NCBI GenBank assembly: GCA_019752015.1
Contig: JAIEMQ010000004.1
Span: 62,001-126,000, forward strand
Reading direction: 5' to 3'
Source of the DNA: Cyanobacteriota bacterium
GTDB taxonomy: Bacteria; Acidobacteriota; Vicinamibacteria; Vicinamibacterales; UBA2999
Length of the DNA stretch: 64,000 bases
Of this stretch, positions 1 through 64,000 are shown piece by piece. Under the pieces are notes generated by a model. The model was not told the origin of the DNA. It saw nothing but the letters and a program-made list of their open reading frames with translations, and did no database searches. Made by a program: the position numbers and the translations under genes. The first letter of the stretch is position 1. Each line of letters starts with the position of its first letter.

Positions 1-136
1 CGCTGATCAGGATCTTGCGGCCGCCGTCCCTGGTGCGTTCGATGAGGATCGTCTTCGCGCCGGACGAGGCTGCAAATGCCGCCGCCACGAGACCCGCGGC
101 ACCAGCACCGATCACAGCGACGGAAGACACAGACAT
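1..136 (-). CDS. HI0933-like (YhiN-type) FAD flavoprotein, N-terminal part only
   Basis: The first 45 residues of a flavoprotein running off the left edge. It opens with a hydrophobic beta strand and the dinucleotide-binding fingerprint GAGAAG (Gly10, Gly12, Gly15), followed by TILIER, whose Glu33 would bind the FAD ribose. The next segment, GGRKILISG, is the family signature of HI0933/YhiN proteins (usually continued as GGRCN), which separates it from generic FAD oxidoreductases. The reaction of this family is not well defined. Start ATG at 136; the neighbouring unknown gene diverges from it, so the short gap between them should hold both promoters. Substrate and full length cannot be judged. 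Confidence 0.75.
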   Translation of the reverse strand, partial: MSVSSVAVIGAGAAGLVAAAFAASSGAKTILIERTRDGGRKILIS

Positions 137-153
137 ACATTACAGTCTCGAAC

Positions 154-735
154 GTGTCCAGGGAGCGGTGCGCCGTTGGATTCACGATCAAATCGGGTTG
201 GGCGGCCGCGGTGCTGATCGGAGGACCCGCCGGCGCGCCGTCGCGGCTCGACTGCCGCCGCGTCGAGATCAGCGATCCGGAGATTCCCGACGCGACGCAG
301 CCGTATCACGCCGGGTTTGGTGCCGCGCGCGATTCGGGCGATGAGCTCAAGCGGCTGGTGTCGTCGGTCAAATCATTCGGACGCAAGTCCGTTCGCGCGT
401 TACTGAACGACTATGAGAAGCGTGGCGCGCTCCGTGGCGCCGGCGTGGTGTGCGGCAGCCTCATCGACCCGAAAACGATCGGCAACGATCACATTCGCAT
501 TCACGCGATGGAAGGGCAGCTGTTTCGCACCGTGGTGATTGACGCCGCGGAAGCAAGTGGGCTGAAGTGTGAAGTCCTTCGCGAGCGGTACCTGTATGCG
601 GCTGCCGCACGATCGTTGAAGAAGCCCGAAGCCGCAATTCGTAAAATGGTCGGCGAGATTGGACGCGGAATCGACGGCGGCTGGCGCGCGGAGCAGCAGG
701 CGGCGGCTGTGAGTGCATGGATGTTGCTTTCATGA
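154..735 (+). CDS. unknown protein of about 193 residues, possible RNase H-like fold
   Basis: I do not recognise this protein. The frame stays open upstream to ATG 76, but that would overlap the divergent flavoprotein, so GTG 154 (reading VSRERCAVGFTIKSGW) is preferred. There is no signal peptide or membrane segment. The pattern of an N-terminal beta hairpin with a glycine-rich turn (VGFTIKSG, VLIGGP), a central strand-helix region, and a C-terminal helix WRAEQQAAAVSAWMLL is reminiscent of the RuvC/RNase H-like layout. That is a shape-based guess, since I cannot place the acidic catalytic residues. Its stop overlaps the start of the next, truncated gene by ATGA, implying translational coupling before that gene was broken. 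Confidence 0.55.
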   Translation: MSRERCAVGFTIKSGWAAAVLIGGPAGAPSRLDCRRVEISDPEIPDATQPYHAGFGAARDSGDELKRLVSSVKSFGRKSVRALLNDYEKRGALRGAGVVCGSLIDPKTIGNDHIRIHAMEGQLFRTVVIDAAEASGLKCEVLRERYLYAAAARSLKKPEAAIRKMVGEIGRGIDGGWRAEQQAAAVSAWMLLS

Positions 736-1030
736 AATCACTTGTCTTGATGACAGTGTTGTTCGGAATCGCCGTCGATTCGGCGGCGCAGGAACGGACG
801 ATCGGCCTCCTAGCGCTTCCGGAAGTGTTCGGCACGCGGTTGTGCGCGCCGTTCGAGCCGGAAGCCATACCTCTTCATCACGCGCCGAACGATGGTCATG
901 CATTCGCATCGATCGTCGTGGATCGGAACTGGTCGTTCTCGCCGCATGGCGGTTGCGACGGGCTCGCGGTCAGCGTTCACCGGGGCGAGCAGCGGCACGA
1001 GCTGCCGACGCTCGCGCCTTCGAATAAAAC
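732..1030 (+). pseudogene. truncated secreted protein (5' part only)
   Basis: Starts with ATG overlapping the upstream stop (ATGA). The N-terminus MKSLVLMTVLFGIAVDSAAQ is a convincing signal peptide, and the mature part (ERTIGLLALPEVFG...HRGEQRHELPTL) has normal composition up to about codon 95. Beyond roughly base 1020 the frame turns into Arg/Pro/Ala-rich sequence antisense to the DinB-like gene, although it stays open to 1280. I read this as a secreted protein of unknown function that lost its 3' part at a junction with the convergent gene. An intact short protein that happens to read on is less likely. Confidence 0.55.
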
Positions 1031-1500
1031 AGATCGTGATCGCCCGGCGGCGCAAAGCCGGCGGCGCGGACCGCGGCCGCCATCTGCGCCCAGTGACGCA
1101 CTTCGTGGAGCGCCATGTGGAACAGCAGCTTGCGCGGCGAGAGCGGATAAGTGCCGCTGGCGACGACAACGTCGCGCGGTGTGTTGGCGTCCTTCTGGCT
1201 CAACGTCGGCAGATACTTTCGAACGCCGTCGCGGCCGCGGGCGGCGTAAGCGTACAGCGCATCGATGTCGCCGGGCTTGATGCCCGACTCCGCCGGCAGC
1301 TCCCTGCCTTGCCGCCGCAAGGTGTGGCGATGCTCGACCAGGAAGATGTGATCGATCAGCGAGCAGACGGTGGGGAAGCGGCCGCCGGGTTGCACCGTCA
1401 CGTCGAGCGCCTTCGGATTCGCCTTCAGCCAGGGCAGCCACCTGGCGCGCTCTTCAGCGGTCCATGCCAGGAGTTCGTCGAGCGTGATAGTAAGGGTCAT
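970..1500 (-). CDS. DinB-family (DinB_2-like) four-helix protein
   Basis: 176 residues with the typical DinB-superfamily layout: an N-terminal helix TLDELLAWTAEERARWLPWL, a helix carrying IDHIFLVEHRH, and the late FHMALHEVRHWAQMA helix. The histidines of these segments form the usual metal site of the four-helix bundle. Members include DNA-damage-inducible proteins and thiol-dependent transferases; the exact reaction cannot be assigned. The family normally ends soon after GDHDLFYSK; here the tail ARASAARAAARPGER is read from the complement of the truncated convergent gene, so the last residues look acquired. Its ATG overlaps the start of the divergent NTF2-like gene by two bases. Confidence 0.8.
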   Translation of the reverse strand: MTLTITLDELLAWTAEERARWLPWLKANPKALDVTVQPGGRFPTVCSLIDHIFLVEHRHTLRRQGRELPAESGIKPGDIDALYAYAARGRDGVRKYLPTLSQKDANTPRDVVVASGTYPLSPRKLLFHMALHEVRHWAQMAAAVRAAGFAPPGDHDLFYSKARASAARAAARPGER

Positions 1501-1975
1501 GATGAAGGCTTTGATGCTGCTGGTTGTGCTGGGTGTCGCGGGATTATCGGCCCAAACGAAGAGCGACGAAGCATTGATTCGCGATTCGAGAGCTCAATCG
1601 AACGCGGCGATCGCCAGGCACGATGCGCCAGGCATCGCCGGCTTCTGGATGGACGACATTCACATCACGACGTCGACGAGCGCGCAGGCGACCGGCATCG
1701 CCACCAACCGCGATCGCATGTCGCAGCAATTCAACCGGCGTCCGGACACGGTCTACGTGCGGACGCCCTCGACGATCGATGTCTTCGCCGCGTGGGCGGT
1801 GGCGTCGGAGCGAGGCGAGTGGGTCGGGCGGTGGACGGAGCCTGACGGCGCCATGGAGATTCGCGGCACGTATCTCGCGCAGTGGCGCAAGGTCGACGGC
1901 CGATGGCTGATTCAGTCGGAGTTGTACGTGCCGACGCAGTGCAAGGGAAGCAAGTATTGCAGTCAACGTCCGTAG
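1499..1975 (+). CDS. secreted SnoaL/DUF4440-like (NTF2-fold) protein
   Basis: 158 residues. Residues 1-20 (MMKALMLLVVLGVAGLSAQT) form a signal peptide. The rest matches the DUF4440/SnoaL-like cone fold: an amphipathic N-terminal helix with DEALIRDSRAQSNAAIARHDAPGIAGFWMDD, a strand ending VRTPSTIDVF, EWVGRWTEPDG, and the final GTYLAQWRKVDGRWLIQSELYV. The last block, in which W-KVDG-W leads into a hydrophobic strand, is the most characteristic piece. Proteins of this type act as small-molecule binding or isomerase-like domains, and no substrate can be predicted. Start is ATG 1499 or 1502; the promoter must lie inside the divergent DinB-like gene or at their shared start. Confidence 0.8.
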   Translation: MMKALMLLVVLGVAGLSAQTKSDEALIRDSRAQSNAAIARHDAPGIAGFWMDDIHITTSTSAQATGIATNRDRMSQQFNRRPDTVYVRTPSTIDVFAAWAVASERGEWVGRWTEPDGAMEIRGTYLAQWRKVDGRWLIQSELYVPTQCKGSKYCSQRP

Positions 1976-1996
1976 TAGGCGGGACTCGTCCGCGGA

Positions 1997-2018
1997 AGGC
2001 GGGACTGAAGTCCCGCCT
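1997..2018. terminator. perfect 10-bp hairpin between convergent genes
   Basis: AGGCGGGACT-GA-AGTCCCGCCT is a perfect inverted repeat in the 51-base gap between two convergent stop codons. It is preceded by a partial copy (GGCGGGACT at 1977-1985), so it also resembles the REP-like palindromes found elsewhere in this window. No U-tract follows on either strand; a bidirectional terminator or a REP relic are both possible. Confidence 0.5.
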
Positions 2019-2026
2019 CTACGCTG

Positions 2027-3574
2027 TTACTGTGCGACGTTGGTGACGAACTTGGTGTCGATGTTCGCGCGCTTGAGCAGGCCTTCGAACGCCGCTTTAT
2101 CAACCGCCTTCATGTAAGCCTCTTCCGGCTCGACCAGCTTCTTCGTCACCAGCTCCACCAACGCGTCGTTCAGCGCCACCATGCCGGAGGCGCGGCCGAC
2201 CTGCATCATCGACGGAATCTGGAACGTCTTCGCTTCGCGGATCAGGTTCGAAATGGCGCTGTTGATCAGCAGCACTTCGAGCGCCGCGACGCGGCCGCCG
2301 CCGATCTTGCGGCACAGGTTCTGCGCGATCACGCCTTTGAGCGATTCCGACAGCATGATGCGGATCTGCGCCTGCTGCTCGGTCGGGAACTGATCGATCA
2401 CGCGATCGACGGTTGATGCCGCCGTGGTCGTGTGCAGCGTGCCGAAGACGAGATGGCCCGTTTCCGCGGTCTCGATTGCGATCGCAACCGTGTCCAGATC
2501 GCGCAGCTCGCCGACCAGCATGATGTCCGGATCTTCACGCATCGCGGCGCGCAGCGCCGTCTTGAAGCCTTCGGTGTGCGTGCCGACTTCGCGCTGGTTG
2601 ATCAGGCAGCCCTTGTTCTCGTGCACGAATTCGATCGGGTCTTCGATCGTGATGATGTGATCGTTGCGCGTGCGGTTGATGTAATCGATCATCGCGCACA
2701 ACGTCGTCGACTTGCCGGAGCCGGTCGGGCCGGTGACGAGGATCAGGCCCTTGTTCAACTTGCAGAGCTTGAGAATCGCCGGCGACAGCCCGAGGTCCTC
2801 GGCGCTGAGAATCTTCGCGGGAATCACGCGGAACACGGCGCCGCGGCCCTTGCGATCGAGGAACACGTTGGCCCGGAAGCGCCCAAGGCCCTTGATCTCG
2901 TAGGCGAAGTCGGTGTCGTTGCGGCGCGCGAACTCGTCCTGGTTCGGCTGCGGCATGATCGGATCGAGCAGCGCGATCATCTCCGCCGGCGTGATCGCCC
3001 TCGAGTCGGGCTCGAGCGGCTGGATCTTGCCGTCCTTCCTGATGAGCGCGGGCATGCTCGACGACAGGTGAAGGTCGGACGCCTTCTGTTCCACCATCAT
3101 CCGGAACAGTCGATCGATCGGCGGTCCGCCAACCGATGCGGAAGACGGTGCCACGTACGGCGCGGGTGCGACAGGTGCCGGGGGGGCAACAGGCGCGATG
3201 GGCGCAGCTGCTGCAGCGGGCGCCGCACTGGCGGTCCCTGTTGCATTCGTTGCAGCAGGTGCTCCACCGCTGGCGTCCGGAACGATACTCACGGCGATCT
3301 CCGATCCGTTTCTGAGAATGGTGACCTTGAACGCGCCGCTCGACGACGCGTGGTCGAATTCAACACTGGTTTCCTGGGGCAGACGCCGGCGCGCCTGCTC
3401 CGGAATGATGGGCCCGATCAGCTGCAGGATTTCCTGGCGCGTCAGCGGGTGGCTGGACGCGTCCTGCGCGGAGCCCGACGAGTCGAGGATTTTCGCGGGG
3501 GTGCCGACAGCGAGACGCAGGCCGCGGGCCGACGTCTCCGTCAGCATCTTCAACATGCCATCCACTGCACTCAC
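2027..3574 (-). CDS. PilT-like type IV pilus retraction ATPase with extra N-terminal domain
   Basis: 515 residues, about 150 more than canonical PilT. The C-terminal two thirds are a standard PilT/GspE-superfamily ATPase: PAS-like N2 domain about 152-250, Walker A GPTGSGKST at 282-290, Asp box TIEDPIEFVHE, Walker B region IMLVGELRD, and His box ETGHLVFGTLHT with the PilT-type continuation. It should form a hexameric motor depolymerising type IV pili at the inner membrane. Residues 44-98 (LTRQEILQLIGPIIPEQ...) look like a degenerate second copy of the PilT N2 domain, joined by an Ala/Pro linker (100-150). GTG start overlaps the upstream stop by four bases (GTGA), so translation is probably coupled. 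No other pilus genes are nearby. Confidence 0.9.
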   Translation of the reverse strand: MSAVDGMLKMLTETSARGLRLAVGTPAKILDSSGSAQDASSHPLTRQEILQLIGPIIPEQARRRLPQETSVEFDHASSSGAFKVTILRNGSEIAVSIVPDASGGAPAATNATGTASAAPAAAAAPIAPVAPPAPVAPAPYVAPSSASVGGPPIDRLFRMMVEQKASDLHLSSSMPALIRKDGKIQPLEPDSRAITPAEMIALLDPIMPQPNQDEFARRNDTDFAYEIKGLGRFRANVFLDRKGRGAVFRVIPAKILSAEDLGLSPAILKLCKLNKGLILVTGPTGSGKSTTLCAMIDYINRTRNDHIITIEDPIEFVHENKGCLINQREVGTHTEGFKTALRAAMREDPDIMLVGELRDLDTVAIAIETAETGHLVFGTLHTTTAASTVDRVIDQFPTEQQAQIRIMLSESLKGVIAQNLCRKIGGGRVAALEVLLINSAISNLIREAKTFQIPSMMQVGRASGMVALNDALVELVTKKLVEPEEAYMKAVDKAAFEGLLKRANIDTKFVTNVAQ

Positions 3575-4041
3575 GATTCGTATACCTCGGTGAGCGCCAC
3601 GATATGCGCTGAGTTGATCAACACCGTACGATCGGGGAGCTCGACGTAGCGGAAGCGTTCGTCGATATGTGCGTAGTCGCTCAACCGATCGCGGCCAGGG
3701 GGACGGAACACGACGACGTGGCCGGTGATGACTTCGCCGGTCGTGAGCAGCACCTTGACGCAGCGGCGCGTCGCCACGTCGTATCCGGCGTCGAGCTGCG
3801 CCTCGATCATCTGCGGCGGCAGCGCCACCTTCAGCACGTGGGCGCGATTGATCAGCGAGGTTTCACCGTTGGCCTCGAACGGGAAGAACCCCGGCTCGAC
3901 ATTGAGGACGTCGGCAACGCGTTCCGGGCCGGCATGGAGCTGGCTCGAGCCGGCGAGGAAAAACACGCCGGAAACCGTGGCGCCGGTGACCAGCGTCACC
4001 GCGGCGGTTTCACGCCGTTTCTCGATCCGGAACTCGGACAT
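3571..4041 (-). CDS. unknown 156-residue protein coupled to the PilT-like ATPase
   Basis: Real start is ATG 4041 (MSEFRIEKRRETAAVTLVTG); the frame extends upstream but there reads antisense-like Arg/Ser-rich sequence of the M16 gene. The protein is soluble and beta-rich, apparently with two related halves: a segment ending with NGETSLINRAHVLKVALP and a second ending with PDRTVLINSAHIVALTEV. Both halves share the pattern TxLINxAHV/I, suggesting an internal duplication. No catalytic motif is visible. Its stop overlaps the start of the PilT-like gene, so the two products are probably made in step and may work together. I believe such proteins recur next to PilT-like genes in this phylum, but I cannot confirm the family name. 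Confidence 0.7.
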   Translation of the reverse strand: MSEFRIEKRRETAAVTLVTGATVSGVFFLAGSSQLHAGPERVADVLNVEPGFFPFEANGETSLINRAHVLKVALPPQMIEAQLDAGYDVATRRCVKVLLTTGEVITGHVVVFRPPGRDRLSDYAHIDERFRYVELPDRTVLINSAHIVALTEVYES

Positions 4042-4069
4042 CGCACCGACGGTTATCGGCGCGATCGGG

Positions 4070-5524
4070 TCATCTGAATAGCTCGTCGATGGTGAGGATG
4101 TTGACCGGACCGAGATTGAGCTGGCGAATCGGACCCTCGATCGATTTCCGATCGCCGACCACGACCACGGCCATCTTGTCCGGCTGGATGTAACGGGCCG
4201 CCAGCTTCTGCAGATCGGACGCCGTGACGCTTCCCACGGCGCTGACGAACTTCGCAAAGGTGTCCTCGGGCAGGTTGTAGACCACGAGCTCCTCGAGCTT
4301 TCGCGCCAGATCGCCCGTGGTTTCGAATTCGCCGGGGAAGCCAAGCGCGACGTAGTTCTTCGCTTTCTTCAACTCGTCTTCCGGCACGAGCGTCCCGATG
4401 CGGTTGAGCTCGTTGAAGAATTCCTTCACGGCCTCGCCGGTCTTGTCGCTCTGCACGCCGGCCGCGGCCAGGAACGGTCCCGCCGACAGCCGCATGTCGA
4501 ACGCCGAGTTCGCACCGTAGCTGTAGCCGTGTTCCTCGCGGAGGTTCTGGTTCAGCCGCGACGTGAACGACCCGCCGAGGATCGTGTTCAAGACTTCGAG
4601 CGCCGCGTAATCCGCCGTCGATCGCGGCACGCCGACCCAGCCGATCCGGATCTGCGACTGCGGCGCGTCGGGCTTGTCCACGATGTAGATCTGACGCGAC
4701 TTGAGCTGCGGCGCCATTGGCACTTCGGCGACGAGCGGCGCCATGCCTTCGCTCTTCCACGAGCCGAAGGCTTTTTCGAGCATCGGCATCAGCGACGCCG
4801 GCGTCACGTCGCCGACGACCAGCAGCGTCGAGTTGTCCGGCCGGTAATGCGCGCGATAGAACGCCTGCAGATCGGCGACGGTGAACGCCTCGATCGCCGG
4901 CGGCAAACCGTTCGCCGATGTGCCGTAGCGATGCGTGGGTCCGAAAATCACGCGCGGAAACGCGATCTGAACGAGCGCCGCGGGATTGTCGCGCGCCTGC
5001 AGCAGGCCGGTCAGCCGTTCCTTCTTGAGGCGATCGAGATCGCTCGCCGGAAAAGTCGGCCGCAGGGCCACGTCCGCCATCAGCGGCAGCGCATCGGCCA
5101 GCTTCGACACCGGCACCGACAGGCGAATCGCGGAATAGTCGTACGAGCTGGTCGTCGACAGGTTCGCGCCGAGGAACTCGAGCGCATCGGCGAGCTCGAG
5201 TGAGGAACGCGATCCCGCGCCTTCATCGAGCATGGCGGCGGCGAGGCTGCCCACGCCGTACTTGCCGATCGGATCGGCGGCGCTGCCGGAGCGCACGATC
5301 ATGTTGACCTGCGCGAGCGGCACTTCATGATGCTCGATGATCCAGACGGCGAGGCCGTTCGAGAGCTTCTGCTTCTGGATCGTCGGCAGCTTCAACGACG
5401 GCGCCGGGCCGATCGCGGGCGGCTTGCTGCGATCGGGCGCCTGCGCGGACGCGGCCGATGTGATCGTGAGAACCAGGACGGCGAAGAAGAAATCTGAAAT
5501 CCGCAATCTGAGATCCGAAATCAT
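4070..5524 (-). CDS. M16 family peptidase, non-catalytic partner subunit
   Basis: 484 residues, periplasmic. Two M16 half-domains are visible, with the conserved late motif EEHGYSYG. The zinc motif HxxEH is absent: the corresponding helix reads VGSLAAAMLDEGAGSRS. This is the usual state of the inactive partner in two-subunit M16 peptidases (compare mitochondrial MPP-alpha-like pairs and bacterial M16B pairs), and the active subunit is encoded immediately upstream. ATG overlaps the stop of that gene (ATGA). The signal peptide is odd: its n-region MISDLRLRISDFFFAV is encoded by a CAGATTT-type tandem repeat that elsewhere in the window lies between genes. Confidence 0.9.
   Translation of the reverse strand: MISDLRLRISDFFFAVLVLTITSAASAQAPDRSKPPAIGPAPSLKLPTIQKQKLSNGLAVWIIEHHEVPLAQVNMIVRSGSAADPIGKYGVGSLAAAMLDEGAGSRSSLELADALEFLGANLSTTSSYDYSAIRLSVPVSKLADALPLMADVALRPTFPASDLDRLKKERLTGLLQARDNPAALVQIAFPRVIFGPTHRYGTSANGLPPAIEAFTVADLQAFYRAHYRPDNSTLLVVGDVTPASLMPMLEKAFGSWKSEGMAPLVAEVPMAPQLKSRQIYIVDKPDAPQSQIRIGWVGVPRSTADYAALEVLNTILGGSFTSRLNQNLREEHGYSYGANSAFDMRLSAGPFLAAAGVQSDKTGEAVKEFFNELNRIGTLVPEDELKKAKNYVALGFPGEFETTGDLARKLEELVVYNLPEDTFAKFVSAVGSVTASDLQKLAARYIQPDKMAVVVVGDRKSIEGPIRQLNLGPVNILTIDELFR
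5492..5522. repeat. degenerate CAGATTT/AATCTGA repeat inside a start region
   Basis: Direct and inverted copies of the words ATCTGAAAT, CAATCTGAGAT and CCGAAAT. The same words fill spacers at 40411-40441, 41224-41270 and 41429-41455. Here they cover the first ten codons of the non-catalytic M16 gene. Confidence 0.6.
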
Positions 5525-6861
5525 TTCTTCTCTCCGGGAACAACGCTGAGTACCACTCGCCGATCCTTCGGCAGATATTTTTCGACGGCGGCCTTGATGT
5601 CGTTGGCGGTCACGGCGCGATAGCGATCGAGATCCTTCTGGAAATAATCCGGCGTGCCCGCGGACTTGTAATACGAGTTCAGCTGGTTGGCCTTGCCGCC
5701 GAACCCGCCGACGCGCTCCATGCCGCGGAAGAAGTTCGCCTCGATCTGATTCAACGCGCGCTGCATTTCACGCGCGTCCGGCGGAGTGGTGCGCAGCTTG
5801 TCGAGCTCCTCGTCGATGACCGCCTGGATCTTGTCCAGCGACTGGCCGGGCCGCGCCGTCGCGATGATCAGATAGTTGCTGTCGAGCGCCGCCGACTGCT
5901 GCGTGGCGTTGACGTCCTGCGCGATCTGCATGTCGTAAACGAGGCGTCTATACAGCCGCGAATTTTTCCCGCCGGCGAGCAGGTTCGACACGATGTCCAG
6001 CTCCGCGTCGCCGGGTTTCAACAGCGCCGGCGTCAGCCACGCCAGGTAGAGCCGCGGCAGCTGCACGCGATCGGTGATGGTCTTCTTCTTCACGCCGTCG
6101 AGCACCGCGGTCGGCGCGTTGATGGGCGGCACGGGCTTGCCGGCCGGCACGTCGCTGAACCACTTCTCGACCAGCTTGCGCGTGGCGGCGACATCAATGT
6201 CGCCGGCGATCACGAGACTCGCGTTGCCCGGGACGTAATAGGTGCGGAAAAAACGCGCGACATCCTCGAAGCTCGCGGCGGTCAGATCCTCCATCGACCC
6301 GATCGTCGACCAGCTGTACGGATGACCGGCGGGATAGAGCATCGCCGGCAGCTCGATGAACGCCTGGCCGTACGGCTGGTTGTCCACGCTCTGCCGCTTC
6401 TCGTTCTTGACGACGTCGCGCTGGCCGTTGATCTTGTCCGGCGCCTTGTCGTCGAGCAGGAAGCCCATGCGATCGGATTCGAGGAACAACGCGAGCTCGA
6501 GCGCGTTCGCCGGCAGGTCCTCGTAGTAATTCGTGCGATCGGTCGTCGTCGAGCCGTTGTTGTTGGCGCCCGCGGCTTCGAGCCAGTTGTCGAATTCTCC
6601 CTCGGGCACGTGCATCGATCCCTCGAACATCACGTGCTCGAAGAGATGCGCGAAGCCGGTGCGGCCCGGACGCTCGTTGCCGGAGCCGACGTGATACCAG
6701 ACGTTCACCGACACCACGGGCACGCTCGTGTCGCGATGCAGGATCACGTTCAGGCCGTTGGGCAGCTTGAACTGCGTGTAAGGGACCGACAGGGTCTGGC
6801 CTTGCACGCCGGCGGCGCCGGACAGGGCCAGCACGACAGCTGAAATGATGAAGGAGCGCAT
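5521..6861 (-). CDS. M16 family zinc peptidase, catalytic subunit
   Basis: 446 residues from ATG 6861, with a clear signal peptide (MRSFIISAVVLALSGAAGVQG). The inverted zinc motif HLFEH lies at residues 72-76, in the context TGFAHLFEHVMFEGS, and the distal glutamate ligand is expected in VVKNEKRQ. Two M16 half-domains follow, as in pitrilysin-like processing peptidases. It should be a periplasmic metallopeptidase working as a heterodimer with the product of the next gene. The ORF can be read further upstream, but that part overlaps the preceding gene's 3' end. A small hairpin (AGGGGAT-TTT-ATCCCCT, 6864-6880) sits just upstream of the ATG, where it could mask initiation. Confidence 0.93.
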   Translation of the reverse strand: MRSFIISAVVLALSGAAGVQGQTLSVPYTQFKLPNGLNVILHRDTSVPVVSVNVWYHVGSGNERPGRTGFAHLFEHVMFEGSMHVPEGEFDNWLEAAGANNNGSTTTDRTNYYEDLPANALELALFLESDRMGFLLDDKAPDKINGQRDVVKNEKRQSVDNQPYGQAFIELPAMLYPAGHPYSWSTIGSMEDLTAASFEDVARFFRTYYVPGNASLVIAGDIDVAATRKLVEKWFSDVPAGKPVPPINAPTAVLDGVKKKTITDRVQLPRLYLAWLTPALLKPGDAELDIVSNLLAGGKNSRLYRRLVYDMQIAQDVNATQQSAALDSNYLIIATARPGQSLDKIQAVIDEELDKLRTTPPDAREMQRALNQIEANFFRGMERVGGFGGKANQLNSYYKSAGTPDYFQKDLDRYRAVTANDIKAAVEKYLPKDRRVVLSVVPGEKK

Positions 6862-6871
6862 AGAGGGGATT

Positions 6872-7939
6872 TTATCCCCTGAATCCACGCTCCCGGGCAA
6901 AGACGATCGCCTGCGCGCGCGACCAGACCCCCAGCTTGTCAAATAGATGGGACAAGTGGTTTCGTACCGTTTTTTCGCTGATGCCGAGGCGCTCGGCGAT
7001 CTCCGAATTGCTCAGTCCCTCCGCGAGCAGCGACAGCGTCTCGCGCTCGCGCGGCGACAGCTCTCGAAACGCCTCATCGTCCGCCGCCGATGATTGTCCG
7101 GTGAATGCGAGCACCGCTTCCTGGAATCGCGCCCACGCGGGCTCGGTTTCGAGCAGCACGTGATTCTTCGATTCGAGCTCCACGAACTGCGCGCCGGGAA
7201 TTTCCGTCGCCAGGAAACGGCCTTCGGATACCGGCGACACCGCGTCCTGCCGGCCGTGCAGTACCAGCGTCGGCGTGCGCACGCGAGAGAGCAGCGGCGA
7301 CACATCCGTTTCCGCGCGCGCCCGCAACAACGGCCCGGCGAGCTCCGGCGACGTCGTCTTGAGACAGAGATCGTTGAACCAGTTGATTTGAGCCTCGGTG
7401 CCGCCGGGAATGAAACGCGACGTGAACACCTGCCGAAAGGCGGGATTGTCGCTGCCCCAATACGACGACAGGCTGATGATCGCTTCGTACATCCGCGAGG
7501 CTTCTTCGTTGTTGCGGCGCAGCAATCCACGCGCGAATCCGCCGCAGAAGATCATCTGCGCCACCCGGTCAGGATGACGCACCGCGTAATCGATGCAGAC
7601 GGTGGCGCCGTGCGACATCCCCAGCAGGATGAACGGCTCGGTGAGGCCGGCGGCATCGACGATCGTTTCGAGATCCTGCACGCGGCGCGACGCGGAGAGA
7701 TCGCTGATGTTCCAGTCGGTCATGCCGCTGCCGCGCTCGTCGTAGCGGATGTAGCGGAAGTGATCCGACAGGAATCGATTCCAGTGCTGCCACACCGGGC
7801 TTTCGAGGTCGTGCTCGAGATGCGTCAGCCAGGTCGCGGCCTTGACGAGCGCCGGCCCGCTGCCGGATTCGGCCCAGGCGAGCTGCACGCCGTCGGAGGC
7901 GCGGACATAGCGAACGGTTTGCCGCGGTTTCGAGCTCAT
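6872..7939 (-). CDS. alpha/beta hydrolase fused to a LuxR-type DNA-binding domain
   Basis: 355 residues in two domains. Residues 15-280 are an alpha/beta hydrolase with nucleophile elbow GMSHG (Ser109) and the probable triad partners Asp232 (GRQDAVSP) and His260 (KNHVLL). Residues 293-355 are a LuxR/GerE helix-turn-helix: LSPRERETLSLLAEGLSN followed by SEIAERLGISEKTVRNHLSHLFDKLGV. The plausible role is a transcription factor whose hydrolase-fold domain senses or turns over a small ligand, since the full triad appears kept. It is the first gene of the unit reading into the M16 pair, unknown protein and PilT-like ATPase, so it may control that unit. Ligand unknown. Confidence 0.9.
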   Translation of the reverse strand: MSSKPRQTVRYVRASDGVQLAWAESGSGPALVKAATWLTHLEHDLESPVWQHWNRFLSDHFRYIRYDERGSGMTDWNISDLSASRRVQDLETIVDAAGLTEPFILLGMSHGATVCIDYAVRHPDRVAQMIFCGGFARGLLRRNNEEASRMYEAIISLSSYWGSDNPAFRQVFTSRFIPGGTEAQINWFNDLCLKTTSPELAGPLLRARAETDVSPLLSRVRTPTLVLHGRQDAVSPVSEGRFLATEIPGAQFVELESKNHVLLETEPAWARFQEAVLAFTGQSSAADDEAFRELSPRERETLSLLAEGLSNSEIAERLGISEKTVRNHLSHLFDKLGVWSRAQAIVFARERGFRG

Positions 7940-8060
7940 CTGTGGTCCAACCGGGACGTTCGTCCCATTGGAACCACGCGGATTCTAGCGGTATCGGGAC
8001 GTTCCGCACATGGCACTTCGGAGCGACGCGGCGCACTCTCACCATGGAAGGAGACGGTCC

Positions 8061-8864
8061 ATGGCTGCACGAATCCTGTTTTTCGCGTACGGGTGTCTCG
8101 CGTATTTGCTGTTCCTCGCGACGTTTCTTTACGCGATCGCGTTCATCGGCGGCTTCGGCGTGCCGGTCATTCTCGATGGTCCGCTGACGATGCCCCCCTT
8201 CGCCGAGGCTTCGGGGGGCAGGCCGTTCGTCACGGCGCTGCTGATCGACGCCGGCCTGCTCGGCGTGTTCGCCGTGCAGCACAGCGTGATGGCGCGGCCC
8301 TGGTTCAAGAAATGGTGGACGCAGATGGTGCCGTGGTCGATCGAGCGATCGACCTACGTATTGTTCGCGAGCCTCGCGCTCGACCTGCTGTTCTGGCAAT
8401 GGCGGCCGCTCGGCGGCGTGGTGTGGTCGGTCGACACGCCGATGCTGCGCAATATCATTTGGGCGCTATTTACTATCGGTTGGTTGCAAGTGCTCGTGAT
8501 TACCTTCTACATCGATCACTTCGATCTGTTCGGCCTCCGGCAGGTCTGGCTGCACCTGCGCGGGCGTCAATACACGCGCGTGCCGTTCGTGATGCCGCGG
8601 CCGTATCGCTTCGTGCGGCATCCGCTGTATCTGGGATTCATCATCGCGTTCTGGGCGGCGCCGACGATGTCGATCACGCGATTCGTGTTTGCCGCGGCAA
8701 CCACGGTCTACATCCTGCTGGCGATCCAGTTCGAGGAGCACGATCTATCGCACGAGCACGGCCCGGCGTACGACGAGTACAAGCGGCAGACGCCGATGCT
8801 GGTGCCCGGACTCGGCGGGCGTCGCGAGACTACCGCGGCCGTTTCGCCGTCAACATCTCGTTAG
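8061..8864 (+). CDS. NnrU/MddA-like membrane methyltransferase
   Basis: 267 residues from ATG 8061, chosen because GGAAGGAGA ends six bases upstream; the longer frame upstream has no such site. Several membrane helices are visible (FAYGCLAYLLFLATFLYAIAF, VLFASLALDLLFW, NIIWALFTIGWLQVLVITF). The block VMPRPYRFVRHPLYLGFIIAFWAAPTM matches the isoprenylcysteine carboxyl methyltransferase/NnrU superfamily, and the overall layout, with YDEYKRQTPMLVPG near the end, is closest to methanethiol S-methyltransferase MddA, which makes dimethyl sulfide from methanethiol. The specific activity is inferred. A palindromic insertion (8191-8220) adds about ten residues, MPPFAEASGGR, to the first periplasmic loop. 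Its 3' end overlaps the convergent nhaR by 35 bases. Confidence 0.8.
   Translation: MAARILFFAYGCLAYLLFLATFLYAIAFIGGFGVPVILDGPLTMPPFAEASGGRPFVTALLIDAGLLGVFAVQHSVMARPWFKKWWTQMVPWSIERSTYVLFASLALDLLFWQWRPLGGVVWSVDTPMLRNIIWALFTIGWLQVLVITFYIDHFDLFGLRQVWLHLRGRQYTRVPFVMPRPYRFVRHPLYLGFIIAFWAAPTMSITRFVFAAATTVYILLAIQFEEHDLSHEHGPAYDEYKRQTPMLVPGLGGRRETTAAVSPSTSR
8191..8220. repeat. in-frame palindromic insertion (TGCCCCCC...GGGGGGCA)
   Basis: Eight-base arms TGCCCCCC (8191-8198) and GGGGGGCA (8213-8220) flank TTCGCCGAGGCTTCG. It lies inside the methyltransferase frame and encodes PPFAEASGG, out of character with the hydrophobic surroundings. It belongs with the TTCGCC/GGCGAGG-type elements at 46372, 52363 and 57297. 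Confidence 0.6.
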
Positions 8865-9741
8865 CCGCTTCGGAGATCGCGACGACGGCGGGATGCTTGA
8901 GGCGGCGCTCGACGGAGATCGCGAAGTAGCGCTCGCGCACTGAATCGAGGCGCCCGACGATCGTCACACCGAACTGGCGCGTCACTTCCTTCTCGAGGAC
9001 GGTGGGGGCCACGAACAAACCGGCCCCCGCCTGTCCGAACGTGGTCAGCAGCGCGCTGTCGTCGAGCTCGGCGACAATGCGAGGCCGCAGTCCGTGCTGC
9101 TCGAAATAGTGATCGAGCGTGCGGCGCAGCGTCTTGCCGATCGTCGGCACCAGAAACGGCGCGCCATCGAGCGAGCGCGGAAAGTTCTTCCGGCGCGGCT
9201 GGGCGAGCTTCGCGGTGCCGAACACCGTCACCGGCGTTTCGCCGAGCGGATGGCTGAAGGCCTTCACTTTGATCGCGGGAGAGATCGGCGTGTCGGCGAT
9301 CACGAGATCGAGCGCGTGCGTGGCGAGATCGGTGAGCAGGCGCTCGGGCGCGCCGTCGCGGCAGACAATGTGGACGGGCTGCGGCAACCGCATTGCCGGC
9401 TCGAGCAGCCGGTAGGCGATGATCTTCGTCACTTCATCGGCGACGCCGACCTGGAACCGCACCGGCCGTCCGGTCGGCCGATCCTTCAGCGTATCCATCA
9501 GCTCGCGGCCGAGGCCGAAGATGTCGTCGGCGTAGCGATAGACGAGACGGCCCATGTCGGTGAGGACCAGGTTGCGACCCGATCGCTGGAACAGCTTTTC
9601 GCCGAGCTGATCTTCGAGCACGCGAATCTGCCCGCTGATGGTCGGTTGAGCGAGACGCAACTCCTCGCTCGCGCGGGCGATGGTCCCCTCGCGAGCGACG
9701 GTCCAGAAATACAGCAGGTGGTGATAATTAAGCCATTCCAT
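8830..9741 (-). CDS. nhaR: NhaR-type LysR family regulator
   Basis: 303 residues. The N-terminus MEWLNYHHLLYFWTVAREGTI, the wHTH (residues 5-64, with AQPTISGQIRVLEDQLGEKLF) and GRLVYRYADDIFGLGRELMD align well with the sodium-responsive activator NhaR rather than with generic LysR proteins. The effector domain also keeps NhaR-like blocks: VGVADEVTKIIAYRLL, LDLVIADTPI, and AELDDSALLTTFGQAGAGLFVAPT. NhaR controls nhaA-type Na+/H+ antiporters and osmotic genes in enterobacteria; no antiporter is in this window, so the targets here are unknown. The start is at a normal position, with the short divergent gap to purE carrying the likely control region. Confidence 0.85.
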   Translation of the reverse strand: MEWLNYHHLLYFWTVAREGTIARASEELRLAQPTISGQIRVLEDQLGEKLFQRSGRNLVLTDMGRLVYRYADDIFGLGRELMDTLKDRPTGRPVRFQVGVADEVTKIIAYRLLEPAMRLPQPVHIVCRDGAPERLLTDLATHALDLVIADTPISPAIKVKAFSHPLGETPVTVFGTAKLAQPRRKNFPRSLDGAPFLVPTIGKTLRRTLDHYFEQHGLRPRIVAELDDSALLTTFGQAGAGLFVAPTVLEKEVTRQFGVTIVGRLDSVRERYFAISVERRLKHPAVVAISEAANEMLTAKRPR

Positions 9742-9776
9742 CCGGTGCCTACATCTCGGTGCCTGAGTGCCTAGGA

Positions 9777-9782
9777 TATACT
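9777..9782 (+). promoter_or_regulatory. candidate -10 element TATACT for purEK
   Basis: TATACT lies 14 bases before the GTG start of purE in a region otherwise filled with GTGCCT words. No good -35 box is at the right distance and there is no Shine-Dalgarno site before the GTG, so the transcript would have a very short leader. Weak call. Confidence 0.3.
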
Positions 9783-9796
9783 CGGCGTTTCAAATC

Positions 9797-10285
9797 GTGG
9801 CCGATCAACCACTAGTAGCAGTGATCATGGGCTCGACGTCGGACTGGGACACGATGTGTCATACCGCCGAAGTCCTCGAGCGGTTCAACGTCCCCTTCGA
9901 AAAAGAAGTCGTCTCCGCGCATCGCACGCCGGTGTGGATGGCGGAGTTCGCGCAGGGCGCCGAGGCGCGCGGCATCCAGGTGATCATTGCCGGCGCGGGC
10001 GGGGCGGCGCACTTGCCGGGCATGGTCGCATCACACACCGTGCTGCCGGTCCTCGGCGTGCCGGTGCAGAGCGCATCGCTGCAGGGCCTCGACTCGCTGC
10101 TGTCGATCGTGCAGATGCCCGGCGGCGTGCCGGTCGGCACGCTCGCCATCGGCAAGGCGGGCGCGACCAACGCGGGCCTGCTGGCGGTCGGCATCCTGGC
10201 GACGACCCGGCCGGAGCTGCGCGAGCGGCTGCGGCAGTTTCGCGCCGGGCAAACCGCGAAGGTCCGGCAGGATTCGCTTCCGTGA
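9797..10285 (+). CDS. purE: N5-carboxyaminoimidazole ribonucleotide mutase PurE
   Basis: 162 residues from GTG 9797 (reading [20 protein letters not shown]); a longer in-frame start at 9767 would add an unlikely tail. Class I PurE signatures: GSTSDW at 12-17, the catalytic His42 in SAHRTP, the glycine-rich [16 protein letters not shown] loop, and [10 protein letters not shown]. It converts N5-CAIR to CAIR in de novo purine synthesis, acting with PurK encoded directly downstream. The two genes overlap by GTGA, typical of a coupled purEK pair. Length and motif spacing are normal. Confidence 0.96.
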
Positions 10286-11415
10286 AGCGCATCGTGCTGC
10301 CCGGCGCCACCATCGGCGTGCTGGGCAGCGGCCAGTTGGGACGCATGCTCGCGCTCGAAGCGCGGCGCATGGGCTATCGCCTGCATACCTTGTCGCCCGG
10401 AGTCGATACGCCGACCGGGCAGGTCGCGGATCTCGAAGTCAGCGCCGAGTACGACGACATCGACGCGATCCGCGCGTTCGCGCGCGGGGTCGACGTGATG
10501 ACGTTCGAGTTCGAGAACGTGTCGACGGATGCGGCGGATGCCGCGGCGGAGATTGTCGAAGTGCGTCCGAGCGGAGCGGCGCTGCACATTACGCAGCAAC
10601 GGGCGCGTGAGAAGGCTTTCCTCGCCGATCGTGGTTATCCGGTCACGCCGTTCGCGAAGGCGCAGTCGGTCGACGAGCTCGCGGTGGGACTCGGCACCGT
10701 TGGCCTGCCGGCGATCGTCAAGACCGCGGCGTTCGGTTACGACGGCAAGGGCCAGCACCGCATCGATCGCATCGAGGACGGCGAGCGCGTGTGGGGATTG
10801 ATCGGGCACCAGGAAGCGATCATCGAGCGCGTTGTCGACTTCACGCACGAGATCTCAGTCGTCGCGGCGCGCGGCATCGACGGGCAGTTCGCGCATTACG
10901 GCGCGATCGAAAACGTGCATCACAACCACATCCTCGATTTGACGGTGGCGCCGGCGAGAGTGCCGGCGGGCATCGCCAGTGAAGCCGTGCATCTCGCGCA
11001 TCGCGTGGTCGACGATCTCGGCTACGTCGGCGTGTTGTGCGTCGAGTTTTTCGTGACGGCGGATGGGCGCGTCCTCGTCAACGAGATTGCGCCGCGGCCG
11101 CACAATTCGGGTCACTTCACCATCGACGCCTGCGTGACGTCGCAATTCGAGCAGCAGGTGCGCGCGGTCTGCGGGTTATCGCTGGGCGACACCGCGCAGA
11201 TCAAGCCCGCGGCGATGGTCAATCTGCTCGGCGACCTCTGGGTCAACGGCGAGCCGGATTGGGCGGCGGCGCTGGCGGTGCCTGACGTAAAGTTGCACCT
11301 CTACGGCAAGGATGAAGCGCGCGTCGGCCGCAAGATGGGCCACATCACGGCGCTGGCGGATTCGGTCGACGAAGCCGCCGCCAAGGCGCTGGCCGCGCGC
11401 GATGTGCTCTGCTGA
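10282..11415 (+). CDS. purK: N5-carboxyaminoimidazole ribonucleotide synthase PurK
   Basis: 377 residues, an ATP-grasp enzyme. It opens with the N-terminal nucleotide-fold motif [13 protein letters not shown] (about 11-23), followed by [22 protein letters not shown] in the ATP-binding region, [17 protein letters not shown] and the metal-site stretch [18 protein letters not shown]. It carboxylates AIR with bicarbonate and ATP to N5-CAIR, which PurE rearranges. GTG start overlaps the purE stop by four bases, and no other purine genes are nearby. The sequence appears intact to its natural end. Confidence 0.96.
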
Positions 11416-11424
11416 TCGCCAATC

Positions 11425-11943
11425 ATGATTCGATTCGGATCGTTCCAGATCGATCCGCGGACCTGGGAGCTGTCGAAAGACAGCGAGCCGGTCGACTTGT
11501 CGCCGCGGCTATCGCTTCGTCGGCGAGCGGCGACGATCAAAGATCCGTTCCAGGACTGGGTCAAGGGCCGGCTGGCGCTCGACACGCTCGATGCCAGCAA
11601 GCTGAACGACGCCGTCCAGGCCTTGGAGCGCACCGCTCTCGAGCTGCCGAAATATGCGCCCGCGCACGCCGGACTCGCCAACGGCTATCTCCTGCAGTAC
11701 GAACGCACGCGCTTCGGCAGCACGCCCGATCGCAGCCTGATCGCGCGCGCCATCGACGCCGCGCGGCAGGCGACGACGGTGGATCCGTCGCTCGGTGAAG
11801 GGTGGGCGGTGCTCGGCTATCTGCTGTTCGCCGCCGGCAAGGTCGAAGAAGGGCAGGCGGCCGCGCGACGTGCCACCGCGCTCGAGCCCGTTTGCGCGAC
11901 CATGCGCGGCGCCAGAGTCCTTCGTCCTTCTTCTCGAATTTGA
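11425..11943 (+). pseudogene. deletion-scarred winged-helix plus TPR regulator remnant
   Basis: Three pieces of one larger protein type are compressed here. MIRFGSFQIDPRTWELS...VDLSPR is the beginning of an OmpR/CadC-type winged-helix domain. Bases 11504-11527 read, in the +1 frame, RGYRFVGE, which normally closes that same domain about 60 residues later. From about 11535 frame 0 resumes with TPR-like sequence (DPFQDWVKGRLALDTLDASKL, APAHAGLANGYLLQY, GWAVLGYLLFAAGKVEEG). After about 11895 it runs into the complement of another broken gene. Intact relatives are several hundred residues long. I infer at least two internal deletions plus 3' loss; an assembly artefact is an alternative. Confidence 0.65.
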
Positions 11944-12565
11944 TCTCGCGAAGATCGTGGAGATAGCCGCCTTCCGCGTGGAGCACATCGCCGAGCAGAC
12001 CCTGCTGGACGATGTTCAGCACCAGCATCTCGGGCCGATCGTAGTTGCAGTTCTCCATCATCACGGCGTGACGGCGGAATTTTTCGGCGGTCTCCACAAG
12101 CGCCCAGCAGTCGTCGATGGTCATCGCCGCGGGGACCTCGGTCGCGGCATGCGTGCCTGATTTCATTGCCGCGAGCATCACCGGCACGTGCCACTCCCAC
12201 GGCGTGGCCGTGAAGACGAGATCGAGATCTTCGGTCTCGCACAAGCGCTCGAAGTCGCGAGGGCCGCGCGAGTACGCCGGTGGTGCGGGATGCCCCGCGG
12301 CGGTCACGGCTTTCTGCGCCCACGAGGTGCGTTCCTCGCGGATGTCGCAGACCGCGGTGATCCGGCATCCCGGAATCTTCAGAAAGTTCTCGACGTGACT
12401 TCCACCCTGGAGGCCGACACCGACCATGCCGATTTTCACGAGCGAAATGGGTGCCTGGGGTGTCTGGGGTGCCTGGGGTGCCTGAGGTGCCTCAGCTGCA
12501 AGGTGCATAGACGCGGCGGCGGCGCCGCTCAGTTTCAGAAAGTCGCGGCGATTGATGTCGTTCAT
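11905..12565 (-). pseudogene. truncated Tat-exported Gfo/Idh/MocA (GH109-like) oxidoreductase
   Basis: From ATG 12565: Tat signal NRRDFLKLSGAAAAS, then a linker APQAPQAPQTPQAP encoded by a 9-base repeat, then a Rossmann start (KIGMVGVGLQGGSHVENFL). TATPWEWHVPVMLAAMKSGTHAATEVPA and ENCNYDRPEMLVLNIVQQGLLGDVLHAEGGYLHDLR are typical of the GH109 branch of this superfamily, NAD-dependent glycosidases. About 215 residues are normal, ending near EGLW; beyond that the frame is antisense to the TPR remnant, so about half the protein is missing. Its start overlaps the penicillin acylase stop (ATGA), showing it was the second gene of that operon. Confidence 0.75.
12450..12494. repeat. five 9-base units (GGTGCCTGG) in the Tat linker
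   Basis: Five consecutive units GGTGCCTGG, GGTGTCTGG, GGTGCCTGG, GGTGCCTGA and GGTGCCTCA. Read on the minus strand they encode the Pro-Gln-Ala repeat behind the Tat signal. Related GTGCCT/GGCACC words fill spacers at 9746-9772, 17045-17083 and 46887-46931. Confidence 0.8.
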
Positions 12566-14988
12566 GGTCGTGGTGTGAGCGTCAGCGTTGTGACCGTGGT
12601 GCCGGGGAGGAATGGCGTTGGCTCGCCGTTCAGCCATGCGCGGTATTGATCGCCGTAATGCGGCGAGAGCGGGTGGCCGCTCTGGCCGGTTGGAATGTGC
12701 AGGATGCCTTCGTTCTCGCGGCCGGGTGAGACCGCCATCCGCTCCGACGGACCGGTGCGAGGCGTGCTCGCGCGCGGAGTGTAAACGTCGCCGGGAAGCG
12801 GATCGCCGGGCATGTTGAGATAACGGCCGACGAACGGAATGGCGCCGGCAAGCGGATGCCGGATCTCGGCGCTGTTCGCCTCACCCCACGTGCGATCGGC
12901 AAGGCTTCTGCCGCCGTCGGTGAGCTGCGCGATCACCGCATCGACAGTATCGAGAATCGCATCGTCCCAGGTCTTGTATTTCGGATCGAGCAGATGCATC
13001 GGCCGCTCGCTCACGATTTGCCACACCGGTCCCTCGCCTCGCAGCAGTCTCGTGTAATCGAACTCCGGATCGACGGACTTCGCGGGTTCGGTCAGCGACG
13101 TCATCACACGCCGCACGAACAGCAGCCGGAATTCCTTGACGAGGCGATAGCCGACCGACTCCGGCGACGCGCGCCCCGTCCATTTCGAATCGATGAGGCG
13201 CCTGAATTCTTCGCGCCGACCAGCGCCGGGATCCGGGATCGGGGATCCGGGAGCCTCGATCGTGTCGAGCAGCAACTTCCGCCATCGCTCGAGGAACAAC
13301 GCGCGATCCTCGAGCTGGATGCTGAGCATGTCGACGGGTGTCGCCTTGTCGATCTTCATCAGGCGATCGCGGATCAATCGCGCCCGGATGCCGTCCGCGT
13401 AACCGCCTTCGCCGATTGCGGCCAGCATCGTGCCGTCGACGACCGGTGAGTTCGCGGTCCAGATGCGGCCGTCTTTCGGATCGACGATGCGGGGAAATTC
13501 GCTGGTGGTGAGGTAACCATCCCATCGATGCGTGCCGTCGGCCCACGATTCCGGCGTCATGCCGTCGTGGCCGATGCGCTTCGGGATCGCGCCGCCGATG
13601 GTCCACGCAATCCGCCCCATCGTATCCGCCATCGTCACGTTCTGGTTCGGGATGCCGAGGCCGGCCACTGCCTGCCACAGCTCGTCGACCGATCGCGCGC
13701 GCTCGGGCCTGGTGATGTCTGACGCGAGCGCGGTCGCATCGTGCGCGACCCAGCGCTGCGCATACTCGCGGCCGCGCGCGTCCTTCCACACCACGGGCCC
13801 CCACATCGTCCACCGCATGAGCACGGTCTTCGACGGCGCGCCCTTCGCCGCGATCGTTTCTTCGAAGACGTCGAACGCCTTCGGGCCTTCGGGTGTCAGG
13901 TACTTTTGGGGATCGCGCGCATCGGGCTCGATGCGGATCAGGTCGCTCCAGTCGCCGCCGGTGTTCGTGAATCCCCACGCGACGTGGCCGTTGCTGCCGA
14001 CGACCATGCTGGGAATGCCGGGAAGCGTGACGCCGGTGAGACGTTGATTTGTGGGAAACACCATCGAGGCGCGATACCAGATGATTGGCACGCCGATCGA
14101 GAGGTGCATGTCGTTGGCGAGGATCGCGGCGCCCGACGCGCTGTGCGCGCCATCGACCGCCCAATTATTGCTGCCGATGATCGAGGCTTCGTCCTCGGGA
14201 ACAATCCGGCTGTCAGGAACAATCCGGCTAAAGCCGGATGCTCCAGTGACTGACGTGTGATGTCCGTCCCTCAAATCGAAAACATTTGATTCCGGAATCG
14301 GCGGGCGGACGATCGCATTACCGACAACAGGTGTCTCCCAATCCGATCCCGCGGTGGACAGGAAGCGAAACATCGGCTCGGGCAGCGTGTCGCGCAAGGC
14401 GCCGTGCGATTGTTCGAAGGCGGCCTGGCGGCCTTGCAGTGTGTTGAACATCGCGAGCACGGTGAGGATCGAGTCCTCGGGCAGCCATGGCTGCGGCGTG
14501 GCGCGAAGGACCAGATACTCGAACGGTGCGGCACCGAGCGCGTTCAGGCCGGCGTTGACGCCGGCGGCATAGGCTTCGAGAATTTTTCGATACGACGGTT
14601 CAGCGAGCTCGAGCGCGCGGTGCGCGACATTGCGGAAGCGATGGGCGCGCATGTCCTCGTCGACTTGCATCGCTCGGGGCCCGACAAGCCCCGACAGCTC
14701 GCCGGCCGGCTGGCGGCGCTGCAAGTCCATCTGGAAAAAACGATCCTGCGCGTGCAGGAATCCGAGCGCGCGTGCCACATCCTCGCGCGTTGCGCCGGTG
14801 ATCGTCGGCACGCCCAGCGCGTCGCGATCGACGCGGACGTTCGCGGTGAGCCCCGACACCGCCGCGGTCCCATCGATCTGCGGCAGGCTGGCGCGCATCT
14901 GGGAGCGGGCATAGATTGCGCCGCCGCCGATCAACAGCGTGATCCCAACCACAGCGATCGACGCGAGACGAACAGCCCGCTTGAGCAT
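12562..14988 (-). CDS. penicillin acylase family Ntn-hydrolase
   Basis: 808 residues: N-terminal membrane anchor/signal (about 1-28), alpha-chain region (50-245), spacer, then the autocatalytic Ntn site GSNNWAVDG with Ser273 as nucleophile and new N-terminus of the beta chain. Later blocks such as NDMHLSIGVPIIWYRASMVF, GSNGHVAWGFTNTGGDWSDL, RWTMWGPVVW and WTIGGAIPKR are standard for the family. It hydrolyses amides (beta-lactam side chains, acyl-homoserine lactones or others); the substrate cannot be told. Two repeat insertions are visible: a REP palindrome in the spacer just before Ser273 (peptide GFSRIVPDSRIVPE) and a GGATCCGGG-type repeat giving PGSPIPDPGAG. Neither disrupts a known catalytic residue. 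Confidence 0.92.
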   Translation of the reverse strand: MLKRAVRLASIAVVGITLLIGGGAIYARSQMRASLPQIDGTAAVSGLTANVRVDRDALGVPTITGATREDVARALGFLHAQDRFFQMDLQRRQPAGELSGLVGPRAMQVDEDMRAHRFRNVAHRALELAEPSYRKILEAYAAGVNAGLNALGAAPFEYLVLRATPQPWLPEDSILTVLAMFNTLQGRQAAFEQSHGALRDTLPEPMFRFLSTAGSDWETPVVGNAIVRPPIPESNVFDLRDGHHTSVTGASGFSRIVPDSRIVPEDEASIIGSNNWAVDGAHSASGAAILANDMHLSIGVPIIWYRASMVFPTNQRLTGVTLPGIPSMVVGSNGHVAWGFTNTGGDWSDLIRIEPDARDPQKYLTPEGPKAFDVFEETIAAKGAPSKTVLMRWTMWGPVVWKDARGREYAQRWVAHDATALASDITRPERARSVDELWQAVAGLGIPNQNVTMADTMGRIAWTIGGAIPKRIGHDGMTPESWADGTHRWDGYLTTSEFPRIVDPKDGRIWTANSPVVDGTMLAAIGEGGYADGIRARLIRDRLMKIDKATPVDMLSIQLEDRALFLERWRKLLLDTIEAPGSPIPDPGAGRREEFRRLIDSKWTGRASPESVGYRLVKEFRLLFVRRVMTSLTEPAKSVDPEFDYTRLLRGEGPVWQIVSERPMHLLDPKYKTWDDAILDTVDAVIAQLTDGGRSLADRTWGEANSAEIRHPLAGAIPFVGRYLNMPGDPLPGDVYTPRASTPRTGPSERMAVSPGRENEGILHIPTGQSGHPLSPHYGDQYRAWLNGEPTPFLPGTTVTTLTLTPRP
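13225..13254. repeat. in-frame GATCCGGG/GATCGGGG repeat
   Basis: Tandem words GGGATCC, GGGATCG, GGGGATCC and GGGAGCC within the acylase gene, encoding PGSPIPDPG. The same GGGGATC word is repeated four times at 57725-57757 next to hisA. Confidence 0.65.
14198..14244. repeat. REP-like palindrome inserted in the acylase spacer
   Basis: Perfect palindrome ATCCGGCT-AA-AGCCGGAT at 14222-14239, with the word GGAACAATCCGGCT occurring twice (14198 and 14216) and GCTCC following. On the minus strand it encodes GASGFSRIVP. A near-identical copy lies in hisF (58909-58937); the stem is a shortened form of the REPs flanking the RAYT gene. Confidence 0.8.
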
Positions 14989-15014
14989 TCGGGGGATTCT
15001 CCCATATGGGCTGC

Positions 15015-15047
15015 GGTCCGCCTAAAGGCGGACCCTCACAGGATTTA
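15015..15047. repeat. left boundary REP of the RAYT locus
   Basis: Palindrome GGTCCGCCTAAAGGCGGACC (15015-15034) followed by CTCACAGGATTTA. The same 33 bases recur without a mismatch at 15714-15746 in the same orientation, bracketing the transposase gene. Confidence 0.85.
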
Positions 15048-15055
15048 TTTAAGGG

Positions 15056-15187
15056 TCCTTGTGAGGGTCCGGCTCATTCTTGAAACTCTGGTGAAGGTGC
15101 GGCTCTTCTATGAAGTTCTTGTGAGGGTCCGGCTTTAGCCGGACCGCTTATCAAGTTCCTGTGAGGGTCCGGCTTTAGCCGGACCGC
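15056..15187. repeat. REP array downstream of the RAYT gene
   Basis: Four head-to-tail copies of a unit beginning TTCTTGTGAGGGTCCGGCT, at about 15056, 15087, 15117 and 15157. The last two carry the complete palindrome GGTCCGGCTTTAGCCGGACC (15126-15145 and 15166-15185); the first two keep only the left half. Orientation is opposite to the boundary REP. The transposase stop codon (15175-15177) lies inside the last palindrome. Confidence 0.85.
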
Positions 15188-15678
15188 AGTTTGCCCACGC
15201 GCGCAATCTCGATCAAATCCTCGCGGCTGTGAACCTGCGAACCAATGAAAGGGTAGTCGTCAATCTTCTCGACCAGTCCTGCTCGAATCGGATTGTTGAG
15301 GATGTACTGCATCGCTCCCCAGACGTCCTTGTCCTGTCTGAGAAATCGATCATGTCCGTATCGCTGCCACACCCGCAGATTGAATGCCTTCATGAAATAG
15401 AAGCCGGAGTACTGCTTGGCCAACTTGATAAATTGAAGCGCATTCGAGCTGTGAGTTCGACCGCGAACCAGCTTGTGCACGTGGTCGGGCATGTACATGT
15501 CGACCGTTATTTCTAACTCGGTCTCTGCACACGCGCGCAGAACTTGCTCGCGTACCAAATCGACGCGATCTGATTGCGTGAATAGACGCTGGCGCCTGTG
15601 ACAACACCAGGTGAGCGAATAGGAATACATTCCGATGTAATCAAAGTCTTTGAGGTGAGGGGGATGTCCAAGGCTCAT
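15175..15678 (-). CDS. REP-associated tyrosine transposase (RAYT, TnpA_REP)
   Basis: 167 residues, a single-domain Y1 HUH transposase. MPDHVHKL supplies the HUH-type pair His66 and His68, and KLAKQYSG gives the likely catalytic Tyr90. VWQRYGHDRFLR followed by YILNNPIRAGLVE is the hallmark C-terminal signature of RAYTs and separates them from classic IS200/IS605 TnpA. No TnpB or IS ends accompany it. It sits among REP palindromes, which RAYTs bind and cleave as single strands, and its last codons and stop (KLRSG-stop) are written by a REP. The gene appears intact and therefore possibly functional. Likely role: spreading or maintaining REP sequences in this genome. Confidence 0.93.
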   Translation of the reverse strand: MSLGHPPHLKDFDYIGMYSYSLTWCCHRRQRLFTQSDRVDLVREQVLRACAETELEITVDMYMPDHVHKLVRGRTHSSNALQFIKLAKQYSGFYFMKAFNLRVWQRYGHDRFLRQDKDVWGAMQYILNNPIRAGLVEKIDDYPFIGSQVHSREDLIEIARVGKLRSG

Positions 15679-15713
15679 GCCGTGGATACAGCATTTATTG
15701 ATCCAGTCTGTGT

Positions 15714-15746
15714 GGTCCGCCTAAAGGCGGACCCTCACAGGATTTA
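15714..15746. repeat. right boundary REP of the RAYT locus
   Basis: Exact 33-base direct copy of 15015-15047, located 36 bases upstream of the transposase ATG. Two further partial tails (TTCACAGGATTT at 15757, CCACAGGAGTTT at 15783) follow, indicating a decayed array on this side too. The rest of the spacer up to the ada gene shows no other feature. Confidence 0.85.
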
Positions 15747-15952
15747 ATCGGGAATCTTCACAGGATTTGATTGCCGAATCCCTCCACAGGAGTTTTTGGA
15801 GGGTTTCTCGTGGGCCCGCGGGAACAATCTACCTAACGGCGTGGGAACAATGCGCCCCCGCGGATTTGCGGATTGACGCCCATTCGGGTCGTTCCACTGT
15901 CATCGCAATCGGCGGATCGCGGAGGGCCGGGGCGCTGGAATACCTTGGCTGC

Positions 15953-17041
15953 ATGATGCAACATCAACTGGGCGAGATGACGGGACTGGATCTGCGGTGG
16001 AAGGCGCTGGCGTCGCGGGACTCGGCGGCGGACGGCACCTTTGTGTACGGTGTCACGTCGACCGGCGTGTACTGCCGGCCCAGCTGCCCGAGCCGGCGGC
16101 CGCGGGCGGATCGCGTTCGTTTCTTCGATACGACCACCGAGGCGAAGCGCGCCGGGTTCCGTGCCTGCAAACGCTGCCGCCCCGACACCGTGGGCCTGGC
16201 ACAGCCGGGCATTGATGCGGTGCGGCGCGCGTCCGCGTATCTCGCCGCTCACGCCGATCAGACCGTCACGCTCGATCATCTTGCGCGCGTCGCGGCGATG
16301 AGCGCGCATCACCTGCAGCGTCGCTTCAAGTCGATTGTCGGACTGTCGCCGCGCGAGTTCCAGTCCGCCGTCCGCGCCGGAAAACTGCGCACCAGCCTGC
16401 GCGACGGGCGGGATGTGACGACGGCGATCTATGAGGCGGGATACGGATCGCCGAGCCGTGTCTACGAAGCGGCGCCGACCGGAAAAGGCATGTCGCCCTC
16501 GAATTACCGGCGCGGCGGCGCCGGGATGCGGATCGCGTACTCGACGGTGTCGAGCCCGATCGGCACGGTGCTGATCGCATCGACAGAGAACGGCGTCTGC
16601 TCGGTGAAGATCGGCAGCAGCGAGACCGAGCTTGCCGCGGAGCTGACGCGCGAGTTTCCCGCCGCCGAGATCGAAGCGAATTCCAAACCGCGCAGCGAGT
16701 GGACGACGGCGATCGCCAAACATCTTCGCGGCGATGCGACGTCACTCGATCTGCCGATCGACGTTCGCGCCACGGCGTTCCAATGGAAAGTATGGCGCGC
16801 CCTGCAGCGCATTCCGTACGGCGAGACGCGCGCGTATGCGGAAGTCGCCAAGAGCATCGGCAAGCCGAAGGCGGTCCGCGCGGTGGCTCGCGCCTGCGCG
16901 ACCAACCCGGTTGTCCTGGTCGTTCCCTGCCACCGGGTCGTCCCGAGTGCCGGTGGAATCGGCGGTTACCGGTGGGGGAGCGATTGCAAGGAACGTCTCC
17001 TTTCGACTGAGCAGCGGCAGGAAAAAACGCGCAGTCGCTGA
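15953..17041 (+). CDS. ada: Ada: methylphosphotriester/O6-methylguanine repair protein and regulator
   Basis: 362 residues from ATG 15953 (a later ATG at 15980 is also possible). Three Ada modules are present in order. The zinc domain has Cys41, Cys45, Cys72 and Cys75 (GVYCRPSCPSRRP, ACKRCRP), Cys41 being the expected methyl acceptor from phosphotriesters. Next is an AraC-type HTH (DHLARVAAMSAHHLQRRFKSIVGLSPREFQ). The C-terminal MGMT domain has PCHRV, with Cys326 accepting methyl from O6-methylguanine. Methylation of the first site turns Ada into an activator of its own regulon in E. coli. No alkB or alkA is adjacent. The REP locus lies directly upstream. Confidence 0.95.
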   Translation: MMQHQLGEMTGLDLRWKALASRDSAADGTFVYGVTSTGVYCRPSCPSRRPRADRVRFFDTTTEAKRAGFRACKRCRPDTVGLAQPGIDAVRRASAYLAAHADQTVTLDHLARVAAMSAHHLQRRFKSIVGLSPREFQSAVRAGKLRTSLRDGRDVTTAIYEAGYGSPSRVYEAAPTGKGMSPSNYRRGGAGMRIAYSTVSSPIGTVLIASTENGVCSVKIGSSETELAAELTREFPAAEIEANSKPRSEWTTAIAKHLRGDATSLDLPIDVRATAFQWKVWRALQRIPYGETRAYAEVAKSIGKPKAVRAVARACATNPVVLVVPCHRVVPSAGGIGGYRWGSDCKERLLSTEQRQEKTRSR

Positions 17042-17091
17042 GCGCACCTTAGGCACTTAAGGCACCTTAGGCACCCCGGGCAGCCCGATCG

Positions 17092-17110
17092 CACGCTAGT
17101 ATTTAGCGTG
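17092..17110 (+). promoter_or_regulatory. hairpin with embedded -10-like box at a GTG start
   Basis: CACGCTA-GTATT-TAGCGTG is a perfect 7-bp inverted repeat whose right arm contains the GTG start of the next gene. TAGTAT at 17097-17102 could be a -10 box with transcription starting at or next to the GTG, giving a leaderless mRNA. Upstream 17045-17083 is a GGCACCTTA tandem repeat with no other signal. Confidence 0.35.
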
Positions 17111-18334
17111 CCTTCAATTCGTTACGGCGTCTCCCCGTGGATGGATGCCGTTCCAGTCAAGAAACGGCCCGAGTTTCCGGCGTTTCGCGGTGTCATCACC
17201 CATCCCGTCGTGGTCGTGGGCGGCGGCATGTCCGGGGCCATGACGGCCTACGCCTGTGCTTCGGCCGGCTACAAAGTGATCCTGCTCGAGGCGGATCGCA
17301 TCGGCCTTGGCGGCAGCGGCCGGGCCACCGGGATTTTTTCGGGCGAAGGCAGCGTGTCGCTGCGCGAGGTCGAAGCGCGGCATGGCAAGCGGGCCGCGCG
17401 GGCGATGTTCAACGCGACGCAGGCCGCGCCGCGCGAGCTCGCCGCCACGATCAAGCGCCTCAACATTCGCGCCGGCTTCGAGCTCGCCGATCAGTTCAGG
17501 GTGCTGGCGCCCGGAGAGTCCGACAAGCTGATTCGCCGCGAGCTGGCCGCGCGCCAGGGAGCGGGGGTGAAGGCGTCGTGGGTCGCGCCCGCGGCAATCA
17601 TGCGCCAGGCGGCGATCGATTCGGGCGGCGCCATGCGGCTCCCCGATGCCGGCTTCGTGGATCCCTTCAAGCTCACGCTTGGATTTCTCAATGCGGCGAT
17701 CAAGCGCGGCGCGAAGGTCTACGAAAAATCCCGCATCAAGAAGATCACCTTCACGCGCAAGACCGCGACCGCGTATCTCGACAACGGCGCGATCACCACG
17801 ACCAACCTGGCCATCTGCATCGGCGAGCCGACCGCGCTCTTCAAGCCGCTCAAGCGGCACTTGCGCCATGAGGATCGCTACGCGGTGCTGACCGAACCGT
17901 TGTCCGCGGCGGTGCGCGCCGAGCTGGGCCAGCGCACGGCGGTCGTCACCGACAACGAATCTCCGGCGCATTACCTGTGGCTCACCGCGGATCATCGCGC
18001 GCTCTTCGCCGGCGCCGATCAGAAGCGCCCGCCCGATCGGCTGCGCGACAAAACGCTGGTCCAGCGCACGGGTCAATTGATGTACGAGCTGTCGCGGCTC
18101 TATCCGGCGATCTCAGGTGCCCGGCCCGAATACGGCTGGGACGTGCCGTTGACGCACCCGGTCGACGGCGTGCTCTACGCCGGCTCGCACCGCAATTTTC
18201 CGTTTCATCATTTCGCGTTCGGCACGCTGCACGATCCGGCGCGCGCGTATCTGGCCAGCCGCATCATCCTGCGCAGCGTCCAGGGACGTACCGAAAAAGA
18301 CGACGAACACTTTTCGTTCGCACGAAACCTGTGA
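17108..18334 (+). CDS. FAD-dependent amino acid oxidase-like (DAO family) protein
   Basis: 408 residues. The FAD-binding strand lies at 33-64: PVVVVGGGMSGAMTAYACASAG then VILLEADRIGLGGSGRATG, where GGGMSG is the dinucleotide fingerprint and the final block is the DAO/GlpO-family flavin contact. A DAO-type C-terminal block is visible at PEYGWDVPLTHPVDGVLYAGSHRNFPFHHFAFG. It probably oxidises a secondary or primary amine using FAD; the substrate is unknown. The GTG start lies in a hairpin and there is no Shine-Dalgarno site. No signal peptide. The gene ends in a spacer of AAGGCAGAAGGC repeats (18335-18365). Confidence 0.85.
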   Translation: MPSIRYGVSPWMDAVPVKKRPEFPAFRGVITHPVVVVGGGMSGAMTAYACASAGYKVILLEADRIGLGGSGRATGIFSGEGSVSLREVEARHGKRAARAMFNATQAAPRELAATIKRLNIRAGFELADQFRVLAPGESDKLIRRELAARQGAGVKASWVAPAAIMRQAAIDSGGAMRLPDAGFVDPFKLTLGFLNAAIKRGAKVYEKSRIKKITFTRKTATAYLDNGAITTTNLAICIGEPTALFKPLKRHLRHEDRYAVLTEPLSAAVRAELGQRTAVVTDNESPAHYLWLTADHRALFAGADQKRPPDRLRDKTLVQRTGQLMYELSRLYPAISGARPEYGWDVPLTHPVDGVLYAGSHRNFPFHHFAFGTLHDPARAYLASRIILRSVQGRTEKDDEHFSFARNL

Positions 18335-18393
18335 AAGGCAAAAGGCAGAAGGCAGAAGGCAAAACGTAGAGAAAGAAAATAAGGCCCCCTACT

Positions 18394-18756
18394 ATGGCTG
18401 ATTCAAGTACGTCAGGAATTTTTCGGATCAATCCGCTGCAAGCGTGGCAGCGGGAAGCGATCCTCAAGGCCGCGCAGCTGATCCGCGATCGGTTCGGCAA
18501 TCCTCCGGTGGACGCGCAGGCCCGGCAGGCGCACGACGGCCTGCTCGAGGTGATGGATCCGGCGCGCCGCACCGTTCGCCTGCAAAAGGAAATGAGCGAA
18601 GCGACCCGCAAGGCCGCCCTCACCGAGAAGACCGAGCGTCGCGCGAAAGAACGGCGCGGCAACGACCGCCGCAAGGTCAATATCGGGCCGCCGCCCGGGA
18701 CGAACGAGCGGCGCAAGGGTGATCGCCGGACCGGGGATCGCCGAAACCGGAAGTAG
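18394..18756 (+). CDS. small basic protein of unknown function
   Basis: 120 residues, not recognised. The first half (MADSSTSGIFRINPLQAWQREAILKAAQLIRDRFGNPPV) is soluble and helical. The second half is a highly charged Arg/Lys/Glu-rich helix followed by a disordered tail with three related words: ERRGNDRRK, NERRKGDRR and GDRRNRK. That tail could bind nucleic acid or membrane, but this is only composition. Its frame has normal third-position GC bias and ends before a terminator-free spacer. It could be cotranscribed with the oxidase upstream (59-base gap). Confidence 0.6.
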   Translation: MADSSTSGIFRINPLQAWQREAILKAAQLIRDRFGNPPVDAQARQAHDGLLEVMDPARRTVRLQKEMSEATRKAALTEKTERRAKERRGNDRRKVNIGPPPGTNERRKGDRRTGDRRNRK

Positions 18757-18798
18757 GCCACAGAAGGCACGGAAGGCACAGACAACGTAGACATCGGA

Positions 18799-18828
18799 TT
18801 ACAAGGCCGGCGTCCGGGGTCATATACT
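18799..18828 (+). promoter_or_regulatory. candidate sigma70 promoter of the TonB receptor gene
   Basis: TTACAA (18799-18804), an 18-base spacer and TATACT (18823-18828). This would give a leader of roughly 37 bases containing the GGAGG site at 18856-18860 before the ATG at 18872. Reasonable spacing; the -35 match is only partial. Confidence 0.4.
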
Positions 18829-18871
18829 CGGACTTTGCTCAACTGTCTTTCGATTGGAGGGATTACTCCCC

Positions 18872-21778
18872 ATGCTTCGCACTTTCACGGCGTTCATCCT
18901 GACTCTGGCGCTCGGCTCCGCGGCATTCGCACAGTCGACGGCGAATAACGGCACCATCGAAGGCATCGTCAAGGACGACCAGGGAGCGTTGCTGCCCGGC
19001 GTGACGGTGACCGTCACCAACATCGACACCGGCGATCAGCGAGTCGTCGTCACCAACGAGAGCGGCCTGTATCGCGCGCCGCTGCTGTCGCTCGGCACGT
19101 ACCGCGTCGCCGCCGAGCTGCAGGGCTTCAAGAAGTACGAGCAGACCGGCGTCTCGCTGCGCGCCGGACAGACGGCCGTGATCGATGTCGCACTCGGTGT
19201 CGGCGCGGTGAGCGAGACGATCACCGTGACCGCTGATGCGCCGCTGATCGACGCCGCGCGTATCGACATCGGCCACTCGCTCAGCGATCAGGAAGTGCAC
19301 GCGCTGCCGCTGGTGGCGCGCAATCCGTACAACTTCGCGCTCGTGCAGCCCGGCGTGACCGGCATCGAGAACGTCGAGTTCGGCGTGCCGCGCCTGGCGG
19401 CCAACGGCGCCGCGATGCGCATCAACTACCAGATCGACGGCAACACCAACACGCAGAAGGATCGCGCCGGCCTGCGCCTGCTGCCGATCTCGGAAGTGAT
19501 GATCCAGGAAGTCAAGGTCGTGACGACCGGCTTCGCGCCGGAGTTCGGCCAGACGATGGGCATGGTGTTCAACGCCGTGACGCCGTCAGGCACCAACGCC
19601 TTCCACGGCCAGGCCAGCTACCTGTTCCGCCGCAAGGAATTCAGCGCGTTCCCGTTCTTCTTCGGCTGCAGCGGCGTCGCATCAACGTGCGCCGGACCCG
19701 CCGCCAACGCCGTGAAACCCGAGACCAAGGTTGACACCGGCACGGCCTCGGTCGGCGGTCCGATCGTGAAGAACAAGCTGTTCTTCTACGGCGGCTGGGA
19801 GCAGACCCGCCGCGACCTGTCGTCGGGATCGCTGATTACGGTGCCCGCGGCGACGGTCGCGCAGCTGGGCCTCAAGCCGCAGCCGACGGCGGCGCCGAAC
19901 GTGCAGACCGGCAAGTTCAAGATGGCGAAGGCGGACTACCAGATCAGCAACGCGCATCGCGCCAACTTGCGGTGGGTGCAGTTTCTCAACGACGCGCCGT
20001 ACAACAGCGGCGGCGGCATCAACACGCTCGAGCGCGCCACCGACTTCCGCGACGCGATGAATTCGATCGCCGGTCAGATCGTCAGCTCGTTTGGCGGTAA
20101 TCGATTGAACGAGCTGCGCGTCCAGTACGCGCAGCGCCACCAGAGCTCGCTTGCGAACAGCGACACCGGCAGCGGTCCTGCCGTCACCATCTCCGGCATC
20201 GCCGGATTTGGCGGCGCCGTCAGCGGCACCGGCCAGGGCAGCGCGGGTTTCGACTTCAAGCAGAACATGACGCAGGTGATCGACAACTTCACGCTGCTGC
20301 GCGGCAATCACAGCTTCAAGATCGGCTTCGATTACCAGCGCGTGTTCGACGAGCGCACGGCGGCGCCGCAGTTCGTCTACACCTTCCCGACGCTGCAGGC
20401 CTACCTCGATGCGAAGGCGGGGACGAACCCGTTCAGCTACACCACCATGACGCAACTGCGGGGCGAGCTCGGCTTCAACATGACCAACAGCATGTTCAGC
20501 GCGTTCATCCAGGACGACTGGCAGGTCTCGCCGCGCTTCAAGGTGCTCTACGGCCTCCGTTACGACATGTATACGCCGCCCGCCGGCCTGGCCGGCGCGC
20601 CGCTCGCACAGACGCAGAAGTTCAACGTCGATCGCAACAACGTCGGCCCGCGCCTCGGCGTCGCCTGGAAGCTCGATGACCGCACGGTGCTGCGCGGCAG
20701 CACCGGCATCATGTACGACCAGCCGATCCTCGGCGGCTACGAACAGGCACTGCAGCTGTCCGGCTCGCCGCGCGCGCCGATCTACAGCTTCAGCCCGACT
20801 ACGGCCGGCGCTCCGGCATTTCCCGGCAACGCCGGCACCGGCGTGCTGGCGCAACAGTCGCCGTGGGCCGTCGACCCCGGGTTCCAGGTGGCTCGCACCT
20901 GGCAGTCGAACGCGCAGATCGAGCGCGCGTTCGCCGGCGAACTGACGATGTCCCTGTCGGTGATGTACGCAAGCGGCGATCAACTGCCGGTCGTGACCGA
21001 CGTCAATCTCATCAACCCGATCGGCACGCTCGGCGACGGACGGCCGATTTACAGCACCACGGTCAACGCGTCGACCCGCGTCGACCCGCGGTTCAACCGG
21101 ATCAGCCAGGTGCAGTCGCTCGGCACGTCGACCTTCAAGTCGATGACGGTGCAAACCACCAAACGCATGAAGGCGGGCCTGACGTTCAACGTGCAGTACT
21201 CGCTCGGCAAGGGTCTCGACAACACGCCGCTGGTGACGCAGTTGACGGTGCAGGCTGAACCGGGCCGTTCGGATCCGAGCAACCTCGATCGCGACCGCGG
21301 TCCCAATCCGCTCGACATGCGCCACAACTTCACGGGCAACGTCGTCTACGCATCGCAGAATTCGTCGGACAACGCGATCGTCAGGGGATTGCTGAACGGC
21401 AACGAGCTCGGCGTGCTGCTGCAATTCAACAGCGGCCTGCCGGTGAACCTCGTCGCCAACCGCGACCTCAACGGCGACGGCATCGTCAGCGATCGCCCGC
21501 TCGGTGTCGCACGCAACTCGCTGTATCTGCCGGCGCGCAGGAACGTCGATCTCCGCTTCACGCGCTGGATTCCGATCCACGGCTCGACGCGGGCGGAAGT
21601 CATTGCCGAGATGAAGAACGTCTTCAACACGCAGCAGCTCTCGGGTATCACGACGTCCACGCCGGTGGATACCGCGGGCAACCCGCTGTCGCCGATTCCC
21701 AGTGACGCGTATAGCTTCAGCAACGCGTCGGGCTTCGAGCAGCGCAAGTTCCAGCTCGGCTTCAGACTGCGTTTCTAA
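18872..21778 (+). CDS. TonB-dependent receptor with carboxypeptidase-regulatory-like domain
   Basis: 968 residues from ATG 18872, preceded by GGAGG. Order: signal peptide 1-19; a carboxypeptidase-regulatory-like beta sandwich about 25-105 (TIEGIVKDDQGALLPGVTVTVTN, GLYRAPLLSLGTYRVAAELQGF); plug about 125-225; then a 22-strand-type outer-membrane barrel ending with the aromatic FQLGFRLRF. This is the SusC/OAR-like receptor class abundant in Acidobacteriota, importing oligosaccharides, peptides or other polymers' breakdown products with TonB energy. No cognate lipoprotein follows; instead a PIG-L deacetylase is next, which hints at amino-sugar substrates, but only by proximity. The frame is intact throughout. 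Confidence 0.93.
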   Translation: MLRTFTAFILTLALGSAAFAQSTANNGTIEGIVKDDQGALLPGVTVTVTNIDTGDQRVVVTNESGLYRAPLLSLGTYRVAAELQGFKKYEQTGVSLRAGQTAVIDVALGVGAVSETITVTADAPLIDAARIDIGHSLSDQEVHALPLVARNPYNFALVQPGVTGIENVEFGVPRLAANGAAMRINYQIDGNTNTQKDRAGLRLLPISEVMIQEVKVVTTGFAPEFGQTMGMVFNAVTPSGTNAFHGQASYLFRRKEFSAFPFFFGCSGVASTCAGPAANAVKPETKVDTGTASVGGPIVKNKLFFYGGWEQTRRDLSSGSLITVPAATVAQLGLKPQPTAAPNVQTGKFKMAKADYQISNAHRANLRWVQFLNDAPYNSGGGINTLERATDFRDAMNSIAGQIVSSFGGNRLNELRVQYAQRHQSSLANSDTGSGPAVTISGIAGFGGAVSGTGQGSAGFDFKQNMTQVIDNFTLLRGNHSFKIGFDYQRVFDERTAAPQFVYTFPTLQAYLDAKAGTNPFSYTTMTQLRGELGFNMTNSMFSAFIQDDWQVSPRFKVLYGLRYDMYTPPAGLAGAPLAQTQKFNVDRNNVGPRLGVAWKLDDRTVLRGSTGIMYDQPILGGYEQALQLSGSPRAPIYSFSPTTAGAPAFPGNAGTGVLAQQSPWAVDPGFQVARTWQSNAQIERAFAGELTMSLSVMYASGDQLPVVTDVNLINPIGTLGDGRPIYSTTVNASTRVDPRFNRISQVQSLGTSTFKSMTVQTTKRMKAGLTFNVQYSLGKGLDNTPLVTQLTVQAEPGRSDPSNLDRDRGPNPLDMRHNFTGNVVYASQNSSDNAIVRGLLNGNELGVLLQFNSGLPVNLVANRDLNGDGIVSDRPLGVARNSLYLPARRNVDLRFTRWIPIHGSTRAEVIAEMKNVFNTQQLSGITTSTPVDTAGNPLSPIPSDAYSFSNASGFEQRKFQLGFRLRF

Positions 21779-21852
21779 CGAGACGCGGAGAAGTACGGAG
21801 ACACGGAGGACACGGAGACTATCCCGTGTCCTCATCTCTTTTAAGGAAAGCA

Positions 21853-24621
21853 ATGCGTAGATTTTTGTCCGGTGTCGTTGTCCTCGCTGCCAGTTTCTCA
21901 GCCCATTCCACCGCGCAGCATCAGCTGGTGCCAGTCGCCGCACTGAAAGGTCGGCCGGCGCTCGAGCTCGCGCTGAGAAAACTCGATACCGTCGGCAACT
22001 TCATGATGACGACGGCGCATCCGGATGACGAGAACAACGCGATGCTCGCGTACTTCTCACACGGCCGGGGCTTCCGGACGTCGCTCGTGACGGCGACGCA
22101 CGGCGAAGGCGGCCAGAACGAAATCGGTCCCGAGCTGTTCGTGCCGCTCGCGGTGCTGCGCACCGAAGAGTTGCTGGCCGCGCATCGCTTCGACGGCGCT
22201 GAGCAGTTCTTCACGCGCGCGATTGATTTCGGATTTTCCTTCAGCGTCGAAGAGACGCTCGACAAGTGGGGCCACCAGGAAATCCTCGGCGACTACGTGC
22301 GCATGATTCGCACGATTCGTCCCGACGTGATCGTGGGATTCGTGTTCGACGGCGATGGCGGCGGCCAGCATCACCAGACGTCGTCGCGGCTGACGCTCGA
22401 GGCGTTTCGCGCCGCGGCCGATCCGGCAAGATTCCCTGAACAGATCAAGGAAGGCCTGCGCCCGTGGCAGGCGAAGAAGTTTTATTACACCGACACCGCC
22501 GGCTTCGGCCCGCCGCGTCCGGCCGGTCAGCCGCGAGCGGGCGGCGTGCCCGGAGCCGAAGCGCAGGCGATCACGACATTCGCGAATGGCGCCATGTTCG
22601 ATGCCGTGCTCGGCCGCACCTACGACGAGATCGCGGGCGAAGCGCGCAGCATGCACAAGTGCCAGGGCATGTCGCAGCTGCTGCCGTTGCCGGCGCCGAT
22701 CAAGGGCGGCGGCGGCTTTGGTCCCGGTCCCGGCGGCGTGCGCGCGTATCGCTTGCGCGACAGCGCGCTCGATGGCGGCGTCAATCGTCCCGACCCGAAC
22801 ATCTTCGACGGCGTCGATACCAGCCTGCGCAGCCTGCTGGCGTTCGCTCCTGGTGCGCCCGCCGAGCTCGGCGCCGGCCTCGATCGCATCAGCGCCGCGG
22901 TAGCCGACGCGCGCAAGCAGCTCGAGACCGGTGGTGAACCCGCGGCTGTGCCGCCGCTGACGGTGGGACTGAAGGCGCTCCGTGATCTCCGTGCCTCCGT
23001 AAAGGGAATGAACCTCCGTGACTCGGAACTGTATGAGATCGACTTCCGCCTTGCGCAGAAGGAGCCGCAGTTCGCGCAGGCGTTGATGCTCGCCGCGGAC
23101 GTCAGGCTCGACGCCGTCGCGCGCGATGGACTGGTCGTCGCCGGCCAGCCGCTGCAGATCGACCTGCTGATGGCCAACCGCGGCAAAACCGCCGTCGATC
23201 GCGCGGTAACGGTGAACGGCTTCAGCGCGGCCGCCGGCTGCGCCGGATTGACCGTGCAGGCCGGTGCCTCGAGCGGCTGCGATCAGACCGTGACGATTCC
23301 AGCCGATGCGCGCTTGACGGCGGCGCATTTCCGCAACGGTTCCGCCTTCGCGGGAGCCGCTGCGGCGGACAAGCCGGTGCCGGCGCGATATGTGTTCGAT
23401 CCCGACGTCCCGTTCGGGCTGCCGTTCCGTCCAACGCCGTTCACCGCGACGTTCGCGATGTCGGTGTCCAACACGCCGTTCTCGATCACGCTGCCGATCC
23501 GCTCGCGCTCGGAACACGACATCTTCGCCGGCGAAAAGCGCGCGGAAATTCACGTCGTGCCTGCCTTCGCGGTTTCGACCACGCCCGAAATCCTCGTGGT
23601 CTCAACCGCGGCGCCGGGAGCCGGGCGCCGGGAACCGGGAGCCAAAGATGTGCGCGTGACCGTGACCAATCACGCGAAGGGGGCGGCGACCGCGAATGTG
23701 TCGCTCGATCTGCCGCAAGGCTGGCGCGCGACGCCGGCGACGCAGCCGGTCAACTTCACGCGTGAAGACGAGCAGATGGCGGTGCGCTTCTCGCTGCAGC
23801 CGCCGTCTGCCGCAACGCTCGCGGCTGCGGCAATGAAGCCGGGCGGGAATCAGTTCAGCGTCAGGGCCAACGTGTCCTCCGGTGTTCTGTCACAGGGCTA
23901 CCAGGTGATCGAGTATCCGCACACCACCCGACGGCACGTGCTCGTCGATCCAACGATCGCCGTCAAGGCGCTCGACGTCAGCGTGACGCCGAATCTGACG
24001 GTCGGATACGTGATGGGCGTCGGCGACGAAGTGCCCGCGGCGCTCGAACAGCTCGGCGTGAAGCTGACGATGATTACGCCGGACGAATTGGCGTGGGGCG
24101 ACCTGTCGAAGTACCGCGTGATCATGACCGGAGTACGCGCCTACGAGCGCCGCAACGATCTGCGCGCCTACAACCAGCGGCTGATCGACTACGCGAAGGC
24201 CGGCGGCACGGTGATCGTTCAGTACAACAAGTTCGAATTCAACGACGCGCAGTACGGACCGTATCCCGCGCGCGTCGGCCGCGAGCGCGTCACCGACGAG
24301 AACGCGGAGATGCAGCTCGTCGATCCCGCGCACCCCGTCTTCAACACGCCGAACAAGATCGGACGCGCCGACTGGGCCAACTGGGTGCAGGAACGCGGCC
24401 TGTATTTCCTCGATCAGGCCGGCCGCGACCCTCAGTACAAGGATCTCATCGAATTCACCGAGCCGTTCCCCTACAACCAGGGCACCAAAGTGGGGGCGCT
24501 GGTCGAGGCCCAGGTGGGGAAGGGACGCTGGATCTATATTGGGTTAGGATTGTGGCGCCAGCTCCCCGCAGGCACCGACGGTGCGTATCGCCTGATGGCG
24601 AATTTGTTGAGCCTGCCGTAA
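21853..24621 (+). CDS. secreted PIG-L family deacetylase with C-terminal accessory domains
   Basis: 922 residues from ATG 21853 (AAGGAAA five bases before it). A signal peptide (RFLSGVVVLAASFSAHSTAQ) leads into the LmbE/PIG-L domain. The zinc-site motif AHPDDE is at about residues 55-60, followed by THGEGGQNEIG and the distal histidine pair in GGGQHHQTSS. These enzymes remove acetyl groups from GlcNAc-type amines. After about residue 440 come beta-sandwich domains with NEW3-like repeats (LTVQAGASSGCDQTVTIP; VRVTVTNHAKGAATANVSLDLPQGW) and a final Rossmann-like segment (YAKAGGTVIVQYNKFEFND) similar to trehalose-utilisation/GATase-like domains. A GGGAGCCGGGC repeat encodes APGAGRREPGA between two domains. 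Confidence 0.88.
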   Translation: MRRFLSGVVVLAASFSAHSTAQHQLVPVAALKGRPALELALRKLDTVGNFMMTTAHPDDENNAMLAYFSHGRGFRTSLVTATHGEGGQNEIGPELFVPLAVLRTEELLAAHRFDGAEQFFTRAIDFGFSFSVEETLDKWGHQEILGDYVRMIRTIRPDVIVGFVFDGDGGGQHHQTSSRLTLEAFRAAADPARFPEQIKEGLRPWQAKKFYYTDTAGFGPPRPAGQPRAGGVPGAEAQAITTFANGAMFDAVLGRTYDEIAGEARSMHKCQGMSQLLPLPAPIKGGGGFGPGPGGVRAYRLRDSALDGGVNRPDPNIFDGVDTSLRSLLAFAPGAPAELGAGLDRISAAVADARKQLETGGEPAAVPPLTVGLKALRDLRASVKGMNLRDSELYEIDFRLAQKEPQFAQALMLAADVRLDAVARDGLVVAGQPLQIDLLMANRGKTAVDRAVTVNGFSAAAGCAGLTVQAGASSGCDQTVTIPADARLTAAHFRNGSAFAGAAAADKPVPARYVFDPDVPFGLPFRPTPFTATFAMSVSNTPFSITLPIRSRSEHDIFAGEKRAEIHVVPAFAVSTTPEILVVSTAAPGAGRREPGAKDVRVTVTNHAKGAATANVSLDLPQGWRATPATQPVNFTREDEQMAVRFSLQPPSAATLAAAAMKPGGNQFSVRANVSSGVLSQGYQVIEYPHTTRRHVLVDPTIAVKALDVSVTPNLTVGYVMGVGDEVPAALEQLGVKLTMITPDELAWGDLSKYRVIMTGVRAYERRNDLRAYNQRLIDYAKAGGTVIVQYNKFEFNDAQYGPYPARVGRERVTDENAEMQLVDPAHPVFNTPNKIGRADWANWVQERGLYFLDQAGRDPQYKDLIEFTEPFPYNQGTKVGALVEAQVGKGRWIYIGLGLWRQLPAGTDGAYRLMANLLSLP
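23611..23643. repeat. in-frame GGGAGCC/GGGAACC repeat (interdomain linker)
   Basis: Tandem words GCGCCGGGAGCC, GGGCGCCGGGAACC and GGGAGCC. Its reverse complement shares the 17-mer GGCTCCCGGTTCCCGGC exactly with the repeat in the ABC permease at 37098-37126, although the two genes are unrelated and 13 kb apart. Confidence 0.75.
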
Positions 24622-24722
24622 GCTTCATCGTTTTGCACGTTTTGCTTTTACCTATTGGGAGGCGTCCGGTCTAACCTAGTAAGGCCGGCCTCGCTCCCAT
24701 TCCCCGGCGATAGCGGATCTGT

Positions 24723-26168
24723 ATGCTCGAACACATACTTCGGCGCATGGGGTTCGGCGCGAGTCCGGCGGAGCTCGCGGCGTGGGCCAACGTGCCGATC
24801 GACACCGTCATCGATCGGCTGCTCAACTACGAAACCGCGTCTACCGATCACGACTCGAAGATCGGTCTTCCCGAATACGTCGGCATCACGACGCAAACCG
24901 GTCAGCCGTTCTCGCCCAATACGCTGATCAATGACGCGCGGCAGCGCTGGCTGTTCCGCATCATCCATTCGCAGCGCCCGCTCGAAGAGAAAATGGCGCT
25001 GTTCTGGCACAACCACTTCGCGACCGCCTACAGCAAGATCGCCGGCGCGGTGGGCCAGGAACGCGCCACGCGCATGATGGACAACGATCCGAACAGTCTC
25101 GCCGGCAGCGAGCCCGGACAGATCCAGAAGCTGCGGCAGTTTGCGACCGGCAGCTTCCCCGGCATGCTGCTGGCGATGGCGAAGGATCCGGCGATGGTCT
25201 ACTGGCTCGACAGCCAGTTGAACACGCGCACGCGGCCGCAGGAGAACTTCGGCCGCGAGGTCATGGAGCTGTTCAGCCTCGGCATCGGCAACTACACCGA
25301 GCAGGACGTCTACACCGCGGCCCGCGTCTTCACCGGCTTCAACTGGCAGGTCATCGGCGACCGCGCCAGCGCGACGGAAAGCTCGTACGCATTCCTGTAT
25401 CGCGCCAACGATCACGACACCAGCGCCAAGGAGTTCACGTTCGCGATCTATCCCGACGGCGGCAAAGTCATTCCGGCGCGCGCCGCGGCGAACGGCGAAC
25501 AGGACGCGCTCGATTTGATCCTGGCGCTGGCGCGCCACCCGGCGACGGCGCGCCGCCTCGCGACGCGCCTCTACAAATTCTTCGTCAACGAGACCGCCGA
25601 CCCCAACGAGGCGTTGATCTCGCAGATGGCGAATGCCTACCTGGGCAACAACTACATGATCAAGGCGGTGCTGCGCACGCTGTTCCTGTCGCCACAGTTC
25701 CGCGATCCGGCCAACTTCTACCAGCGCTACTCGTGGCCGGTCGAGTTCGTCGCCAAGGCGATCAAGGAAACCGGCTGGACGGGGTTCTCGGTGCAGGCGG
25801 CGCTGACGCCGCTCACCAACATGGGCCAGCAGCTGTTCGAGCCGCCGGACGTGAACGGCTGGGAAACGGGCCCCGGATGGATCTCGACCTCGTCGATGCT
25901 GACGCGCATGAACTTCGCGTCGACGCTCGCCGCGAACCAGCGGTTCAATCTCGCGCGGGACTTGCAGCCGTACCGGGCCACGCCCGAGCGCGTGCTCGAG
26001 TACATGCTGGCGCGCTTCCGCACCATGCCATACCCGGCGTCCGCGACGACGGCGATGACCGACTACCTGCGCTCGACGGCGTGGACCGGCAGTGATGCGC
26101 AGCTTCAACAACGGATTCCCGGCCTGACGCGATTGATCGTCGGCTCCGGCGAGTATCAGTTCAATTGA
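24723..26168 (+). CDS. DUF1800 family protein
   Basis: 481 residues with the DUF1800 layout: an N-terminal LRRMGFGASPAEL helix, RWLFRIIHSQRPLEEKMALFWHNHFATAYSKI (about 75-108), QNFGREVMELFSLG-type block (here QENFGREVMELFSLGIGNYTEQDV), AARVFTGF, and the late LFEPPDVNGWETGPGWIS. No signal peptide is obvious at this start. The biochemical role is not established; the gene is almost always paired with a DUF1501 gene, as here, in Planctomycetota, Acidobacteriota and related groups. The frame is intact. It follows the PIG-L gene after about 100 bases in which I see no promoter. Confidence 0.9.
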   Translation: MLEHILRRMGFGASPAELAAWANVPIDTVIDRLLNYETASTDHDSKIGLPEYVGITTQTGQPFSPNTLINDARQRWLFRIIHSQRPLEEKMALFWHNHFATAYSKIAGAVGQERATRMMDNDPNSLAGSEPGQIQKLRQFATGSFPGMLLAMAKDPAMVYWLDSQLNTRTRPQENFGREVMELFSLGIGNYTEQDVYTAARVFTGFNWQVIGDRASATESSYAFLYRANDHDTSAKEFTFAIYPDGGKVIPARAAANGEQDALDLILALARHPATARRLATRLYKFFVNETADPNEALISQMANAYLGNNYMIKAVLRTLFLSPQFRDPANFYQRYSWPVEFVAKAIKETGWTGFSVQAALTPLTNMGQQLFEPPDVNGWETGPGWISTSSMLTRMNFASTLAANQRFNLARDLQPYRATPERVLEYMLARFRTMPYPASATTAMTDYLRSTAWTGSDAQLQQRIPGLTRLIVGSGEYQFN

Positions 26169-26174
26169 CCGGCG

Positions 26175-26205
26175 GGCAGGCAGACAGGCGGACAGGCAGA
26201 CAGGA
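26175..26205. repeat. GGCAGACAG tandem repeat between DUF1800 and DUF1501 genes
   Basis: Units GGCGGGCAG, GCAGACAGG, CGGACAGG, CAGACAGG fill the whole spacer. The complementary word CCTGTCTG builds the signal peptide of the esterase at 48870. The last unit (ACAGGAACG) could offer a weak ribosome binding site for the DUF1501 gene. Confidence 0.75.
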
Positions 26206-26211
26206 ACGCAC

Positions 26212-27471
26212 ATGAATTTCTCGAGACGACAATTCGTCAGGGGCGGCGTCACGGCGTTCACGTTCGGCTTCGCGGCGCCGCGGGTGTTGTGCGACATCGC
26301 GCTCGCGCAGGGCGTGCCGTCGCGCAATCTCGTGGTCGTGTATCTCAGCGGCGGCAACGACTCGCTGAGCACGGTGATCCCCTATCGCGATCCGAACTAC
26401 GCGTCTCGCCGGCCGACGCTGGCGATTCCTGCCGGCAACGTGTTGCAGATCGGCACGGACTCGTCGAACATCGAGCTCGGGTTGCATCCGCGGCTGACCG
26501 GGTTGAAATCCATCTTCGATGCCGGCCGCCTCGCAATCGTGCAGCGGACGGGCTACGCCAATCAGAGCCGCTCGCACTTCACCGGTTACGACATCTGGGG
26601 CACCGCGAGTACGACCAACACATCGGGCAGCGGCTGGCTCGGGCGATATCTCGATACCTTGCAACAGCCGGTCGATCCGCTCGTTGCCTGGAACACGGTG
26701 CGCGAGACACCGCGACCGCTGATGGCGCGCACCGTCGGCGTGCCCGCAATCACGAGTCCCGCAACCTACGCCTTCTCGAGCCCGAACACCGGCGCGGAAG
26801 CCGGTTTCGAGCGCACCGCGCAGACCCGCATCTCATCGCATGTGCCTGTCGATCGTCCGCATCTCGCGTTCGTCAATTCAACAACGCAGGCGGCGCTCGG
26901 CACGCTCGATCGCGTCGCGACAGTGGCGTCGTATCGTCCGTCGCTCACCTATCCCAACAACGGATTCGGTCAGGCGCTGCAGGCCGTGGCCGGCGCGATG
27001 TTCCGGCAGATCGGCACCAAGGTCTTCTGGGTGCAGACCGGCGGCTTCGACACGCACGCCAACCAGGGCGCCAATGCCGGCGCGTACGTGAACCTGATGG
27101 CGACGCTCGGTGACGGCCTGAAGGCGTTTTACGACGATCTGAACGCGCAGGGCCTGCTGAACAGCACCACCGTGCTCGTGTATACGGAGTTCGGACGGCG
27201 CATCAGCGAGAACGGCAGCGCCGGAACCGATCATGGCGCCGGCGGCAACATGATGCTGCTCGGCGGTCTGGTGCGCGGCGGCATTTACGGCACCGCGCCG
27301 AGCCTCAGCATGGATCCCGCAAACCCCACGCTTGAGAACAACAACGGCGACGTGAAGTGGGAGACCGACTTCCGCAGCGTCTACGCGAAGATTCTCGACA
27401 GCTGGCTGGGATCGAATTCGGTGGCGGTGCTGGGCGCCGACTATCGCGCCGGCGCCCCGAACGTGCTGTAG
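26212..27471 (+). CDS. DUF1501 family protein, Tat-exported
   Basis: 419 residues. N-terminal twin-arginine signal (SRRQFVRGGVTAFTFGFAAP). The family is a sulfatase/alkaline-phosphatase-fold group: VVVYLSGGNDSLSTVIPY near the N-terminus, GLHPRLTGLKSIFDAGRLAIVQRTGY, SHFTGYDIWGT, and in the C-terminal half GGFDTHANQGANAGAYVNLM and TEFGRRISENGSAGTDHGAGGNMMLLGG, where the Asp/His residues resemble the metal-site residues of that fold. Function is not established, but it is presumably periplasmic and acts with the DUF1800 product. Export via Tat implies folding or cofactor loading in the cytoplasm. Confidence 0.92.
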   Translation: MNFSRRQFVRGGVTAFTFGFAAPRVLCDIALAQGVPSRNLVVVYLSGGNDSLSTVIPYRDPNYASRRPTLAIPAGNVLQIGTDSSNIELGLHPRLTGLKSIFDAGRLAIVQRTGYANQSRSHFTGYDIWGTASTTNTSGSGWLGRYLDTLQQPVDPLVAWNTVRETPRPLMARTVGVPAITSPATYAFSSPNTGAEAGFERTAQTRISSHVPVDRPHLAFVNSTTQAALGTLDRVATVASYRPSLTYPNNGFGQALQAVAGAMFRQIGTKVFWVQTGGFDTHANQGANAGAYVNLMATLGDGLKAFYDDLNAQGLLNSTTVLVYTEFGRRISENGSAGTDHGAGGNMMLLGGLVRGGIYGTAPSLSMDPANPTLENNNGDVKWETDFRSVYAKILDSWLGSNSVAVLGADYRAGAPNVL

Positions 27472-27473
27472 AG

Positions 27474-27526
27474 GTCCTGAGGTCCTGAGGTCTTGCAAGA
27501 CCTCAAGTCCTCACGGCCTCAAGACC
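27474..27526. terminator. GAGGTCCT repeat with perfect 18-bp palindrome between convergent genes
   Basis: GAGGTCTTG-CAAGACCTC (27487-27504) is a perfect palindrome inside a run of GAGGTCCT and CCTCAAGTC words filling the 55-base gap between two convergent stop codons. It could stop transcription from both sides, though the U-tract is short. The unit is the same as the repeat upstream of the esterase at 48826-48866. Confidence 0.55.
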
Positions 27527-28231
27527 TTATTTTGCGTACTTGGTCAGCGTCGCTTTCCAGGAATCGACGGCCGCGGGATCCGTGGCCGTTCCCATTCCAT
27601 CGAACACGATCTGTCCCGTGCGATAGCCGACCGTGTAGAAGCGTTCGTTGGCGTCGCGATCCTGATTGATCGTCGATCCGTTCAGCGTCACTCCTGCAAA
27701 CAAGCCGCGCGATCGTGAGTAGCTGAGGATCTGCGCGCGCATCTGGATGTCGGTCGACGCGCTCGCTTCGCGGCCGACGGGGCCCGCCGCCACGCCGGCG
27801 TCGGCGCCGACCTTGAACTGATTCTTGACGAGCTGCTCGAGGCCGCGCTGATTGTTGATCACGAGCACCAGATCGATCGCCTGGACGCCGAACTGCGCGC
27901 CGATGCTGCCGCCGGTGATGGTGAGGAATGCCGGATTCGACCAGCCGCCGCCGTTCTTGTTGCGGACGCTGAGCACGCCGTGGCCGCGCTGGCCGCCGAT
28001 GCCGACGCCGGCCTTGATGAGCGAGGGGAAGACCGCGATGCCTTCCGCCTTTTCCATCACCGAGCGCGGCACCGCCTTGTCGGCCGCGCCCATGATCTCG
28101 TCGAGGACGGTCGCTGCATTGGTGAGACGCTTGATCTCATCCTCGGCCTTCTGCGCGTCGATCGCGACGAGCGACATCACGGCAAGAAAAACTGTCACTA
28201 CTGGGAGAACACGTTTCTTCATCATGGGCAT
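27527..28231 (-). CDS. secreted SYLF (Ysc84-like) lipid-binding domain protein
   Basis: 234 residues from ATG 28231 (ATGs at 28225 and 28222 are alternatives). Signal peptide MKKRVLPVVTVFLAVMSLVA. The SYLF domain occupies the rest: RLTNAATVLDEIMGAADKAVPRSVMEKAEGIAVFPSLIKAG, GIGGQRGHGVLSVR, WSNPAFLTITGGSIGAQFGVQAIDLVLVINNQRGLEQLV, and FKVGADAGVAAGPVGREASAS. SYLF domains bind phosphoinositides in eukaryotes; bacterial versions are periplasmic and of unclear role. It starts 10 bases after the epimerase gene on the same strand, so the two are probably cotranscribed. Confidence 0.9.
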   Translation of the reverse strand: MPMMKKRVLPVVTVFLAVMSLVAIDAQKAEDEIKRLTNAATVLDEIMGAADKAVPRSVMEKAEGIAVFPSLIKAGVGIGGQRGHGVLSVRNKNGGGWSNPAFLTITGGSIGAQFGVQAIDLVLVINNQRGLEQLVKNQFKVGADAGVAAGPVGREASASTDIQMRAQILSYSRSRGLFAGVTLNGSTINQDRDANERFYTVGYRTGQIVFDGMGTATDPAAVDSWKATLTKYAK

Positions 28232-28241
28232 CCTGTCCTGA

Positions 28242-29132
28242 TCAAAGGTTCATACTCTCGAGCGCCGGCTCGAGCGTGCGGTAGGTAAAACGGAAACCAA
28301 GCTGCTCCGCTCGCGCCGGCAGCACGCGCTGGCCGCTGACGAGAGACGATGCGAGCTCGCCGAGAGCGGCGTGCAGCGCGAACGCCGGAGCGTGCAAGAT
28401 CGCCGGGCGGTGCAGCACGCGCGCGAGGGTGCGCGTGAATTCGCGATTGGTGACGGGCTCCGGCGCCGTGACGTTGAAGGCGCCGCTCGCGCCCTCCTTC
28501 TTGATCAGCCACGACGTCATGGCCGTCCAGTCCGCGGCGTGCACCCACGGAAAGTACTGCTCGCCCGATCCGAGCGTGGCGCCGAGGCCGAGCTTGAAGG
28601 GCAGCAGCATTTTCGTGAGCGCGCCGCCGTCGCCATCCAGTGCGAGACCCGAGCGCACGATCACGACGCGGGTCGCGGATTCGGCATCGCGCGCTTCCTC
28701 TTCCCATTCGACGCACAGCCTCGCTAGGAAGTCGGTGCCGGGCGGCGTTGACTCGGTCACCGGCTCGCTGCCGTGCGGGCCGTAATATCCGACCCCGGAT
28801 CCGCTGACGAACACCCGCGGCGGCCGCGCGCACTCCCGGATCGCGGCGGCCAGCGTTCGCGTGGAGAGGATCCGGCTGCTACGCAACGCGGCCGTCCGTT
28901 TCGCGGTCCACCGCTTCTCGGCAATGCCTTCGCCGGCGAGGTTGACGACCGCATCGACGCCTTCGAGGTGGCGCGCGAGCCCGCCCGCGTTGCCGTCAGG
29001 ATGCCACTCGACTTGATTCGTGGCGCCCGATGGATGGCGCGTCAGGGTGATCGTCGAGTCCCCGTCGCCCTCGAGCCGCCTGGCGAGTTTGCGGCCGAGA
29101 AATCCCGAGCCTCCCGCCAGCACGATCGTCAC
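28242..29132 (-). CDS. TIGR01777 family (YfcH-like) NAD-dependent epimerase/dehydratase homologue
   Basis: 296 residues. Extended SDR start MTIVLAGGSGFLGRKLARRL with GGSGFLG binding NAD(P). The family markers are EWHPDG, VDAVVNLAGEGIAEKRWTAKR, RVFVSGSGVGYYGPHG, EWEEEA, RSGLALDGDGGALTKMLLPFKLGLGATLGSGEQYFPWVHAADW and FNVTAPEPVTNREFTRTLARVL, all typical of TIGR01777. A C-terminal DUF1731-like tail (LGELASSLVSGQRVLPARAEQLGFRFTY) completes it. The substrate is not known for this family. It is complete and divergent from the sensor/kinase pair. Confidence 0.93.
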   Translation of the reverse strand: MTIVLAGGSGFLGRKLARRLEGDGDSTITLTRHPSGATNQVEWHPDGNAGGLARHLEGVDAVVNLAGEGIAEKRWTAKRTAALRSSRILSTRTLAAAIRECARPPRVFVSGSGVGYYGPHGSEPVTESTPPGTDFLARLCVEWEEEARDAESATRVVIVRSGLALDGDGGALTKMLLPFKLGLGATLGSGEQYFPWVHAADWTAMTSWLIKKEGASGAFNVTAPEPVTNREFTRTLARVLHRPAILHAPAFALHAALGELASSLVSGQRVLPARAEQLGFRFTYRTLEPALESMNL

Positions 29133-29187
29133 GCTTCCAGTGTAACGAAGTCACGAGCGTTCAGGCCGGGTGTTACTGTAGGGCCGG

Positions 29188-29262
29188 GTGGCGCCCTCCC
29201 GTTTCGCCGCAGCGTTCGCCGGTGCCGTATTAGCGGCGGTGCTGGTCTACGTGACATCCTGA
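29188..29262 (+). CDS. possible 24-residue hydrophobic leader peptide
   Basis: GTG 29188 opens a 24-codon frame (VAPSRFAAAFAGAVLAAVLVYVTS) with one membrane-spanning segment. Its TGA overlaps the ATG of the sensor gene (TGATG). A TACTGT box eight bases upstream could be a -10 element. It may be a translated leader coupled to the sensor, or the remains of a first membrane helix separated by a frameshift. Too short for coding statistics. Confidence 0.3.
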   Translation: MAPSRFAAAFAGAVLAAVLVYVTS

Positions 29263-30701
29263 TGATCGAGCGCGACGGGCGCCGCAGCTCGATGATGCTG
29301 ACGCCGGCGGTTGTCGCCAATCCGTCGGAGCCAGCCCGCACGATCAGCCTGGCGTGCGTCGCGGGAGCGTGGGCGGCGATCGGCTTGATCGTGATCGCGA
29401 TGCGTCCAACGGATCGCGCGTCGCAGTACTGCGCCGGCTTCATGATCCTGGCCGCGGCATCGCAACTCGGCGTCAGCCTCGCCGATATCGATCATCCCGC
29501 GGGTCCCGTTCACACCGTAGTGCGCTTTGCGGGCTTCGCGGCGTATCCATGGCATATCGTCTGCTGTTTCATGATGGCGGTCACCGTTGCTTCGACGGCG
29601 CTGCCGTTCTCCCGAACCGCTATCGTCGGAGCCGCGGCAATCTATACGACGGCGTCGATACCGCGCCTGATTGAGCTGCTCGATCCCGCGGTCGTCGCGA
29701 GCGTGAGCGATGTGTCGCGCGGGTGGCAGGGCATCATCGGCAGGTTCGTGATCGTCGCCGGATTGTTCTGCACGGTCGCCTCTCTGGCGCTGGCGCATCG
29801 GCGGCTGGAGTCGATCGTGACGCGGCGGCGCATCCGCTGGATGGTGGCGGGGCTGCTGCCGGCGGCGACGGCGTATTCGTTCACCGCGGCGCTGTCGGTT
29901 GTGGCGCGCACGCGGCCCGAGCTCGCGCCGATCTACGACACCGCCATCATCGTCACGTTGTTCGTGTCGCTCAGCGTGCCGATCGCCTTCGCTTACGCGG
30001 TCGCGCGCCACGAACTATTCGGCGTCCGCCTCGTGATCCGCATGAGCATTCGCTACGCGCTCGCGCGGACCGCTCTGTTGTGGATGCTCGCGGTGCCGCT
30101 GCTGGGGCTGGCGTGGACGATCTGGAGCGAACCCGAGCTCACGGTGCGCGGCCTGTTGTCGGCGGGCCGGCCGCATTTCTACCTGCTGATCGTGATCGGG
30201 ATTTCGCTCGCGATGCGCGAGCGGCTGCTGGCGGCGATCGATCGGCGGTTCTTCCGCGATGCGCGCGATCGTGAGCGCATCCTGATCGAGCTCGCATCGG
30301 ACATTGGCCGCACCGACACGGTGGCCGAGGCCGCCGAGCTCGTCGAGCGCGCCGTGAAGGCGTCGCTGCATCCGGAATCGATCCGCGTGCAGCTGCACGA
30401 CACGGCGAAGAGCTTCCCTGCCGATCTGCCGACGACCGACACTCTCCTGCTGCAGAAGCTCGAAGCCGGAGAAGAGATTGAGCCGAATGAAAAGGACGTG
30501 GCGATCGTCGTGCCGATCATGAGTCACGAACGGCGGCTGATGGGCACGCTGCTCCTCGGCGCCAAGCGATCCGAGGAGCCCTACAGCGCCGACGATCTCA
30601 AGCTGCTGCGAGCTGTCGCGAGGCAAGTCGCGATGGCGGTCGAGAACGCGGCTCTCAGGCGCGAAGTGGCGCCGAGCGTCGAATCCGTCACGACGTATTG
30701 A
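29262..30701 (+). CDS. membrane sensor protein with C-terminal GAF domain
   Basis: 479 residues from ATG 29262; the longer open frame upstream is antisense to the epimerase gene. The N-terminal half contains about eight hydrophobic helices (ISLACVAGAWAAIGLIVIAM, WHIVCCFMMAVTVAST, MVAGLLPAATAYSFTAALSVVA, TALLWMLAVPLLGLAWTIW, FYLLIVIGISLAM). Then a short linker (RRFFRDARDRERILIELASDIG) and a GAF-like domain (about 365-465: EAAELVERAVKASLHPESIRVQLHD, AIVVPIMSHERRLMGTLLLGAKR, DLKLLRAVARQVAMAVENAAL). No histidine-kinase or cyclase domain follows. The next gene, a Ser/Thr kinase, overlaps it by TTGA, so this is probably the membrane input for that kinase. Confidence 0.8.
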   Translation: MIERDGRRSSMMLTPAVVANPSEPARTISLACVAGAWAAIGLIVIAMRPTDRASQYCAGFMILAAASQLGVSLADIDHPAGPVHTVVRFAGFAAYPWHIVCCFMMAVTVASTALPFSRTAIVGAAAIYTTASIPRLIELLDPAVVASVSDVSRGWQGIIGRFVIVAGLFCTVASLALAHRRLESIVTRRRIRWMVAGLLPAATAYSFTAALSVVARTRPELAPIYDTAIIVTLFVSLSVPIAFAYAVARHELFGVRLVIRMSIRYALARTALLWMLAVPLLGLAWTIWSEPELTVRGLLSAGRPHFYLLIVIGISLAMRERLLAAIDRRFFRDARDRERILIELASDIGRTDTVAEAAELVERAVKASLHPESIRVQLHDTAKSFPADLPTTDTLLLQKLEAGEEIEPNEKDVAIVVPIMSHERRLMGTLLLGAKRSEEPYSADDLKLLRAVARQVAMAVENAALRREVAPSVESVTTY

Positions 30702-31636
30702 GCAAGCTCGATCGTGACGCGGTTCGCGTGATCCGCGAGTGCGGAACATGCGGCCGCGTGTTCGATCACGACGCCGATACCTGCGCATACGATGGAGCGG
30801 CACTGGTGCCGACGCTGCCGGTCGAGCGCACGATTGCGAGCCGATACCGGCTCGATCGCCTGATCGGCCGCGGCGGCATGGGCGCGGTCTATGAGGCAGC
30901 GGACCTGCCGATCGATCGGCTGATCGCAGTGAAGATCCTGCAGCCGGAGTGCTTTGGAGACGATGCGGCGCTGCGCCGGTTTCAGCGCGAGGCGCGCATC
31001 CTCGGATCGCTGTCGCAACCCAACGTCGTCAAGGTGCACGGATCACTCGCGCCCGGCGGCGCGTTCCTCGTGATGGAGCGCGTCTACGGCGTGACGTGGC
31101 GGGCGCTGCTGCGCGATCGAAAGACCATCGATCGGGAAACACTGCGCGTGTGGATCGAGCAGCCCTGCGACGCGGTGATCGCGGCACACGCGCGGGGCAT
31201 CGTGCATCGCGACCTGAAGCCCGAGAACGTGATCATCCAGGAGACGGCCGAGGGCACGCGATTGAAGGTGCTCGACTTCGGGATCGCGAAGCAGATCAAC
31301 GCCCAGGGCGAGACCGACGGCACCAGTTTCGCCGGCCAGGTGGTCGGCACGCTTGGCTACATGGCGCCGGAGCAGCTCGAAGGCAAACCGGTCGATCACC
31401 GCGCCGACGTGTTTGCGATCGGCGTGATGGCGTGGGAAGCGATCTGCGGCGCGCGGCCGTTCGCGGGCACGACCGCCGCCGAGCTGGCGATCGTCATGCA
31501 GCAGCCGCCGATCGGCCCGTCGATGAGCGGCACGTTGCGCTCGGTATTGGAGAAGGCACTTTCGAGGACCGCCAACGATCGCCACCTGTCGGCCACCGAA
31601 CTGAAGTGGTCGCTGACTGATGCTCTAAAGCACTGA
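30698..31636 (+). CDS. serine/threonine protein kinase with N-terminal zinc-ribbon
   Basis: 312 residues if the TTG at 30698 is used; it overlaps the sensor stop (TTGA). A short cysteine motif (ECGTCGRVF...DTCAYDG, about 14-32) suggests a zinc ribbon. The Hanks-type kinase domain covers about 48-310: glycine loop LIGRGGMGAVYEA, Lys79 in AVKIL, catalytic HRDLKPEN (His170-Asp172), DFGIAK, and GTLGYMAPEQLEGKPVDHRADVFAIGVMAWE. It phosphorylates proteins on Ser/Thr. Unlike many acidobacterial kinases it has no C-terminal TPR, WD40 or membrane segment, so membrane recruitment may come from the coupled sensor. Confidence 0.9.
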   Translation: MSKLDRDAVRVIRECGTCGRVFDHDADTCAYDGAALVPTLPVERTIASRYRLDRLIGRGGMGAVYEAADLPIDRLIAVKILQPECFGDDAALRRFQREARILGSLSQPNVVKVHGSLAPGGAFLVMERVYGVTWRALLRDRKTIDRETLRVWIEQPCDAVIAAHARGIVHRDLKPENVIIQETAEGTRLKVLDFGIAKQINAQGETDGTSFAGQVVGTLGYMAPEQLEGKPVDHRADVFAIGVMAWEAICGARPFAGTTAAELAIVMQQPPIGPSMSGTLRSVLEKALSRTANDRHLSATELKWSLTDALKH

Positions 31637-31670
31637 AACAACGTCGGTTATAGCCCAAATCCTGGAACAT

Positions 31671-31699
31671 TTGACAAAATGCCGCGCTGGGTGTTAACT
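31671..31699 (+). promoter_or_regulatory. sigma70 promoter of the TetR-efflux operon
   Basis: Perfect -35 TTGACA (31671-31676), a 17-base spacer, and -10 TTAACT (31694-31699). Transcription should start about 31706, ten bases before the TetR start codon. The -10 lies in the left arm of the operator described next. Confidence 0.75.
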
Positions 31700-31713
31700 A
31701 ACCAGTTAGTTAA
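31694..31713. promoter_or_regulatory. TetR operator, perfect 20-bp palindrome
   Basis: TTAACTAACCAGTTAGTTAA is a perfect inverted repeat (9-bp arms, CA centre) overlapping the -10 box and start point and ending two bases before the TetR ATG. The position and symmetry are what is expected of an autorepressor site; binding by the adjacent TetR protein is inferred. Confidence 0.8.
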
Positions 31714-31715
31714 AC

Positions 31716-32348
31716 ATGTCGCCCGCTCGCAAAGACGCCGCCGCCATTTCGACTCGAGACGCCGTGTTTGATTCGGCCGCCTCGCTGTTTGCCAAGGGCG
31801 GCTTCGACGGCGTGAGCGTGGACGACATCGCGCGCGATGCCGGCGTCAACAAGGCGATGATCTACTACCACTTCGCCGACAAGCTCGCGCTGTATCGCGC
31901 CGTCCTCGGCGATGGCCTGAGCCGGATGGGCGCCACCGTGCACGCCATTGCGGCCGCCGCCGATGCGGCGCCGATCAAACTCGATCGTTTCATCGAAGCC
32001 TTCGTTCGCATGACGGAGACGCGTCCCTGGATGCCGGCGCTGATGCTCCGCGAAATCGCGGAAGGCGCGCCGCGCCTCGACGCCGACACCATGTCGCACA
32101 TGCGCGTCGTGATCACGAGCTTCGCGGCGATTCTCAAGCAGGGCCAGGAGAGCGGCGCGTTCCGCCGCGTGCATCCGATCCTCGCGTACGAATCGGTGAT
32201 CGGCCCGATCATCATCAACGCCGCGCGCGAGCGCGTCGCCGCGCAGCCCTCGCGGAAGGGCGACAACTTTCCGATGCTCGTCGCCATCTCGCACGACGAA
32301 GTCATCGCCCACGGCCAGGACACCGCCAGAAGGATGCTGGCCCCATGA
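31716..32348 (+). CDS. TetR family repressor of the efflux operon (YbiH/CecR-like context)
   Basis: 210 residues. N-terminal TetR helix-turn-helix (about 12-58): TRDAVFDSAASLFAKGGFDGVSVDDIARDAGVNKAMIYYHFADKLALYRAVL. The C-terminal ligand/dimer domain contains RFIEAFVRMTETRPWMPALMLREIAEG and a final CecR-like region. It is the first gene of a six-further-gene efflux operon with the same composition as E. coli ybiH(cecR)-ybhGFSR, where the repressor senses antibiotics. No Shine-Dalgarno site precedes it because the operator occupies that position. The stop overlaps a possible upstream start of the next gene. Confidence 0.9.
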   Translation: MSPARKDAAAISTRDAVFDSAASLFAKGGFDGVSVDDIARDAGVNKAMIYYHFADKLALYRAVLGDGLSRMGATVHAIAAAADAAPIKLDRFIEAFVRMTETRPWMPALMLREIAEGAPRLDADTMSHMRVVITSFAAILKQGQESGAFRRVHPILAYESVIGPIIINAARERVAAQPSRKGDNFPMLVAISHDEVIAHGQDTARRMLAP

Positions 32349-32398
32349 AGGCACAGAAAACACCAGGGCCGCAGAAGGCGCAGAAAGCCCAGACTCTT
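32349..32398. repeat. GCACAGAAAA/GCAGAAGGC repeat between repressor and adaptor genes
   Basis: Units AAGGCACAGAAAA, CACCAGGGCC, GCAGAAGGC and GCAGAAAGCC fill the gap. They form an open frame (KAQKTPGPQKAQKAQT) continuous with the adaptor gene from an ATG overlapping the TetR stop, so the repeat might be translated. The same words occur at 34311-34348 and 58462-58505. Confidence 0.65.
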
Positions 32399-33397
32399 AT
32401 GAAGCGCTCAGTCATCATTCTCGCCGTATTCGCAAGTGCTTGCTCCGAAGAAGCGCCAACTGATCGCCTTCGAGTGTCGGGACATGTCGAAGCGACGGAG
32501 ACACGTCTTGCGCCCGAAGCGGGCGGGCGGATACTCACGCTCACCGTGAAAGAAGGTGATCGCGTTCAGCCCGGCCAGACGGTGCTCACGCTCGACACGC
32601 GCGACGTGCAGCTCGCCGTCGACCGCGCGAAGGCGGAGCGAGCGGCGGCGGAAGCGCAGTTGCGGCTCGTCGAAGCCGGCGCTCGTGTCGAGGACATCCG
32701 GCAGGCGCAGTCGCAGATCGAGACGTCGCGCGCGGAAGTGGGCGCGGCCATGGCGGAGCTCGACGCGGCCGAGAAGGATCTGACGCGCTTCGACACCTTG
32801 CTCAAGAACAACTCGGGATCGCGCAAGCAGCGAGACGATGCGGCGACGCGGCGCGACGTGGCGACAGATCGGGTCGCGCAAGCCGAGAGCCGCGTGAAGA
32901 CCGCGGAAGAAGGCCTGGCCAAGCTGCGCGCCGGCGCCAGGCGTGAAGAAGTCGACGCCGCCCGCGCCCGCGTCAATGTCGTGACCGCGCAGATCGCAGC
33001 GCTCGAAAAAGGACTGGGCGATGCAACGCTGAATTCACCCATTGCCGGCACCGTCACCGAAAAGCTCGTCGAAGCCGGCGAGGTGATCGTGCCGCGCGCG
33101 CCGGCGATCGTCGTCGTCGACCTCGATCACGCGTGGGCGGACGTGTTCGTGCCGGAACCGGCCGTGCCGCAGATCAGGATCGGCCAGCCGGCCACGGTCT
33201 TCACCGACGCCGGTGGTGCGGGGCTGCCCGGGACGATCGCCTACATCTCGCCGAAGGCGGAATTCACGCCCCGCAATGTGCAGACGGCCGAGGAGCGATC
33301 AAAGCTGGTCTATCGCGTCCGCATCAACGTCGACAACAAAGACGGCGTGCTTAAACAAGGCATGCCCATCGAAGCGGAAATCGCCCTCGCCAAATGA
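32399..33397 (+). CDS. HlyD-family periplasmic adaptor, YbhG-like lipoprotein
   Basis: 332 residues from ATG 32399 (MKRSVIILAVFASACSEE), whose Cys15 gives a plausible lipoprotein signal. The upstream ATG at 32345 would prefix a repeat-encoded tail and hide the signal, so it is not preferred. Biotinyl-lipoyl hairpin GHVEATETRLAPEAGGRILTLTVKEGDRVQPGQTVLTLD; a long coiled-coil with three Ala/Glu/Arg-rich helices (about 60-200); second lipoyl half ATLNSPIAGTVTEKLVEAGEVI; then a beta barrel. As in YbhG/MacA it should bridge the inner-membrane ABC permeases and the TolC-like channel. It overlaps the ATPase gene by four bases. Confidence 0.92.
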   Translation: MKRSVIILAVFASACSEEAPTDRLRVSGHVEATETRLAPEAGGRILTLTVKEGDRVQPGQTVLTLDTRDVQLAVDRAKAERAAAEAQLRLVEAGARVEDIRQAQSQIETSRAEVGAAMAELDAAEKDLTRFDTLLKNNSGSRKQRDDAATRRDVATDRVAQAESRVKTAEEGLAKLRAGARREEVDAARARVNVVTAQIAALEKGLGDATLNSPIAGTVTEKLVEAGEVIVPRAPAIVVVDLDHAWADVFVPEPAVPQIRIGQPATVFTDAGGAGLPGTIAYISPKAEFTPRNVQTAEERSKLVYRVRINVDNKDGVLKQGMPIEAEIALAK

Positions 33398-34353
33398 ACG
33401 CCATTCAATTCGACAACGTCGTCAAGCGCTACGGCAAGGTCGACGCCCTTCGCGGTGTCACGTTCAGCGTCGGCAAGGGCGAGATGTTCGGCTTGATTGG
33501 CCCCGACGGCGCCGGCAAGACCACGGCGATCAGGGCGATCTGCGGACTGTTGCACGTCGATGAGGGCACCGTTCGCGTGCTCGGCAAGGATCCCGTCAAA
33601 CAGCATCGCGAGGTAACCGCCACGGTCGGCTACCTGTCGCAACGGTTCTCGCTTTACGGCGATCTGAGCATCGACGAGAACATTGCCTTCTTCGCCGAGA
33701 TCCACGGCGTCCGTGATTTCCACGGCCGCCGCGATCGCCTGCTCGACATGACGCAGCTGACGAAATTCCGCGGCCGGCTCGCGGATCAACTCTCGGGCGG
33801 CATGAAACAGAAGCTGGCGCTGGCGTGCACGCTGGTCCATGAGCCGCAGGTGATCGTGCTCGATGAGCCGACCACCGGCGTCGATCCGGTGTCGCGGCGC
33901 GAGTTCTGGAAGCTGCTGTCGCAGTTCCTGGCGCAGGGCATCACCATCCTGACGTCGACCCCGTACCTCGACGAAGCCGAGCGCTGCTCGCGAATCGCGC
34001 TGCTGCACGAAGGCAAAGTCCTCGCGCTCGACCAACCGGGCAAGCTTCGCGCCGGCCTGGCCGGAACGCTGTTCGAAGTCGTGGTCGCGGCGCCGCGGGA
34101 AGCGCTCGACAAACTGACCGCTCGAAAAGAAATCAGCAGCGCCCAGGTGTTTGGCGATCGCCTGCACGTCTGGATCGATCACGGCGATGCGCGAGCGGCG
34201 GAACAAACCGTCGCCGCCGCGATGAACGCCGCCGGAATCGCCGCAACGAGCACTCGTCCGATCGTTCCGTCACTCGAAGACGTCTTCATCGCAAGGCTAG
34301 GCCACGGATCCAGGGCCACAGAAGGCACAGAAAGCTCAGAGCTCAGGTCATGA
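33394..34353 (+). CDS. ABC transporter ATPase, N-terminal-half YbhF type
   Basis: 319 residues. Walker A is GPDGAGKTT, with Asp where most ABC proteins have Asn; this variant is what the first ATPase half of E. coli YbhF carries. Other motifs: Q-loop YLSQRFSLYGDLS, signature LSGGMKQKLALACTLV, Walker B VIVLDEPTTGVDPVSRREFW, and a switch region in which TSTPYLDEAERC replaces the usual TTHYMDEA, so the H-loop histidine is missing (Pro instead). It may therefore be the degenerate partner of an asymmetric ATPase pair. The last residues, RATEGTESSELRS, are encoded by a GCACAGAA-type repeat. Confidence 0.93.
   Translation: MNAIQFDNVVKRYGKVDALRGVTFSVGKGEMFGLIGPDGAGKTTAIRAICGLLHVDEGTVRVLGKDPVKQHREVTATVGYLSQRFSLYGDLSIDENIAFFAEIHGVRDFHGRRDRLLDMTQLTKFRGRLADQLSGGMKQKLALACTLVHEPQVIVLDEPTTGVDPVSRREFWKLLSQFLAQGITILTSTPYLDEAERCSRIALLHEGKVLALDQPGKLRAGLAGTLFEVVVAAPREALDKLTARKEISSAQVFGDRLHVWIDHGDARAAEQTVAAAMNAAGIAATSTRPIVPSLEDVFIARLGHGSRATEGTESSELRS
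34311..34348. repeat. GCCACAGAAGGCACAGAAAG repeat forming the ATPase C-terminus
   Basis: Units CCACAGAAGG, CACAGAAAG, CTCAGAGCTCAGG directly before the tolC start; they encode the last dozen residues of the ATPase. AGCTCAGAGCTC also allows a small hairpin just before the next start codon. Confidence 0.6.
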
Positions 34354-35678
34354 CGCGCTTAGTCATCTTCTTCGCCATCCTGATTTGCCTCCCCGAGTCG
34401 TCATTCGGTCAATCTCCAATTCGTTTGTCCCTCGCGGACGCCATCGCGCGCGGGTTCGAGAACAGTCATCGTCTCGCGGAAGCGCGCGCGAGGGAGGAAG
34501 GCGCGAAGGCGGCAGCGAACACCGCGGACCTTGCGCGCAAGCCGATCGTCGGCGCGAATGCCAGCTACACGCGCACGAACCACGTCACCGAGTTCTCGTT
34601 CCCGCAGCCGAACGGCAGCCGGCTGGTCGTGTATCCCGACATTCCCGACAACTTCATGTCGCGGCTCTCGTTCCAGTGGCCGATCTACACCTCGGGGCGC
34701 GTCGACGCGCTCGAGCGCGCCGCGATCGCCGAGGCCCAGGCCGCGGGGGCGGACATCGAAACGGCGCGCGCCGATCTGCGGCTGGAAATCGTGCGCGCAT
34801 ACTGGGCGGCGGTGACCGCGCGAGAAGCCGAGCGTGTGCTCGAGGAATCATCCGCGCGCGCCGAAAAGCAGTTGACCGACGCGCGTCAGCGTTTTGATGT
34901 CGGATTGATCCCGCCGAATGAGGTATCGAGTCTCGAAGCACAGCGATCGCGGGAGCGCGCGCAGTTGATCGAAGCGACCAACATTCGCGAGGCGGCAACG
35001 ATCGATGTGCGGCGGCTCATCGGTGCTCCCCAGGACGCGGTGATCGAATTTACCGACACGCTCGACGCGTCAACCGGTCCGGCGCCGGTCGCGGGCGCCG
35101 TCGCTGACTTGATCAAGCAGGCGCTGGACGCGCGGCCCGAGCGCAAAGCGATGTCATTCCGCCTCGGTGGCGCCGAAGAGCGGCAGAAGGCCGCGCTGAC
35201 CGCGGCCAAACCCACGATCGCATTTACCGGCGGTGTCGACTACGCGAATCCAAATCCGCGCATCTTCCCGCGCAAAGGCGAATGGCAGGAGTCGTGGGAC
35301 GCCGGCGTCAGCGTCAACTGGAACTTCTTCGACTTCGGCCGCGCGAAGTCGCAGGCCGCTGAAGCGGCGGCGGCCGTGACCGCGACGCGTGAGCGAATGG
35401 CCGAATTCGATTCGATCGTGAGCGCCGACATTCGCCAGCGCATGCTCGATCTCGAATCGAGCCAGGCCATGGTCCGGGCCGCGACCGATGCGGTGCGGAG
35501 CGCCACCGAGGCGCGCCGCGTGGTCACAGATCGCTTCGGCGCCGGTGTAGCCACCAGCACGGATGTTCTCGTTGCGCAGGTCGCGCTGCTCGAAACCGAG
35601 CTGACACGGACGCGCGCGCTCGCGGGCGTGCGGCTTGCCGAAGCCAGACTCGAACGAGCACTTGGACGACAGCCATGA
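34350..35678 (+). CDS. TolC-like outer membrane efflux protein
   Basis: 442 residues. Signal peptide MTRLVIFFAILICLPESSFGQ, then the duplicated OEP fold: LSLADAIARGFENSHRLAEARAREEGAKAAAN opens the first repeat and ADLIKQALDARPERKAMSFRLGGAEERQKAAL the second. GVSVNWNFFDFGRAKSQAAEAAAAVTATRERM is the typical second-half motif. It forms the trimeric outer-membrane duct for the efflux complex. Both overlaps, with the ATPase before and the ATPase after, are four bases (ATGA). Its position between two ATPase genes, which are one fused protein in E. coli, is unusual. Confidence 0.92.
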   Translation: MTRLVIFFAILICLPESSFGQSPIRLSLADAIARGFENSHRLAEARAREEGAKAAANTADLARKPIVGANASYTRTNHVTEFSFPQPNGSRLVVYPDIPDNFMSRLSFQWPIYTSGRVDALERAAIAEAQAAGADIETARADLRLEIVRAYWAAVTAREAERVLEESSARAEKQLTDARQRFDVGLIPPNEVSSLEAQRSRERAQLIEATNIREAATIDVRRLIGAPQDAVIEFTDTLDASTGPAPVAGAVADLIKQALDARPERKAMSFRLGGAEERQKAALTAAKPTIAFTGGVDYANPNPRIFPRKGEWQESWDAGVSVNWNFFDFGRAKSQAAEAAAAVTATRERMAEFDSIVSADIRQRMLDLESSQAMVRAATDAVRSATEARRVVTDRFGAGVATSTDVLVAQVALLETELTRTRALAGVRLAEARLERALGRQP

Positions 35679-36643
35679 ACGACAAAGAAATATCTGCGCC
35701 TTCTGCGGCCCCGGGATTGGCAATAGATGTTCGCGGCTTGTCCCGGAAGTTCGGCGCCTTCCTGGCCGTCGACAACCTGTCGTTCTCCGTCAAGCAGGGC
35801 GAGATCTTCGGCTTCCTTGGCGCCAACGGCGCCGGAAAGTCGACGACAATCCGCATGCTGTGCGGTCTGTTGAAGCCGACCGCGGGCACTGCGCTCGTGG
35901 GTGGTGTGGATGTCAGCAGTAATCCTGAAGGTGTGAAGCGCGCCATCGGCTACATGTCGCAGAAGTTCTCGCTCTACGAGCTGCTGACCGTAGATCAGAA
36001 CATCGAATTCTTCGGCGGCATCTACGGACTGTCGGGCGAGCGCCTGGCCGACCGCCGCAAATTCGTCCTCGAGATGGCGGGCCTGAAGGGGCGCGAGACC
36101 ACGCTGACGCGCGAGCTGCCCGGCGGCTGGCGGCAGCGGCTCGCGCTTGGCTGCGCGATCCTCCATGAACCGCGCATCGTGTTCCTCGACGAGCCGACCG
36201 GCGGTGTCGATCCGTTATCGCGCCGGCGCTTCTGGGATCTGATCGGCAGCCTGTCGCGTCACGGCGTCACCGTGCTGGTGACGACGCATTATCTCGATGA
36301 GGCGGAGCACTGTCACCGCATCGCGATCATTCAAGCCGGCAGGCTTGCGGCGCTGGGTACTGCCACTGAATTGAAACAGGTGTTCTCGTCGCGGCCGATT
36401 GTCGAGATTCATGCCGCGCAGCCGGTCCAGGCCATGGCCATCCTCGACCGGCACGCCGGCGTGGAGAAGACCGGCCTGTTCGGCACGGCGGTGCACGCCG
36501 TGCTGAAGGACGCATCGGCCGATCCGGCCGCGCTCGCCGCGGCGCTGACGGCCGAAGGGATCGACGTCAACTCGATCGGCGCGGTGTCGCCATCTCTCGA
36601 AGACGTCTTCCTCGACGTCGTCGAGCGCGTGGGAGCGGCGTGA
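35675..36643 (+). CDS. ABC transporter ATPase, C-terminal-half YbhF type
   Basis: 322 residues. Canonical Walker A GANGAGKSTTIRML, Q-loop YMSQKFSLYELLTVDQN, Walker B IVFLDEPTGGVDPLSRRRFW, and a complete H-loop VTTHYLDEAEHC. The signature reads LPGGWRQRLALGCAIL rather than LSGG; a Gly-Trp in this place is also seen in the second half of YbhF. So the two ATPases appear complementary: the first has the better signature but lacks the switch histidine, the second has the histidine. A heterodimer driving the two permeases downstream is the natural reading. Confidence 0.93.
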   Translation: MNDKEISAPSAAPGLAIDVRGLSRKFGAFLAVDNLSFSVKQGEIFGFLGANGAGKSTTIRMLCGLLKPTAGTALVGGVDVSSNPEGVKRAIGYMSQKFSLYELLTVDQNIEFFGGIYGLSGERLADRRKFVLEMAGLKGRETTLTRELPGGWRQRLALGCAILHEPRIVFLDEPTGGVDPLSRRRFWDLIGSLSRHGVTVLVTTHYLDEAEHCHRIAIIQAGRLAALGTATELKQVFSSRPIVEIHAAQPVQAMAILDRHAGVEKTGLFGTAVHAVLKDASADPAALAAALTAEGIDVNSIGAVSPSLEDVFLDVVERVGAA

Positions 36644-37770
36644 TGCGAAAGACGCTGGCGGTGGCGTCGAAGGAGCTGCGCCAGATCCTGCGCGATCGGC
36701 GATCGCTGCTGATCCTGCTGTTCGTGCCGGCGTTCTTCCTCCTGCTCTACGGCTACGCGCTGAACTTCGACATCCGCAATGTCCGGCTCGCCGTCCAGGA
36801 TCAGGACCGCAGCACGAAGAGCCGCGAGCTGGTGTCGTCGTTCGTGAACTCCGGCTACTTCTCGCTGGTTGGCTACGTCGACTCGCCGAAGGAGCTCGAT
36901 CGCCTTGTTGATGAGGGACGCGTGCGCGCGATTCTTTCGATACCGTCCGGATTCGAGCGCGACCTGTCGCTCCGCCAACCCGTGACGGTGCAAGTGATCA
37001 TCGACGGCGATAACGCGAACACCGCATCCACAGTCAGTGGTTACGCGCGAAACCTGATCAACGCCTATAGCGGGGCGCAGATGGAGTTGGCTCGTCCGGC
37101 TCCCGGTTCCCGGCTCCCGGCTCCCGTGATTTCGATCGAGCCACGCATCTGGTACAACCCGCAGCTTCGATCGACCCTGTTCCTGGTTCCGGGCTTGATC
37201 GCGTACATCTCGATGATCACCGCCGTCGTCTCCACCGCGCTGTCCGTGGTGCGTGAGAAGGAGCGCGGCACCATGGAACAGGTGCGGATGGCGCCGCTCA
37301 GCCCGTTTCCTTACATTCTCGGCAAGACGCTGCCGTATCTGGTCATCTCGTTCGTGTCGGCGATTCTCGTGATCCTCTCCGCGATGCTGCTGTTCGACTT
37401 GCCGATGCGCGGGTCGTGGCTGCTGCTGTGCTTCGCGATCGGATTGTTCCTGGTTGGCGCGCAGGCGCAGGGCCTGCTGATTTCGACGATTGCGGAATCA
37501 CAACAGGTCGCCTTTCAGGTCGCGCTGCTGTCGTCGCTGCTGCCGACGATGATCCTGTCGGGCTTCATCTTTCCAATCACCAGCATGCCGACGGTCGTGC
37601 AATGGATCACGCATATCGTGCCGGCGAGATATTTTCTCGTCGCTCTCCGCGCGATCGTGTTGAAAGGCGCCGGCATCACCGCGTTCTGGCCCGACATGAT
37701 GGCGCTCGCGATCTTCGCGAGCGTCGCCATTGGCCTGGCGTCGCTCAGATTGCGGAGAGAGTGGGCATGA
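36643..37770 (+). CDS. ABC-2 type permease, YbhS-like
   Basis: 375 residues from ATG 36643 (GTG 36640 also possible). One N-terminal helix (LLILLFVPAFFLLLYGYAL), a large periplasmic domain (about 45-175), then five membrane helices with the ABC-2 block VREKERGTMEQVRMAPLSPFPYILGKTLPY and SGFIFPITSMPTVVQWITHIVPARYFLVALRAI. It is one of two membrane subunits of the efflux complex; the substrate is unknown but the operon type suggests antibiotics or other amphiphiles. A CCGGCTCCCGG repeat in the periplasmic domain encodes RPAPGSRLPAPV. It overlaps the second permease by four bases. Confidence 0.93.
   Translation: MRKTLAVASKELRQILRDRRSLLILLFVPAFFLLLYGYALNFDIRNVRLAVQDQDRSTKSRELVSSFVNSGYFSLVGYVDSPKELDRLVDEGRVRAILSIPSGFERDLSLRQPVTVQVIIDGDNANTASTVSGYARNLINAYSGAQMELARPAPGSRLPAPVISIEPRIWYNPQLRSTLFLVPGLIAYISMITAVVSTALSVVREKERGTMEQVRMAPLSPFPYILGKTLPYLVISFVSAILVILSAMLLFDLPMRGSWLLLCFAIGLFLVGAQAQGLLISTIAESQQVAFQVALLSSLLPTMILSGFIFPITSMPTVVQWITHIVPARYFLVALRAIVLKGAGITAFWPDMMALAIFASVAIGLASLRLRREWA
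37098..37126. repeat. in-frame GGCTCCCGG repeat in the permease periplasmic domain
   Basis: Words GGCTCCCGGTTCCC, GGCTCCC, GGCTCCC. Shares the 17-mer GGCTCCCGGTTCCCGGC with the reverse complement of the repeat in the PIG-L gene (23611-23643). Confidence 0.75.
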
Positions 37771-38882
37771 GGCGCGTCCTGCACCTGATGAAGAAGGAGC
37801 TGCTCGAGCTGCGGAAAGATCCTCGGCTCTTCAGCGTCGTCATTCTTGCGCCCATCATCCAGCTCAACGTGCTCGGCTACGCCGCGACGACGGATGTGAA
37901 GGACATCCCGATCGCGATCGTCGACGCCGATCGCTCGACCGCCAGCCGCACCCTCGTGCAGCGATTCGAAGCGTCGGCCAACTTCAAGATCGTGGCCATG
38001 CCCGGATCGACCAGCGAGATCGATTCATACCTCGATCGCGGCGAAGCATGGATGGTGCTCAGCATTCCTCCCGACTACGGCAGGAAAGTGGGAGCGGGCA
38101 GGCCGACGACCATCCAGGTTGTGGCCGACGGCACCGATTCCAATTCCACCGGCGTGGCGATGGGATACGCGCAGACGTTGATTGGCGGCTACGTCCAGGA
38201 CCTCGCGGTTGATGCTGCACCTGGCCTTCCCGTGAGCCTCGTGCAACCCGAGATCCGCGTCTGGTTCAACCCGCGCCTCGAAAGCCGCGACTTCATGATC
38301 CCGGGCATCGTCGCGCTGCTGCTGCTCGTGATCACCACGAATCTCTCAGCGATGGCAATCGTCCGCGAGAAGGAGATCGGCACGCTGGAGCAGTTGAACG
38401 TGACGCCGCTCGCGCGCTGGGAGCTGATCACCGGCAAGCTCCTGCCATACGCCTTCATCGGCATCATCGACGTCGTCCTGGTCCTGATCGTCGCGATCTA
38501 CTGGTTCGAAGTGCCGATGCGCGGCAGCATCCCGCTGCTGCTCGGGATGTGCCTGATCTACCTGTTGTCGACGCTTGGCCTCGGCCTGTTCGTCTCGACC
38601 ATTTCGCAGACGCAACAGCAGGCCATGATGACGACGATCTTCTTCTTCCTGACGCCGATGATGTATCTGTCGGGATTCATCTTCCCGATCGAGAACATGC
38701 CGCAGTGGATCCAGCCGCTGACCTACTTGATTCCGCTGCGTTACTTCCTGGTGATCGTTCGCGGGATCTTCCAGAAGGGCATCGGCCTCGAAATCCTGTG
38801 GCCGCAGGCCGTCGCACTGCTCGCCTGGGGGTTATCGATGCTGACGCTGGCGACCTTGAGATCGTCGAAACGTCTGGGCTGA
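37767..38882 (+). CDS. ABC-2 type permease, YbhR-like
   Basis: 371 residues from ATG 37767, overlapping the first permease stop (ATGA); the open frame extends far upstream but there is antisense-like. Same architecture as its neighbour: helix near LFSVVILAPIIQLNVLGYAA, periplasmic domain (IPIAIVDADRSTASRTLVQRF...), then helices with VREKEIGTLEQLNVTPLARWELITGKLLPY and SGFIFPIENMPQWIQPLTYLIPLRYFLVIVRGIF. With its neighbour it forms the heterodimeric channel of the efflux pump. Last gene of the operon; the foldback element begins 17 bases after its stop. Confidence 0.93.
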   Translation: MRRVLHLMKKELLELRKDPRLFSVVILAPIIQLNVLGYAATTDVKDIPIAIVDADRSTASRTLVQRFEASANFKIVAMPGSTSEIDSYLDRGEAWMVLSIPPDYGRKVGAGRPTTIQVVADGTDSNSTGVAMGYAQTLIGGYVQDLAVDAAPGLPVSLVQPEIRVWFNPRLESRDFMIPGIVALLLLVITTNLSAMAIVREKEIGTLEQLNVTPLARWELITGKLLPYAFIGIIDVVLVLIVAIYWFEVPMRGSIPLLLGMCLIYLLSTLGLGLFVSTISQTQQQAMMTTIFFFLTPMMYLSGFIFPIENMPQWIQPLTYLIPLRYFLVIVRGIFQKGIGLEILWPQAVALLAWGLSMLTLATLRSSKRLG

Positions 38883-38898
38883 TCCACCGATCGATCAT

Positions 38899-39091
38899 CC
38901 ACAGATTTCACAGATTGGACGTTGCTCGCGGGCCGGCCTGCGGCCGGCCCTCCGTCACCAACGAAGCACGGAAGAAATGAGTCCTCTGAACCGCGCCGAC
39001 TCATTTCTTCGGTGCTTCGCTGGTGACGCGGCGCGTAGCGCCTCGGCGAGCAACGCACCCATCACATCTGTGCAATCCGTGAAATCTGTGG
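38899..39091. repeat. 193-base imperfect foldback element between convergent genes
   Basis: Left arm 38899-38983 and right arm 38998-39091 are inverted copies separated by 14 bases. Shared blocks, left arm to right arm complement: CCACAGATTTCAC-GATT (one mismatch), CGTTGCTCGC, and CGTCACCA-CGAAGCAC-GAAGAAATGAGTC (31 positions, two mismatches). Between the second and third blocks each arm has its own palindrome of different sequence: GGGCCGGCCTGCGGCCGGCCC on the left is 21 bases with 9-bp arms (positions 38930-38950), GGCGC-TAC-GCGCC on the right. The whole fills the gap between two stop codons. It could be a strong bidirectional terminator or a pair of mobile repeat copies. Confidence 0.8.
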
Positions 39092-39095
39092 ACAA

Positions 39096-40385
39096 CTAAG
39101 CTCGCGCGGCGCGCTCGCCTTCTTGTACGTCGACTTTGCTCAGCACGAAGGCGCCCGCCACGAACAATCCGAGGATCGCGAGGATCGCCGACTTGCTGTT
39201 GCCGGTGAGCATCACGCTGAGCGTGAAGATCAGCGGGCCTAATACCGTGGCAAAGCGCTCGGCGACCGCGAAGAATCCAAAAAACTCCGACGTGCGGTCC
39301 TGCGGAATCAGTCGCGCGAACAGGGCGCGGCTGAGCGCCTGCGCGCCACCCTGTACCGTTGCGATCAGGAAGGCCAGCACGAAGAAGTGCGTCGCGTTGG
39401 TCATGAAGTAGGCCAGGACCGTCGCGAGCGCGTAAACGCCGATCGCAATGAAGATGCAGCGCTTCGTGCCGAGGCGGGAGCCGAGCGATCCGAACAGGAA
39501 CGCGAACGGGATGCCGACGAACTGCACCATCACGAACGCGGCAATCTGCAGGTTGGAGTCGACGCCCACTTCGGCGCCGTAGACGCCGGCCATGCGGATG
39601 ATCGTCTGGATGCCGTCCTGGTAGAGCAGCATCGCGATGAAGAGCAGGAAGGCGTTGCGATAACGGCGGACTTCCCTGAATGTCTGCGCCAGCCTGCTGA
39701 ACGCGGCGACGACGGCCAGGCTGCCGTGTTGCCGTCCCGCGGCCGGCGGCTCGGGCACCGTCAGGAACAGCGGAATCGAAAACGCCGCCCACCAGATCGC
39801 CACCGCCACGAACGACGCGCGAATCGCCGCGATGTTGTTCGCGAAGCCAAACGTCTCCGGCTTCATGATCCACGCGAGGTTGAGCAGCAGCATCACGCCG
39901 CCGCTCAGATAACCCATCGCGTACCCCGCCGACGACACCTTGTCGGTCTCCTCGGCCCTGGCCACGTGCGGCAGCAGGGAATCGTAGAAGACGAGCGATC
40001 CGGAAACGCCGATGTTGCCGATGAAGAACAGCGTCAACGCCAGCGTGACGTCGCCTTCGCCGATCAGCACCATCGAAGCGCAGGCGGTAACGCCGATCGC
40101 CATGAATGACGCCAGGAGCTTTTTCTTGATGCCGGTGTAGTCCGCCAGCGCGCCGAGAATCGGCGACGTGGCGGCGATCACCAGCATCGAGATCGTGGTG
40201 ATCAGGCCGAAGCGTGCCGTAGCCTGCGCCGGCGCGAGGCCCTTGGCGGCATAGGTCGCGAAGAAGACGGGGAAGACCGCGGTGACGACGGTCGTGAAGT
40301 AGACGGAGTTGGCCCAGTCATACCAGGCCCACGCCCGTTGCTCGCTTGTGGTGAGACCAACTCGGGAGAGAAGGGCGGCCAGCAC
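39096..40385 (-). CDS. MFS transporter, UMF1 (Atg22-like/YxiO) family
   Basis: 429 residues with about 12 membrane helices. N-terminal WAWYDWANSVYFTTVVTAVFPVFF is the family hallmark, followed by ISMLVIAATSPILGALADYTGIKKKLL (MFS motif A equivalent) and SGSLVFYDSLLPHVARAEETDKVSSAGYAMGYLSGGVMLLLNL. The C-terminal half carries DRTSEFFGFFAVAERFATVLGPLIF. Relatives include yeast Atg22, an amino-acid effluxer of the vacuole, so an amino-acid or small-metabolite exporter is plausible but unproven. Stop is five bases from the foldback element. Confidence 0.92.
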   Translation of the reverse strand: MLAALLSRVGLTTSEQRAWAWYDWANSVYFTTVVTAVFPVFFATYAAKGLAPAQATARFGLITTISMLVIAATSPILGALADYTGIKKKLLASFMAIGVTACASMVLIGEGDVTLALTLFFIGNIGVSGSLVFYDSLLPHVARAEETDKVSSAGYAMGYLSGGVMLLLNLAWIMKPETFGFANNIAAIRASFVAVAIWWAAFSIPLFLTVPEPPAAGRQHGSLAVVAAFSRLAQTFREVRRYRNAFLLFIAMLLYQDGIQTIIRMAGVYGAEVGVDSNLQIAAFVMVQFVGIPFAFLFGSLGSRLGTKRCIFIAIGVYALATVLAYFMTNATHFFVLAFLIATVQGGAQALSRALFARLIPQDRTSEFFGFFAVAERFATVLGPLIFTLSVMLTGNSKSAILAILGLFVAGAFVLSKVDVQEGERAARA

Positions 40386-40410
40386 GCCCGGATGATAGCT
40401 CGGCTGTCGA

Positions 40411-40441
40411 TCTCAGATCTCAGATTTCGAGATCTGAAATC
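40411..40441. repeat. GATCTCAGATTTC inverted repeat between MFS and DUF4097 genes
   Basis: GATCTCA, GATCTCAGATTTC and GAGATCTGAAATC; the last two are near-complementary and would form a hairpin with GATTTC/GAAATC arms. It lies just downstream of the DUF4097 stop on the minus strand, so it may act as its terminator. Same word family as at 5492 and 41224. Confidence 0.55.
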
Positions 40442-40442
40442 G

Positions 40443-41168
40443 TCAGCGTCGGATCGAGACGTCGCCGCTAAACGTCTTCAGCTTGAAGTCGCCGGCGCCG
40501 CCGCCGTTCAGCGTGCCTCGGAAGTTGCGGCGGCTGCTGCTGTTCAGCGTCACCGGCAGGTCGCTCTCGAAGCGGCCGCTGAAGCTGTTGAAGTCGATGG
40601 TGCCGCGGGCGCTGGCCGGCAGCCGCAGCCGGACGTTGCCGCTGAACGTGTTGACGTCAATGTCGTGGCCGTCCCCGAAGTCCGTCGACTCGATAATCAC
40701 GTTCGAGCTGAAGCCGTCGATGTTCTGGCTGGCGCTGACGCCGGTCACCGTCACGTCGGCGCTGAAGGTCTTGATGTCGAGGCGCGTCTTCGCCGGCACG
40801 GTGATCTCGAAATCGGTTTCGACGACGTTGTCGTTGCGGCGCTCGACGAGGCGGTGATTGGCGTCGACCTCGATGGTGTTGCCGCTCTGCGTGATCTCGA
40901 GCTTGATGTCGTTGAGCCGATCGCGCGTGGCGCGGCGGATGGCGTGGACGACCAGCTGATCGCCGGAGCCGCCGGTGATCCTGACGCGGCCGGAGAAGGT
41001 CTTGAGGCGGAGCGTGCCGCCCGCCGGCATTGCCAGCGTGCGGTCAACGGTTTCAGTGTCGCGCGGGCCGCGGTCGCGATCGTCGCGGTTGCGCTGGGCC
41101 GCCGCCGGCGCGGCGAGGATCAGGGCGGCCAGCAGAGCGAAAGTGGGGGTCAATAGGCGCTTCTTCAT
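40443..41168 (-). CDS. secreted DUF4097 (adhesin-like beta-helix) protein
   Basis: 241 residues. Signal peptide MKKRLLTPTFALLAALILAAPAAA. The mature part is a right-handed beta-repeat with recurring words of the form LRLKTFSGRVRITGG, LDIKTFSADVTVTGV, IDVNTFSGNVRLRLP, IDFNSFSGRFESDLP and FKLKTFSGDVSIRR: each repeat has K/N-T/S-FS followed by a turn and a strand, typical of DUF4097. Function unknown; possible cell-surface scaffold. The protein is only solenoid and ends cleanly on a repeat. Confidence 0.88.
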   Translation of the reverse strand: MKKRLLTPTFALLAALILAAPAAAQRNRDDRDRGPRDTETVDRTLAMPAGGTLRLKTFSGRVRITGGSGDQLVVHAIRRATRDRLNDIKLEITQSGNTIEVDANHRLVERRNDNVVETDFEITVPAKTRLDIKTFSADVTVTGVSASQNIDGFSSNVIIESTDFGDGHDIDVNTFSGNVRLRLPASARGTIDFNSFSGRFESDLPVTLNSSSRRNFRGTLNGGGAGDFKLKTFSGDVSIRR

Positions 41169-41443
41169 ACTGAGTGAATAGACGAGGGTTGGCTGCCCAC
41201 GGTTGACGGGGCGGGCCGCGTGACGATTTCAGATTTTAGATGGTAGATCTCAGATTGATTGGCAGATTTTGCCAGGTCAGCAAACGACCAGCCAGGCTAA
41301 TTCGTTGATTCTAAAGGGTTGAAGCGTCAGGCACGCCCAGTGCTTTGTAAAGACGTATGAACTCGAAAGAATTGAAGGATCGAACCAAGCGCTTTGCCTT
41401 GAGCGTCATTTTGCTCGTCCGGGAGTTGAGATCTGAATTTGCC
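41169..41443. other. spacer of about 275 bases with CAGATTT repeats and a possible gene relic
   Basis: 41224-41270 carries degenerate words GATTTCAGATTTTAGAT, GATCTCAGATTGATT and GGCAGATTTT. From 41311 to about 41430 the minus strand reads SKMTLKAKRLVRSFNSFEFIRLYKALGVPDASTL and a stop, protein-like but without a start of its own; it may be the C-terminal end of a lost gene. 41429-41455 again has GATCTGAATTTG and GATCTGCCATCTGC words. No promoter could be assigned. Confidence 0.4.
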
Positions 41444-43081
41444 CTATCTGCGGAGATCTGCCATCTGCTTGAGCTCCGCCAAATCCTTATCCGCCTTGGC
41501 CCACGCTTTTTCAGCCAAGGCGAATTCGCGTCGCGTCGTTTCAGAGGTGCCGCTGTTGTGATGCGACACCAGGCCCAGCGCAAAGTGGGTCCCGGCATAG
41601 TTCGGGTCGTGCTCCAACATCATCTGCGCCAGCCGCGCCGCGAAGGCCCAGTCGCCGACGGCGCGCGCCGAGCGGGCGAGGGCCTCGAGCCTGAACAGCG
41701 ACTGCGTCCAGGCGTCGGGGCCGGGCAGGGACCGCCACTTCTGCGCGGCGCGCTCCATCACCCTGCGGCCCTGGTCGCGCTGCCCGGTGCGCAGCAGGAA
41801 CTCGCCCTGCAGCGCTTCGAGCGCGATTGCAGCGAGGCCCTGCGCGCCTTGTGCCGACCGCAGCGCCTTGAGCGCGGCGTTCGACGATTGCGCGCCATCA
41901 GCAGGTCGATTCATGGCCAGCTGCGCCAAGCCGGATTCGATGTGACCGGTCGCCTGCACCACGAGATTGGGATGCTTCAACAGCTGCTGCGCGGCCGCGA
42001 GCGCCTCGGTTGGCCGGTCGCGCGCGACCAGGAACGCCGGCCATTCGCGCTTGTTCACCGCCTGGACCAGCAGGTTGGTCGGCAGGTCGAACGATTGCTT
42101 CAACAGCGCTTCGGCCTTCTTCATCTGGCCGGTGTATTGATACGACGCCGCCAGCAGATCGAGATTGTGCGCGTGATGCCAGTCGAGCTCCGCGGCGATC
42201 TTCTCGCGCGCGCTGTAATCGCGCTGCAGCTTGTCGGCGGCCTCGAATCGCGCGATCGCCTCGTTGATGCGGCCAAGACGACGAAGTTCGTGGCCGTGCA
42301 TGTGCACGGCATGCGGCACACCCGGATTCGCCGCCGCGTATGCGGACGCCGCACTCTCCGCTTCCTTGATGCGGCCGGTGTTCTCGTAGGCATGGGCGAG
42401 GAAGTGCGACGCCGGCCAGCCTTTCGCACGTTCGTAAAATGCGATCGATCCGGCCACCGATCCCTGGCCGCGATCGGCCGGATCCGGAGATTCCGCGATA
42501 CCGCGCAACAAGACGAACTGCGTGTCACTGGGAAACGCCGCGATTGCGGCGTCGAGCGCCGTGCGATACGCCGCCAGCTTCGCGGGATCCGCGGAGCTTT
42601 CCGCCGTCATCTGCAACGAGCGCGCGTCGACATGGCGTTTGATGTGATCCGCCGCGTTCGCCGCCAGCTTCTGGGCCGTGGCGATGGCCTCGGTGGCCTG
42701 CGCCGGCTTGTTCAACTCGATGTACGCGTAGCTCAAGCCCACAGACGCGAGCGCCATCTGCGGATCGAGACGCAGCGCCTGGTGGAACGATCGCGCCGCT
42801 TCGATCCACACGAAGTTGTGGAGATACGCGAGCCCTTGATCGTAGAGCTTCTGCGCGTCCGCATTCTTCGTCGCCGCGTCGTCATGAAAGGCGCCGACGC
42901 CGGTGCGAATCGTGACCGGGCGCTCGAGCAGCTGTTGCGGAATCGATGGAATCGTGTGGAGCGCGTGCTGCCCAGAAAGTGAAAAGGAAAAAGGAAAAAG
43001 GAAAAACAACGGTAAAACGAAAAACAACGGTAAAACGAAAAACGGGAAGCCCAAGATGTTCGTCCTGGACTTCCCGATCAT
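41444..43081 (-). CDS. TPR-repeat protein with repeat-encoded signal sequence
   Basis: 545 residues. After a hydrophobic N-terminus come helical pairs of TPR type: ADAQKLYDQGLAYLHNFVWIEAARSFHQALRLDPQMALASVGLSYAYIEL is a clear TPR, followed by weaker ones (AHAYENTGRIKEAESAASAYAAANP; ASYQYTGQMKKAEALLKQSF; ALEALQGEFLLRTGQRDQGRRVMERAAQKW). Role unknown, perhaps a periplasmic or membrane-anchored scaffold. The N-terminal stretch FPFFVLPLFFVLPLFFLFP is encoded by tandem AAACGAAAAACAACGGTA and GGAAAAA repeats on the plus strand, and the last residues (KQMADLRR) by a CAGAT-type repeat. Either the repeats became a working signal sequence, or the true start is further in. Confidence 0.75.
   Translation of the reverse strand: MIGKSRTNILGFPFFVLPLFFVLPLFFLFPFSFSLSGQHALHTIPSIPQQLLERPVTIRTGVGAFHDDAATKNADAQKLYDQGLAYLHNFVWIEAARSFHQALRLDPQMALASVGLSYAYIELNKPAQATEAIATAQKLAANAADHIKRHVDARSLQMTAESSADPAKLAAYRTALDAAIAAFPSDTQFVLLRGIAESPDPADRGQGSVAGSIAFYERAKGWPASHFLAHAYENTGRIKEAESAASAYAAANPGVPHAVHMHGHELRRLGRINEAIARFEAADKLQRDYSAREKIAAELDWHHAHNLDLLAASYQYTGQMKKAEALLKQSFDLPTNLLVQAVNKREWPAFLVARDRPTEALAAAQQLLKHPNLVVQATGHIESGLAQLAMNRPADGAQSSNAALKALRSAQGAQGLAAIALEALQGEFLLRTGQRDQGRRVMERAAQKWRSLPGPDAWTQSLFRLEALARSARAVGDWAFAARLAQMMLEHDPNYAGTHFALGLVSHHNSGTSETTRREFALAEKAWAKADKDLAELKQMADLRR
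42981..43055. repeat. GGAAAAA and ACGGTAAAACGAAAAACA tandem repeats encoding a hydrophobic N-terminus
   Basis: Three GGAAAAA-type units (42984-43006) followed by two near-perfect 18-base units ACGGTAAAACGAAAAACA (43010-43045). On the minus strand they read as Phe/Leu/Pro/Val repeats VLPLFFVLPLFF. A similar pyrimidine repeat (TTTTTCCTTCTTCC, 43089-43110) lies upstream and gives the purine-rich sequence before the start codon. Confidence 0.85.
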
Positions 43082-43118
43082 TTTTACTTTTTCCTTCTTC
43101 CTTCCAACTTTTTACTTT

Positions 43119-46100
43119 CTAGAAGCTGATATGTCCGCCGATCTTGAAGAAGCGGTTCTGCAGCACGTTGGTCGGACGCAGGTACTGCGACGTCGCCGCG
43201 GTCGAGTACGTCGTCGTGACGGTGTACGGCCAGCTGCTGTTGAACACGTTGTAGAGGTCGAAGTCCACGCGGAGGCGGACCTTGTCGACCGTGAAACGCT
43301 TGGCGAGCTTGAGGTCGAGCTGATTGAGGTTGTACTTGCCATAATCGAGGCCCTCGCGGATCAGCTGCACCGTGCGCGAGGCCGCGTTGCTCTGCCAGTT
43401 GCGGCCGAGCTGCTGCATCGCGATCGCGTTGGTGACCGTCCACGCCGCCGTGATGCTGGGGCCGGCGCCGCCGGTCTGCACGCCGCGCGTGAACTGGTAG
43501 GTGCCGCCCAACTGGATGTCCCAGGGCAGCGTGTAGGAGCCCGAGAACTTCGCATCCGGCCGGTAACCGTACTCGCGCCGGCAGCCCTTCGTCCCGTCCG
43601 CGTAGATTTCGGTGCTGCCGGCCGGCACCGCATCGAAGCCCGCCTGCAGCAGGTTGCAGTTGTCGAACGTCCGCGCCGTTGCGGCGAGGCCGCCGCGAAG
43701 GAACGCGCCGTTGCGGAACCGCGACTCGAGGTTGACGTCGAAACCCTGATACAGGTTGGTTTCGCCGCCGAAGTCCTTCGAGAAACGGATCAGGCTGTTG
43801 GCCGGCCCTGCCGCCGCGAACGCCGATTGCTTCAGATCCTGGATCCCGCACACCTGATAACCACCGCCATCCGGCAGATCGGGATCGCGCGGCGCCGTGA
43901 TGCACACCGAATCGTAGCTGCTGGCGTCGAAGCGCAGATCGTCGACGATCGTCTGGTTGCCGAACGTCCGGCGATAGTAGCCGCCGTTGACCGACATGCG
44001 ATCCGCGAGCTGATGCTGCATCGCGAAGGTGACCTCGTTGTTGTAGCCGCGTTTGCCCCAGCCGCGGAGCAGGTCGGGCGAATACTGCGTCGTCGGCACC
44101 GTCAGACGGCCGAACGTGGACGTTGCCGCCGAGTTGGTCAGCTCGTTGAACTGGATGTTGCCGTTGGCGTCGAGCGGCAGGCCATTGCCGTCGAGGTCGG
44201 TCCAGGCGCGCGTGTCCGACGCCGTGAGCGCGCCGATCGGATTGACCTGGTTGGCGAAGGCGATTGCCTGGCCGGCCACGTAGCGCGCGTAGCTGGCCTT
44301 GATCGCCGTCCGGCCGTTGCCGAACACGTCCATCGCGAAGCCGACGCGCGGTGAAATGTCCTTCCAGTTCTGCACCATGCCGGTACAGAGGTCGCCGGGA
44401 TCGACGGTGCCGTCCGGGCAATCGCCGAACGTCGCGCCGGGGCCGAAGCGGCTGGCCAGCACCGAGCTCTGGCGCGTCTCGCCGATGAACTGGTCGAAGC
44501 GCACGCCGAGATTCAGCGTCACCCGGCCAAGCGACCACTTGTCCTGCATGTAGATGCCGAGGTCGCGATTGATGCCGTTGCTCCGATCCGACGGCAGGCG
44601 CAGCGTCACCGAGAGCGGGCGGCCGGCGTTGTAGTTGATTGGCTGGACGTCTCCGGTCCACACCCGCAGCTCTCGCCAGTCGCCGTTGCTCCACGTCAGT
44701 CCGGCGCGCAGGCTGTGTGAACCGACGATGTACGACGCCGCGCCCATGAAGGTGCGCAGCACTGAAAAATGGTCCGCCGGGTTGGGCCACGCGTTCGCGT
44801 TGGTGTTGTTCGACGTGTCGACGACGTTGTAGACACGCGAGTTCCTGATCGCCTCGGCGTCCCAGACTTTTTTGTCGGTACCCGTGACGCTCGGCTGGTA
44901 CAGCTCGGTGTATTCCTGGTTGTACATCCCGAAGCCGCCTTCGAGCAGCAGCTTGTTGGTATGCGTTCGCGTCCACTTCGACACGTTCGCGAAGCTGGTC
45001 GGCGTCACCTGCACGCCGGCCGCTTCGGGCGGAATGTTGGACGCAATGCCCCAGTGGTTGCGGTACTTGCGCTGGTTGTCGTGGTACACCGAAACCTTGT
45101 CCTTGCCGCTCACCTGCCACGAAATGCGTCCGGCGTTGCTCGTGATATATCCGTCGTCGAAACCGGGCCTCGTGAAATCGGGGGCGTAGACGAACGGCGA
45201 CGGGTCGCTGTCGAAGTAGGAGCCGGTCTTGGTCTTCGTCGAGCCGAGGTTCCGGAACGTGTAATTGAACCAGATCTTGTTCCTGACGATCGGGCCGCCG
45301 ATCGACGGGTTGACGTCCCAGATTTTCTGAATCACGTCGACGTTCGTGATGTAGTTGTTGGGATTGAACGTCTTGCTGCCCTGGAGGTTCGAGCGCGTGC
45401 ACGCCTGGCCGATGCCCGGTGAGCCGCAGTTGTCGGACTGGAAGCCCTCGCCCGCGTAGTTGAACGTCGCGGTGCCGCGGAAGCTGTTGCCGCCGTCTCT
45501 CGGCACCATGTTGACGCGCATGCCGCCCTGGCCCATTTCGGCGGAGTCGGCACCGGTCACATAGCTGAACTCTTCGAAGCTCGCGTCATTCCAGTAGACG
45601 CCGGAGTAGGCGCCCTGCGCGCAGAGGTTGTTCAGGCGGATGCCTTCGATCGTCTGCACCGTGTCGCCCGAGCCGCGATACTGCAGCGGCGACTGCTGGA
45701 GGTTGCCCGAGCCGCCGACGTCGCGCGACAGCGCGCCGCCGCCGCCGACCGCGAGCGTTGTGCCGGGGATCATGATGCCGACCGCCTGGATGTTGCGCCC
45801 GGTGGGCAGCGCTTCACGCACTTCCGCGGTCATGACGACGCGCTGCGTGATGCTGGAGGTGTCGACGATCGGCGATTCACCGGTGACGGTCAATGTCTCG
45901 GTGAGCTCACCGACTTTCAACTCGGTGTTGATCGTCGCGGTGAAATCCGACGTCAGCTCGACGCCTTCGCGAACCACGCTCGAGAATCCCGGCAACTCGA
46001 ACTTGACGGTGTAAGTGCCGGGGCGCAGCGCGACGATCGAGTACGTGCCCGAGCCGCTCGTGACGGTCGAACGCGTTTTTTCGATCAGCGCCGGGCTCGA

Positions 46101-46241
46101 CACTTCAACGGTGACGCCGGGCAGCACGCCGCCCGACGCATCTTTGACCGTTCCCGAGATTGCGCTGGTTTGCGCCGATGCGATTACCGGCGAGAGGACA
46201 ACAGCAAGAACGGCAAAACAACAGATCGTTATCGATCGCAT
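43119..46241 (-). CDS. TonB-dependent receptor with carboxypeptidase-regulatory-like domain
   Basis: 1040 residues from ATG 46241; GAGGAGGA lies about nine bases upstream, supporting this start. Signal peptide (MRSITICCFAVLAVVLSPVIASA), carboxypeptidase-regulatory-like domain about 27-110 (AISGTVKDASGGVLPGVTVEVSSP, TYSIVALRPGTYTVKFELPGFSS), plug about 120-245 (PTGRNIQAVGIMIPG, QYRGSGDTVQTIEGIRLNN, FEEFSYVTGADSAEMGQGGMRVNMVPRDGGNSFRG), and a large barrel ending FFKIGGHISF. Cysteine pairs in the extracellular loops (DNCGSPGIGQAC, FGDCPDGTVDPGDLC) suggest disulfides. Substrate unknown; no polysaccharide-utilisation genes adjoin it. The frame is intact. Confidence 0.93.
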   Translation of the reverse strand: MRSITICCFAVLAVVLSPVIASAQTSAISGTVKDASGGVLPGVTVEVSSPALIEKTRSTVTSGSGTYSIVALRPGTYTVKFELPGFSSVVREGVELTSDFTATINTELKVGELTETLTVTGESPIVDTSSITQRVVMTAEVREALPTGRNIQAVGIMIPGTTLAVGGGGALSRDVGGSGNLQQSPLQYRGSGDTVQTIEGIRLNNLCAQGAYSGVYWNDASFEEFSYVTGADSAEMGQGGMRVNMVPRDGGNSFRGTATFNYAGEGFQSDNCGSPGIGQACTRSNLQGSKTFNPNNYITNVDVIQKIWDVNPSIGGPIVRNKIWFNYTFRNLGSTKTKTGSYFDSDPSPFVYAPDFTRPGFDDGYITSNAGRISWQVSGKDKVSVYHDNQRKYRNHWGIASNIPPEAAGVQVTPTSFANVSKWTRTHTNKLLLEGGFGMYNQEYTELYQPSVTGTDKKVWDAEAIRNSRVYNVVDTSNNTNANAWPNPADHFSVLRTFMGAASYIVGSHSLRAGLTWSNGDWRELRVWTGDVQPINYNAGRPLSVTLRLPSDRSNGINRDLGIYMQDKWSLGRVTLNLGVRFDQFIGETRQSSVLASRFGPGATFGDCPDGTVDPGDLCTGMVQNWKDISPRVGFAMDVFGNGRTAIKASYARYVAGQAIAFANQVNPIGALTASDTRAWTDLDGNGLPLDANGNIQFNELTNSAATSTFGRLTVPTTQYSPDLLRGWGKRGYNNEVTFAMQHQLADRMSVNGGYYRRTFGNQTIVDDLRFDASSYDSVCITAPRDPDLPDGGGYQVCGIQDLKQSAFAAAGPANSLIRFSKDFGGETNLYQGFDVNLESRFRNGAFLRGGLAATARTFDNCNLLQAGFDAVPAGSTEIYADGTKGCRREYGYRPDAKFSGSYTLPWDIQLGGTYQFTRGVQTGGAGPSITAAWTVTNAIAMQQLGRNWQSNAASRTVQLIREGLDYGKYNLNQLDLKLAKRFTVDKVRLRVDFDLYNVFNSSWPYTVTTTYSTAATSQYLRPTNVLQNRFFKIGGHISF

Positions 46242-46353
46242 CACAGAAATTCCTCCTCGAAACCCGGCGCGAGCGGGTCAGCGTTCAAACAGGGCAACCC
46301 GCCCTGCAAATGAGCACATTAAGCAGTAGGCCGCGAGCCCTGTCAATACAGGT

Positions 46354-46397
46354 TCGATCCACCAAAGTGGATCGCCTTCGGCAGGCTCCGGCGAGGC
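46354..46397. repeat. palindrome GATCCACCAAAGTGGATC plus GGCAGGCTCCGGCGAGG element
   Basis: A 7-bp hairpin with a CAAA loop (46354-46371) followed by GCCTTCGGCAGGCTCCGGCGAGGCAGGCT-like sequence ending at the stop of the small secreted protein. The second part is a member of the GCCTTCGCC...GGCGAGGC family (52363, 57297). It may end transcription of the small secreted gene. Confidence 0.5.
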
Positions 46398-46400
46398 AGG

Positions 46401-46775
46401 CTACTTTTTGGTGGCCGTAAAGGTGCCGGTCACCATGCCGCCGATATCGAGCTTGCCCTTCATGGTGTTCTTTTCGACGGTGCCGTCATACGTCACAGGG
46501 GCCTGTTGGCCCTGGGCGTCGATGGTGAAAGTGAAGTGGATCGCTGAGCCTTTCATGGTGCCAGTCAGATCGGCATTGCCGAGCTGCCCGGCGTACTTGC
46601 CCGTGAGTTTTTCGCCGTCCTGCTTGAAGGTGATGGTCGGCGTGCCGCTGCCTTGATCGGTGGCCACGTTGAAGAGCCATTCACCCGTGACGTTGGTGGC
46701 CTGAGCGGCGAGTGCAGTCGTGAGCAGTCCGATCGCGAACACAACGACGGTCAGAACGCGAATGATGGATTTCAT
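46401..46775 (-). CDS. small secreted beta-rich protein of unknown function
   Basis: 124 residues. Signal peptide MKSIIRVLTVVVFAIGLLTTALAAQ. The mature part has a lipocalin-like meander: VTGEWLFNVATDQGSGTPTITFKQDGEKLTGKYAG, ADLTGTMKGSAIHFTFTID, APVTYDGTVEKNTMKGKLDIGGMVTGTFTATKK. Small exported proteins with this TGEW...TG-Y pattern recur in Acidobacteriota and are described only as hypothetical, to my knowledge. Divergent from the quinoprotein gene, with which it shares a 69-base spacer. Confidence 0.75.
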   Translation of the reverse strand: MKSIIRVLTVVVFAIGLLTTALAAQATNVTGEWLFNVATDQGSGTPTITFKQDGEKLTGKYAGQLGNADLTGTMKGSAIHFTFTIDAQGQQAPVTYDGTVEKNTMKGKLDIGGMVTGTFTATKK

Positions 46776-46844
46776 ATTTTCCGGCCCTCTCCTCGGGGAC
46801 TCGAATGCTAATGCTAGGATTGGTCCACTTCAAGAGGTCAATCT

Positions 46845-48827
46845 ATGCGTCGATTCGCGCTGGCCGTGATCGCTCTGGTCGCATGCACCCAAGGCACCGT
46901 AGGCACCCAGGCACCCAGGCCCTCAGGCACCCTGGGAGAGTGGACCCATTATGGCGGCAATTCCGCGAGTCACAAGTACTCGCCGCTGGATCAGATCAAT
47001 AAAGACAACATCGGCAAGCTGACGATCGCGTGGCGATGGGCGTCGCCCGATAACGCGTTGATCGACGCGAATCCGACCGCGCGTCCCGGCGGCTATGCGG
47101 ACACGCCGCTGATGGTGAAGGGCGTGCTGTACACCGTCACGTCGCTCGGGCAGATCGCGGCGATCAATCCCGGCACCGGCCAGACGATCTGGAGCCTCGA
47201 TCCGGGCAACTGGAAAACGGCGCGGCCCGGCAATCTCGGCTACGTGCATCGTGGCCTCGCGTATTGGAGCGACCCTTCGACTTCGCTCAGGGCAGGCGGC
47301 CCGATCGAGCGCTTGCTGCTCGGCACACATGACGCATATTTGATTTCGATCGACGCCAGGACAGGAAAGCTCGACGCGTCGTTTGGCGATGGCGGCCGCG
47401 TTGATCTGATGGGATCGCTCGCGCACGCGGTGCGCGCCACGAATTATTCGGTCAGCGCGGCGCCGGTGATCTGCAAGGACGTGGTCGTGGTCGGCGCCAG
47501 CATTCACGATGGGCCGACGCACAAGGAGTGGCCGCGCGGCGACGTCAGCGGCTTCGACGTGCGGACCGGCAGGAAGCTGTGGACGATTCACTCGATTCCG
47601 CAGAAGGGCGAGTTCGGCAACGAGACGTGGGGCGATGACTCGTGGACCTACACCGGCAGCACCAACGTGTGGACCAACATGTCGTCCGACGAAGAGCTCG
47701 GCTACGTCTACCTGCCGTTCGGTACGCCGACCGACGACTTCTACGGCGGCCATCGCCCCGGCGCGAACCTGTTCGCGGAAACGATCATGGCGATCGACGC
47801 GAAGACCGGCAAGCGCGCGTGGCACTTCCAGGGCGTGCACCACGGCGTGTGGGACTACGATTTTCCCGCGGCGCCGATCCTGATCGACATCAACGTCAAC
47901 GGCAAGCCGATCAAGGCGCTCGCGCAGGTCAGCAAGCAGGGCTTCACCTACGTGCTCGATCGCCGCACCGGCGCGCCGGTGTGGCCGATCGAGGAGCGGC
48001 CGGTTCCGCAATCCACGGTGCCGGGTGAGCGCACGCATGCGACACAGCCGTTCCCGACGAAGCCTCCCGCCTACGAGCGGCAGGGCGTCACCGAAGCGGA
48101 TCTCATCGACTTCACGCCGGAGTTGAAGGCCGCCGCGCTCGAAGTCTTCAAGCAGTTCGAGACGGGTCCGATTTTCACGCCGCCGTCGGAGAAGGGCACC
48201 ATCGTCAACCCGGGGTGGGCCGGCGGCGCGAACTGGGCCGGCGCGTCGTTCGATCCGGAAACCAGCACGTTGTATGTGCCGTCGATGACGAGTCCGATCG
48301 TGGTGCAGCTCGTCAAACCGAATCCGGAGCGCAGCAACCTGCTGTATGCGAGAGGCGGGACGATGATGCCGCCGGCGCTGGATGGCTTGCCACTGCTGAA
48401 GCCGCCCTATGGCCGCGTCACAGCGATCGATCTGAACAAGGGCGACACGAAATGGGTGGCCGCGATCGGCGATGGGCCGCGCAACCATCCGTTGCTGAAG
48501 GACCTCAACCTGCCGGCGCTGGGCGCGCCGATTCGCAATGCGGCAATGGTGACGAAGACACTGCTGTTCGTCGCGATGGGCGCGGGCAATCTTGGCGGCG
48601 GCCGGAATCTGCCGATCCGCGGCCGTCCAATGAGCAAGGTCGAGATCGAGCCGACCCGCTTCCGCGTCTATGACAAGGCGACCGGAGCTCCGCTATGGGA
48701 CATGGACGCGCCGTCGCGGCCGCTCGCGTCACCGATGACCTACATGTTTCAAGGGAAACAGTACATAGTTGTCGCCGGCGGCGGAGGGACCAACGCCGAG
48801 TTGATCGCCTTCGCACTGGGGTCTTGA
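46845..48827 (+). CDS. PQQ-dependent quinoprotein dehydrogenase-like protein
   Basis: 660 residues; AAGAGGT six bases before ATG 46845. N-terminal signal with a possible lipoprotein cysteine (MRRFALAVIALVAC). Eight-bladed quinoprotein propeller: EWTHYGGNSASHKYSPLDQINKDNIGKLTIAWRWA, LYTVTSLGQIAAINPGTGQTIWSLDPG, YLISIDARTGKLDASFGDGGRVDL, FDVRTGRKLWTIHSIPQ, IMAIDAKTGKRAWHFQGVHHGVWDYDFPAAPIL and GGTNAELIAFALGS. The glucose/quinate dehydrogenase branch fits best. It should be a periplasmic dehydrogenase for sugars or alcohols. Two repeats intrude: GGCACC words just after the signal peptide (CTQGTVGTQAPRPSGT) and CCCTTCGACTTCGCTCAGGG encoding DPSTSLRAG in a blade loop. Confidence 0.9.
   Translation: MRRFALAVIALVACTQGTVGTQAPRPSGTLGEWTHYGGNSASHKYSPLDQINKDNIGKLTIAWRWASPDNALIDANPTARPGGYADTPLMVKGVLYTVTSLGQIAAINPGTGQTIWSLDPGNWKTARPGNLGYVHRGLAYWSDPSTSLRAGGPIERLLLGTHDAYLISIDARTGKLDASFGDGGRVDLMGSLAHAVRATNYSVSAAPVICKDVVVVGASIHDGPTHKEWPRGDVSGFDVRTGRKLWTIHSIPQKGEFGNETWGDDSWTYTGSTNVWTNMSSDEELGYVYLPFGTPTDDFYGGHRPGANLFAETIMAIDAKTGKRAWHFQGVHHGVWDYDFPAAPILIDINVNGKPIKALAQVSKQGFTYVLDRRTGAPVWPIEERPVPQSTVPGERTHATQPFPTKPPAYERQGVTEADLIDFTPELKAAALEVFKQFETGPIFTPPSEKGTIVNPGWAGGANWAGASFDPETSTLYVPSMTSPIVVQLVKPNPERSNLLYARGGTMMPPALDGLPLLKPPYGRVTAIDLNKGDTKWVAAIGDGPRNHPLLKDLNLPALGAPIRNAAMVTKTLLFVAMGAGNLGGGRNLPIRGRPMSKVEIEPTRFRVYDKATGAPLWDMDAPSRPLASPMTYMFQGKQYIVVAGGGGTNAELIAFALGS
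46887..46931. repeat. CAAGGCACC/CCAGGCACC repeat at the signal peptide junction
   Basis: Units CCAAGGCACC, GTAGGCACC, CAGGCACC, CAGGCCCT, CAGGCACC. They encode the residues directly after the signal peptide (TQGTVGTQAPRPSGT). Same word as GTGCCTGG at 12450-12494 in reverse complement. Confidence 0.75.
47273..47292. repeat. CCCTTCGACTTCGCTCAGGG palindromic element inside the quinoprotein gene
   Basis: Twenty-base imperfect palindrome read as DPSTSLRAG on the coding strand and as PERSRRV on the other. This word is known to me as a very common dispersed element in environmental genomes. It is in frame, placed in a loop between two propeller blades, and does not break the protein. Confidence 0.7.
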
Positions 48828-48925
48828 GGTCTTGAGGTCCTGAGGTCCTGAGGTCCTGAGGTCTTGAAAATGCGCATTCTTCCTGTCTGCCTGTCTGCCT
48901 GCCTGGCCTGTCTGCCTGTCTGCCT
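48826..48925. repeat. GAGGTCCT repeat (leader) followed by CCTGTCTG repeat (signal peptide)
   Basis: 48826-48866: about five units GAGGTCTT/GAGGTCCT in the spacer; the last GAGGT (48857-48861) is eight bases from the esterase ATG and matches the anti-Shine-Dalgarno core. 48879-48925: units CCTGTCTG, CCTGTCTG, CCTGCCTGG, CCTGTCTG, CCTGTCTG, CCTGCCCGG encoding the hydrophobic core of the signal peptide. Confidence 0.85.
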
Positions 48926-50450
48926 GCCCGGCCCTGCCTTCGCGCAAGCGCTGCCGAACATCAGCTTGCTGTCGGTCCGCTACAACTCGATCAAGGCGGC
49001 GGAGAAGGCGACCGGCGAGTTGAAGGCGCAGCTCGACGACGTCGACAAGGCGATCGCCGATGCGCGCCGCAGCGGCAACACCGGCGAGGTCCGCAGGCAG
49101 ATCGCGAAGGGGATGACGCTGCTCAACAAGGAAGCGTGGACGCCGCAGACGGACTACCGCGCCTCGCTCGCGCTCCGCACCGAACGCACCGTCGTCGACT
49201 CGGCGGTGCCGTATGCGATTCGCCTCGAGCAGATCTATCGTCCCGCGACCGAACTGAGTCCGGCGCTCACGACGAAGGTTTCGATTCGCAAGCGCGTGCC
49301 GCCCGCCCGGCCGGGAGATGCCGCGGCGGCAGCGGCGGCCGAAGCCGCCGCTCTGCAGACGAAATCTCTCGGCACGTTCGACGGCGTCAGCCGCGATCTG
49401 CGTGAATCACCGTTCGCGATGGAGCTCGATCTCAGCGGCGTTGAAGATGGGTCGATGGTGCTCCAGGCCGAAGTGCTCGACGGCACCACGTCGCTCGGCG
49501 CGACGACGCTCGGCGTGTTTGTGAGCAAAGGCCTCGATGCGAAGTTGAAGGCGCTCGACACCGCGGCTCTATCAGCCACGCCGGCGGTGCGGGACGACAT
49601 CGCGTATCCAGGTGATTACATCAAGAACGTGAACCGCGGCCGTGTCGAGCTGGCGGACTTCAACGTTGCGGCGGAGATTGCGAAAGCGGAAGCGATTGTC
49701 ACCGGCGCCAAAGGCGGGAAGGATCCGTTCAAGGGCAAGACTGGAGATTTCGAACGACACTATCTGCTGCAAGGCGCGAACGAGATCATGCCGTATCGCG
49801 TTTATGTCCCGAAGGGCTACGCGGCATCGAAGCCCACCGCGCTCGTGGTCGCGCTGCACGGCCTCGGCGCCAACGAAGATTCGTTCTTCGATAACTACTC
49901 GCAGCTGCCGCCGCAGCTCGCCGAGAAGCACGGTTTCCTGATGGCGGCGCCGCTCGGCTTCCGCCGCGACGGCTTCTATGGCTCCGGCGTGATGGGCGCG
50001 ACCGATGCCGCATCCCGCCGGCGCGGGGAATACAGCGAGAAGGACGTCCTCGAAGTGCTGCGGCTGATGAAAGCGGCCTACAACGTGGACGACTCGCGCA
50101 TTTATCTGATCGGTCATTCGATGGGCGCGATCGGCACGTGGGCGCTCGCCGCGAAGTATCCGCAGACCTGGGCCGCGCTCGTGGCGTTCTCAGGAACGGG
50201 CTCGCCCGGTCTCGCGGACAGCATGAAGGCGATTCCGCAATTCGTGGTCCACGGCGACGCCGACAACACCGTCAACGTGTCCGGATCACGCAACATGGTC
50301 GGTGCACTGAAGAAGCTGAATGCAAACGTCACTTACGTCGAAGTTCCCGGCGGCAGCCATACGGACGTGGTGGTCCCGAATCTCCCGCAGGCATTCGAGT
50401 TCCTCTCGGCTCAGCGGAAAGGCGTCGCGACCAGCACTAAGCAGCAGTGA
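48870..50450 (+). CDS. secreted esterase/prolyl-oligopeptidase-like alpha/beta hydrolase
   Basis: 526 residues from ATG 48870. The signal peptide MRILPVCLSACLACLPVCLPGPAFAQA is written by CCTGTCTG repeats and contains five cysteines, which is unusual. Residues about 30-290 are an unassigned helical and beta region. The catalytic domain follows (about 295-520): YRVYVPKGYAASKPTALVVALHGLGANEDSF, RIYLIGHSMGAIGTWALAAKYP with nucleophile Ser417, a probable Asp in QFVVHGDADNTV, and His in VEVPGGSHTDVV. The domain resembles polyhydroxybutyrate depolymerase/feruloyl-esterase-like (LpqC) enzymes. An extracytoplasmic ester or peptide substrate is likely. Confidence 0.88.
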   Translation: MRILPVCLSACLACLPVCLPGPAFAQALPNISLLSVRYNSIKAAEKATGELKAQLDDVDKAIADARRSGNTGEVRRQIAKGMTLLNKEAWTPQTDYRASLALRTERTVVDSAVPYAIRLEQIYRPATELSPALTTKVSIRKRVPPARPGDAAAAAAAEAAALQTKSLGTFDGVSRDLRESPFAMELDLSGVEDGSMVLQAEVLDGTTSLGATTLGVFVSKGLDAKLKALDTAALSATPAVRDDIAYPGDYIKNVNRGRVELADFNVAAEIAKAEAIVTGAKGGKDPFKGKTGDFERHYLLQGANEIMPYRVYVPKGYAASKPTALVVALHGLGANEDSFFDNYSQLPPQLAEKHGFLMAAPLGFRRDGFYGSGVMGATDAASRRRGEYSEKDVLEVLRLMKAAYNVDDSRIYLIGHSMGAIGTWALAAKYPQTWAALVAFSGTGSPGLADSMKAIPQFVVHGDADNTVNVSGSRNMVGALKKLNANVTYVEVPGGSHTDVVVPNLPQAFEFLSAQRKGVATSTKQQ

Positions 50451-50462
50451 AATAGCGAAGCC

Positions 50463-51203
50463 GTGAAAGACCTCGTCGATCGACTCAAGCAGCAGGACGT
50501 CCGCGTCACTGTCCTCACCGGTGCGGGTGTTTCCGCCGCCAGCGGCGTTCCAACATTTCGCGGCGCAGACGGCCTGTGGCGAAACTTCCGCCCGGAAGCG
50601 CTCGCTACCGCGGAAGCATTCGGCCGCGATCCAAAGCTGGTGTGGGAGTGGTACGCGTGGCGGCGCTTTCGCATCGCCGCGTGCGAGCCGAACGCCGCGC
50701 ACCACGTGATCGCCGAGTGGAGCCGGCGGTTTCCGAACTTCAAGCTGATCTCTCAAAACGTCGACGGCCTGCACGAGCGCGCCGGCACCGCGAACACGAT
50801 CAATCTTCACGGATCGATCTGGGAAGTCAGCTGCTGGCAGGGCTGCGTGAAGGCGCCGAAGCGCTGGCGCGACGAGACGGTGTCGTTCTCCGAGATCCCG
50901 CCGCGCTGCCCGCACTGCAAGGGACCGATTCGTCCTGGCGTCGTCTGGTTTGGCGAAACGCTCGATCCCGGGGTGGTCCGCCAGGCGTCGGCGGCCGCGG
51001 ATTGCGATGTGTTCATCACCGTCGGCACGTCGGCGATCGTGTATCCCGCCGCCGGCTTCATCACCGCCGCGAAGCAAAAGGGCGCGTTTACCGTGGAGAT
51101 CAACCCGGAAGCGACGCCGGCGTCGAACACCGTGGATCTGGTGGTGCGCGGTGCGGCCGAGACGGTATTGCCGGACATGGCCGCCCGGCTCGCCGCCTTA
51201 TAA
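50463..51203 (+). CDS. cobB: NAD-dependent protein deacylase (sirtuin, CobB/SIRT5-like)
   Basis: 246 residues, GTG start. Sirtuin motifs: GAGVSAASGVPTFRG (NAD loop, residues 20-34), QNVDGLHERAG (98-108), catalytic His116 in LHGS, and a zinc ribbon Cys124, Cys128, Cys149, Cys152. Tyr64 and Arg67 in WEWYAWRRF match the pair that lets class III sirtuins (SIRT5, CobB) take succinyl- or malonyl-lysine as well as acetyl-lysine. It removes acyl groups from lysines using NAD. It starts 13 bases after the esterase stop; no acetyltransferase or acetyl-CoA synthetase is adjacent. Confidence 0.95.
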   Translation: MKDLVDRLKQQDVRVTVLTGAGVSAASGVPTFRGADGLWRNFRPEALATAEAFGRDPKLVWEWYAWRRFRIAACEPNAAHHVIAEWSRRFPNFKLISQNVDGLHERAGTANTINLHGSIWEVSCWQGCVKAPKRWRDETVSFSEIPPRCPHCKGPIRPGVVWFGETLDPGVVRQASAAADCDVFITVGTSAIVYPAAGFITAAKQKGAFTVEINPEATPASNTVDLVVRGAAETVLPDMAARLAAL

Positions 51204-51204
51204 T
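51199..51204 (+). promoter_or_regulatory. consensus -10 box TATAAT six bases before a GTG start
   Basis: TATAAT overlaps the last codon and stop of the sirtuin gene, with CAAGCT and then GTG 51211. If used, transcription would begin on or next to the start codon, giving a leaderless mRNA; there is no Shine-Dalgarno site. No -35 box at standard distance. Confidence 0.45.
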
Positions 51205-51210
51205 CAAGCT

Positions 51211-52422
51211 GTGACCTGGAAAACGCCCATCGCCGGAGCAATTGCCGTTGGCGTGGCCGTGGCCGGATATCAGCTGCTGCGCCCGGAAGTCGCGTACACG
51301 CGTCACGTTCCGATCACGACGAAGATCGTCTTCAACCGCGAGATCGCGCAGATCTTCCAGAAGAAATGTTTCCAGTGCCACACCGACGGCAACGTGTCGG
51401 TGCCGCTGACGACCTATCGCGAAGCCAGGCCGTGGGCCGTGGCGATCAAGGAAGAGATTCTCGAGAAGCGGATGCCGCCATGGGGCGCGGCGAGCGGCTA
51501 CGGTCACTTCGCGAACGACATGAGCCTCACCGGCCGCGAGATCAGCCTGATCCTGTCGTGGGCCGATGGCGGCGCGCCGAGCGGCGTGCTGCTCGTTGAC
51601 GAAGACAAGCCGCCGGTGTTCATTCCGCCGCTCGCCGGCTGGGAACAGGGACCGCCGGATGCGGTGATCAACGTGGCGAGCGACGTCAAGATCGCCGCCG
51701 ACGCACCGTTCAAGATCGATCGATTCGAAGTGAGCTCCGGCCTCAAGCAGGCGCAGTGGCTGAAGTCGCTGCAGTTCAATCCAGGCGATCGCCGCGCGAT
51801 CCGTTACGCCGCGGTCTATGACGCGCGCAACAATCGATGGCTCGGCACGTGGACGCCATCGAGCCAGGTGAGCACGATGCCCGCGGGCTCGGGCGTGCAA
51901 TTGCCGGCGGGCGCGAAACTGGTCGTCGAGATCGGTTACCGCGGCGGCATGGATGAAGCGCCCGGCAGCGGCGAGCTCGGTCTGTATTTCGCCGAGAAGG
52001 CGCCGGGTCAAACGCCGTCCGCGATCGAAATCACACCCGCGCCGGTGACGGTGGCGGCCGGGAAGATCGGCGAGCGATTCCGCGCCGAGACGGCAATCAA
52101 GTCCGCATCCACGATCACCGCAATGTGGCCGAAGCTCGGGCCGGGCGCACGATCGATCGAAGTGACGGCGATCCGCCCCGATGGCAGCGTCGAGCCGATG
52201 TTGTGGGTGAATAACTATCGCGCCGAGTGGCCGGCGCCGTACATCCTGAAGGATCCGATCGCGCTGCCCGCGGGAACGCGGCTGGTGATGACGGCCTACT
52301 ACGACAACAAGACGAACGCGGCGATCGCCGCGAAGCCGTCGCTCTCGATTACTGCTGCCCGCCTACGCGAAGACGCTACGGCGAGGCAGGCTGCTCCCCT
52401 GAACGCAGCACGCGAACCGTAA
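51211..52422 (+). CDS. membrane-anchored protein with c-type heme motif
   Basis: 403 residues from GTG 51211. An N-terminal anchor/signal (KTPIAGAIAVGVAVAGYQLL) puts it in the periplasm. The single heme site CFQCH (Cys53, Cys56, His57) sits in the context FNREIAQIFQKKCFQCHTDGNVSVPLTTYREARPWAVAIKEEILEKRMPPW, typical of the cytochrome c domains found in Planctomycetota/Acidobacteriota monooxygenase-type proteins. The rest (about 150-390) is beta-rich and resembles copper type II monooxygenase-like C-terminal regions, but I see no copper-binding HxH motifs. The last 20 residues (ARLREDATARQAAPLNAAREP) come from a GGCGAGGCAGGC repeat and overlap the convergent gene. Confidence 0.8.
   Translation: MTWKTPIAGAIAVGVAVAGYQLLRPEVAYTRHVPITTKIVFNREIAQIFQKKCFQCHTDGNVSVPLTTYREARPWAVAIKEEILEKRMPPWGAASGYGHFANDMSLTGREISLILSWADGGAPSGVLLVDEDKPPVFIPPLAGWEQGPPDAVINVASDVKIAADAPFKIDRFEVSSGLKQAQWLKSLQFNPGDRRAIRYAAVYDARNNRWLGTWTPSSQVSTMPAGSGVQLPAGAKLVVEIGYRGGMDEAPGSGELGLYFAEKAPGQTPSAIEITPAPVTVAAGKIGERFRAETAIKSASTITAMWPKLGPGARSIEVTAIRPDGSVEPMLWVNNYRAEWPAPYILKDPIALPAGTRLVMTAYYDNKTNAAIAAKPSLSITAARLREDATARQAAPLNAAREP
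52363..52392. repeat. GCCTACGCGAAG...CTACGGCGAGGCAGGCT element at convergent gene ends
   Basis: Member of the GCCTTCGCC-AAGGCTAC-GGCGAGGC hairpin family. It writes the C-terminus of both convergent genes: REDATARQAA of the heme protein on the plus strand, and SGEQPASP plus the stop on the minus strand. Confidence 0.65.
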
Positions 52423-53347
52423 ACGGCATCGTCGACAACACGCCGTTGCGCTGGAACTGCAGCCAGATGCGGTAGAGGCCCGGCTTCGGGAAGAGCGCGT
52501 GAAACACCAGGTCGGGTCCGCCGCCCTCGGTGACATCCGTCCCCTCGAGCATCTGTTCCGGATGCGCGTGAACGTGCTCCGTCATGTCTTCGCTGAGCAT
52601 CATCGCGTGGCCGAAGGCGCCGAGATAACGCTGCAGGTTCTTCACGGGCTCGCCGGTCTTCTCATCCTCGAAATGGATCGGCACGTCCGCTTCTTCGCCG
52701 GCGATCACCTTCGCGGGATCGATATTCAAGCTCACCGTCACGCCGTTGGTGGTCTTGGTGAATGATTTGTCCGGCTGCAGGTTCGGCCACGACGATGCGA
52801 TGTCGCCGTCGAATCCGGCCGTCGTCAGCGGCGTTGCGATCAGCTGCGGTCCGCCGCCGACGGGCATGAAGTCGCTGAACAGCATGTACTGGCCGGCGGC
52901 CGGCAGCACGTGCTCAATCGTGAACGAGCCGTCCTTCTCGAGCACCGGGTGCTCGTGGAAGAACTGCGTCATGTCGCGACTGACGATGAAGAAGTGAAAC
53001 AGGCGATCGTGCACTTCGGCGAACTGCGTCACCGCGTCGTTGGTGAGCGGATGGCGAATCGCAATGCGGAACTTCGTCTTCTGTCCGGCCTTGACGGCTT
53101 TCGGCTCGGTGGTGAGCGACAGCGAGTAATCGGCCGTCGCCATCGGATCGCCGGGCACGAGCGTCATGCCGCAGATGCTGCACGTGCCGGGCGCCGCCTT
53201 CACTTCGTTCGGATGCATCGGGCAGATGAATCCGCTGGTCGTGGCGGGCAGATCCTTGATCAGCGGACGCGCGGTGCCGGGCATCATCTCCTGGCCAGAC
53301 GCGCTCGCCGCCAACACGACAATCAACGAAAGAATTGCGGCTCGCAT
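52376..53347 (-). CDS. secreted protein with N-terminal heavy-metal-binding domain
   Basis: 323 residues from ATG 53347, a start that gives a clean signal peptide (MRAAILSLIVVLAASASG); the longer frame runs through an intergenic repeat. Residues about 35-65 hold the small heavy-metal-binding (HMBD/YHS-like) knuckle FICPMHPNEVKAAPGTCSICGMTLVPG: CPMHP and CxxCGM are the hallmark, as in CusB/CopZ-type proteins. After it come two beta-sandwich repeats rich in His: AEVHDRLFHFFIVSRDMTQFFHEHP and FGHAMMLSEDMTEHVHAHPEQM. These His/Met clusters suggest copper or silver binding in the periplasm. Possible partner of the membrane protein encoded upstream. Confidence 0.85.
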   Translation of the reverse strand: MRAAILSLIVVLAASASGQEMMPGTARPLIKDLPATTSGFICPMHPNEVKAAPGTCSICGMTLVPGDPMATADYSLSLTTEPKAVKAGQKTKFRIAIRHPLTNDAVTQFAEVHDRLFHFFIVSRDMTQFFHEHPVLEKDGSFTIEHVLPAAGQYMLFSDFMPVGGGPQLIATPLTTAGFDGDIASSWPNLQPDKSFTKTTNGVTVSLNIDPAKVIAGEEADVPIHFEDEKTGEPVKNLQRYLGAFGHAMMLSEDMTEHVHAHPEQMLEGTDVTEGGGPDLVFHALFPKPGLYRIWLQFQRNGVLSTMPFTVRVLRSGEQPASP

Positions 53348-53357
53348 GAGACTCCAG

Positions 53358-53415
53358 AATAACAAAGAACAAACAACGAACAACAAAGCGGTTTCGTTCT
53401 TTGTTCTTTGTTATT
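53358..53415. repeat. 16-bp perfect inverted repeat, A/T-rich
   Basis: AATAACAAAGAACAAA (53358-53373) and its exact complement TTTGTTCTTTGTTATT (53400-53415), with AACAACGAACAACAAAGCGGTTTCG-like AACAACGAA repeats in the 26-base loop. It fills the gap between two minus-strand genes and could be a terminator or attenuator; the low GC content stands out against its surroundings. Confidence 0.65.
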
Positions 53416-53421
53416 TCGTCT

Positions 53422-53982
53422 TTATTTCGGCCAGAGCCAGCCGAAGGTGCCGCCCGTCAGGAGGCCATACAGCAGAGAGTCGACCATGTTGCGGATGGTC
53501 CAGCTCCATCTGCGGCCCCACCATATCGATTCGTGCGCTTGTGCCAGGCCGTATCCCGTGAAGGCGACGCAGCCCGCGACCTGCATGATGCGCAGGTATT
53601 CCGTGCCGGCCGGAAACGCCACGCCCGCGATGTAGCCGGCAAACAACGAGACGACCAGCGAATAGAGGAACCATTGGAAGAGCGTGCCGCCCATGTTGAA
53701 GTTCCATCCGGCTCGAATCGTCATGAAGCCGACCGGCCCCGCCTTGAGCTTCGCCTGGAACTCGGGCGTCTGCATGTCCTTCATCGAATCAGGCTTCGGC
53801 ATGCCGTAGTTGCCGGGCGGGATGTTGAAGGGCCGCAGCGCGTTCATGATGCCGTCTTCGTTCGGCAGCTTCATGAGGTCGTGCTTATGCCACGGCGTGG
53901 CCATGTGGATGATGGAGCTGGCGATGAACACGAACACGGCTGACAGCGCAATCGGGATCAACAGCGACAGCACGGGAACCAT
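53422..53982 (-). CDS. membrane protein of unknown function
   Basis: 186 residues with four probable membrane helices: VPVLSLLIPIALSAVFVFIASSIIHM at the start, FLYSLVVSLFAGYIAGVAF, MQVAGCVAFTGYGLAQ and the final SLLYGLLTGGTFGWLWP. A soluble loop (about 30-85) contains HKHDLMKLPNEDGIMNALRPFNIPPGNYGMPKP, and WGRRWSWTIRNM follows the third helix. I do not recognise a characterised family; such proteins are annotated as hypothetical in Acidobacteriota as far as I recall. It is followed on the same strand by the metal-binding-domain gene, so a link to metal handling is possible but unsupported. Confidence 0.75.
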   Translation of the reverse strand: MVPVLSLLIPIALSAVFVFIASSIIHMATPWHKHDLMKLPNEDGIMNALRPFNIPPGNYGMPKPDSMKDMQTPEFQAKLKAGPVGFMTIRAGWNFNMGGTLFQWFLYSLVVSLFAGYIAGVAFPAGTEYLRIMQVAGCVAFTGYGLAQAHESIWWGRRWSWTIRNMVDSLLYGLLTGGTFGWLWPK

Positions 53983-54011
53983 ATGGGCGGTCCCTCCTTC
54001 AGCGCCGCATC

Positions 54012-56477
54012 CTACTCCTGTCGGAGAGCCTCGACAACGTTGACGCGTGAGGCGCGCAAGGCGGGCACATACGACGCGATGATGGACGTGATTGCGAGCA
54101 GGACGACAACACCGGCGTATGTGATCGGGTCGACAGGCGTCACGCCGAAGAGAATGCTTCTGAATACGACGGCGAGCGCAGCGCTCAAGGCGAGGCCGAT
54201 CACGACGCCCACGGTTGCGTGTACGACCGATTCACGTACGATGGCCGCCTGGATGCGCCCGGTCGACGCGCCGAGCGCCATCCGCACGCCGAATTCGCGC
54301 GTTCGGCGGCGCATGTTGAACATCGCCACGGCGTAATGGCCGAACGCCGCAATCACGAGCGAGATGGCGGCGAAGCCGACGAGCATCCGCACAATCATCG
54401 CGTCGAGCTCGAACACGAGCGCCAGCCGCGACGCCATCGTCGCCATGGCGACGACGGGCACGCCGGCATCGACCTCACCGATGGCGCGCGTCACGAGCGG
54501 CGTAATTGCCTCGAGGGTGCCGCGATGGCGGATAAAGAAGTGGGGATCCGCCGGCGGCGCGCCAGGCGTTTGCTGTTCGGCGAGGAACAGATATCGAGGA
54601 CGCGGATCGCGGTTCGGACCATCGAAGAGCGCGTCGGTCACAACGCCAACGACCTCGGCCTGCTCATGATCGTCGATCGTCAGCTGATGCCCGATCGGCG
54701 GTTCGTTGCCGAACAGGTCAGTGGCGAGCGTCTGGTTGATCATCGCCACGCGTGTACCGCCGCGCCGTTCGCCCGCGCCAAGCTCGCGGCCCGCGATCAC
54801 TCGCAGGCCAAGAACGCGCAGGTAATCGGGGCCGACCTGCCTGACGAAACCCGTCGTCGCATGTTGCGCGTCGCGCTGAAGTCGATTTGACATCATCAGT
54901 GTTGCGCCGGGAATCCGCCGCGCATATGACGCGGCCTCGACTCCAGGAAGGGTGATGAGACGTTCGCGGATGCGATCGAGAAGAACGAAACCTTCCGGGC
55001 CGGCCTTGTCGCCAAGGCGGAGAGTGACCAGCAGGATGTTGTCCGGCTTGAAGCCAAGTTCTACGGACGTCAGCGACGTGATCGAACGATAGGCCAGGCC
55101 GGCGGCGGTGACGAGGAGTACGGAGAACGCGAATTGCAGCACGACCAATGCGGTGGCCCATCGTGAGCGGCCTCCGGCAACGCCCTGTCCACCGGCTTTG
55201 AGCAACGGTGACACGGGCACGCGCCATGACCTCATTGCGGGCGCCAGTGAAAACACCAGCGTCGCGACGAACGCCATCGTCAATCCGTAGGCCGCGAGAG
55301 TCCAGTCTGGCTTCGCGTTGGCGAGCAGTCCCGGCCTTGGCTCAACAAAGCGCAGCATTGCCTGTGATGTCCACCACGCCATCACGTACGCCGCGATCCA
55401 CGCCAGTATTGCCAGTGTGGCGCCTTCTGCAAGCAGCATGCGAACAATCCGCGCGCGCGAGGCGCCGAGCGAGAGGCGGACGGCCGTGTCGCGCTGGCGC
55501 TCGACAGCGCGACCGAGCAGCAGGTTGGCGACGTTGGCGCACACGATGATCAATGTCAGGAGCGTGACGACGCTGAATACAGCCAGGAACACCGGCGCCA
55601 TCTCCCCGATTGGCAGCAACACGGTCGCGGAGTATCGCTTGACCACGACGCGGGCGTTGCGCAGCGTCACCGCGCCCTCCGGCGAATAGGTCGCCCATGT
55701 GTCGGGATAGCTCGTTTGCAATTGCGCGAACAGCGTGGCGAGCTCGGCCCGTGCCTCGCTCAGCGATGCGGCGGGATTGAGACGGCCGGCGATCAACACC
55801 GCCGGCTCACCGCGATAGGTGAGCTTCGCTTCGCTGTTCGTCACGCGGTGGTACGCGCGAATCGGCAACCACGCCTCATCGCCAGGGGTGAGCGTTGCGC
55901 CGGCAAACCCTGGCGCGGCCACACCGACGATCGTCGCCGACGCACGGTTGATGCTGATCGGAGTGCCGATGATGTCTTCCGCCAGGTTGAAGCGCTCCTG
56001 CCAGAGACGATGGCTGATGACGACGGCAAGGCTGTCCCTGGCGTCATCGTCTGAGGCCACCAGGCCGCGGCCGCGCACGACGCCGACGCCGAAGGTCTCG
56101 AAATAATTCGCGGTCACGACGCCGCCGAAGATGGCGAAGTTGCCCGTCGGTGTGCCCAGCGTCAGCCGCAGCGTGTTCCAACCGGACAGTCCCGTAATCG
56201 TCGTCGAGTGCCGAGCGTAGTCTTCAAAATTCGGAAAGCTGACGAAGGGATCGCTGAGGCGGGCGGACGGATCGACATGGCGGATGACGACGAGATCGCC
56301 GCGAGTGACACCGGATGGCGGGCTCACCAGGACGCTGTTCACCATCGAGTAGACGGTGGCGTTGCCGCCGATCACGAGCGCGATGAGGAGAATCGCGGCG
56401 GCACTCAATCCCGGGGCGTGGGTCAGGATGCGCACGCCGAACTTGATGTCCTGCAGCCAGTGGTCGAGCCGCATCAT
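54012..56477 (-). CDS. MacB-like ABC permease (acidobacterial duplicated orphan permease type)
   Basis: 821 residues: two copies of the MacB/FtsX unit. First helix GLSAAAILLIALVIGGNATVYSMVNSVLV with its periplasmic MacB_PCD domain, then VFLAVFSVVTLLTLIIVCANVANLLLGRAVERQRDTAVRLSLGASRARIVRMLLAEG; the second unit starts at WATALVVLQFAFSVLLVTAAGLAYRS and ends with MRRRTREFGVRMALGASTGRIQAAIVRESVVHATVGVVIGLALSAALA and VPALRASRVNVVEALRQE. Such orphan permeases lacking an adjacent ATPase are a speciality of Acidobacteriota (ADOP). It is preceded by a small membrane protein and a sigma factor, with ATGA overlaps, which suggests control by that sigma factor. Export substrate or stress-sensing role unknown. 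Confidence 0.93.
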   Translation of the reverse strand: MMRLDHWLQDIKFGVRILTHAPGLSAAAILLIALVIGGNATVYSMVNSVLVSPPSGVTRGDLVVIRHVDPSARLSDPFVSFPNFEDYARHSTTITGLSGWNTLRLTLGTPTGNFAIFGGVVTANYFETFGVGVVRGRGLVASDDDARDSLAVVISHRLWQERFNLAEDIIGTPISINRASATIVGVAAPGFAGATLTPGDEAWLPIRAYHRVTNSEAKLTYRGEPAVLIAGRLNPAASLSEARAELATLFAQLQTSYPDTWATYSPEGAVTLRNARVVVKRYSATVLLPIGEMAPVFLAVFSVVTLLTLIIVCANVANLLLGRAVERQRDTAVRLSLGASRARIVRMLLAEGATLAILAWIAAYVMAWWTSQAMLRFVEPRPGLLANAKPDWTLAAYGLTMAFVATLVFSLAPAMRSWRVPVSPLLKAGGQGVAGGRSRWATALVVLQFAFSVLLVTAAGLAYRSITSLTSVELGFKPDNILLVTLRLGDKAGPEGFVLLDRIRERLITLPGVEAASYARRIPGATLMMSNRLQRDAQHATTGFVRQVGPDYLRVLGLRVIAGRELGAGERRGGTRVAMINQTLATDLFGNEPPIGHQLTIDDHEQAEVVGVVTDALFDGPNRDPRPRYLFLAEQQTPGAPPADPHFFIRHRGTLEAITPLVTRAIGEVDAGVPVVAMATMASRLALVFELDAMIVRMLVGFAAISLVIAAFGHYAVAMFNMRRRTREFGVRMALGASTGRIQAAIVRESVVHATVGVVIGLALSAALAVVFRSILFGVTPVDPITYAGVVVLLAITSIIASYVPALRASRVNVVEALRQE

Positions 56478-56677
56478 GAGAAAAACACTCGCATCACGTT
56501 GAACGCCAGCGACGACAGGTAGATGGCGCCGAATCCCAGCAGCGCGTTGCGCTCGACGGCGTATCGAGCGGCGGCGCGAGCAGTGGCGCGGCGGCGATCG
56601 AGCGTGTCGTGGCAGCGCGCGAGCGTGCGCGCGTTGCGGGTCGCGTCGGGCGTCAGCGGCGGCAGGTGTTCGATCAT
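56474..56677 (-). CDS. 67-residue membrane-anchored protein between sigma factor and permease
   Basis: 67 residues, starting at ATG 56677 within the sigma-factor stop (ATGA) and ending with TGA overlapping the permease ATG. The N-terminal part (IEHLPPLTPDATRNARTLARCHDTLDRRRATARAAARY) is basic with a Cys-His pair, followed by one membrane helix, LLGFGAIYLSSLAFNVMRVFF. The arrangement sigma factor - short soluble domain plus membrane helix fits an anti-sigma factor, though it is much smaller than classic ones and lacks a full ZAS zinc motif. An alternative is a small permease-associated protein. Confidence 0.65.
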   Translation of the reverse strand: MIEHLPPLTPDATRNARTLARCHDTLDRRRATARAAARYAVERNALLGFGAIYLSSLAFNVMRVFFS

Positions 56678-57270
56678 GCCGGTACCACTTTCAGGGAAAA
56701 GGTCACGGCTGCATCGTGTTCGTCGAGTTGCCGCGACAGCATCGCGCGGCCGCGGCTGAGGCGTTGCCGCATCGCTTCCGGCGTGATGCCGCACACCTCC
56801 GCTGCTTCGGCGGGCTTCATTTCATCGACCGCGACGAGCAGTAATGCCTCTCGATAAATGGCGGGAAGCGCGGCGAGCGCCGCATCGAGCCGCTCACCGG
56901 TTTCGCGGGCGACAGTCGACTCGAACGGCGAGGGGCCCGGCGATCCGCTGGGCCACAGGCCGATCATGCCCGGCGCGTGTTGATCCTCGATGGCCCGCGA
57001 GCGGCAGTAGCTGATGTAGAGATTGCGCGCGATCCTGAAGAGCAGCGGCGCCAGCCGCGTATCGTCGTGCAGCCGCGGCAGAATGTCCACGAAGCGCAGC
57101 CAGGTCTCGTCCAGCAGGTCTTCCGCGACGTCGCGACGCCGCGATAACCGGGCGAGAAAGTTGAACAGGCTCGTGTTGAACGCGGCATGGACCTCGTCGA
57201 AGGCATCCGAGTCGGCGGCCTTCAGCCGCGCGACCAGTGCCAGCTCGAACTCGCGTTCCATACCCCTCAT
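56674..57270 (-). CDS. ECF-like sigma-70 family RNA polymerase sigma factor
   Basis: 198 residues if ATG 57270 is used (57261 is also possible, following GAGGGG). Region 2: FDEVHAAFNTSLFNFLARLSRRRDVAEDLLDETWLRFVDILPRLHDD, then LLFRIARNLYISYCRSRAIED. Region 4 with its HTH: LDAALAALPAIYREALLLVAVDEMKPAEAAEVCGITPEAMRQRLSRGRAMLSRQL. It is typical of ECF sigma factors that recognise stress or envelope promoters, and probably transcribes its own operon with the small membrane protein and MacB-like permease. The open frame extends further upstream, but the added part (PRRSLGEGG) is written by a dispersed repeat. Confidence 0.9.
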   Translation of the reverse strand: MRGMEREFELALVARLKAADSDAFDEVHAAFNTSLFNFLARLSRRRDVAEDLLDETWLRFVDILPRLHDDTRLAPLLFRIARNLYISYCRSRAIEDQHAPGMIGLWPSGSPGPSPFESTVARETGERLDAALAALPAIYREALLLVAVDEMKPAEAAEVCGITPEAMRQRLSRGRAMLSRQLDEHDAAVTFSLKVVPA

Positions 57271-57296
57271 AACGCTTTGGACACCGGATTGTGACA

Positions 57297-57334
57297 CCCC
57301 GCCTTCGCCAAGGCTACGGCGAGGCAGGCTGGTC
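57297..57334. repeat. GCCTTCGCCAAGGCTACGGCGAGGCAGGCT element
   Basis: The fullest copy in the window of a hairpin element (arms GCCTTCGCC and GGCGAGGC around AAGGCTAC). It lies between the divergent sigma-factor and membrane-protein genes. Read on the minus strand it gives LPRRSLGEGG, a peptide I recall from many spurious N-termini in environmental genomes. Other partial copies: 8191, 46372, 52363. Confidence 0.75.
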
Positions 57335-57381
57335 ACGTTCGCGCGCGTCAGGCGTTTATGTTGGTGAGAGGGAGGTTCTCA

Positions 57382-57726
57382 GTGGAGCTTTTCAGTGTGT
57401 TTCGTGAAGCCGGCATCGCCGCTCTCCTGAGCATGCTCGTCACGCTGTTTCCCGCGGCCGCCGGTGTGTCCTACCTGCTGTCGCCGTCCGAAAAGCGGCT
57501 GGCATTCCTGCGGCCGGTTTCGCTCGCCGGCTTGTTTGCGGGGCTGGCCGGGCTGCTGTTGGGATTCATCAACGTGCTGAGGGCAATCTGGCGATTTGAA
57601 CGCGCCGTCGACTGGAAGATCGTTGCGGTCGGCTCGGCCGAAGCAATGGTGCCGTTGACGCTGGCGTTTGGCGCGCTGACGTTCGCGTGGCTGTGCGTCG
57701 CGATCGGAATGCGGCGTCAGGCATAA
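57382..57726 (+). CDS. small integral membrane protein of unknown function
   Basis: 114 residues from GTG 57382, chosen because GGGAGG ends six bases upstream; ATG 57358 would put that site inside the gene. Three or four hydrophobic helices: AALLSMLVTLFPAAAGVSYLL, FLRPVSLAGLFAGLAGLLLGFINVL, and MVPLTLAFGALTFAWLCVAIGM, with charged residues at each boundary. The pattern is loosely like MotA/TolQ helices but is too short and lacks the key sequence. Convergent with the his operon; the gap is a GGGGATC repeat. Confidence 0.65.
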   Translation: MELFSVFREAGIAALLSMLVTLFPAAAGVSYLLSPSEKRLAFLRPVSLAGLFAGLAGLLLGFINVLRAIWRFERAVDWKIVAVGSAEAMVPLTLAFGALTFAWLCVAIGMRRQA

Positions 57727-57757
57727 TCGGGGATCGGGGATCGGGGATCGGGGATCA
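57725..57757. repeat. ATCGGGG repeat across the hisA stop
   Basis: Four units of ATCGGGG (AATCGGGG, ATCGGGG, ATCGGGG, ATCGGGG), then ATCAG. The hisA stop codon (57755-57757) is in the last unit. Two convergent transcription units meet here; no hairpin terminator is evident. Confidence 0.7.
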
Positions 57758-58453
57758 GTCTAGCGCGAGTGATCCCGTGTAGATCGCCATGCCGACGACG
57801 GCGTCGATGCCCATGGCGTGGAGGGCGTCGATCTCTTCGCGCGTGGTGATGCCGCCGGCGGCGGTCAGCTTGCGCCCGGTCGCCCTGGCCACCGCCTTGA
57901 TCGCGGACATGTCGGTGCCCTGCATCAGGCCTTCCGTGTCGACGTGCGTGTAGAGAAATTCCTCGCAGTAGCCGTCGAGCAGCTGCACCGCCTGCACCGC
58001 GGTCAGCGGCAGCATGGTCTTCCAGCCGTGGATGCAGACGCGGCCGGCGCGGGAATCGACGGCGGCGATCAGCCGGTGCATGCCGACGGTCTGCGCCAGC
58101 GCGCGCGCGAAGTCGTGATCGATCATCTGCGACAGATCGCCGTCGGGCGATCGGCGGAACAAGCCCGACCCGGCGATCACCGCCTGCGCGCCGGCGGTGA
58201 TCAGCTCCTCCGCGCGCCGCACGCTGCGCACGCCGCCGCCGACGCGGCAGGGGAGCGTCGCGGCGATTTGCCTGACGAGCTCGTCGTTGTTGCCGCGCGA
58301 CATCGCGGCATCGAGATCGATCAGCTGGACCTTCGGGAATTTCGAGAACTTCGCGATCCAGCCGTCGAGGTCGTCCGACGCGATCGCGAGCTTCTCGCCC
58401 TGAACAAGTTGAACGACGCGGCCGCCTTGAAGATCGATCGACGGAATCAACAT
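57755..58453 (-). CDS. hisA: phosphoribosylformimino-5-aminoimidazole carboxamide ribotide isomerase HisA
   Basis: 232 residues from ATG 58453; the open frame upstream is repeat sequence. (beta/alpha)8 barrel with phosphate loops: IPSIDLQGGRVVQLVQGE with catalytic Asp7, the half-barrel phosphate motif RVGGGVRSV, AVDSRAGRVCIHGWK with Asp133 as the other acid, and AAGGITTREEI near the end. It isomerises ProFAR to PRFAR in histidine synthesis, feeding HisF/HisH. It comes last in the operon, after hisF, which reverses the usual hisA-hisF order. The 103-base gap to hisF is the largest in the operon and is filled with repeats. Confidence 0.95.
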   Translation of the reverse strand: MLIPSIDLQGGRVVQLVQGEKLAIASDDLDGWIAKFSKFPKVQLIDLDAAMSRGNNDELVRQIAATLPCRVGGGVRSVRRAEELITAGAQAVIAGSGLFRRSPDGDLSQMIDHDFARALAQTVGMHRLIAAVDSRAGRVCIHGWKTMLPLTAVQAVQLLDGYCEEFLYTHVDTEGLMQGTDMSAIKAVARATGRKLTAAGGITTREEIDALHAMGIDAVVGMAIYTGSLALD

Positions 58454-58461
58454 GCTGTGGA

Positions 58462-58505
58462 CAAACATACACAGAACCACGGAAACACAGAAGCACAGAA
58501 AACAT
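58462..58505. repeat. CACAGAA repeat between hisF and hisA
   Basis: Units TACACAGAA, CCACGGAAA, CACAGAAG, CACAGAAAA. The following 58515-58545 can form a small hairpin (GCCAGTGCCGCTTAGCGGCAATGG). Either may affect expression of hisA within the operon. Confidence 0.6.
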
Positions 58506-58556
58506 TTTGGGCAATGCCAGTGCCGCTTAGCGGCAATGGTCTTAAGGAAAAAAGAT

Positions 58557-59333
58557 TCAAAGTCGTACCGGTATTCCAATCGCGGCAAGGTACTTCTTTA
58601 ACGCCGCCACGCTATGTTCGTTGAAATGAAATACCGAAGCGGCGAGCGCTGCGTCGGCGCGCCCGCTCGTAAACACATCGGCGAAATGTTCGAATGTGCC
58701 GGCGCCGCCCGACGCGATCACCGGGATGTTGACGGCTTCGGACACGGCCGCGGTCATCTCGCAATCGAAACCAGCTTTCGTCCCATCTCGATCTATTGAA
58801 GTCACCAAGATCTCACCGGCGCCGCGATCGGTTGCTTCGCGCGCCCACTCGACCGCGTCGCGGCCCGCGGCGGTGGTGCCGCTTCGAGCGAAGACTTCAT
58901 ACCGCGTCGGAACAATCCGGCTAAAGCCGAATGCTCCACGGGCGTCGATGGCGACGATGACCGCCTGACTTCCATATCGCTTTGCGAGCGTCGTGATCAG
59001 GTTGGGATCGTTCAGCGCCGCGGTGTTCAGGCTGACTTTGTCGGCGCCCGCTTCGATGGCGGCCGCCGCATCTTCTTCAGTGCGAATGCCGCCGCCGACG
59101 GTGAGCGGCAGGAAAATCTCCTTTGCCACCGACGCAATCGTCTGCGCGCGGGCCTGGCGGCTCTCGATCGTCGCCGTGACGTCGAGGATTACCACTTCGT
59201 CGATGCCCTCGACGTTGTAGCGGCGCGCCAGCGCCGCCGGATCGCCGGCGTCACGCAGGTCTGCGAAGTTGACGCCCTTGACGACCTTGCCGTCGCGGAC
59301 GTCGAGACAGGCAATGATTCGTTTTGAAAGCAC
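58557..59333 (-). CDS. hisF: imidazole glycerol phosphate synthase subunit HisF
   Basis: 258 residues. (beta/alpha)8 barrel with the catalytic pair Asp11 ([16 protein letters not shown]) and Asp130 (IVAIDARG), phosphate loops LTVGGGIRT and VIASGGAG, and [16 protein letters not shown]. With HisH it converts PRFAR plus glutamine-derived ammonia to IGP and AICAR. Right after Asp130, at residues 133-143, it carries the peptide [11 protein letters not shown], which is absent from usual HisF and is encoded by a REP-like palindrome; the family normally goes directly to a short Arg/Gly-containing loop and YEVF. The insertion is at a loop near the active face, so activity may be altered but the frame is intact. 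Confidence 0.96.
58909..58937. repeat. REP-like palindrome inside hisF
   Basis: GGAACAATCCGGCTAAAGCC with GAATGCTCC following: the palindrome ATCCGGCT-AA-AGCCGAAT has one mismatch. It matches the copy in the penicillin acylase (14216-14244) at all but one or two positions over 29 bases and, in the same reading frame, encodes the same GFSRIVP. Confidence 0.85.
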
Positions 59334-59339
59334 GTCCGA

Positions 59340-60002
59340 CTACGCTCCGCCCGCGTTGCGCGAGCTTCGTCGAGACAGGCTGGAGTCGATGCTGGAGACC
59401 CAGTTGCTCAAGACATGAAGTCCGACGTCGCCGGATTTTTCCGGGTGAAACTGCACCGCCGAAACGTTGTCGCGCTCGACGGCGGCGCTGAAATCCACGC
59501 CGTACTCGCACACCGCTGCCGTGTCGGCGACGACCGGCGCCGCATACGAGTGCGTGAAATAGACCTGCGATCCGTGGCTGACGCCGGCCATCAACCGGGA
59601 CGGCCGGTTGATGACGAGTGAATTCCAGCCAACGTGGGGGACTTTCAAGGGGCTTGGGGCCTGGGACCTGGGGCCTGGGCGGGCCAGGTTGAAACACTTT
59701 CCCTTGAACAAGCCAAAACCTTTCGCGTCGGCGGCTTCTTCGCTTCCTTCAAACAGCCACTGGAGTCCCACGCAAATGCCGAGCAGCGGTATGCCGTCGT
59801 CGACGGTCGCCTTGATGGCCGCGCGCCATTCGTCGCACAACGCCTGCGTCGTATCGAAGTGGCCGACACCGGGGACAATGATGCCGTGGGCGCGGCCGAG
59901 CTCGCCGGCCACGCTCGGCGTCCAGGTGTGCGCGCCGATTGCGGTGAGCGCCTTTCGCACCGACGTGAGATTGCCGGCGCCGTAGTCGACCAGTGCGATC
60001 AC
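59340..60002 (-). CDS. hisH: imidazole glycerol phosphate synthase subunit HisH (glutaminase)
   Basis: 220 residues, GTG start overlapping the hisB stop (GTGA). Class I glutamine amidotransferase: [28 protein letters not shown], nucleophile Cys77 in [23 protein letters not shown], and the His/Glu of the triad in [12 protein letters not shown]. It supplies ammonia to HisF. A GGGGCCTGGG repeat (59649-59692) adds [13 protein letters not shown] between GKCFNL and KVPHVGWN, making this loop longer than usual. The last residues ([18 protein letters not shown]) are also encoded by an element with TTCGTCGAGACAGGCTGGAG words. Six bases separate it from hisF. Confidence 0.95.
59649..59692. repeat. GGGGCCTGGGACCT repeat inside hisH
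   Basis: Units GGGGCTT, GGGGCCTGGGACCT, GGGGCCTGGGCGGG. On the minus strand they encode [13 protein letters not shown], an insertion in a HisH surface loop before PHVGWN. Confidence 0.7.
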
Positions 60003-60586
60003 AGCAGGCCCTTCGTGCTCGGCAGCATTTTCGCCAGCCGCTTGTCTTTCGCACACGCGGCGCGCAGCGCGCGGGCGAAGGCCTTGAAGCACGCTTCGAT
60101 CTTGTGATGGTTCGAGCGGCCGTACATCACCTTGACGTGTACGTTGGCGCGCGCGGCCATCGCGAAGCCGTCGAAGAAATCGTCGACCAGCTCGCTCTGC
60201 AGATCGCCGACAATGCGCACCGTCACCTTGGTATCGACGACAGCGTGAGGCCGGCCGCTGAGATCGATCGCCGCGACCGCGAGCGTTTCGTCCATCGGCA
60301 TCACGAAGTAACCGGCGCGATTGATGCCGCGCTTGCCGCCAATCGCCTTCAGCACGGCTTCGCCGAGCGCAATGCCGACGTCCTCGACGGTGTGGTGCTG
60401 ATCGACGTCGAGATCGCCGGTGGCGTTGACCTTCAGATCGAATCCGCCATGGCGGGCGACGAGGTCGAGCATGTGATCGAGGAAGCGGATGCCGGTCCGG
60501 TTCTCGAAGCGGCCCTTGCCGTCGAGAGCCAGCGAGAGTTTGATCTGCGTTTCCGCCGTGCGGCGGTCGATTACAGCTTTGCGCAT
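59999..60586 (-). CDS. hisB: imidazoleglycerol-phosphate dehydratase HisB
   Basis: 195 residues, the monofunctional dehydratase form with no N-terminal phosphatase domain. Duplicated fold with both metal motifs: [10 protein letters not shown] (His64, His65, Glu68, Asp69) and the second [37 protein letters not shown] and [12 protein letters not shown] are also typical. It dehydrates IGP to imidazole acetol phosphate using manganese. Its start overlaps the hisC coding region by 16 bases and its stop overlaps hisH. The histidinol-phosphatase activity must be encoded elsewhere. Confidence 0.96.
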
Positions 60587-61647
60587 AGCGCCTCGAGCGT
60601 CTCGGCGGCCTTACGCGTGTGTTCGACGACGCCGGTGGTGAGTCGAAAGCAGGTCGGCGTCGCCGGATCCCTGGTGCGGTCGCGGACGAACACCCCTTTC
60701 GCGATCATGCCGTCGATCAACTGACGCGCCTTTGCGCCGCCATCGATCAACACGAAATTCGCGGTGCTCTTCCAGTACTTCAAGCCGGCCCGGTCGCACG
60801 CCGCATAGACGAGCTCCTTCGATTCCTTTGCCTGCGCGAGGTACCAGGTTCGGAACGAGGGATCGCCAATCGCCGCGCGCATCGCCGCGACTGCGACCAC
60901 GTTGAGGTTGAAGAGCGGCATGCAGCGCCGAATCGGCGCGAGGATTTCCGGCGACGCGATCATCACGCCGACGCGCATGCCGGCGAGACCGAAGGCCTTC
61001 GAGAACGTGCGGCCGATCAACACGTTCGGATACTTTGCCGCTTCGGAGAGGAAGTTCTCGCCGAGAAAATCGTGATACGCCTCGTCGACGAACACAAGTG
61101 CGTGTCCGGCGGCCTTCGCGATTTGATGAATCGCGTCCTTCGGAATCGGCTGGCCGCTCGGGTTGTTCGGATTGTTCACGTAGACGATGCGCGTGTTTTT
61201 CGTGATCGCGCGCAGCATCCCCTCGAGTGGAAAGGCAAAGTCTTTTCCTGGCGGCACCGAGACGACACGCGCGCCGAGCGAATGCGCGCCGTGGATGTAC
61301 GGCTCGAACGCCGGCTGGGCGACGAGAATCTCCGTCGTTCCCGATGGCGCGGTCAGCGATGCACTGAGCTCGACCAGCGCTTCCGGCGCGCGATTGATGA
61401 GATACGCGATCGACACCAGCAATATGCCTTCGTCGAGGCCGTTGGTCAGCACGATCCGATCGGGATCGACGCCGAGGAACGCCGCGGTCTCGAGGATCGC
61501 GTCCCGGAAGTCGGGGTAAGTCGCGAGTGCGGGGCCATCGAATGCGCGGACGGCGTCAACGACCCGCTGCGAACACCCGCCGGTGTTCTCGTTCAGGTGA
61601 AGGCGAAGGCCTGGTCCGAGGTCAGGGACACCTTGTATCGTCGTCAT
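60571..61647 (-). CDS. hisC: histidinol-phosphate aminotransferase HisC
   Basis: 358 residues, PLP fold type [19 protein letters not shown] at the N-terminus, [13 protein letters not shown], the PLP-contacting [10 protein letters not shown] and [10 protein letters not shown], and the Schiff-base lysine in [17 protein letters not shown]. It moves an amino group from glutamate to imidazole acetol phosphate. Substrate choice among HisC, Ala and aromatic relatives is settled here by the operon. The start overlaps the hisD stop by four bases, and a REP-like palindrome lies just before it, inside hisD. Confidence 0.95.
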
Positions 61648-62918
61648 CGTGGTTTCGGCGCCACTAAAGTGGCGCCCTCCCGGTTGATTCGTCGGTCTAT
61701 GGATCGGGCGTGCATTTCGAGGCCTTCGGCACGCGCGAGCGTCGTAATGGTCTTGCCAATCGACTTCAGCCCGCGTGGGGTCGTGCGCTGAACAGAAATC
61801 AGTTTGACGAAGTCGGCGGCGTTCAAGCCGCCGCGATATCGAGCCGCTCCGGCGGTGGGAAGCACGTGGTTGGAGCCGATCGCGTAATCGCCCGCGACCT
61901 GCGGGGTCGGTATGCCGACGAACAGCGATCCGGCGTTCACGACTTGATTCGCAATCGTGTGATTACCGGTCACCACGTGTTCGGCCGCCGCTTCGTTGGC
62001 CAGTGCGACCGCCTCCTTGATCGTCCGGCAGACGATGATGCCGCCGTGGCGCGCGATCGACTGCTTGGCGGGACCGCGCACTGGCATTTGCCGTTCGACT
62101 TCTCTGGCGACTTGCTGCGCGAGCCGCTTGCTCGTCGTGATCAGCACCGCACGAGCGTCCGGATCGTGTTCCGCCTGCGCGAGCAGGTCGGCTGCGATCC
62201 ATGACGGCGATCCCGTCGCCGTCACGATGAGGATCTCCGTCGGTCCCGCGTAGAAGTCGATGCCGCAGTCGGACGAAATCAGCGACTTCGCCGCCGACAC
62301 CCAGCGATTGCCGGGGCCGACGATCTTGTCGACACGCGGCACCGTGCGCGTGCCGTAGGCCATCGCCGCGATCGCGTGGGCGCCGCCAATCTGAAAGAGA
62401 CGATCCGCGCCGGCCTCGATCGCGGCCGCGAACACCGCGGCATCGGGGCGAGGACAACAGACGATCACTTCTTCGACACCGGCGGCGCGCGCCGGGATCG
62501 CCGTCATCAACAGTGACGAAGGCAGGGGATACCGCCCTGCCGGCACGTAACAGCCGACGCGCTGAAGGGGAGTCACGCGCTGCGCCACCGTGATGCCTGG
62601 CGCGACATTGAGGCGCCACCCGTGCGGCACCTGCCGCTTCGCCACCGCCCTGATGTTGCGCGCCGCTCGTCCAATTGCGGTGCGCACGTCATCGGGCAGC
62701 GTCCGTGCGTGCGACTCCCACTTCGCGCGCGGCACTTCGATCGACCCGGTCAGCCCGTCGAACTGCTTCGCGTACCGCTTCAATACCGCATCGCCACCAC
62801 GGCGGACGCGGTTGATGATTTGCCGGGCGCCAAGCAGCGTCGAGTTGTCCCGGACCCGCTCAGCAGCAAGCAGTTGACTAACCGCGATCCGGTCCGAAGA
62901 TGAGACGATCCTGATCAT
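61644..62918 (-). CDS. hisD: histidinol dehydrogenase HisD
   Basis: 424 residues. Family markers in order: GGDAVLKRYAKQFDG, VAQRVTPLQRVGCYVPAGRYPLPSSLLMTAIPA, IGGAHAIAAMAYGT, VDKIVGPGNRWVSAAKSLI, GTEILIV-type block (AGPTEILIVT), the zinc-site QAEHDPDA, EHVVTGN and AGSLFVG, and DYAIGSNHVLPTAGAARYRGGL. It oxidises L-histidinol twice with NAD to histidine, with zinc. The C-terminal [12 protein letters not shown] is encoded by a palindrome of the GGCGCCACT-AA-AGTGGCGCC type, so the natural end may have been replaced. 33 bases separate it from hisG; these are CCTTCGTG repeats. Confidence 0.96.
   Translation of the reverse strand: MIRIVSSSDRIAVSQLLAAERVRDNSTLLGARQIINRVRRGGDAVLKRYAKQFDGLTGSIEVPRAKWESHARTLPDDVRTAIGRAARNIRAVAKRQVPHGWRLNVAPGITVAQRVTPLQRVGCYVPAGRYPLPSSLLMTAIPARAAGVEEVIVCCPRPDAAVFAAAIEAGADRLFQIGGAHAIAAMAYGTRTVPRVDKIVGPGNRWVSAAKSLISSDCGIDFYAGPTEILIVTATGSPSWIAADLLAQAEHDPDARAVLITTSKRLAQQVAREVERQMPVRGPAKQSIARHGGIIVCRTIKEAVALANEAAAEHVVTGNHTIANQVVNAGSLFVGIPTPQVAGDYAIGSNHVLPTAGAARYRGGLNAADFVKLISVQRTTPRGLKSIGKTITTLARAEGLEMHARSIDRRINREGATLVAPKPR
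61657..61676. repeat. palindrome GGCGCCACTAAAGTGGCGCC at the hisD 3' end
   Basis: Perfect palindrome with a 9-bp stem and AA loop, the same geometry as the RAYT-locus REPs but a different stem sequence. It encodes GATLVAP in hisD and lies ten bases upstream of the hisC start codon, where it could fold and affect hisC translation. Confidence 0.75.
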
Positions 62919-62920
62919 AA

Positions 62921-62950
62921 GAAGTCTTCGTGCCCTTCGTGTCCTTCGTG
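62921..62950. repeat. CCTTCGTG repeat between hisG and hisD
   Basis: Three units CTTCGTGC, CCTTCGTGT, CCTTCGTGTTC fill the 33-base spacer. No other signal was seen. Confidence 0.65.
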
Positions 62951-62951
62951 T

Positions 62952-63839
62952 TCAGACGACGATCTTGTTCAACGGGTACTCGACGATGCCTTGCCCGCCC
63001 GCCATTTTCAGTCTCGGGATCAGATCGCGCGCCGTCTTCTCTTCGAGAATCGTATTGATCGCGACCCAGTCCGGATCGCTCAACGACGAGACCGTCGGCC
63101 GCTGCAACGCCGGCAGCAATCCAATCAGTTTGTCGAGATCGGTGCGCTTCGCATTCAGCATCAACCCGACGCGCCCCTGCGCCTCGATCGCCGCCTTGAG
63201 CAGCAGCGCCACGTTTTCGATCTTTGTCTTCTTCCACGAATCCGACAGCGCTGTCTGATTGGCGATCAGCTGCGTGTTCGACTCCATGATGGTCTCGAGA
63301 ATGCGCAGCCGGTTGGCGCGGAGTGTCGACCCGGTTTCCGTCGCTTCGACGATCGCGTCGGCGAGCACCGGCGGCTTCACCTCGGTCGCGCCCCAGGAGA
63401 ATTCGACATCGACGTTCATGCCTTTCGACGTGAAGTAATGCCGCGTGACGCGGACGAGCTCGGTGGCGATGCGCTTGCCGTTCAGATCGGCGGCGGTCTT
63501 GAACGGCGAATCTTCCGGCGCGGCCAGCACCCACTTCACCTTGCCGAAACTCTGCTTCGAGTAGACCAGGTCGCAGATGCGCGCGAGCGGCGTCTTTTCC
63601 GGATGGCCGATCTCGTGCTCGGCGATCCAGTCCTGCCCGGTCAGGCCGGCGTCGAGCACGCCGTCGGCCACGTAGCGCGCCATTTCCTGCGCGCGAATCA
63701 GCATGCACTCGATCTCGGGGTCGTCGATCGACGGAAAATACGATCGCGAATCGACGCGCAGGATGTAGCCGGCGCGCTGGAACAGCTGGATCGTGGGGTC
63801 CTGCAACGATCCTTTCGGGATGCCGAGCCGGAGCTTCAT
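62952..63839 (-). CDS. hisG: ATP phosphoribosyltransferase HisG, long form
   Basis: 295 residues from ATG 63839, which overlaps the hisI stop (ATGA). Start [24 protein letters not shown], followed by [40 protein letters not shown], and [36 protein letters not shown], where the PRPP-binding loop lies. The C-terminal domain (about 220-290: [42 protein letters not shown]) is the regulatory ACT-like part of the long form, so feedback inhibition by histidine is expected without HisZ. It catalyses the first step, ATP plus PRPP to PR-ATP. Confidence 0.96.
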
Positions 63840-64000
63840 CGGCGATCTCCGACTTCCGCCTTCTCGACGTAAGTGCAGAAACACGAGACGCGATTCAGGT
63901 GACAGACATTGCCCTCGCCTTCACGGCGCACCTTGAAGAGCACGGTGTCCTCGTCGCAATCGAGCATCACCTGCCGCACCAGCAGGCGATTGCCTGACGT
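63836..64000 (-). CDS. hisI: phosphoribosyl-AMP cyclohydrolase HisI, C-terminal part
   Basis: The last 54 residues of a gene running off the right edge. [28 protein letters not shown], then the zinc-site CHLNRVSCF with its two cysteines, is the ending of HisI; the DCDED motif matches the magnesium-site Asp cluster. It opens the ring of PR-AMP. The end ([13 protein letters not shown]) shows no fused HisE domain, so hisE must lie elsewhere. It is coupled to hisG by ATGA overlap, showing that the operon continues upstream beyond the window. Confidence 0.9.

Follow-up and report, generated by a model that had tools for sequence, protein, structure and literature searches.

A REPtron with GTGAG-headed REP palindromes and heterodimeric doublets in an Acidobacteriota genome

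Introduction

REP-associated tyrosine transposases (RAYTs, or TnpA-REP) are described as moving REPs, not themselves, and in the parts of the literature available here they are reported not to change location. The papers cited below by PMC accession were available in part, and the statements attributed to them are limited to those parts. For a RAYT of Marinomonas, SELEX gave an apex rule, T12 T13 N14 A15, and A3G4 of the REP head selects a CT cleavage site (PMC8266576). In Escherichia coli TnpA-REP, the head is contacted by W94, Q95, E100, H101 and R104 (PMC6006769). For inverted REP doublets, it is a clover form, and not the long hairpin, that would be recognized according to a suggestion of Bertels and Rainey (PMC3116915). 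Enterobacterial REPINs have been called asymmetric (PMC8049555).

In the present work, we analyze a RAYT gene surrounded by REP units in the 5.92-Mb genome (82 contigs) of a soil bacterium of the Acidobacteriota. The window, by which we mean the whole 64-kb stretch of DNA that was analyzed (G000:C11:62001-126000), carries this gene between those of an acylase and an Ada protein. The locus is an intact REPtron, consisting of a RAYT that would act as a single-strand nuclease of the HUH/Tyr kind and of a private REP family, and we consider it likely that it operates by the mechanism proposed below. The REPtron itself is of a known kind and its head is atypical. With private palindromes and a site that is empty in relatives, it constitutes a natural test of how RAYTs choose, copy and move REPs.

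The RAYT gene and its product

The features of the locus, in coordinates of the window, are the following:

12562..14988, minus strand: flanking gene of a penicillin amidase family acylase (PF01804)
14989..15901, no strand: REPtron insertion interval of 913 nt, from the acylase start codon to the conserved Ada upstream motif
15015..15039, minus strand: REP unit, GTGAG + GGTCCGCC-TTTA-GGCGGACC
15015..15047, no strand: exact 33-mer direct repeat, copy one
15060..15074, plus strand: half REP, head and 5' arm only
15121..15145, plus strand: REP unit, GTGAG + GGTCCGGC-TTTA-GCCGGACC
15161..15185, plus strand: REP unit, GTGAG + GGTCCGGC-TTTA-GCCGGACC, in inverted orientation and running into the 3' end of the RAYT gene
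15175..15678, minus strand: RAYT (TnpA-REP) gene, from ORF, NF047646 profile, alignments and fold
15714..15738, minus strand: REP unit, GTGAG + GGTCCGCC-TTTA-GGCGGACC, on the 5' side of the RAYT gene
15714..15746, no strand: exact 33-mer direct repeat, copy two
15747..15800, no strand: decayed REP tails (CTTCACAGGATTT, CTCCACAGGAG), from sequence reading
15953..17041, plus strand: flanking gene of an Ada regulator/methyltransferase (PF02805, PF12833, PF01035), its start codon being the analyst's choice

The RAYT ORF is complete, encodes 167 aa and scores 86 bits against NF047646, the NCBIfam profile of REP-associated tyrosine transposases (cut-off 80). It contains an HUH motif, HVH (H66-V-H68), and a Y-I-x-x-N-P motif, with Y125 within YILNNP. 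H66, H68 and Y125 are invariant in a first alignment (A1, 25 rows); in a second one (A2, 39 rows), Y125 and H66 are invariant and H68 nearly so. An earlier note, made from the letters of the window, had announced an intact TnpA_REP gene with HVH, which these data bear out; its choice of Tyr90 (KQYSG) as catalytic residue has to be abandoned, since that position is not conserved and Y125 is. The predicted catalytic tyrosine, Y125, aligns with the tyrosine of YIYINP in E. coli TnpA-REP 4er8, which we take to be the catalytic one. W104, Q105, D110, R111 and R114 align with the E. coli head-contact residues W94, Q95, E100, H101 and R104, respectively, and make up the predicted head-contact cluster.

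The AlphaFold model of the protein (pLDDT 89.7) has the E. coli TnpA-REP with REP, 4er8, as top match by both structure programs (Foldseek 1.1e-9; Z 15.5, rmsd 2.7, 148 residues aligned). Its fold is also shared with IS608 and ISDra2, which, together with a weak match to the IS200/IS605 profile NF033573, could suggest an IS200/IS605-type insertion sequence and not a RAYT. Such an assignment is highly improbable: the NF033573 match, at 31.1 bits, remains under its cut-off of 55 when NF047646 exceeds its own, the gene is single copy (its best paralogue in the genome is 33% identical), the ends are dispersed REPs and the tyrosine motif is YILNNP. Class 3 HUH features, a Y----Q motif and a CnGA foot as given in the available part of PMC6006769, were not found, the RAYT having YILNNP and its REPs GTGAG. 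Across the own genome and 118 relatives, the closest RAYT in another genome is 47% identical.

REP units at the RAYT locus

The consensus of the REP unit is GTGAG + GGTCCG(G/C)C-TTTA-G(G/C)CGGACC. The window contains four full units (within 3 mismatches), when 100 shuffles give 0.00; all copies are at the RAYT locus and no further unit of this family was found elsewhere in the 64 kb. The units at 15015 (-) and 15121 (+) are heads-inside heterodimer partners. Since the gene lies on the minus strand, its 3' side corresponds to lower coordinates and holds the two full and two half units reported in the earlier note; a third full unit, at 15015, lies beyond them and has to be added. A more decayed half unit was recognized by eye near ~15090. 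The identical 33-mers and the decayed tails on the 5' side, also mentioned there, were both recovered, the former as an exact match that extends to 36 nt at 97% in the repeat-comparison alignment. We rejected the 33-mer as a target-site duplication or IS boundary, because its two copies are REP units that point the same way and have 8 nt of flank in common. The same succession of REP orientations is encountered in several other REPtrons (e.g. L014, L016, L023).

The stop codon of the RAYT gene, TAA (15175-15177), falls inside the TTTA apex (15174-15177) of the inverted REP at 15161-15185. In a set of 75 RAYT ORFs, an inverted TTNA hairpin (at most 1 mismatch) occurs between 60 nt before and 200 nt after the stop in 50; the nearest such hairpin has the stop exactly in its apex in 19 cases, precedes the stop and is read through in 1, and follows it in 30. 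A stop in the apex in 19 of 20, set against one frame in three, corresponds to a binomial probability of 1e-8 with rows treated as independent. On the RAYT tree this state changes 18 times, as for shuffled labels, so the arrangement arose repeatedly, and we rejected its single inheritance. As read from the sequence, it ties the last RAYT codons to the REP of the RAYT. No mention of a stop codon in a REP apex was found in the RAYT literature searched, which was available in part.

The REP family across the genome

The core word TGTGAG+GGTCCG (TGTGAGGGTCCG) occurs 69 times in the genome, against 0 for the reversed control; further copies of the palindrome, on which the earlier note had made its reading depend, do exist. 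The stretches around all 69 sites contain 83 full REP units. Their heads are GTGAG in 67, GTGGG in 10 and others in 6, counts that are biased towards GTGAG as the stretches were partly picked by that word. Their stems are of the GCC type in 44 and of the GGC type in 39, and their apices are TTTA (52), TTCA (26), TTGA (4) and TAGA (1). The apex is thus TTNA in 82 of 83 units, the lone 'TAGA' unit (L116) being a TCTA-apex unit scored on the wrong strand. Such an apex would be compatible with the loop-specific recognition, combined with a perfect stem, of group 3 (subclass 2.5) RAYTs. In an 824-kb sample, 10 of the 12 units of the GTGAG/GTGGG family have GTGAG and 2 have GTGGG (6 and 2 excluding the window). 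The palindromic, high-copy and extragenic character of REPs is evident, 74 of 81 units lying outside genes predicted by a simple custom hexamer score, against 20.7% of random points. Where both neighbours were read, 24 REP clusters out of 37 lie between codirectional genes, 12 between convergent and 1 between divergent ones, compared with 320, 92 and 96 among all gaps; for divergent genes this amounts to 1/37 clusters versus 96/508 gaps (Fisher p 0.012).

Of the 67 GTGAG units, 51 have a CT in the three bases that immediately precede the head (CCT 30, CTT 13, TCT 5, ACT 2, CTC 1), a count in which the T at -1 belonged to the search word and the C did not. Tandem REP arrays with a 39-45-nt period stand at contig ends (end of C43, end of C48, start of C74); because the assembly breaks within such arrays, the REP copy number is probably underestimated. 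The RAYT is flanked by one REP family dispersed in the genome, as is characteristic of a RAYT. The GT[AG]G head of the REP definition (Nunvar 2013) does not apply to the 67 units of 83 with GTGAG; the 10 GTGGG units contain GTGG.

Four RAYT/REP pairs in one genome

With the RAYT profile, 12 matches were obtained in the genome. Four exceed the cut-off, and all four are flanked by palindromes of their own. A de novo census of 824 kb yielded 92 perfect hairpins (stem of at least 8, 4-nt loop), of which 33 have a TTYA loop where ~3 are expected by a crude estimate from random 4-mers. All but one of the 33 (32) fall into four families:

Family 1, GTAG+AGGCG...: 13 in the census; 51 in the whole genome against 0 for the control
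Family 2 (window RAYT), GTGAG/GTGGG+GGTCC...: 12 in the census
Family 3, GGAG+AGCGACGGC, with one variant GGCGACCGC: 4 in the census; 12 in the whole genome against 0 for the control
Family 4, GGGAG+GGCG(G/C)CAC: 3 in the census; 3 in the whole genome against 0 for the control

The genome therefore presents four RAYT/REP pairs with a common TTYA apex and different heads and stems. This apex fits in all four families the T-T-N-A rule of the Marinomonas RAYT (PMC8266576). All four heads end in AG, and by analogy with the AG to CT rule of Marinomonas the four families would share a common CT cleavage site.

Two other palindromes of the window, at 1997-2018 (GTAG+AGGCGGGAC) and 61657-61676 (GGGAG+GGCGCCAC), both with a TTYA apex, belong to families 1 and 4, whose REPs are those found beside the RAYTs of contigs C44 and C3. 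The suggestion that palindromes throughout the window originated from the window RAYT consequently fails, and we rejected it as their maker.

A palindrome ATCCGGC-TAAA-GCCGGAT with a GGAGC-like head is located at 14222-14239 inside the acylase gene; similar ATCCGGC units are present in L093 and L120, and it may represent either a minor fifth family or a unit in decay. Beside the eight sub-cut-off profile matches (L005-L012, 111-301 aa), inspection by eye found no repeated REP-like palindromes. One of them, L005, combines PF01797 with a weak C-terminal helix-turn-helix match and resembles subclass 2.1 of PMC6006769. The family-3 stem AGCGACGGC with a GGAG head also flanks the RAYTs L156 (3001-3480) and L162 (3001-3453), from Ca. 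Sulfopaludibacter and another Acidobacteria MAG, a stem unusually conserved across distant lineages. In the wider RAYT tree, the REPtrons L137, L138 and L149 have apices such as TTTT, TTTC and TTCG, not TTNA.

Distribution in relatives and RAYT phylogeny

A word survey was carried out on 119 genomes, the own genome and 118 relatives, 8 of which are of the same genus (G001-G008). The word TGTGAGGGTCCG has 0 matches in 8/8 congeners; the other 110 relatives give 16 matches in 15 genomes, and the reversed control gives 14 in all 118. The comparison with relatives put forward in the earlier note thus comes out in favour of a REPtron, a reading upheld as well by the family profile, the HUH/Tyr motifs, the fold, the flanking REPs and the 69 copies. 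The same stems with GTRG-N heads number 16, 5, 3, 34, 2, 212, 129, 42 and 6 in G000 (the own genome) to G008, in that order. Since they are found in 9/9 genomes, the stem family extends over the whole genus, and it is the head that changed in the own species, where it is mostly GTGAG, outside GT[AG]G, the congeners having the same stems behind GTRG. The 16 units with GTRG-N heads still present in the own genome count against the explanation that we favour.

REPs persist without a matching RAYT, as seen in G003, where 34 GTRGN units coexist with no RAYT match in the search of the relatives' RAYTs, and in G005, where the three located RAYTs are nearest to families 1, 3 and 4 and GTRGN units number 212. 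G003 led us to reject the idea that a REP family is always accompanied, within its genome, by a matching RAYT. Family-3 units amount to 12 (own genome), 4 (G001), 8 (G005), 5 (G007) and 23 (G008) where the RAYT is at the shared locus, and to 1 (G002), 0 (G003), 0 (G004) and 3 (G006) where no RAYT match was found; one order-level relative has 1.

The units retained in G003, the location of REPs mostly outside genes and their avoidance of divergent promoters would agree with a RAYT that is an inert relic, the REPs being kept by host functions (e.g. transcript ends) with no ongoing copying. This is improbable in view of the intact ORF and motifs of the RAYT and of the GTGAG word, whose absence from all 8 congeners and 69 copies here point to spread after divergence; the near-identity of the REP copies partly reflects the exact 12-mer with which they were retrieved.

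The tree of 75 RAYTs, obtained by a quick method and with 37 of 72 inner branches open, requires 3 head changes (GTRG in 43 rows, GGAG in 8, GGGAG in 1, GTGAG in 1, 22 unassigned). The 8 GGAG rows, including the own C16 gene, form one clade (SH-aLRT 87). The window RAYT, on an end branch of 1.03, groups with the RAYTs of G006 and G007 (SH-aLRT 88, not starred). Residue 112 corresponds by alignment to E. coli position 102, between H101 and R104. Of the 8 GGAG rows, 7 have T at this position; among the 43 GTRG rows, V or I is found in 36 and T in 4. The window RAYT has F and the GGGAG RAYT has R. As a candidate head determinant, residue 112 is a lead only, with three head-change events.

Heterodimeric REP doublets

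REP neighbours less than 220 nt apart are arranged heads-inside in 30 cases, in tandem in 12 and heads-outside in 0, the doublet organization of REPINs or BIMEs. Among the 30 inverted, heads-inside neighbours, 29 combine the two stem types, GGC and GCC, and 1 is a pair of equals (binomial 6e-8). Tandem neighbours agree in stem type in 11 of 12, and the odd pair contains the misread TCTA unit. In another genome, G095, where the head is GGAG and the stems are different, inverted neighbours differ in 27 of 27 cases among the first 100 of 277 sites; they also differ in 4/4 of the few read in G093. Over 40 informative REPtron loci, stems of opposite orientation differ more in 23, less in 0 and equally in 17, a strand-specific pattern reached in 0 of 2000 permutations. 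G006, which carries a sister RAYT, has 4 hetero and 5 same pairs among the 100 sites listed. Heterodimers are not obligatory in relatives, and the hetero/homo state changes 13 times on the tree, against a mean of 12.4 for shuffled labels.

DNA folding gives a difference between the long hairpin and two hairpins of -2.3 kcal/mol for native doublets versus -11.8 for in-silico homodimers. Even so, 26 of 29 native hetero pairs fold preferentially into the long hairpin, which counts against the explanation that we favour.

The heterodimer rule might also be a founder effect, with all GTGAG REPINs derived from one hetero REPIN beside the RAYT after the head switch, spacers that merely diverged and an asymmetry without function. 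We give this a substantial chance, somewhat short of even. It would account for the sister species G006 being without the rule and agrees with the hetero pair 15015(-)/15121(+) at the RAYT locus itself. REPIN spacers are moreover described as highly diverse (PMC8049555), and their mean similarity here is slightly above that of shuffles (10.49 vs 9.42). The spacers also speak against it, for the 20 spacer cores have no long common core: over 190 comparisons the highest score is 28 (24 for shuffles), a score of 30 is never attained and what the best matches share are REP fragments; the REPs themselves, selected with a tolerance of 2 mismatches, are near-identical. For want of a long common core, copying of spacers along with REPs was rejected in spite of the slightly raised mean. 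Also difficult to reconcile with a single founder are the rule in G095, a second genome with another head and stem, and the strand-specific stems of 23 loci out of 40, never reversed.

Insertion sites and the origin of the locus

The acylase/Ada interval occupied here by the REPtron measures about 21 (G001), 83 (G006), 30 (G008), 117 (G002) and 15 nt (G003) in congeners, whose acylase start codons are estimates. In all five of these readable junctions, neither a RAYT (tblastn) nor a REP (by eye) was found; G004 and G007 (contig ends or truncated matches) and G005 (acylase not adjoining Ada) are uninformative. The sister RAYTs of G006 and G007 are located between a small gene by a cytidylyltransferase (PF02348) and a phosphoglycerate dehydrogenase gene (PF02826, PF19304). 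No RAYT was found at this second junction in the other 7 of 9 genomes; it measures 2, 2 and 11 nt in G008, G002 and G003, and holds other sequence in G001 and G004. One RAYT clade is therefore found at two sites within the genus, each most simply explained by gain. The literature searched yielded no mention of empty sites for a RAYT or REPtron. The family-3 RAYT has common flanking genes in the own genome, G001, G005, G007 and G008, a synteny seen in the own genome on one side only, 2.3 kb away, and limited in G007 by a contig end beside the RAYT.

At the small-gene/dehydrogenase junction, G005 and the own genome have a lone TTYA palindrome of another family between the stop codons (L299/L302); REPs may mark or prepare the landing site of a RAYT. 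In G001 (L301), 331 nt of short direct repeats (CAATCGTCAATCG...) are found there instead of a REP.

The gain at the acylase/Ada junction could be due to horizontal transfer, the RAYT and its REPs forming a small cassette inserted by recombination and not by their own activity. We regard this as less likely than not, though with a fair chance. Horizontal transfer of RAYTs has been argued for (PMC6006769), and the window RAYT is 41-44% identical to its same-genus sisters versus 76-81% for the flanking Ada proteins (6 congeners with a near-full-length match). Set against this, the REP stems occur in 9/9 genomes of the genus and the tree groups the RAYT with those of congeners, so that a resident REP/RAYT system existed; no foreign gene accompanies the RAYT in the insert, the rest of which is REPs and their short spacers, apart from about 130 nt at the edges.

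A bolder reading, which we consider unlikely, is that RAYTs can move their own gene. One clade at two junctions that are otherwise RAYT-free, and filled almost only by RAYT and REPs, would then reflect transposition of the REPtron as a REP-bounded unit. In the relocated copy, the recognition code would have been rewritten, with GTGAG replacing GTRG as head and F appearing at residue 112, and doublets would have been confined to strict heterodimers of a left and a right end. IS608 has two different ends, to which these strict heterodimers may be likened.

Proposed mechanism

In the explanation that we favour, the RAYT would bind the REP strand as a folded single-stranded hairpin and read its TTNA apex, its perfect stem and the AG that closes its GTGAG head. 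By analogy with Marinomonas, the head would guide the protein to a CT cleavage site directly 5' of the head (C[CT]T|GTGAG). REP doublets would be cut and rejoined into intergenic DNA exposed in replication. The doublet, or REPIN, is a heterodimer of a GGTCCGGC unit and a GGTCCGCC unit, and its two mismatches would weaken the competing long hairpin. Access to the likely substrate, the two hairpins folded separately, would thereby be improved. In the own species, the head would have changed from the GTRG-N of the congeners to GTGAG alongside fast RAYT change, and the REPtron would have entered the acylase/Ada junction after the divergence of the congeners.

Comparison with known systems

Position and head differ between congeners in one RAYT clade, whereas the GGAG-head clade keeps common flanking genes in five genomes. 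This contrast and the four RAYT/REP pairs make specificity, mobility and doublet use testable by oligonucleotide cleavage assays. Judging from the literature searched, RAYTs are little studied in Acidobacteriota, as the earlier note fairly stated; few mentions were found (Di Nocera 2013, PMC3733652; PMC6006769), and for a RAYT with a GGAG head only unrelated papers were among the literature matches listed.

The TIRYTs of Acidobacteria (Di Nocera 2013, PMC3733652) come from the same phylum and have inverted copies flanking the gene on both sides. Their long TIRs contain GGGGWSAS, unlike the self-complementary REPs with a head described here. The orthoswitch of Pseudomonas and Stenotrophomonas (Nunvar 2013, PMC3686654) likewise involves a change of REP class with the RAYT lineage; those RAYTs are syntenic and their tabulated heads are GT[AG]G, whereas here the head is outside this set and the gene at another site. 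In E. coli BIMEs (Y paired with Z1 or Z2) and in REPtron Ec (PMC6006769, PMC8266576), the two members of an inverted pair likewise belong to different REP subtypes. The E. coli REPs are long and bulged with a strict GTAG, in contrast to perfect palindromes differing by a compensatory base pair. In the Pseudomonas REPINs and RAYTs (Bertels and Rainey 2011, PMC3116915), inverted doublets are also the apparent unit, dispersed and mostly extragenic, and that work discusses folding into a long hairpin versus a clover. The GI REPINs of SBW25 are symmetrical (PMC3116915), whereas the arms of the present doublets are of different stem types. Finally, the group 3 RAYT/REPtron Mb of Marinomonas MWYL1 (Corneloup 2021, PMC8266576) shares the TTNA apex, the perfect short palindrome and, presumably, the head as guide, and its RAYT has the catalytic Y125 and extra N-terminal residues in common with that of the window; the present REPtron is distinguished from it by GTGAG in place of GTAG, an 8-bp stem, heterodimeric doublets and a stop codon in the apex.
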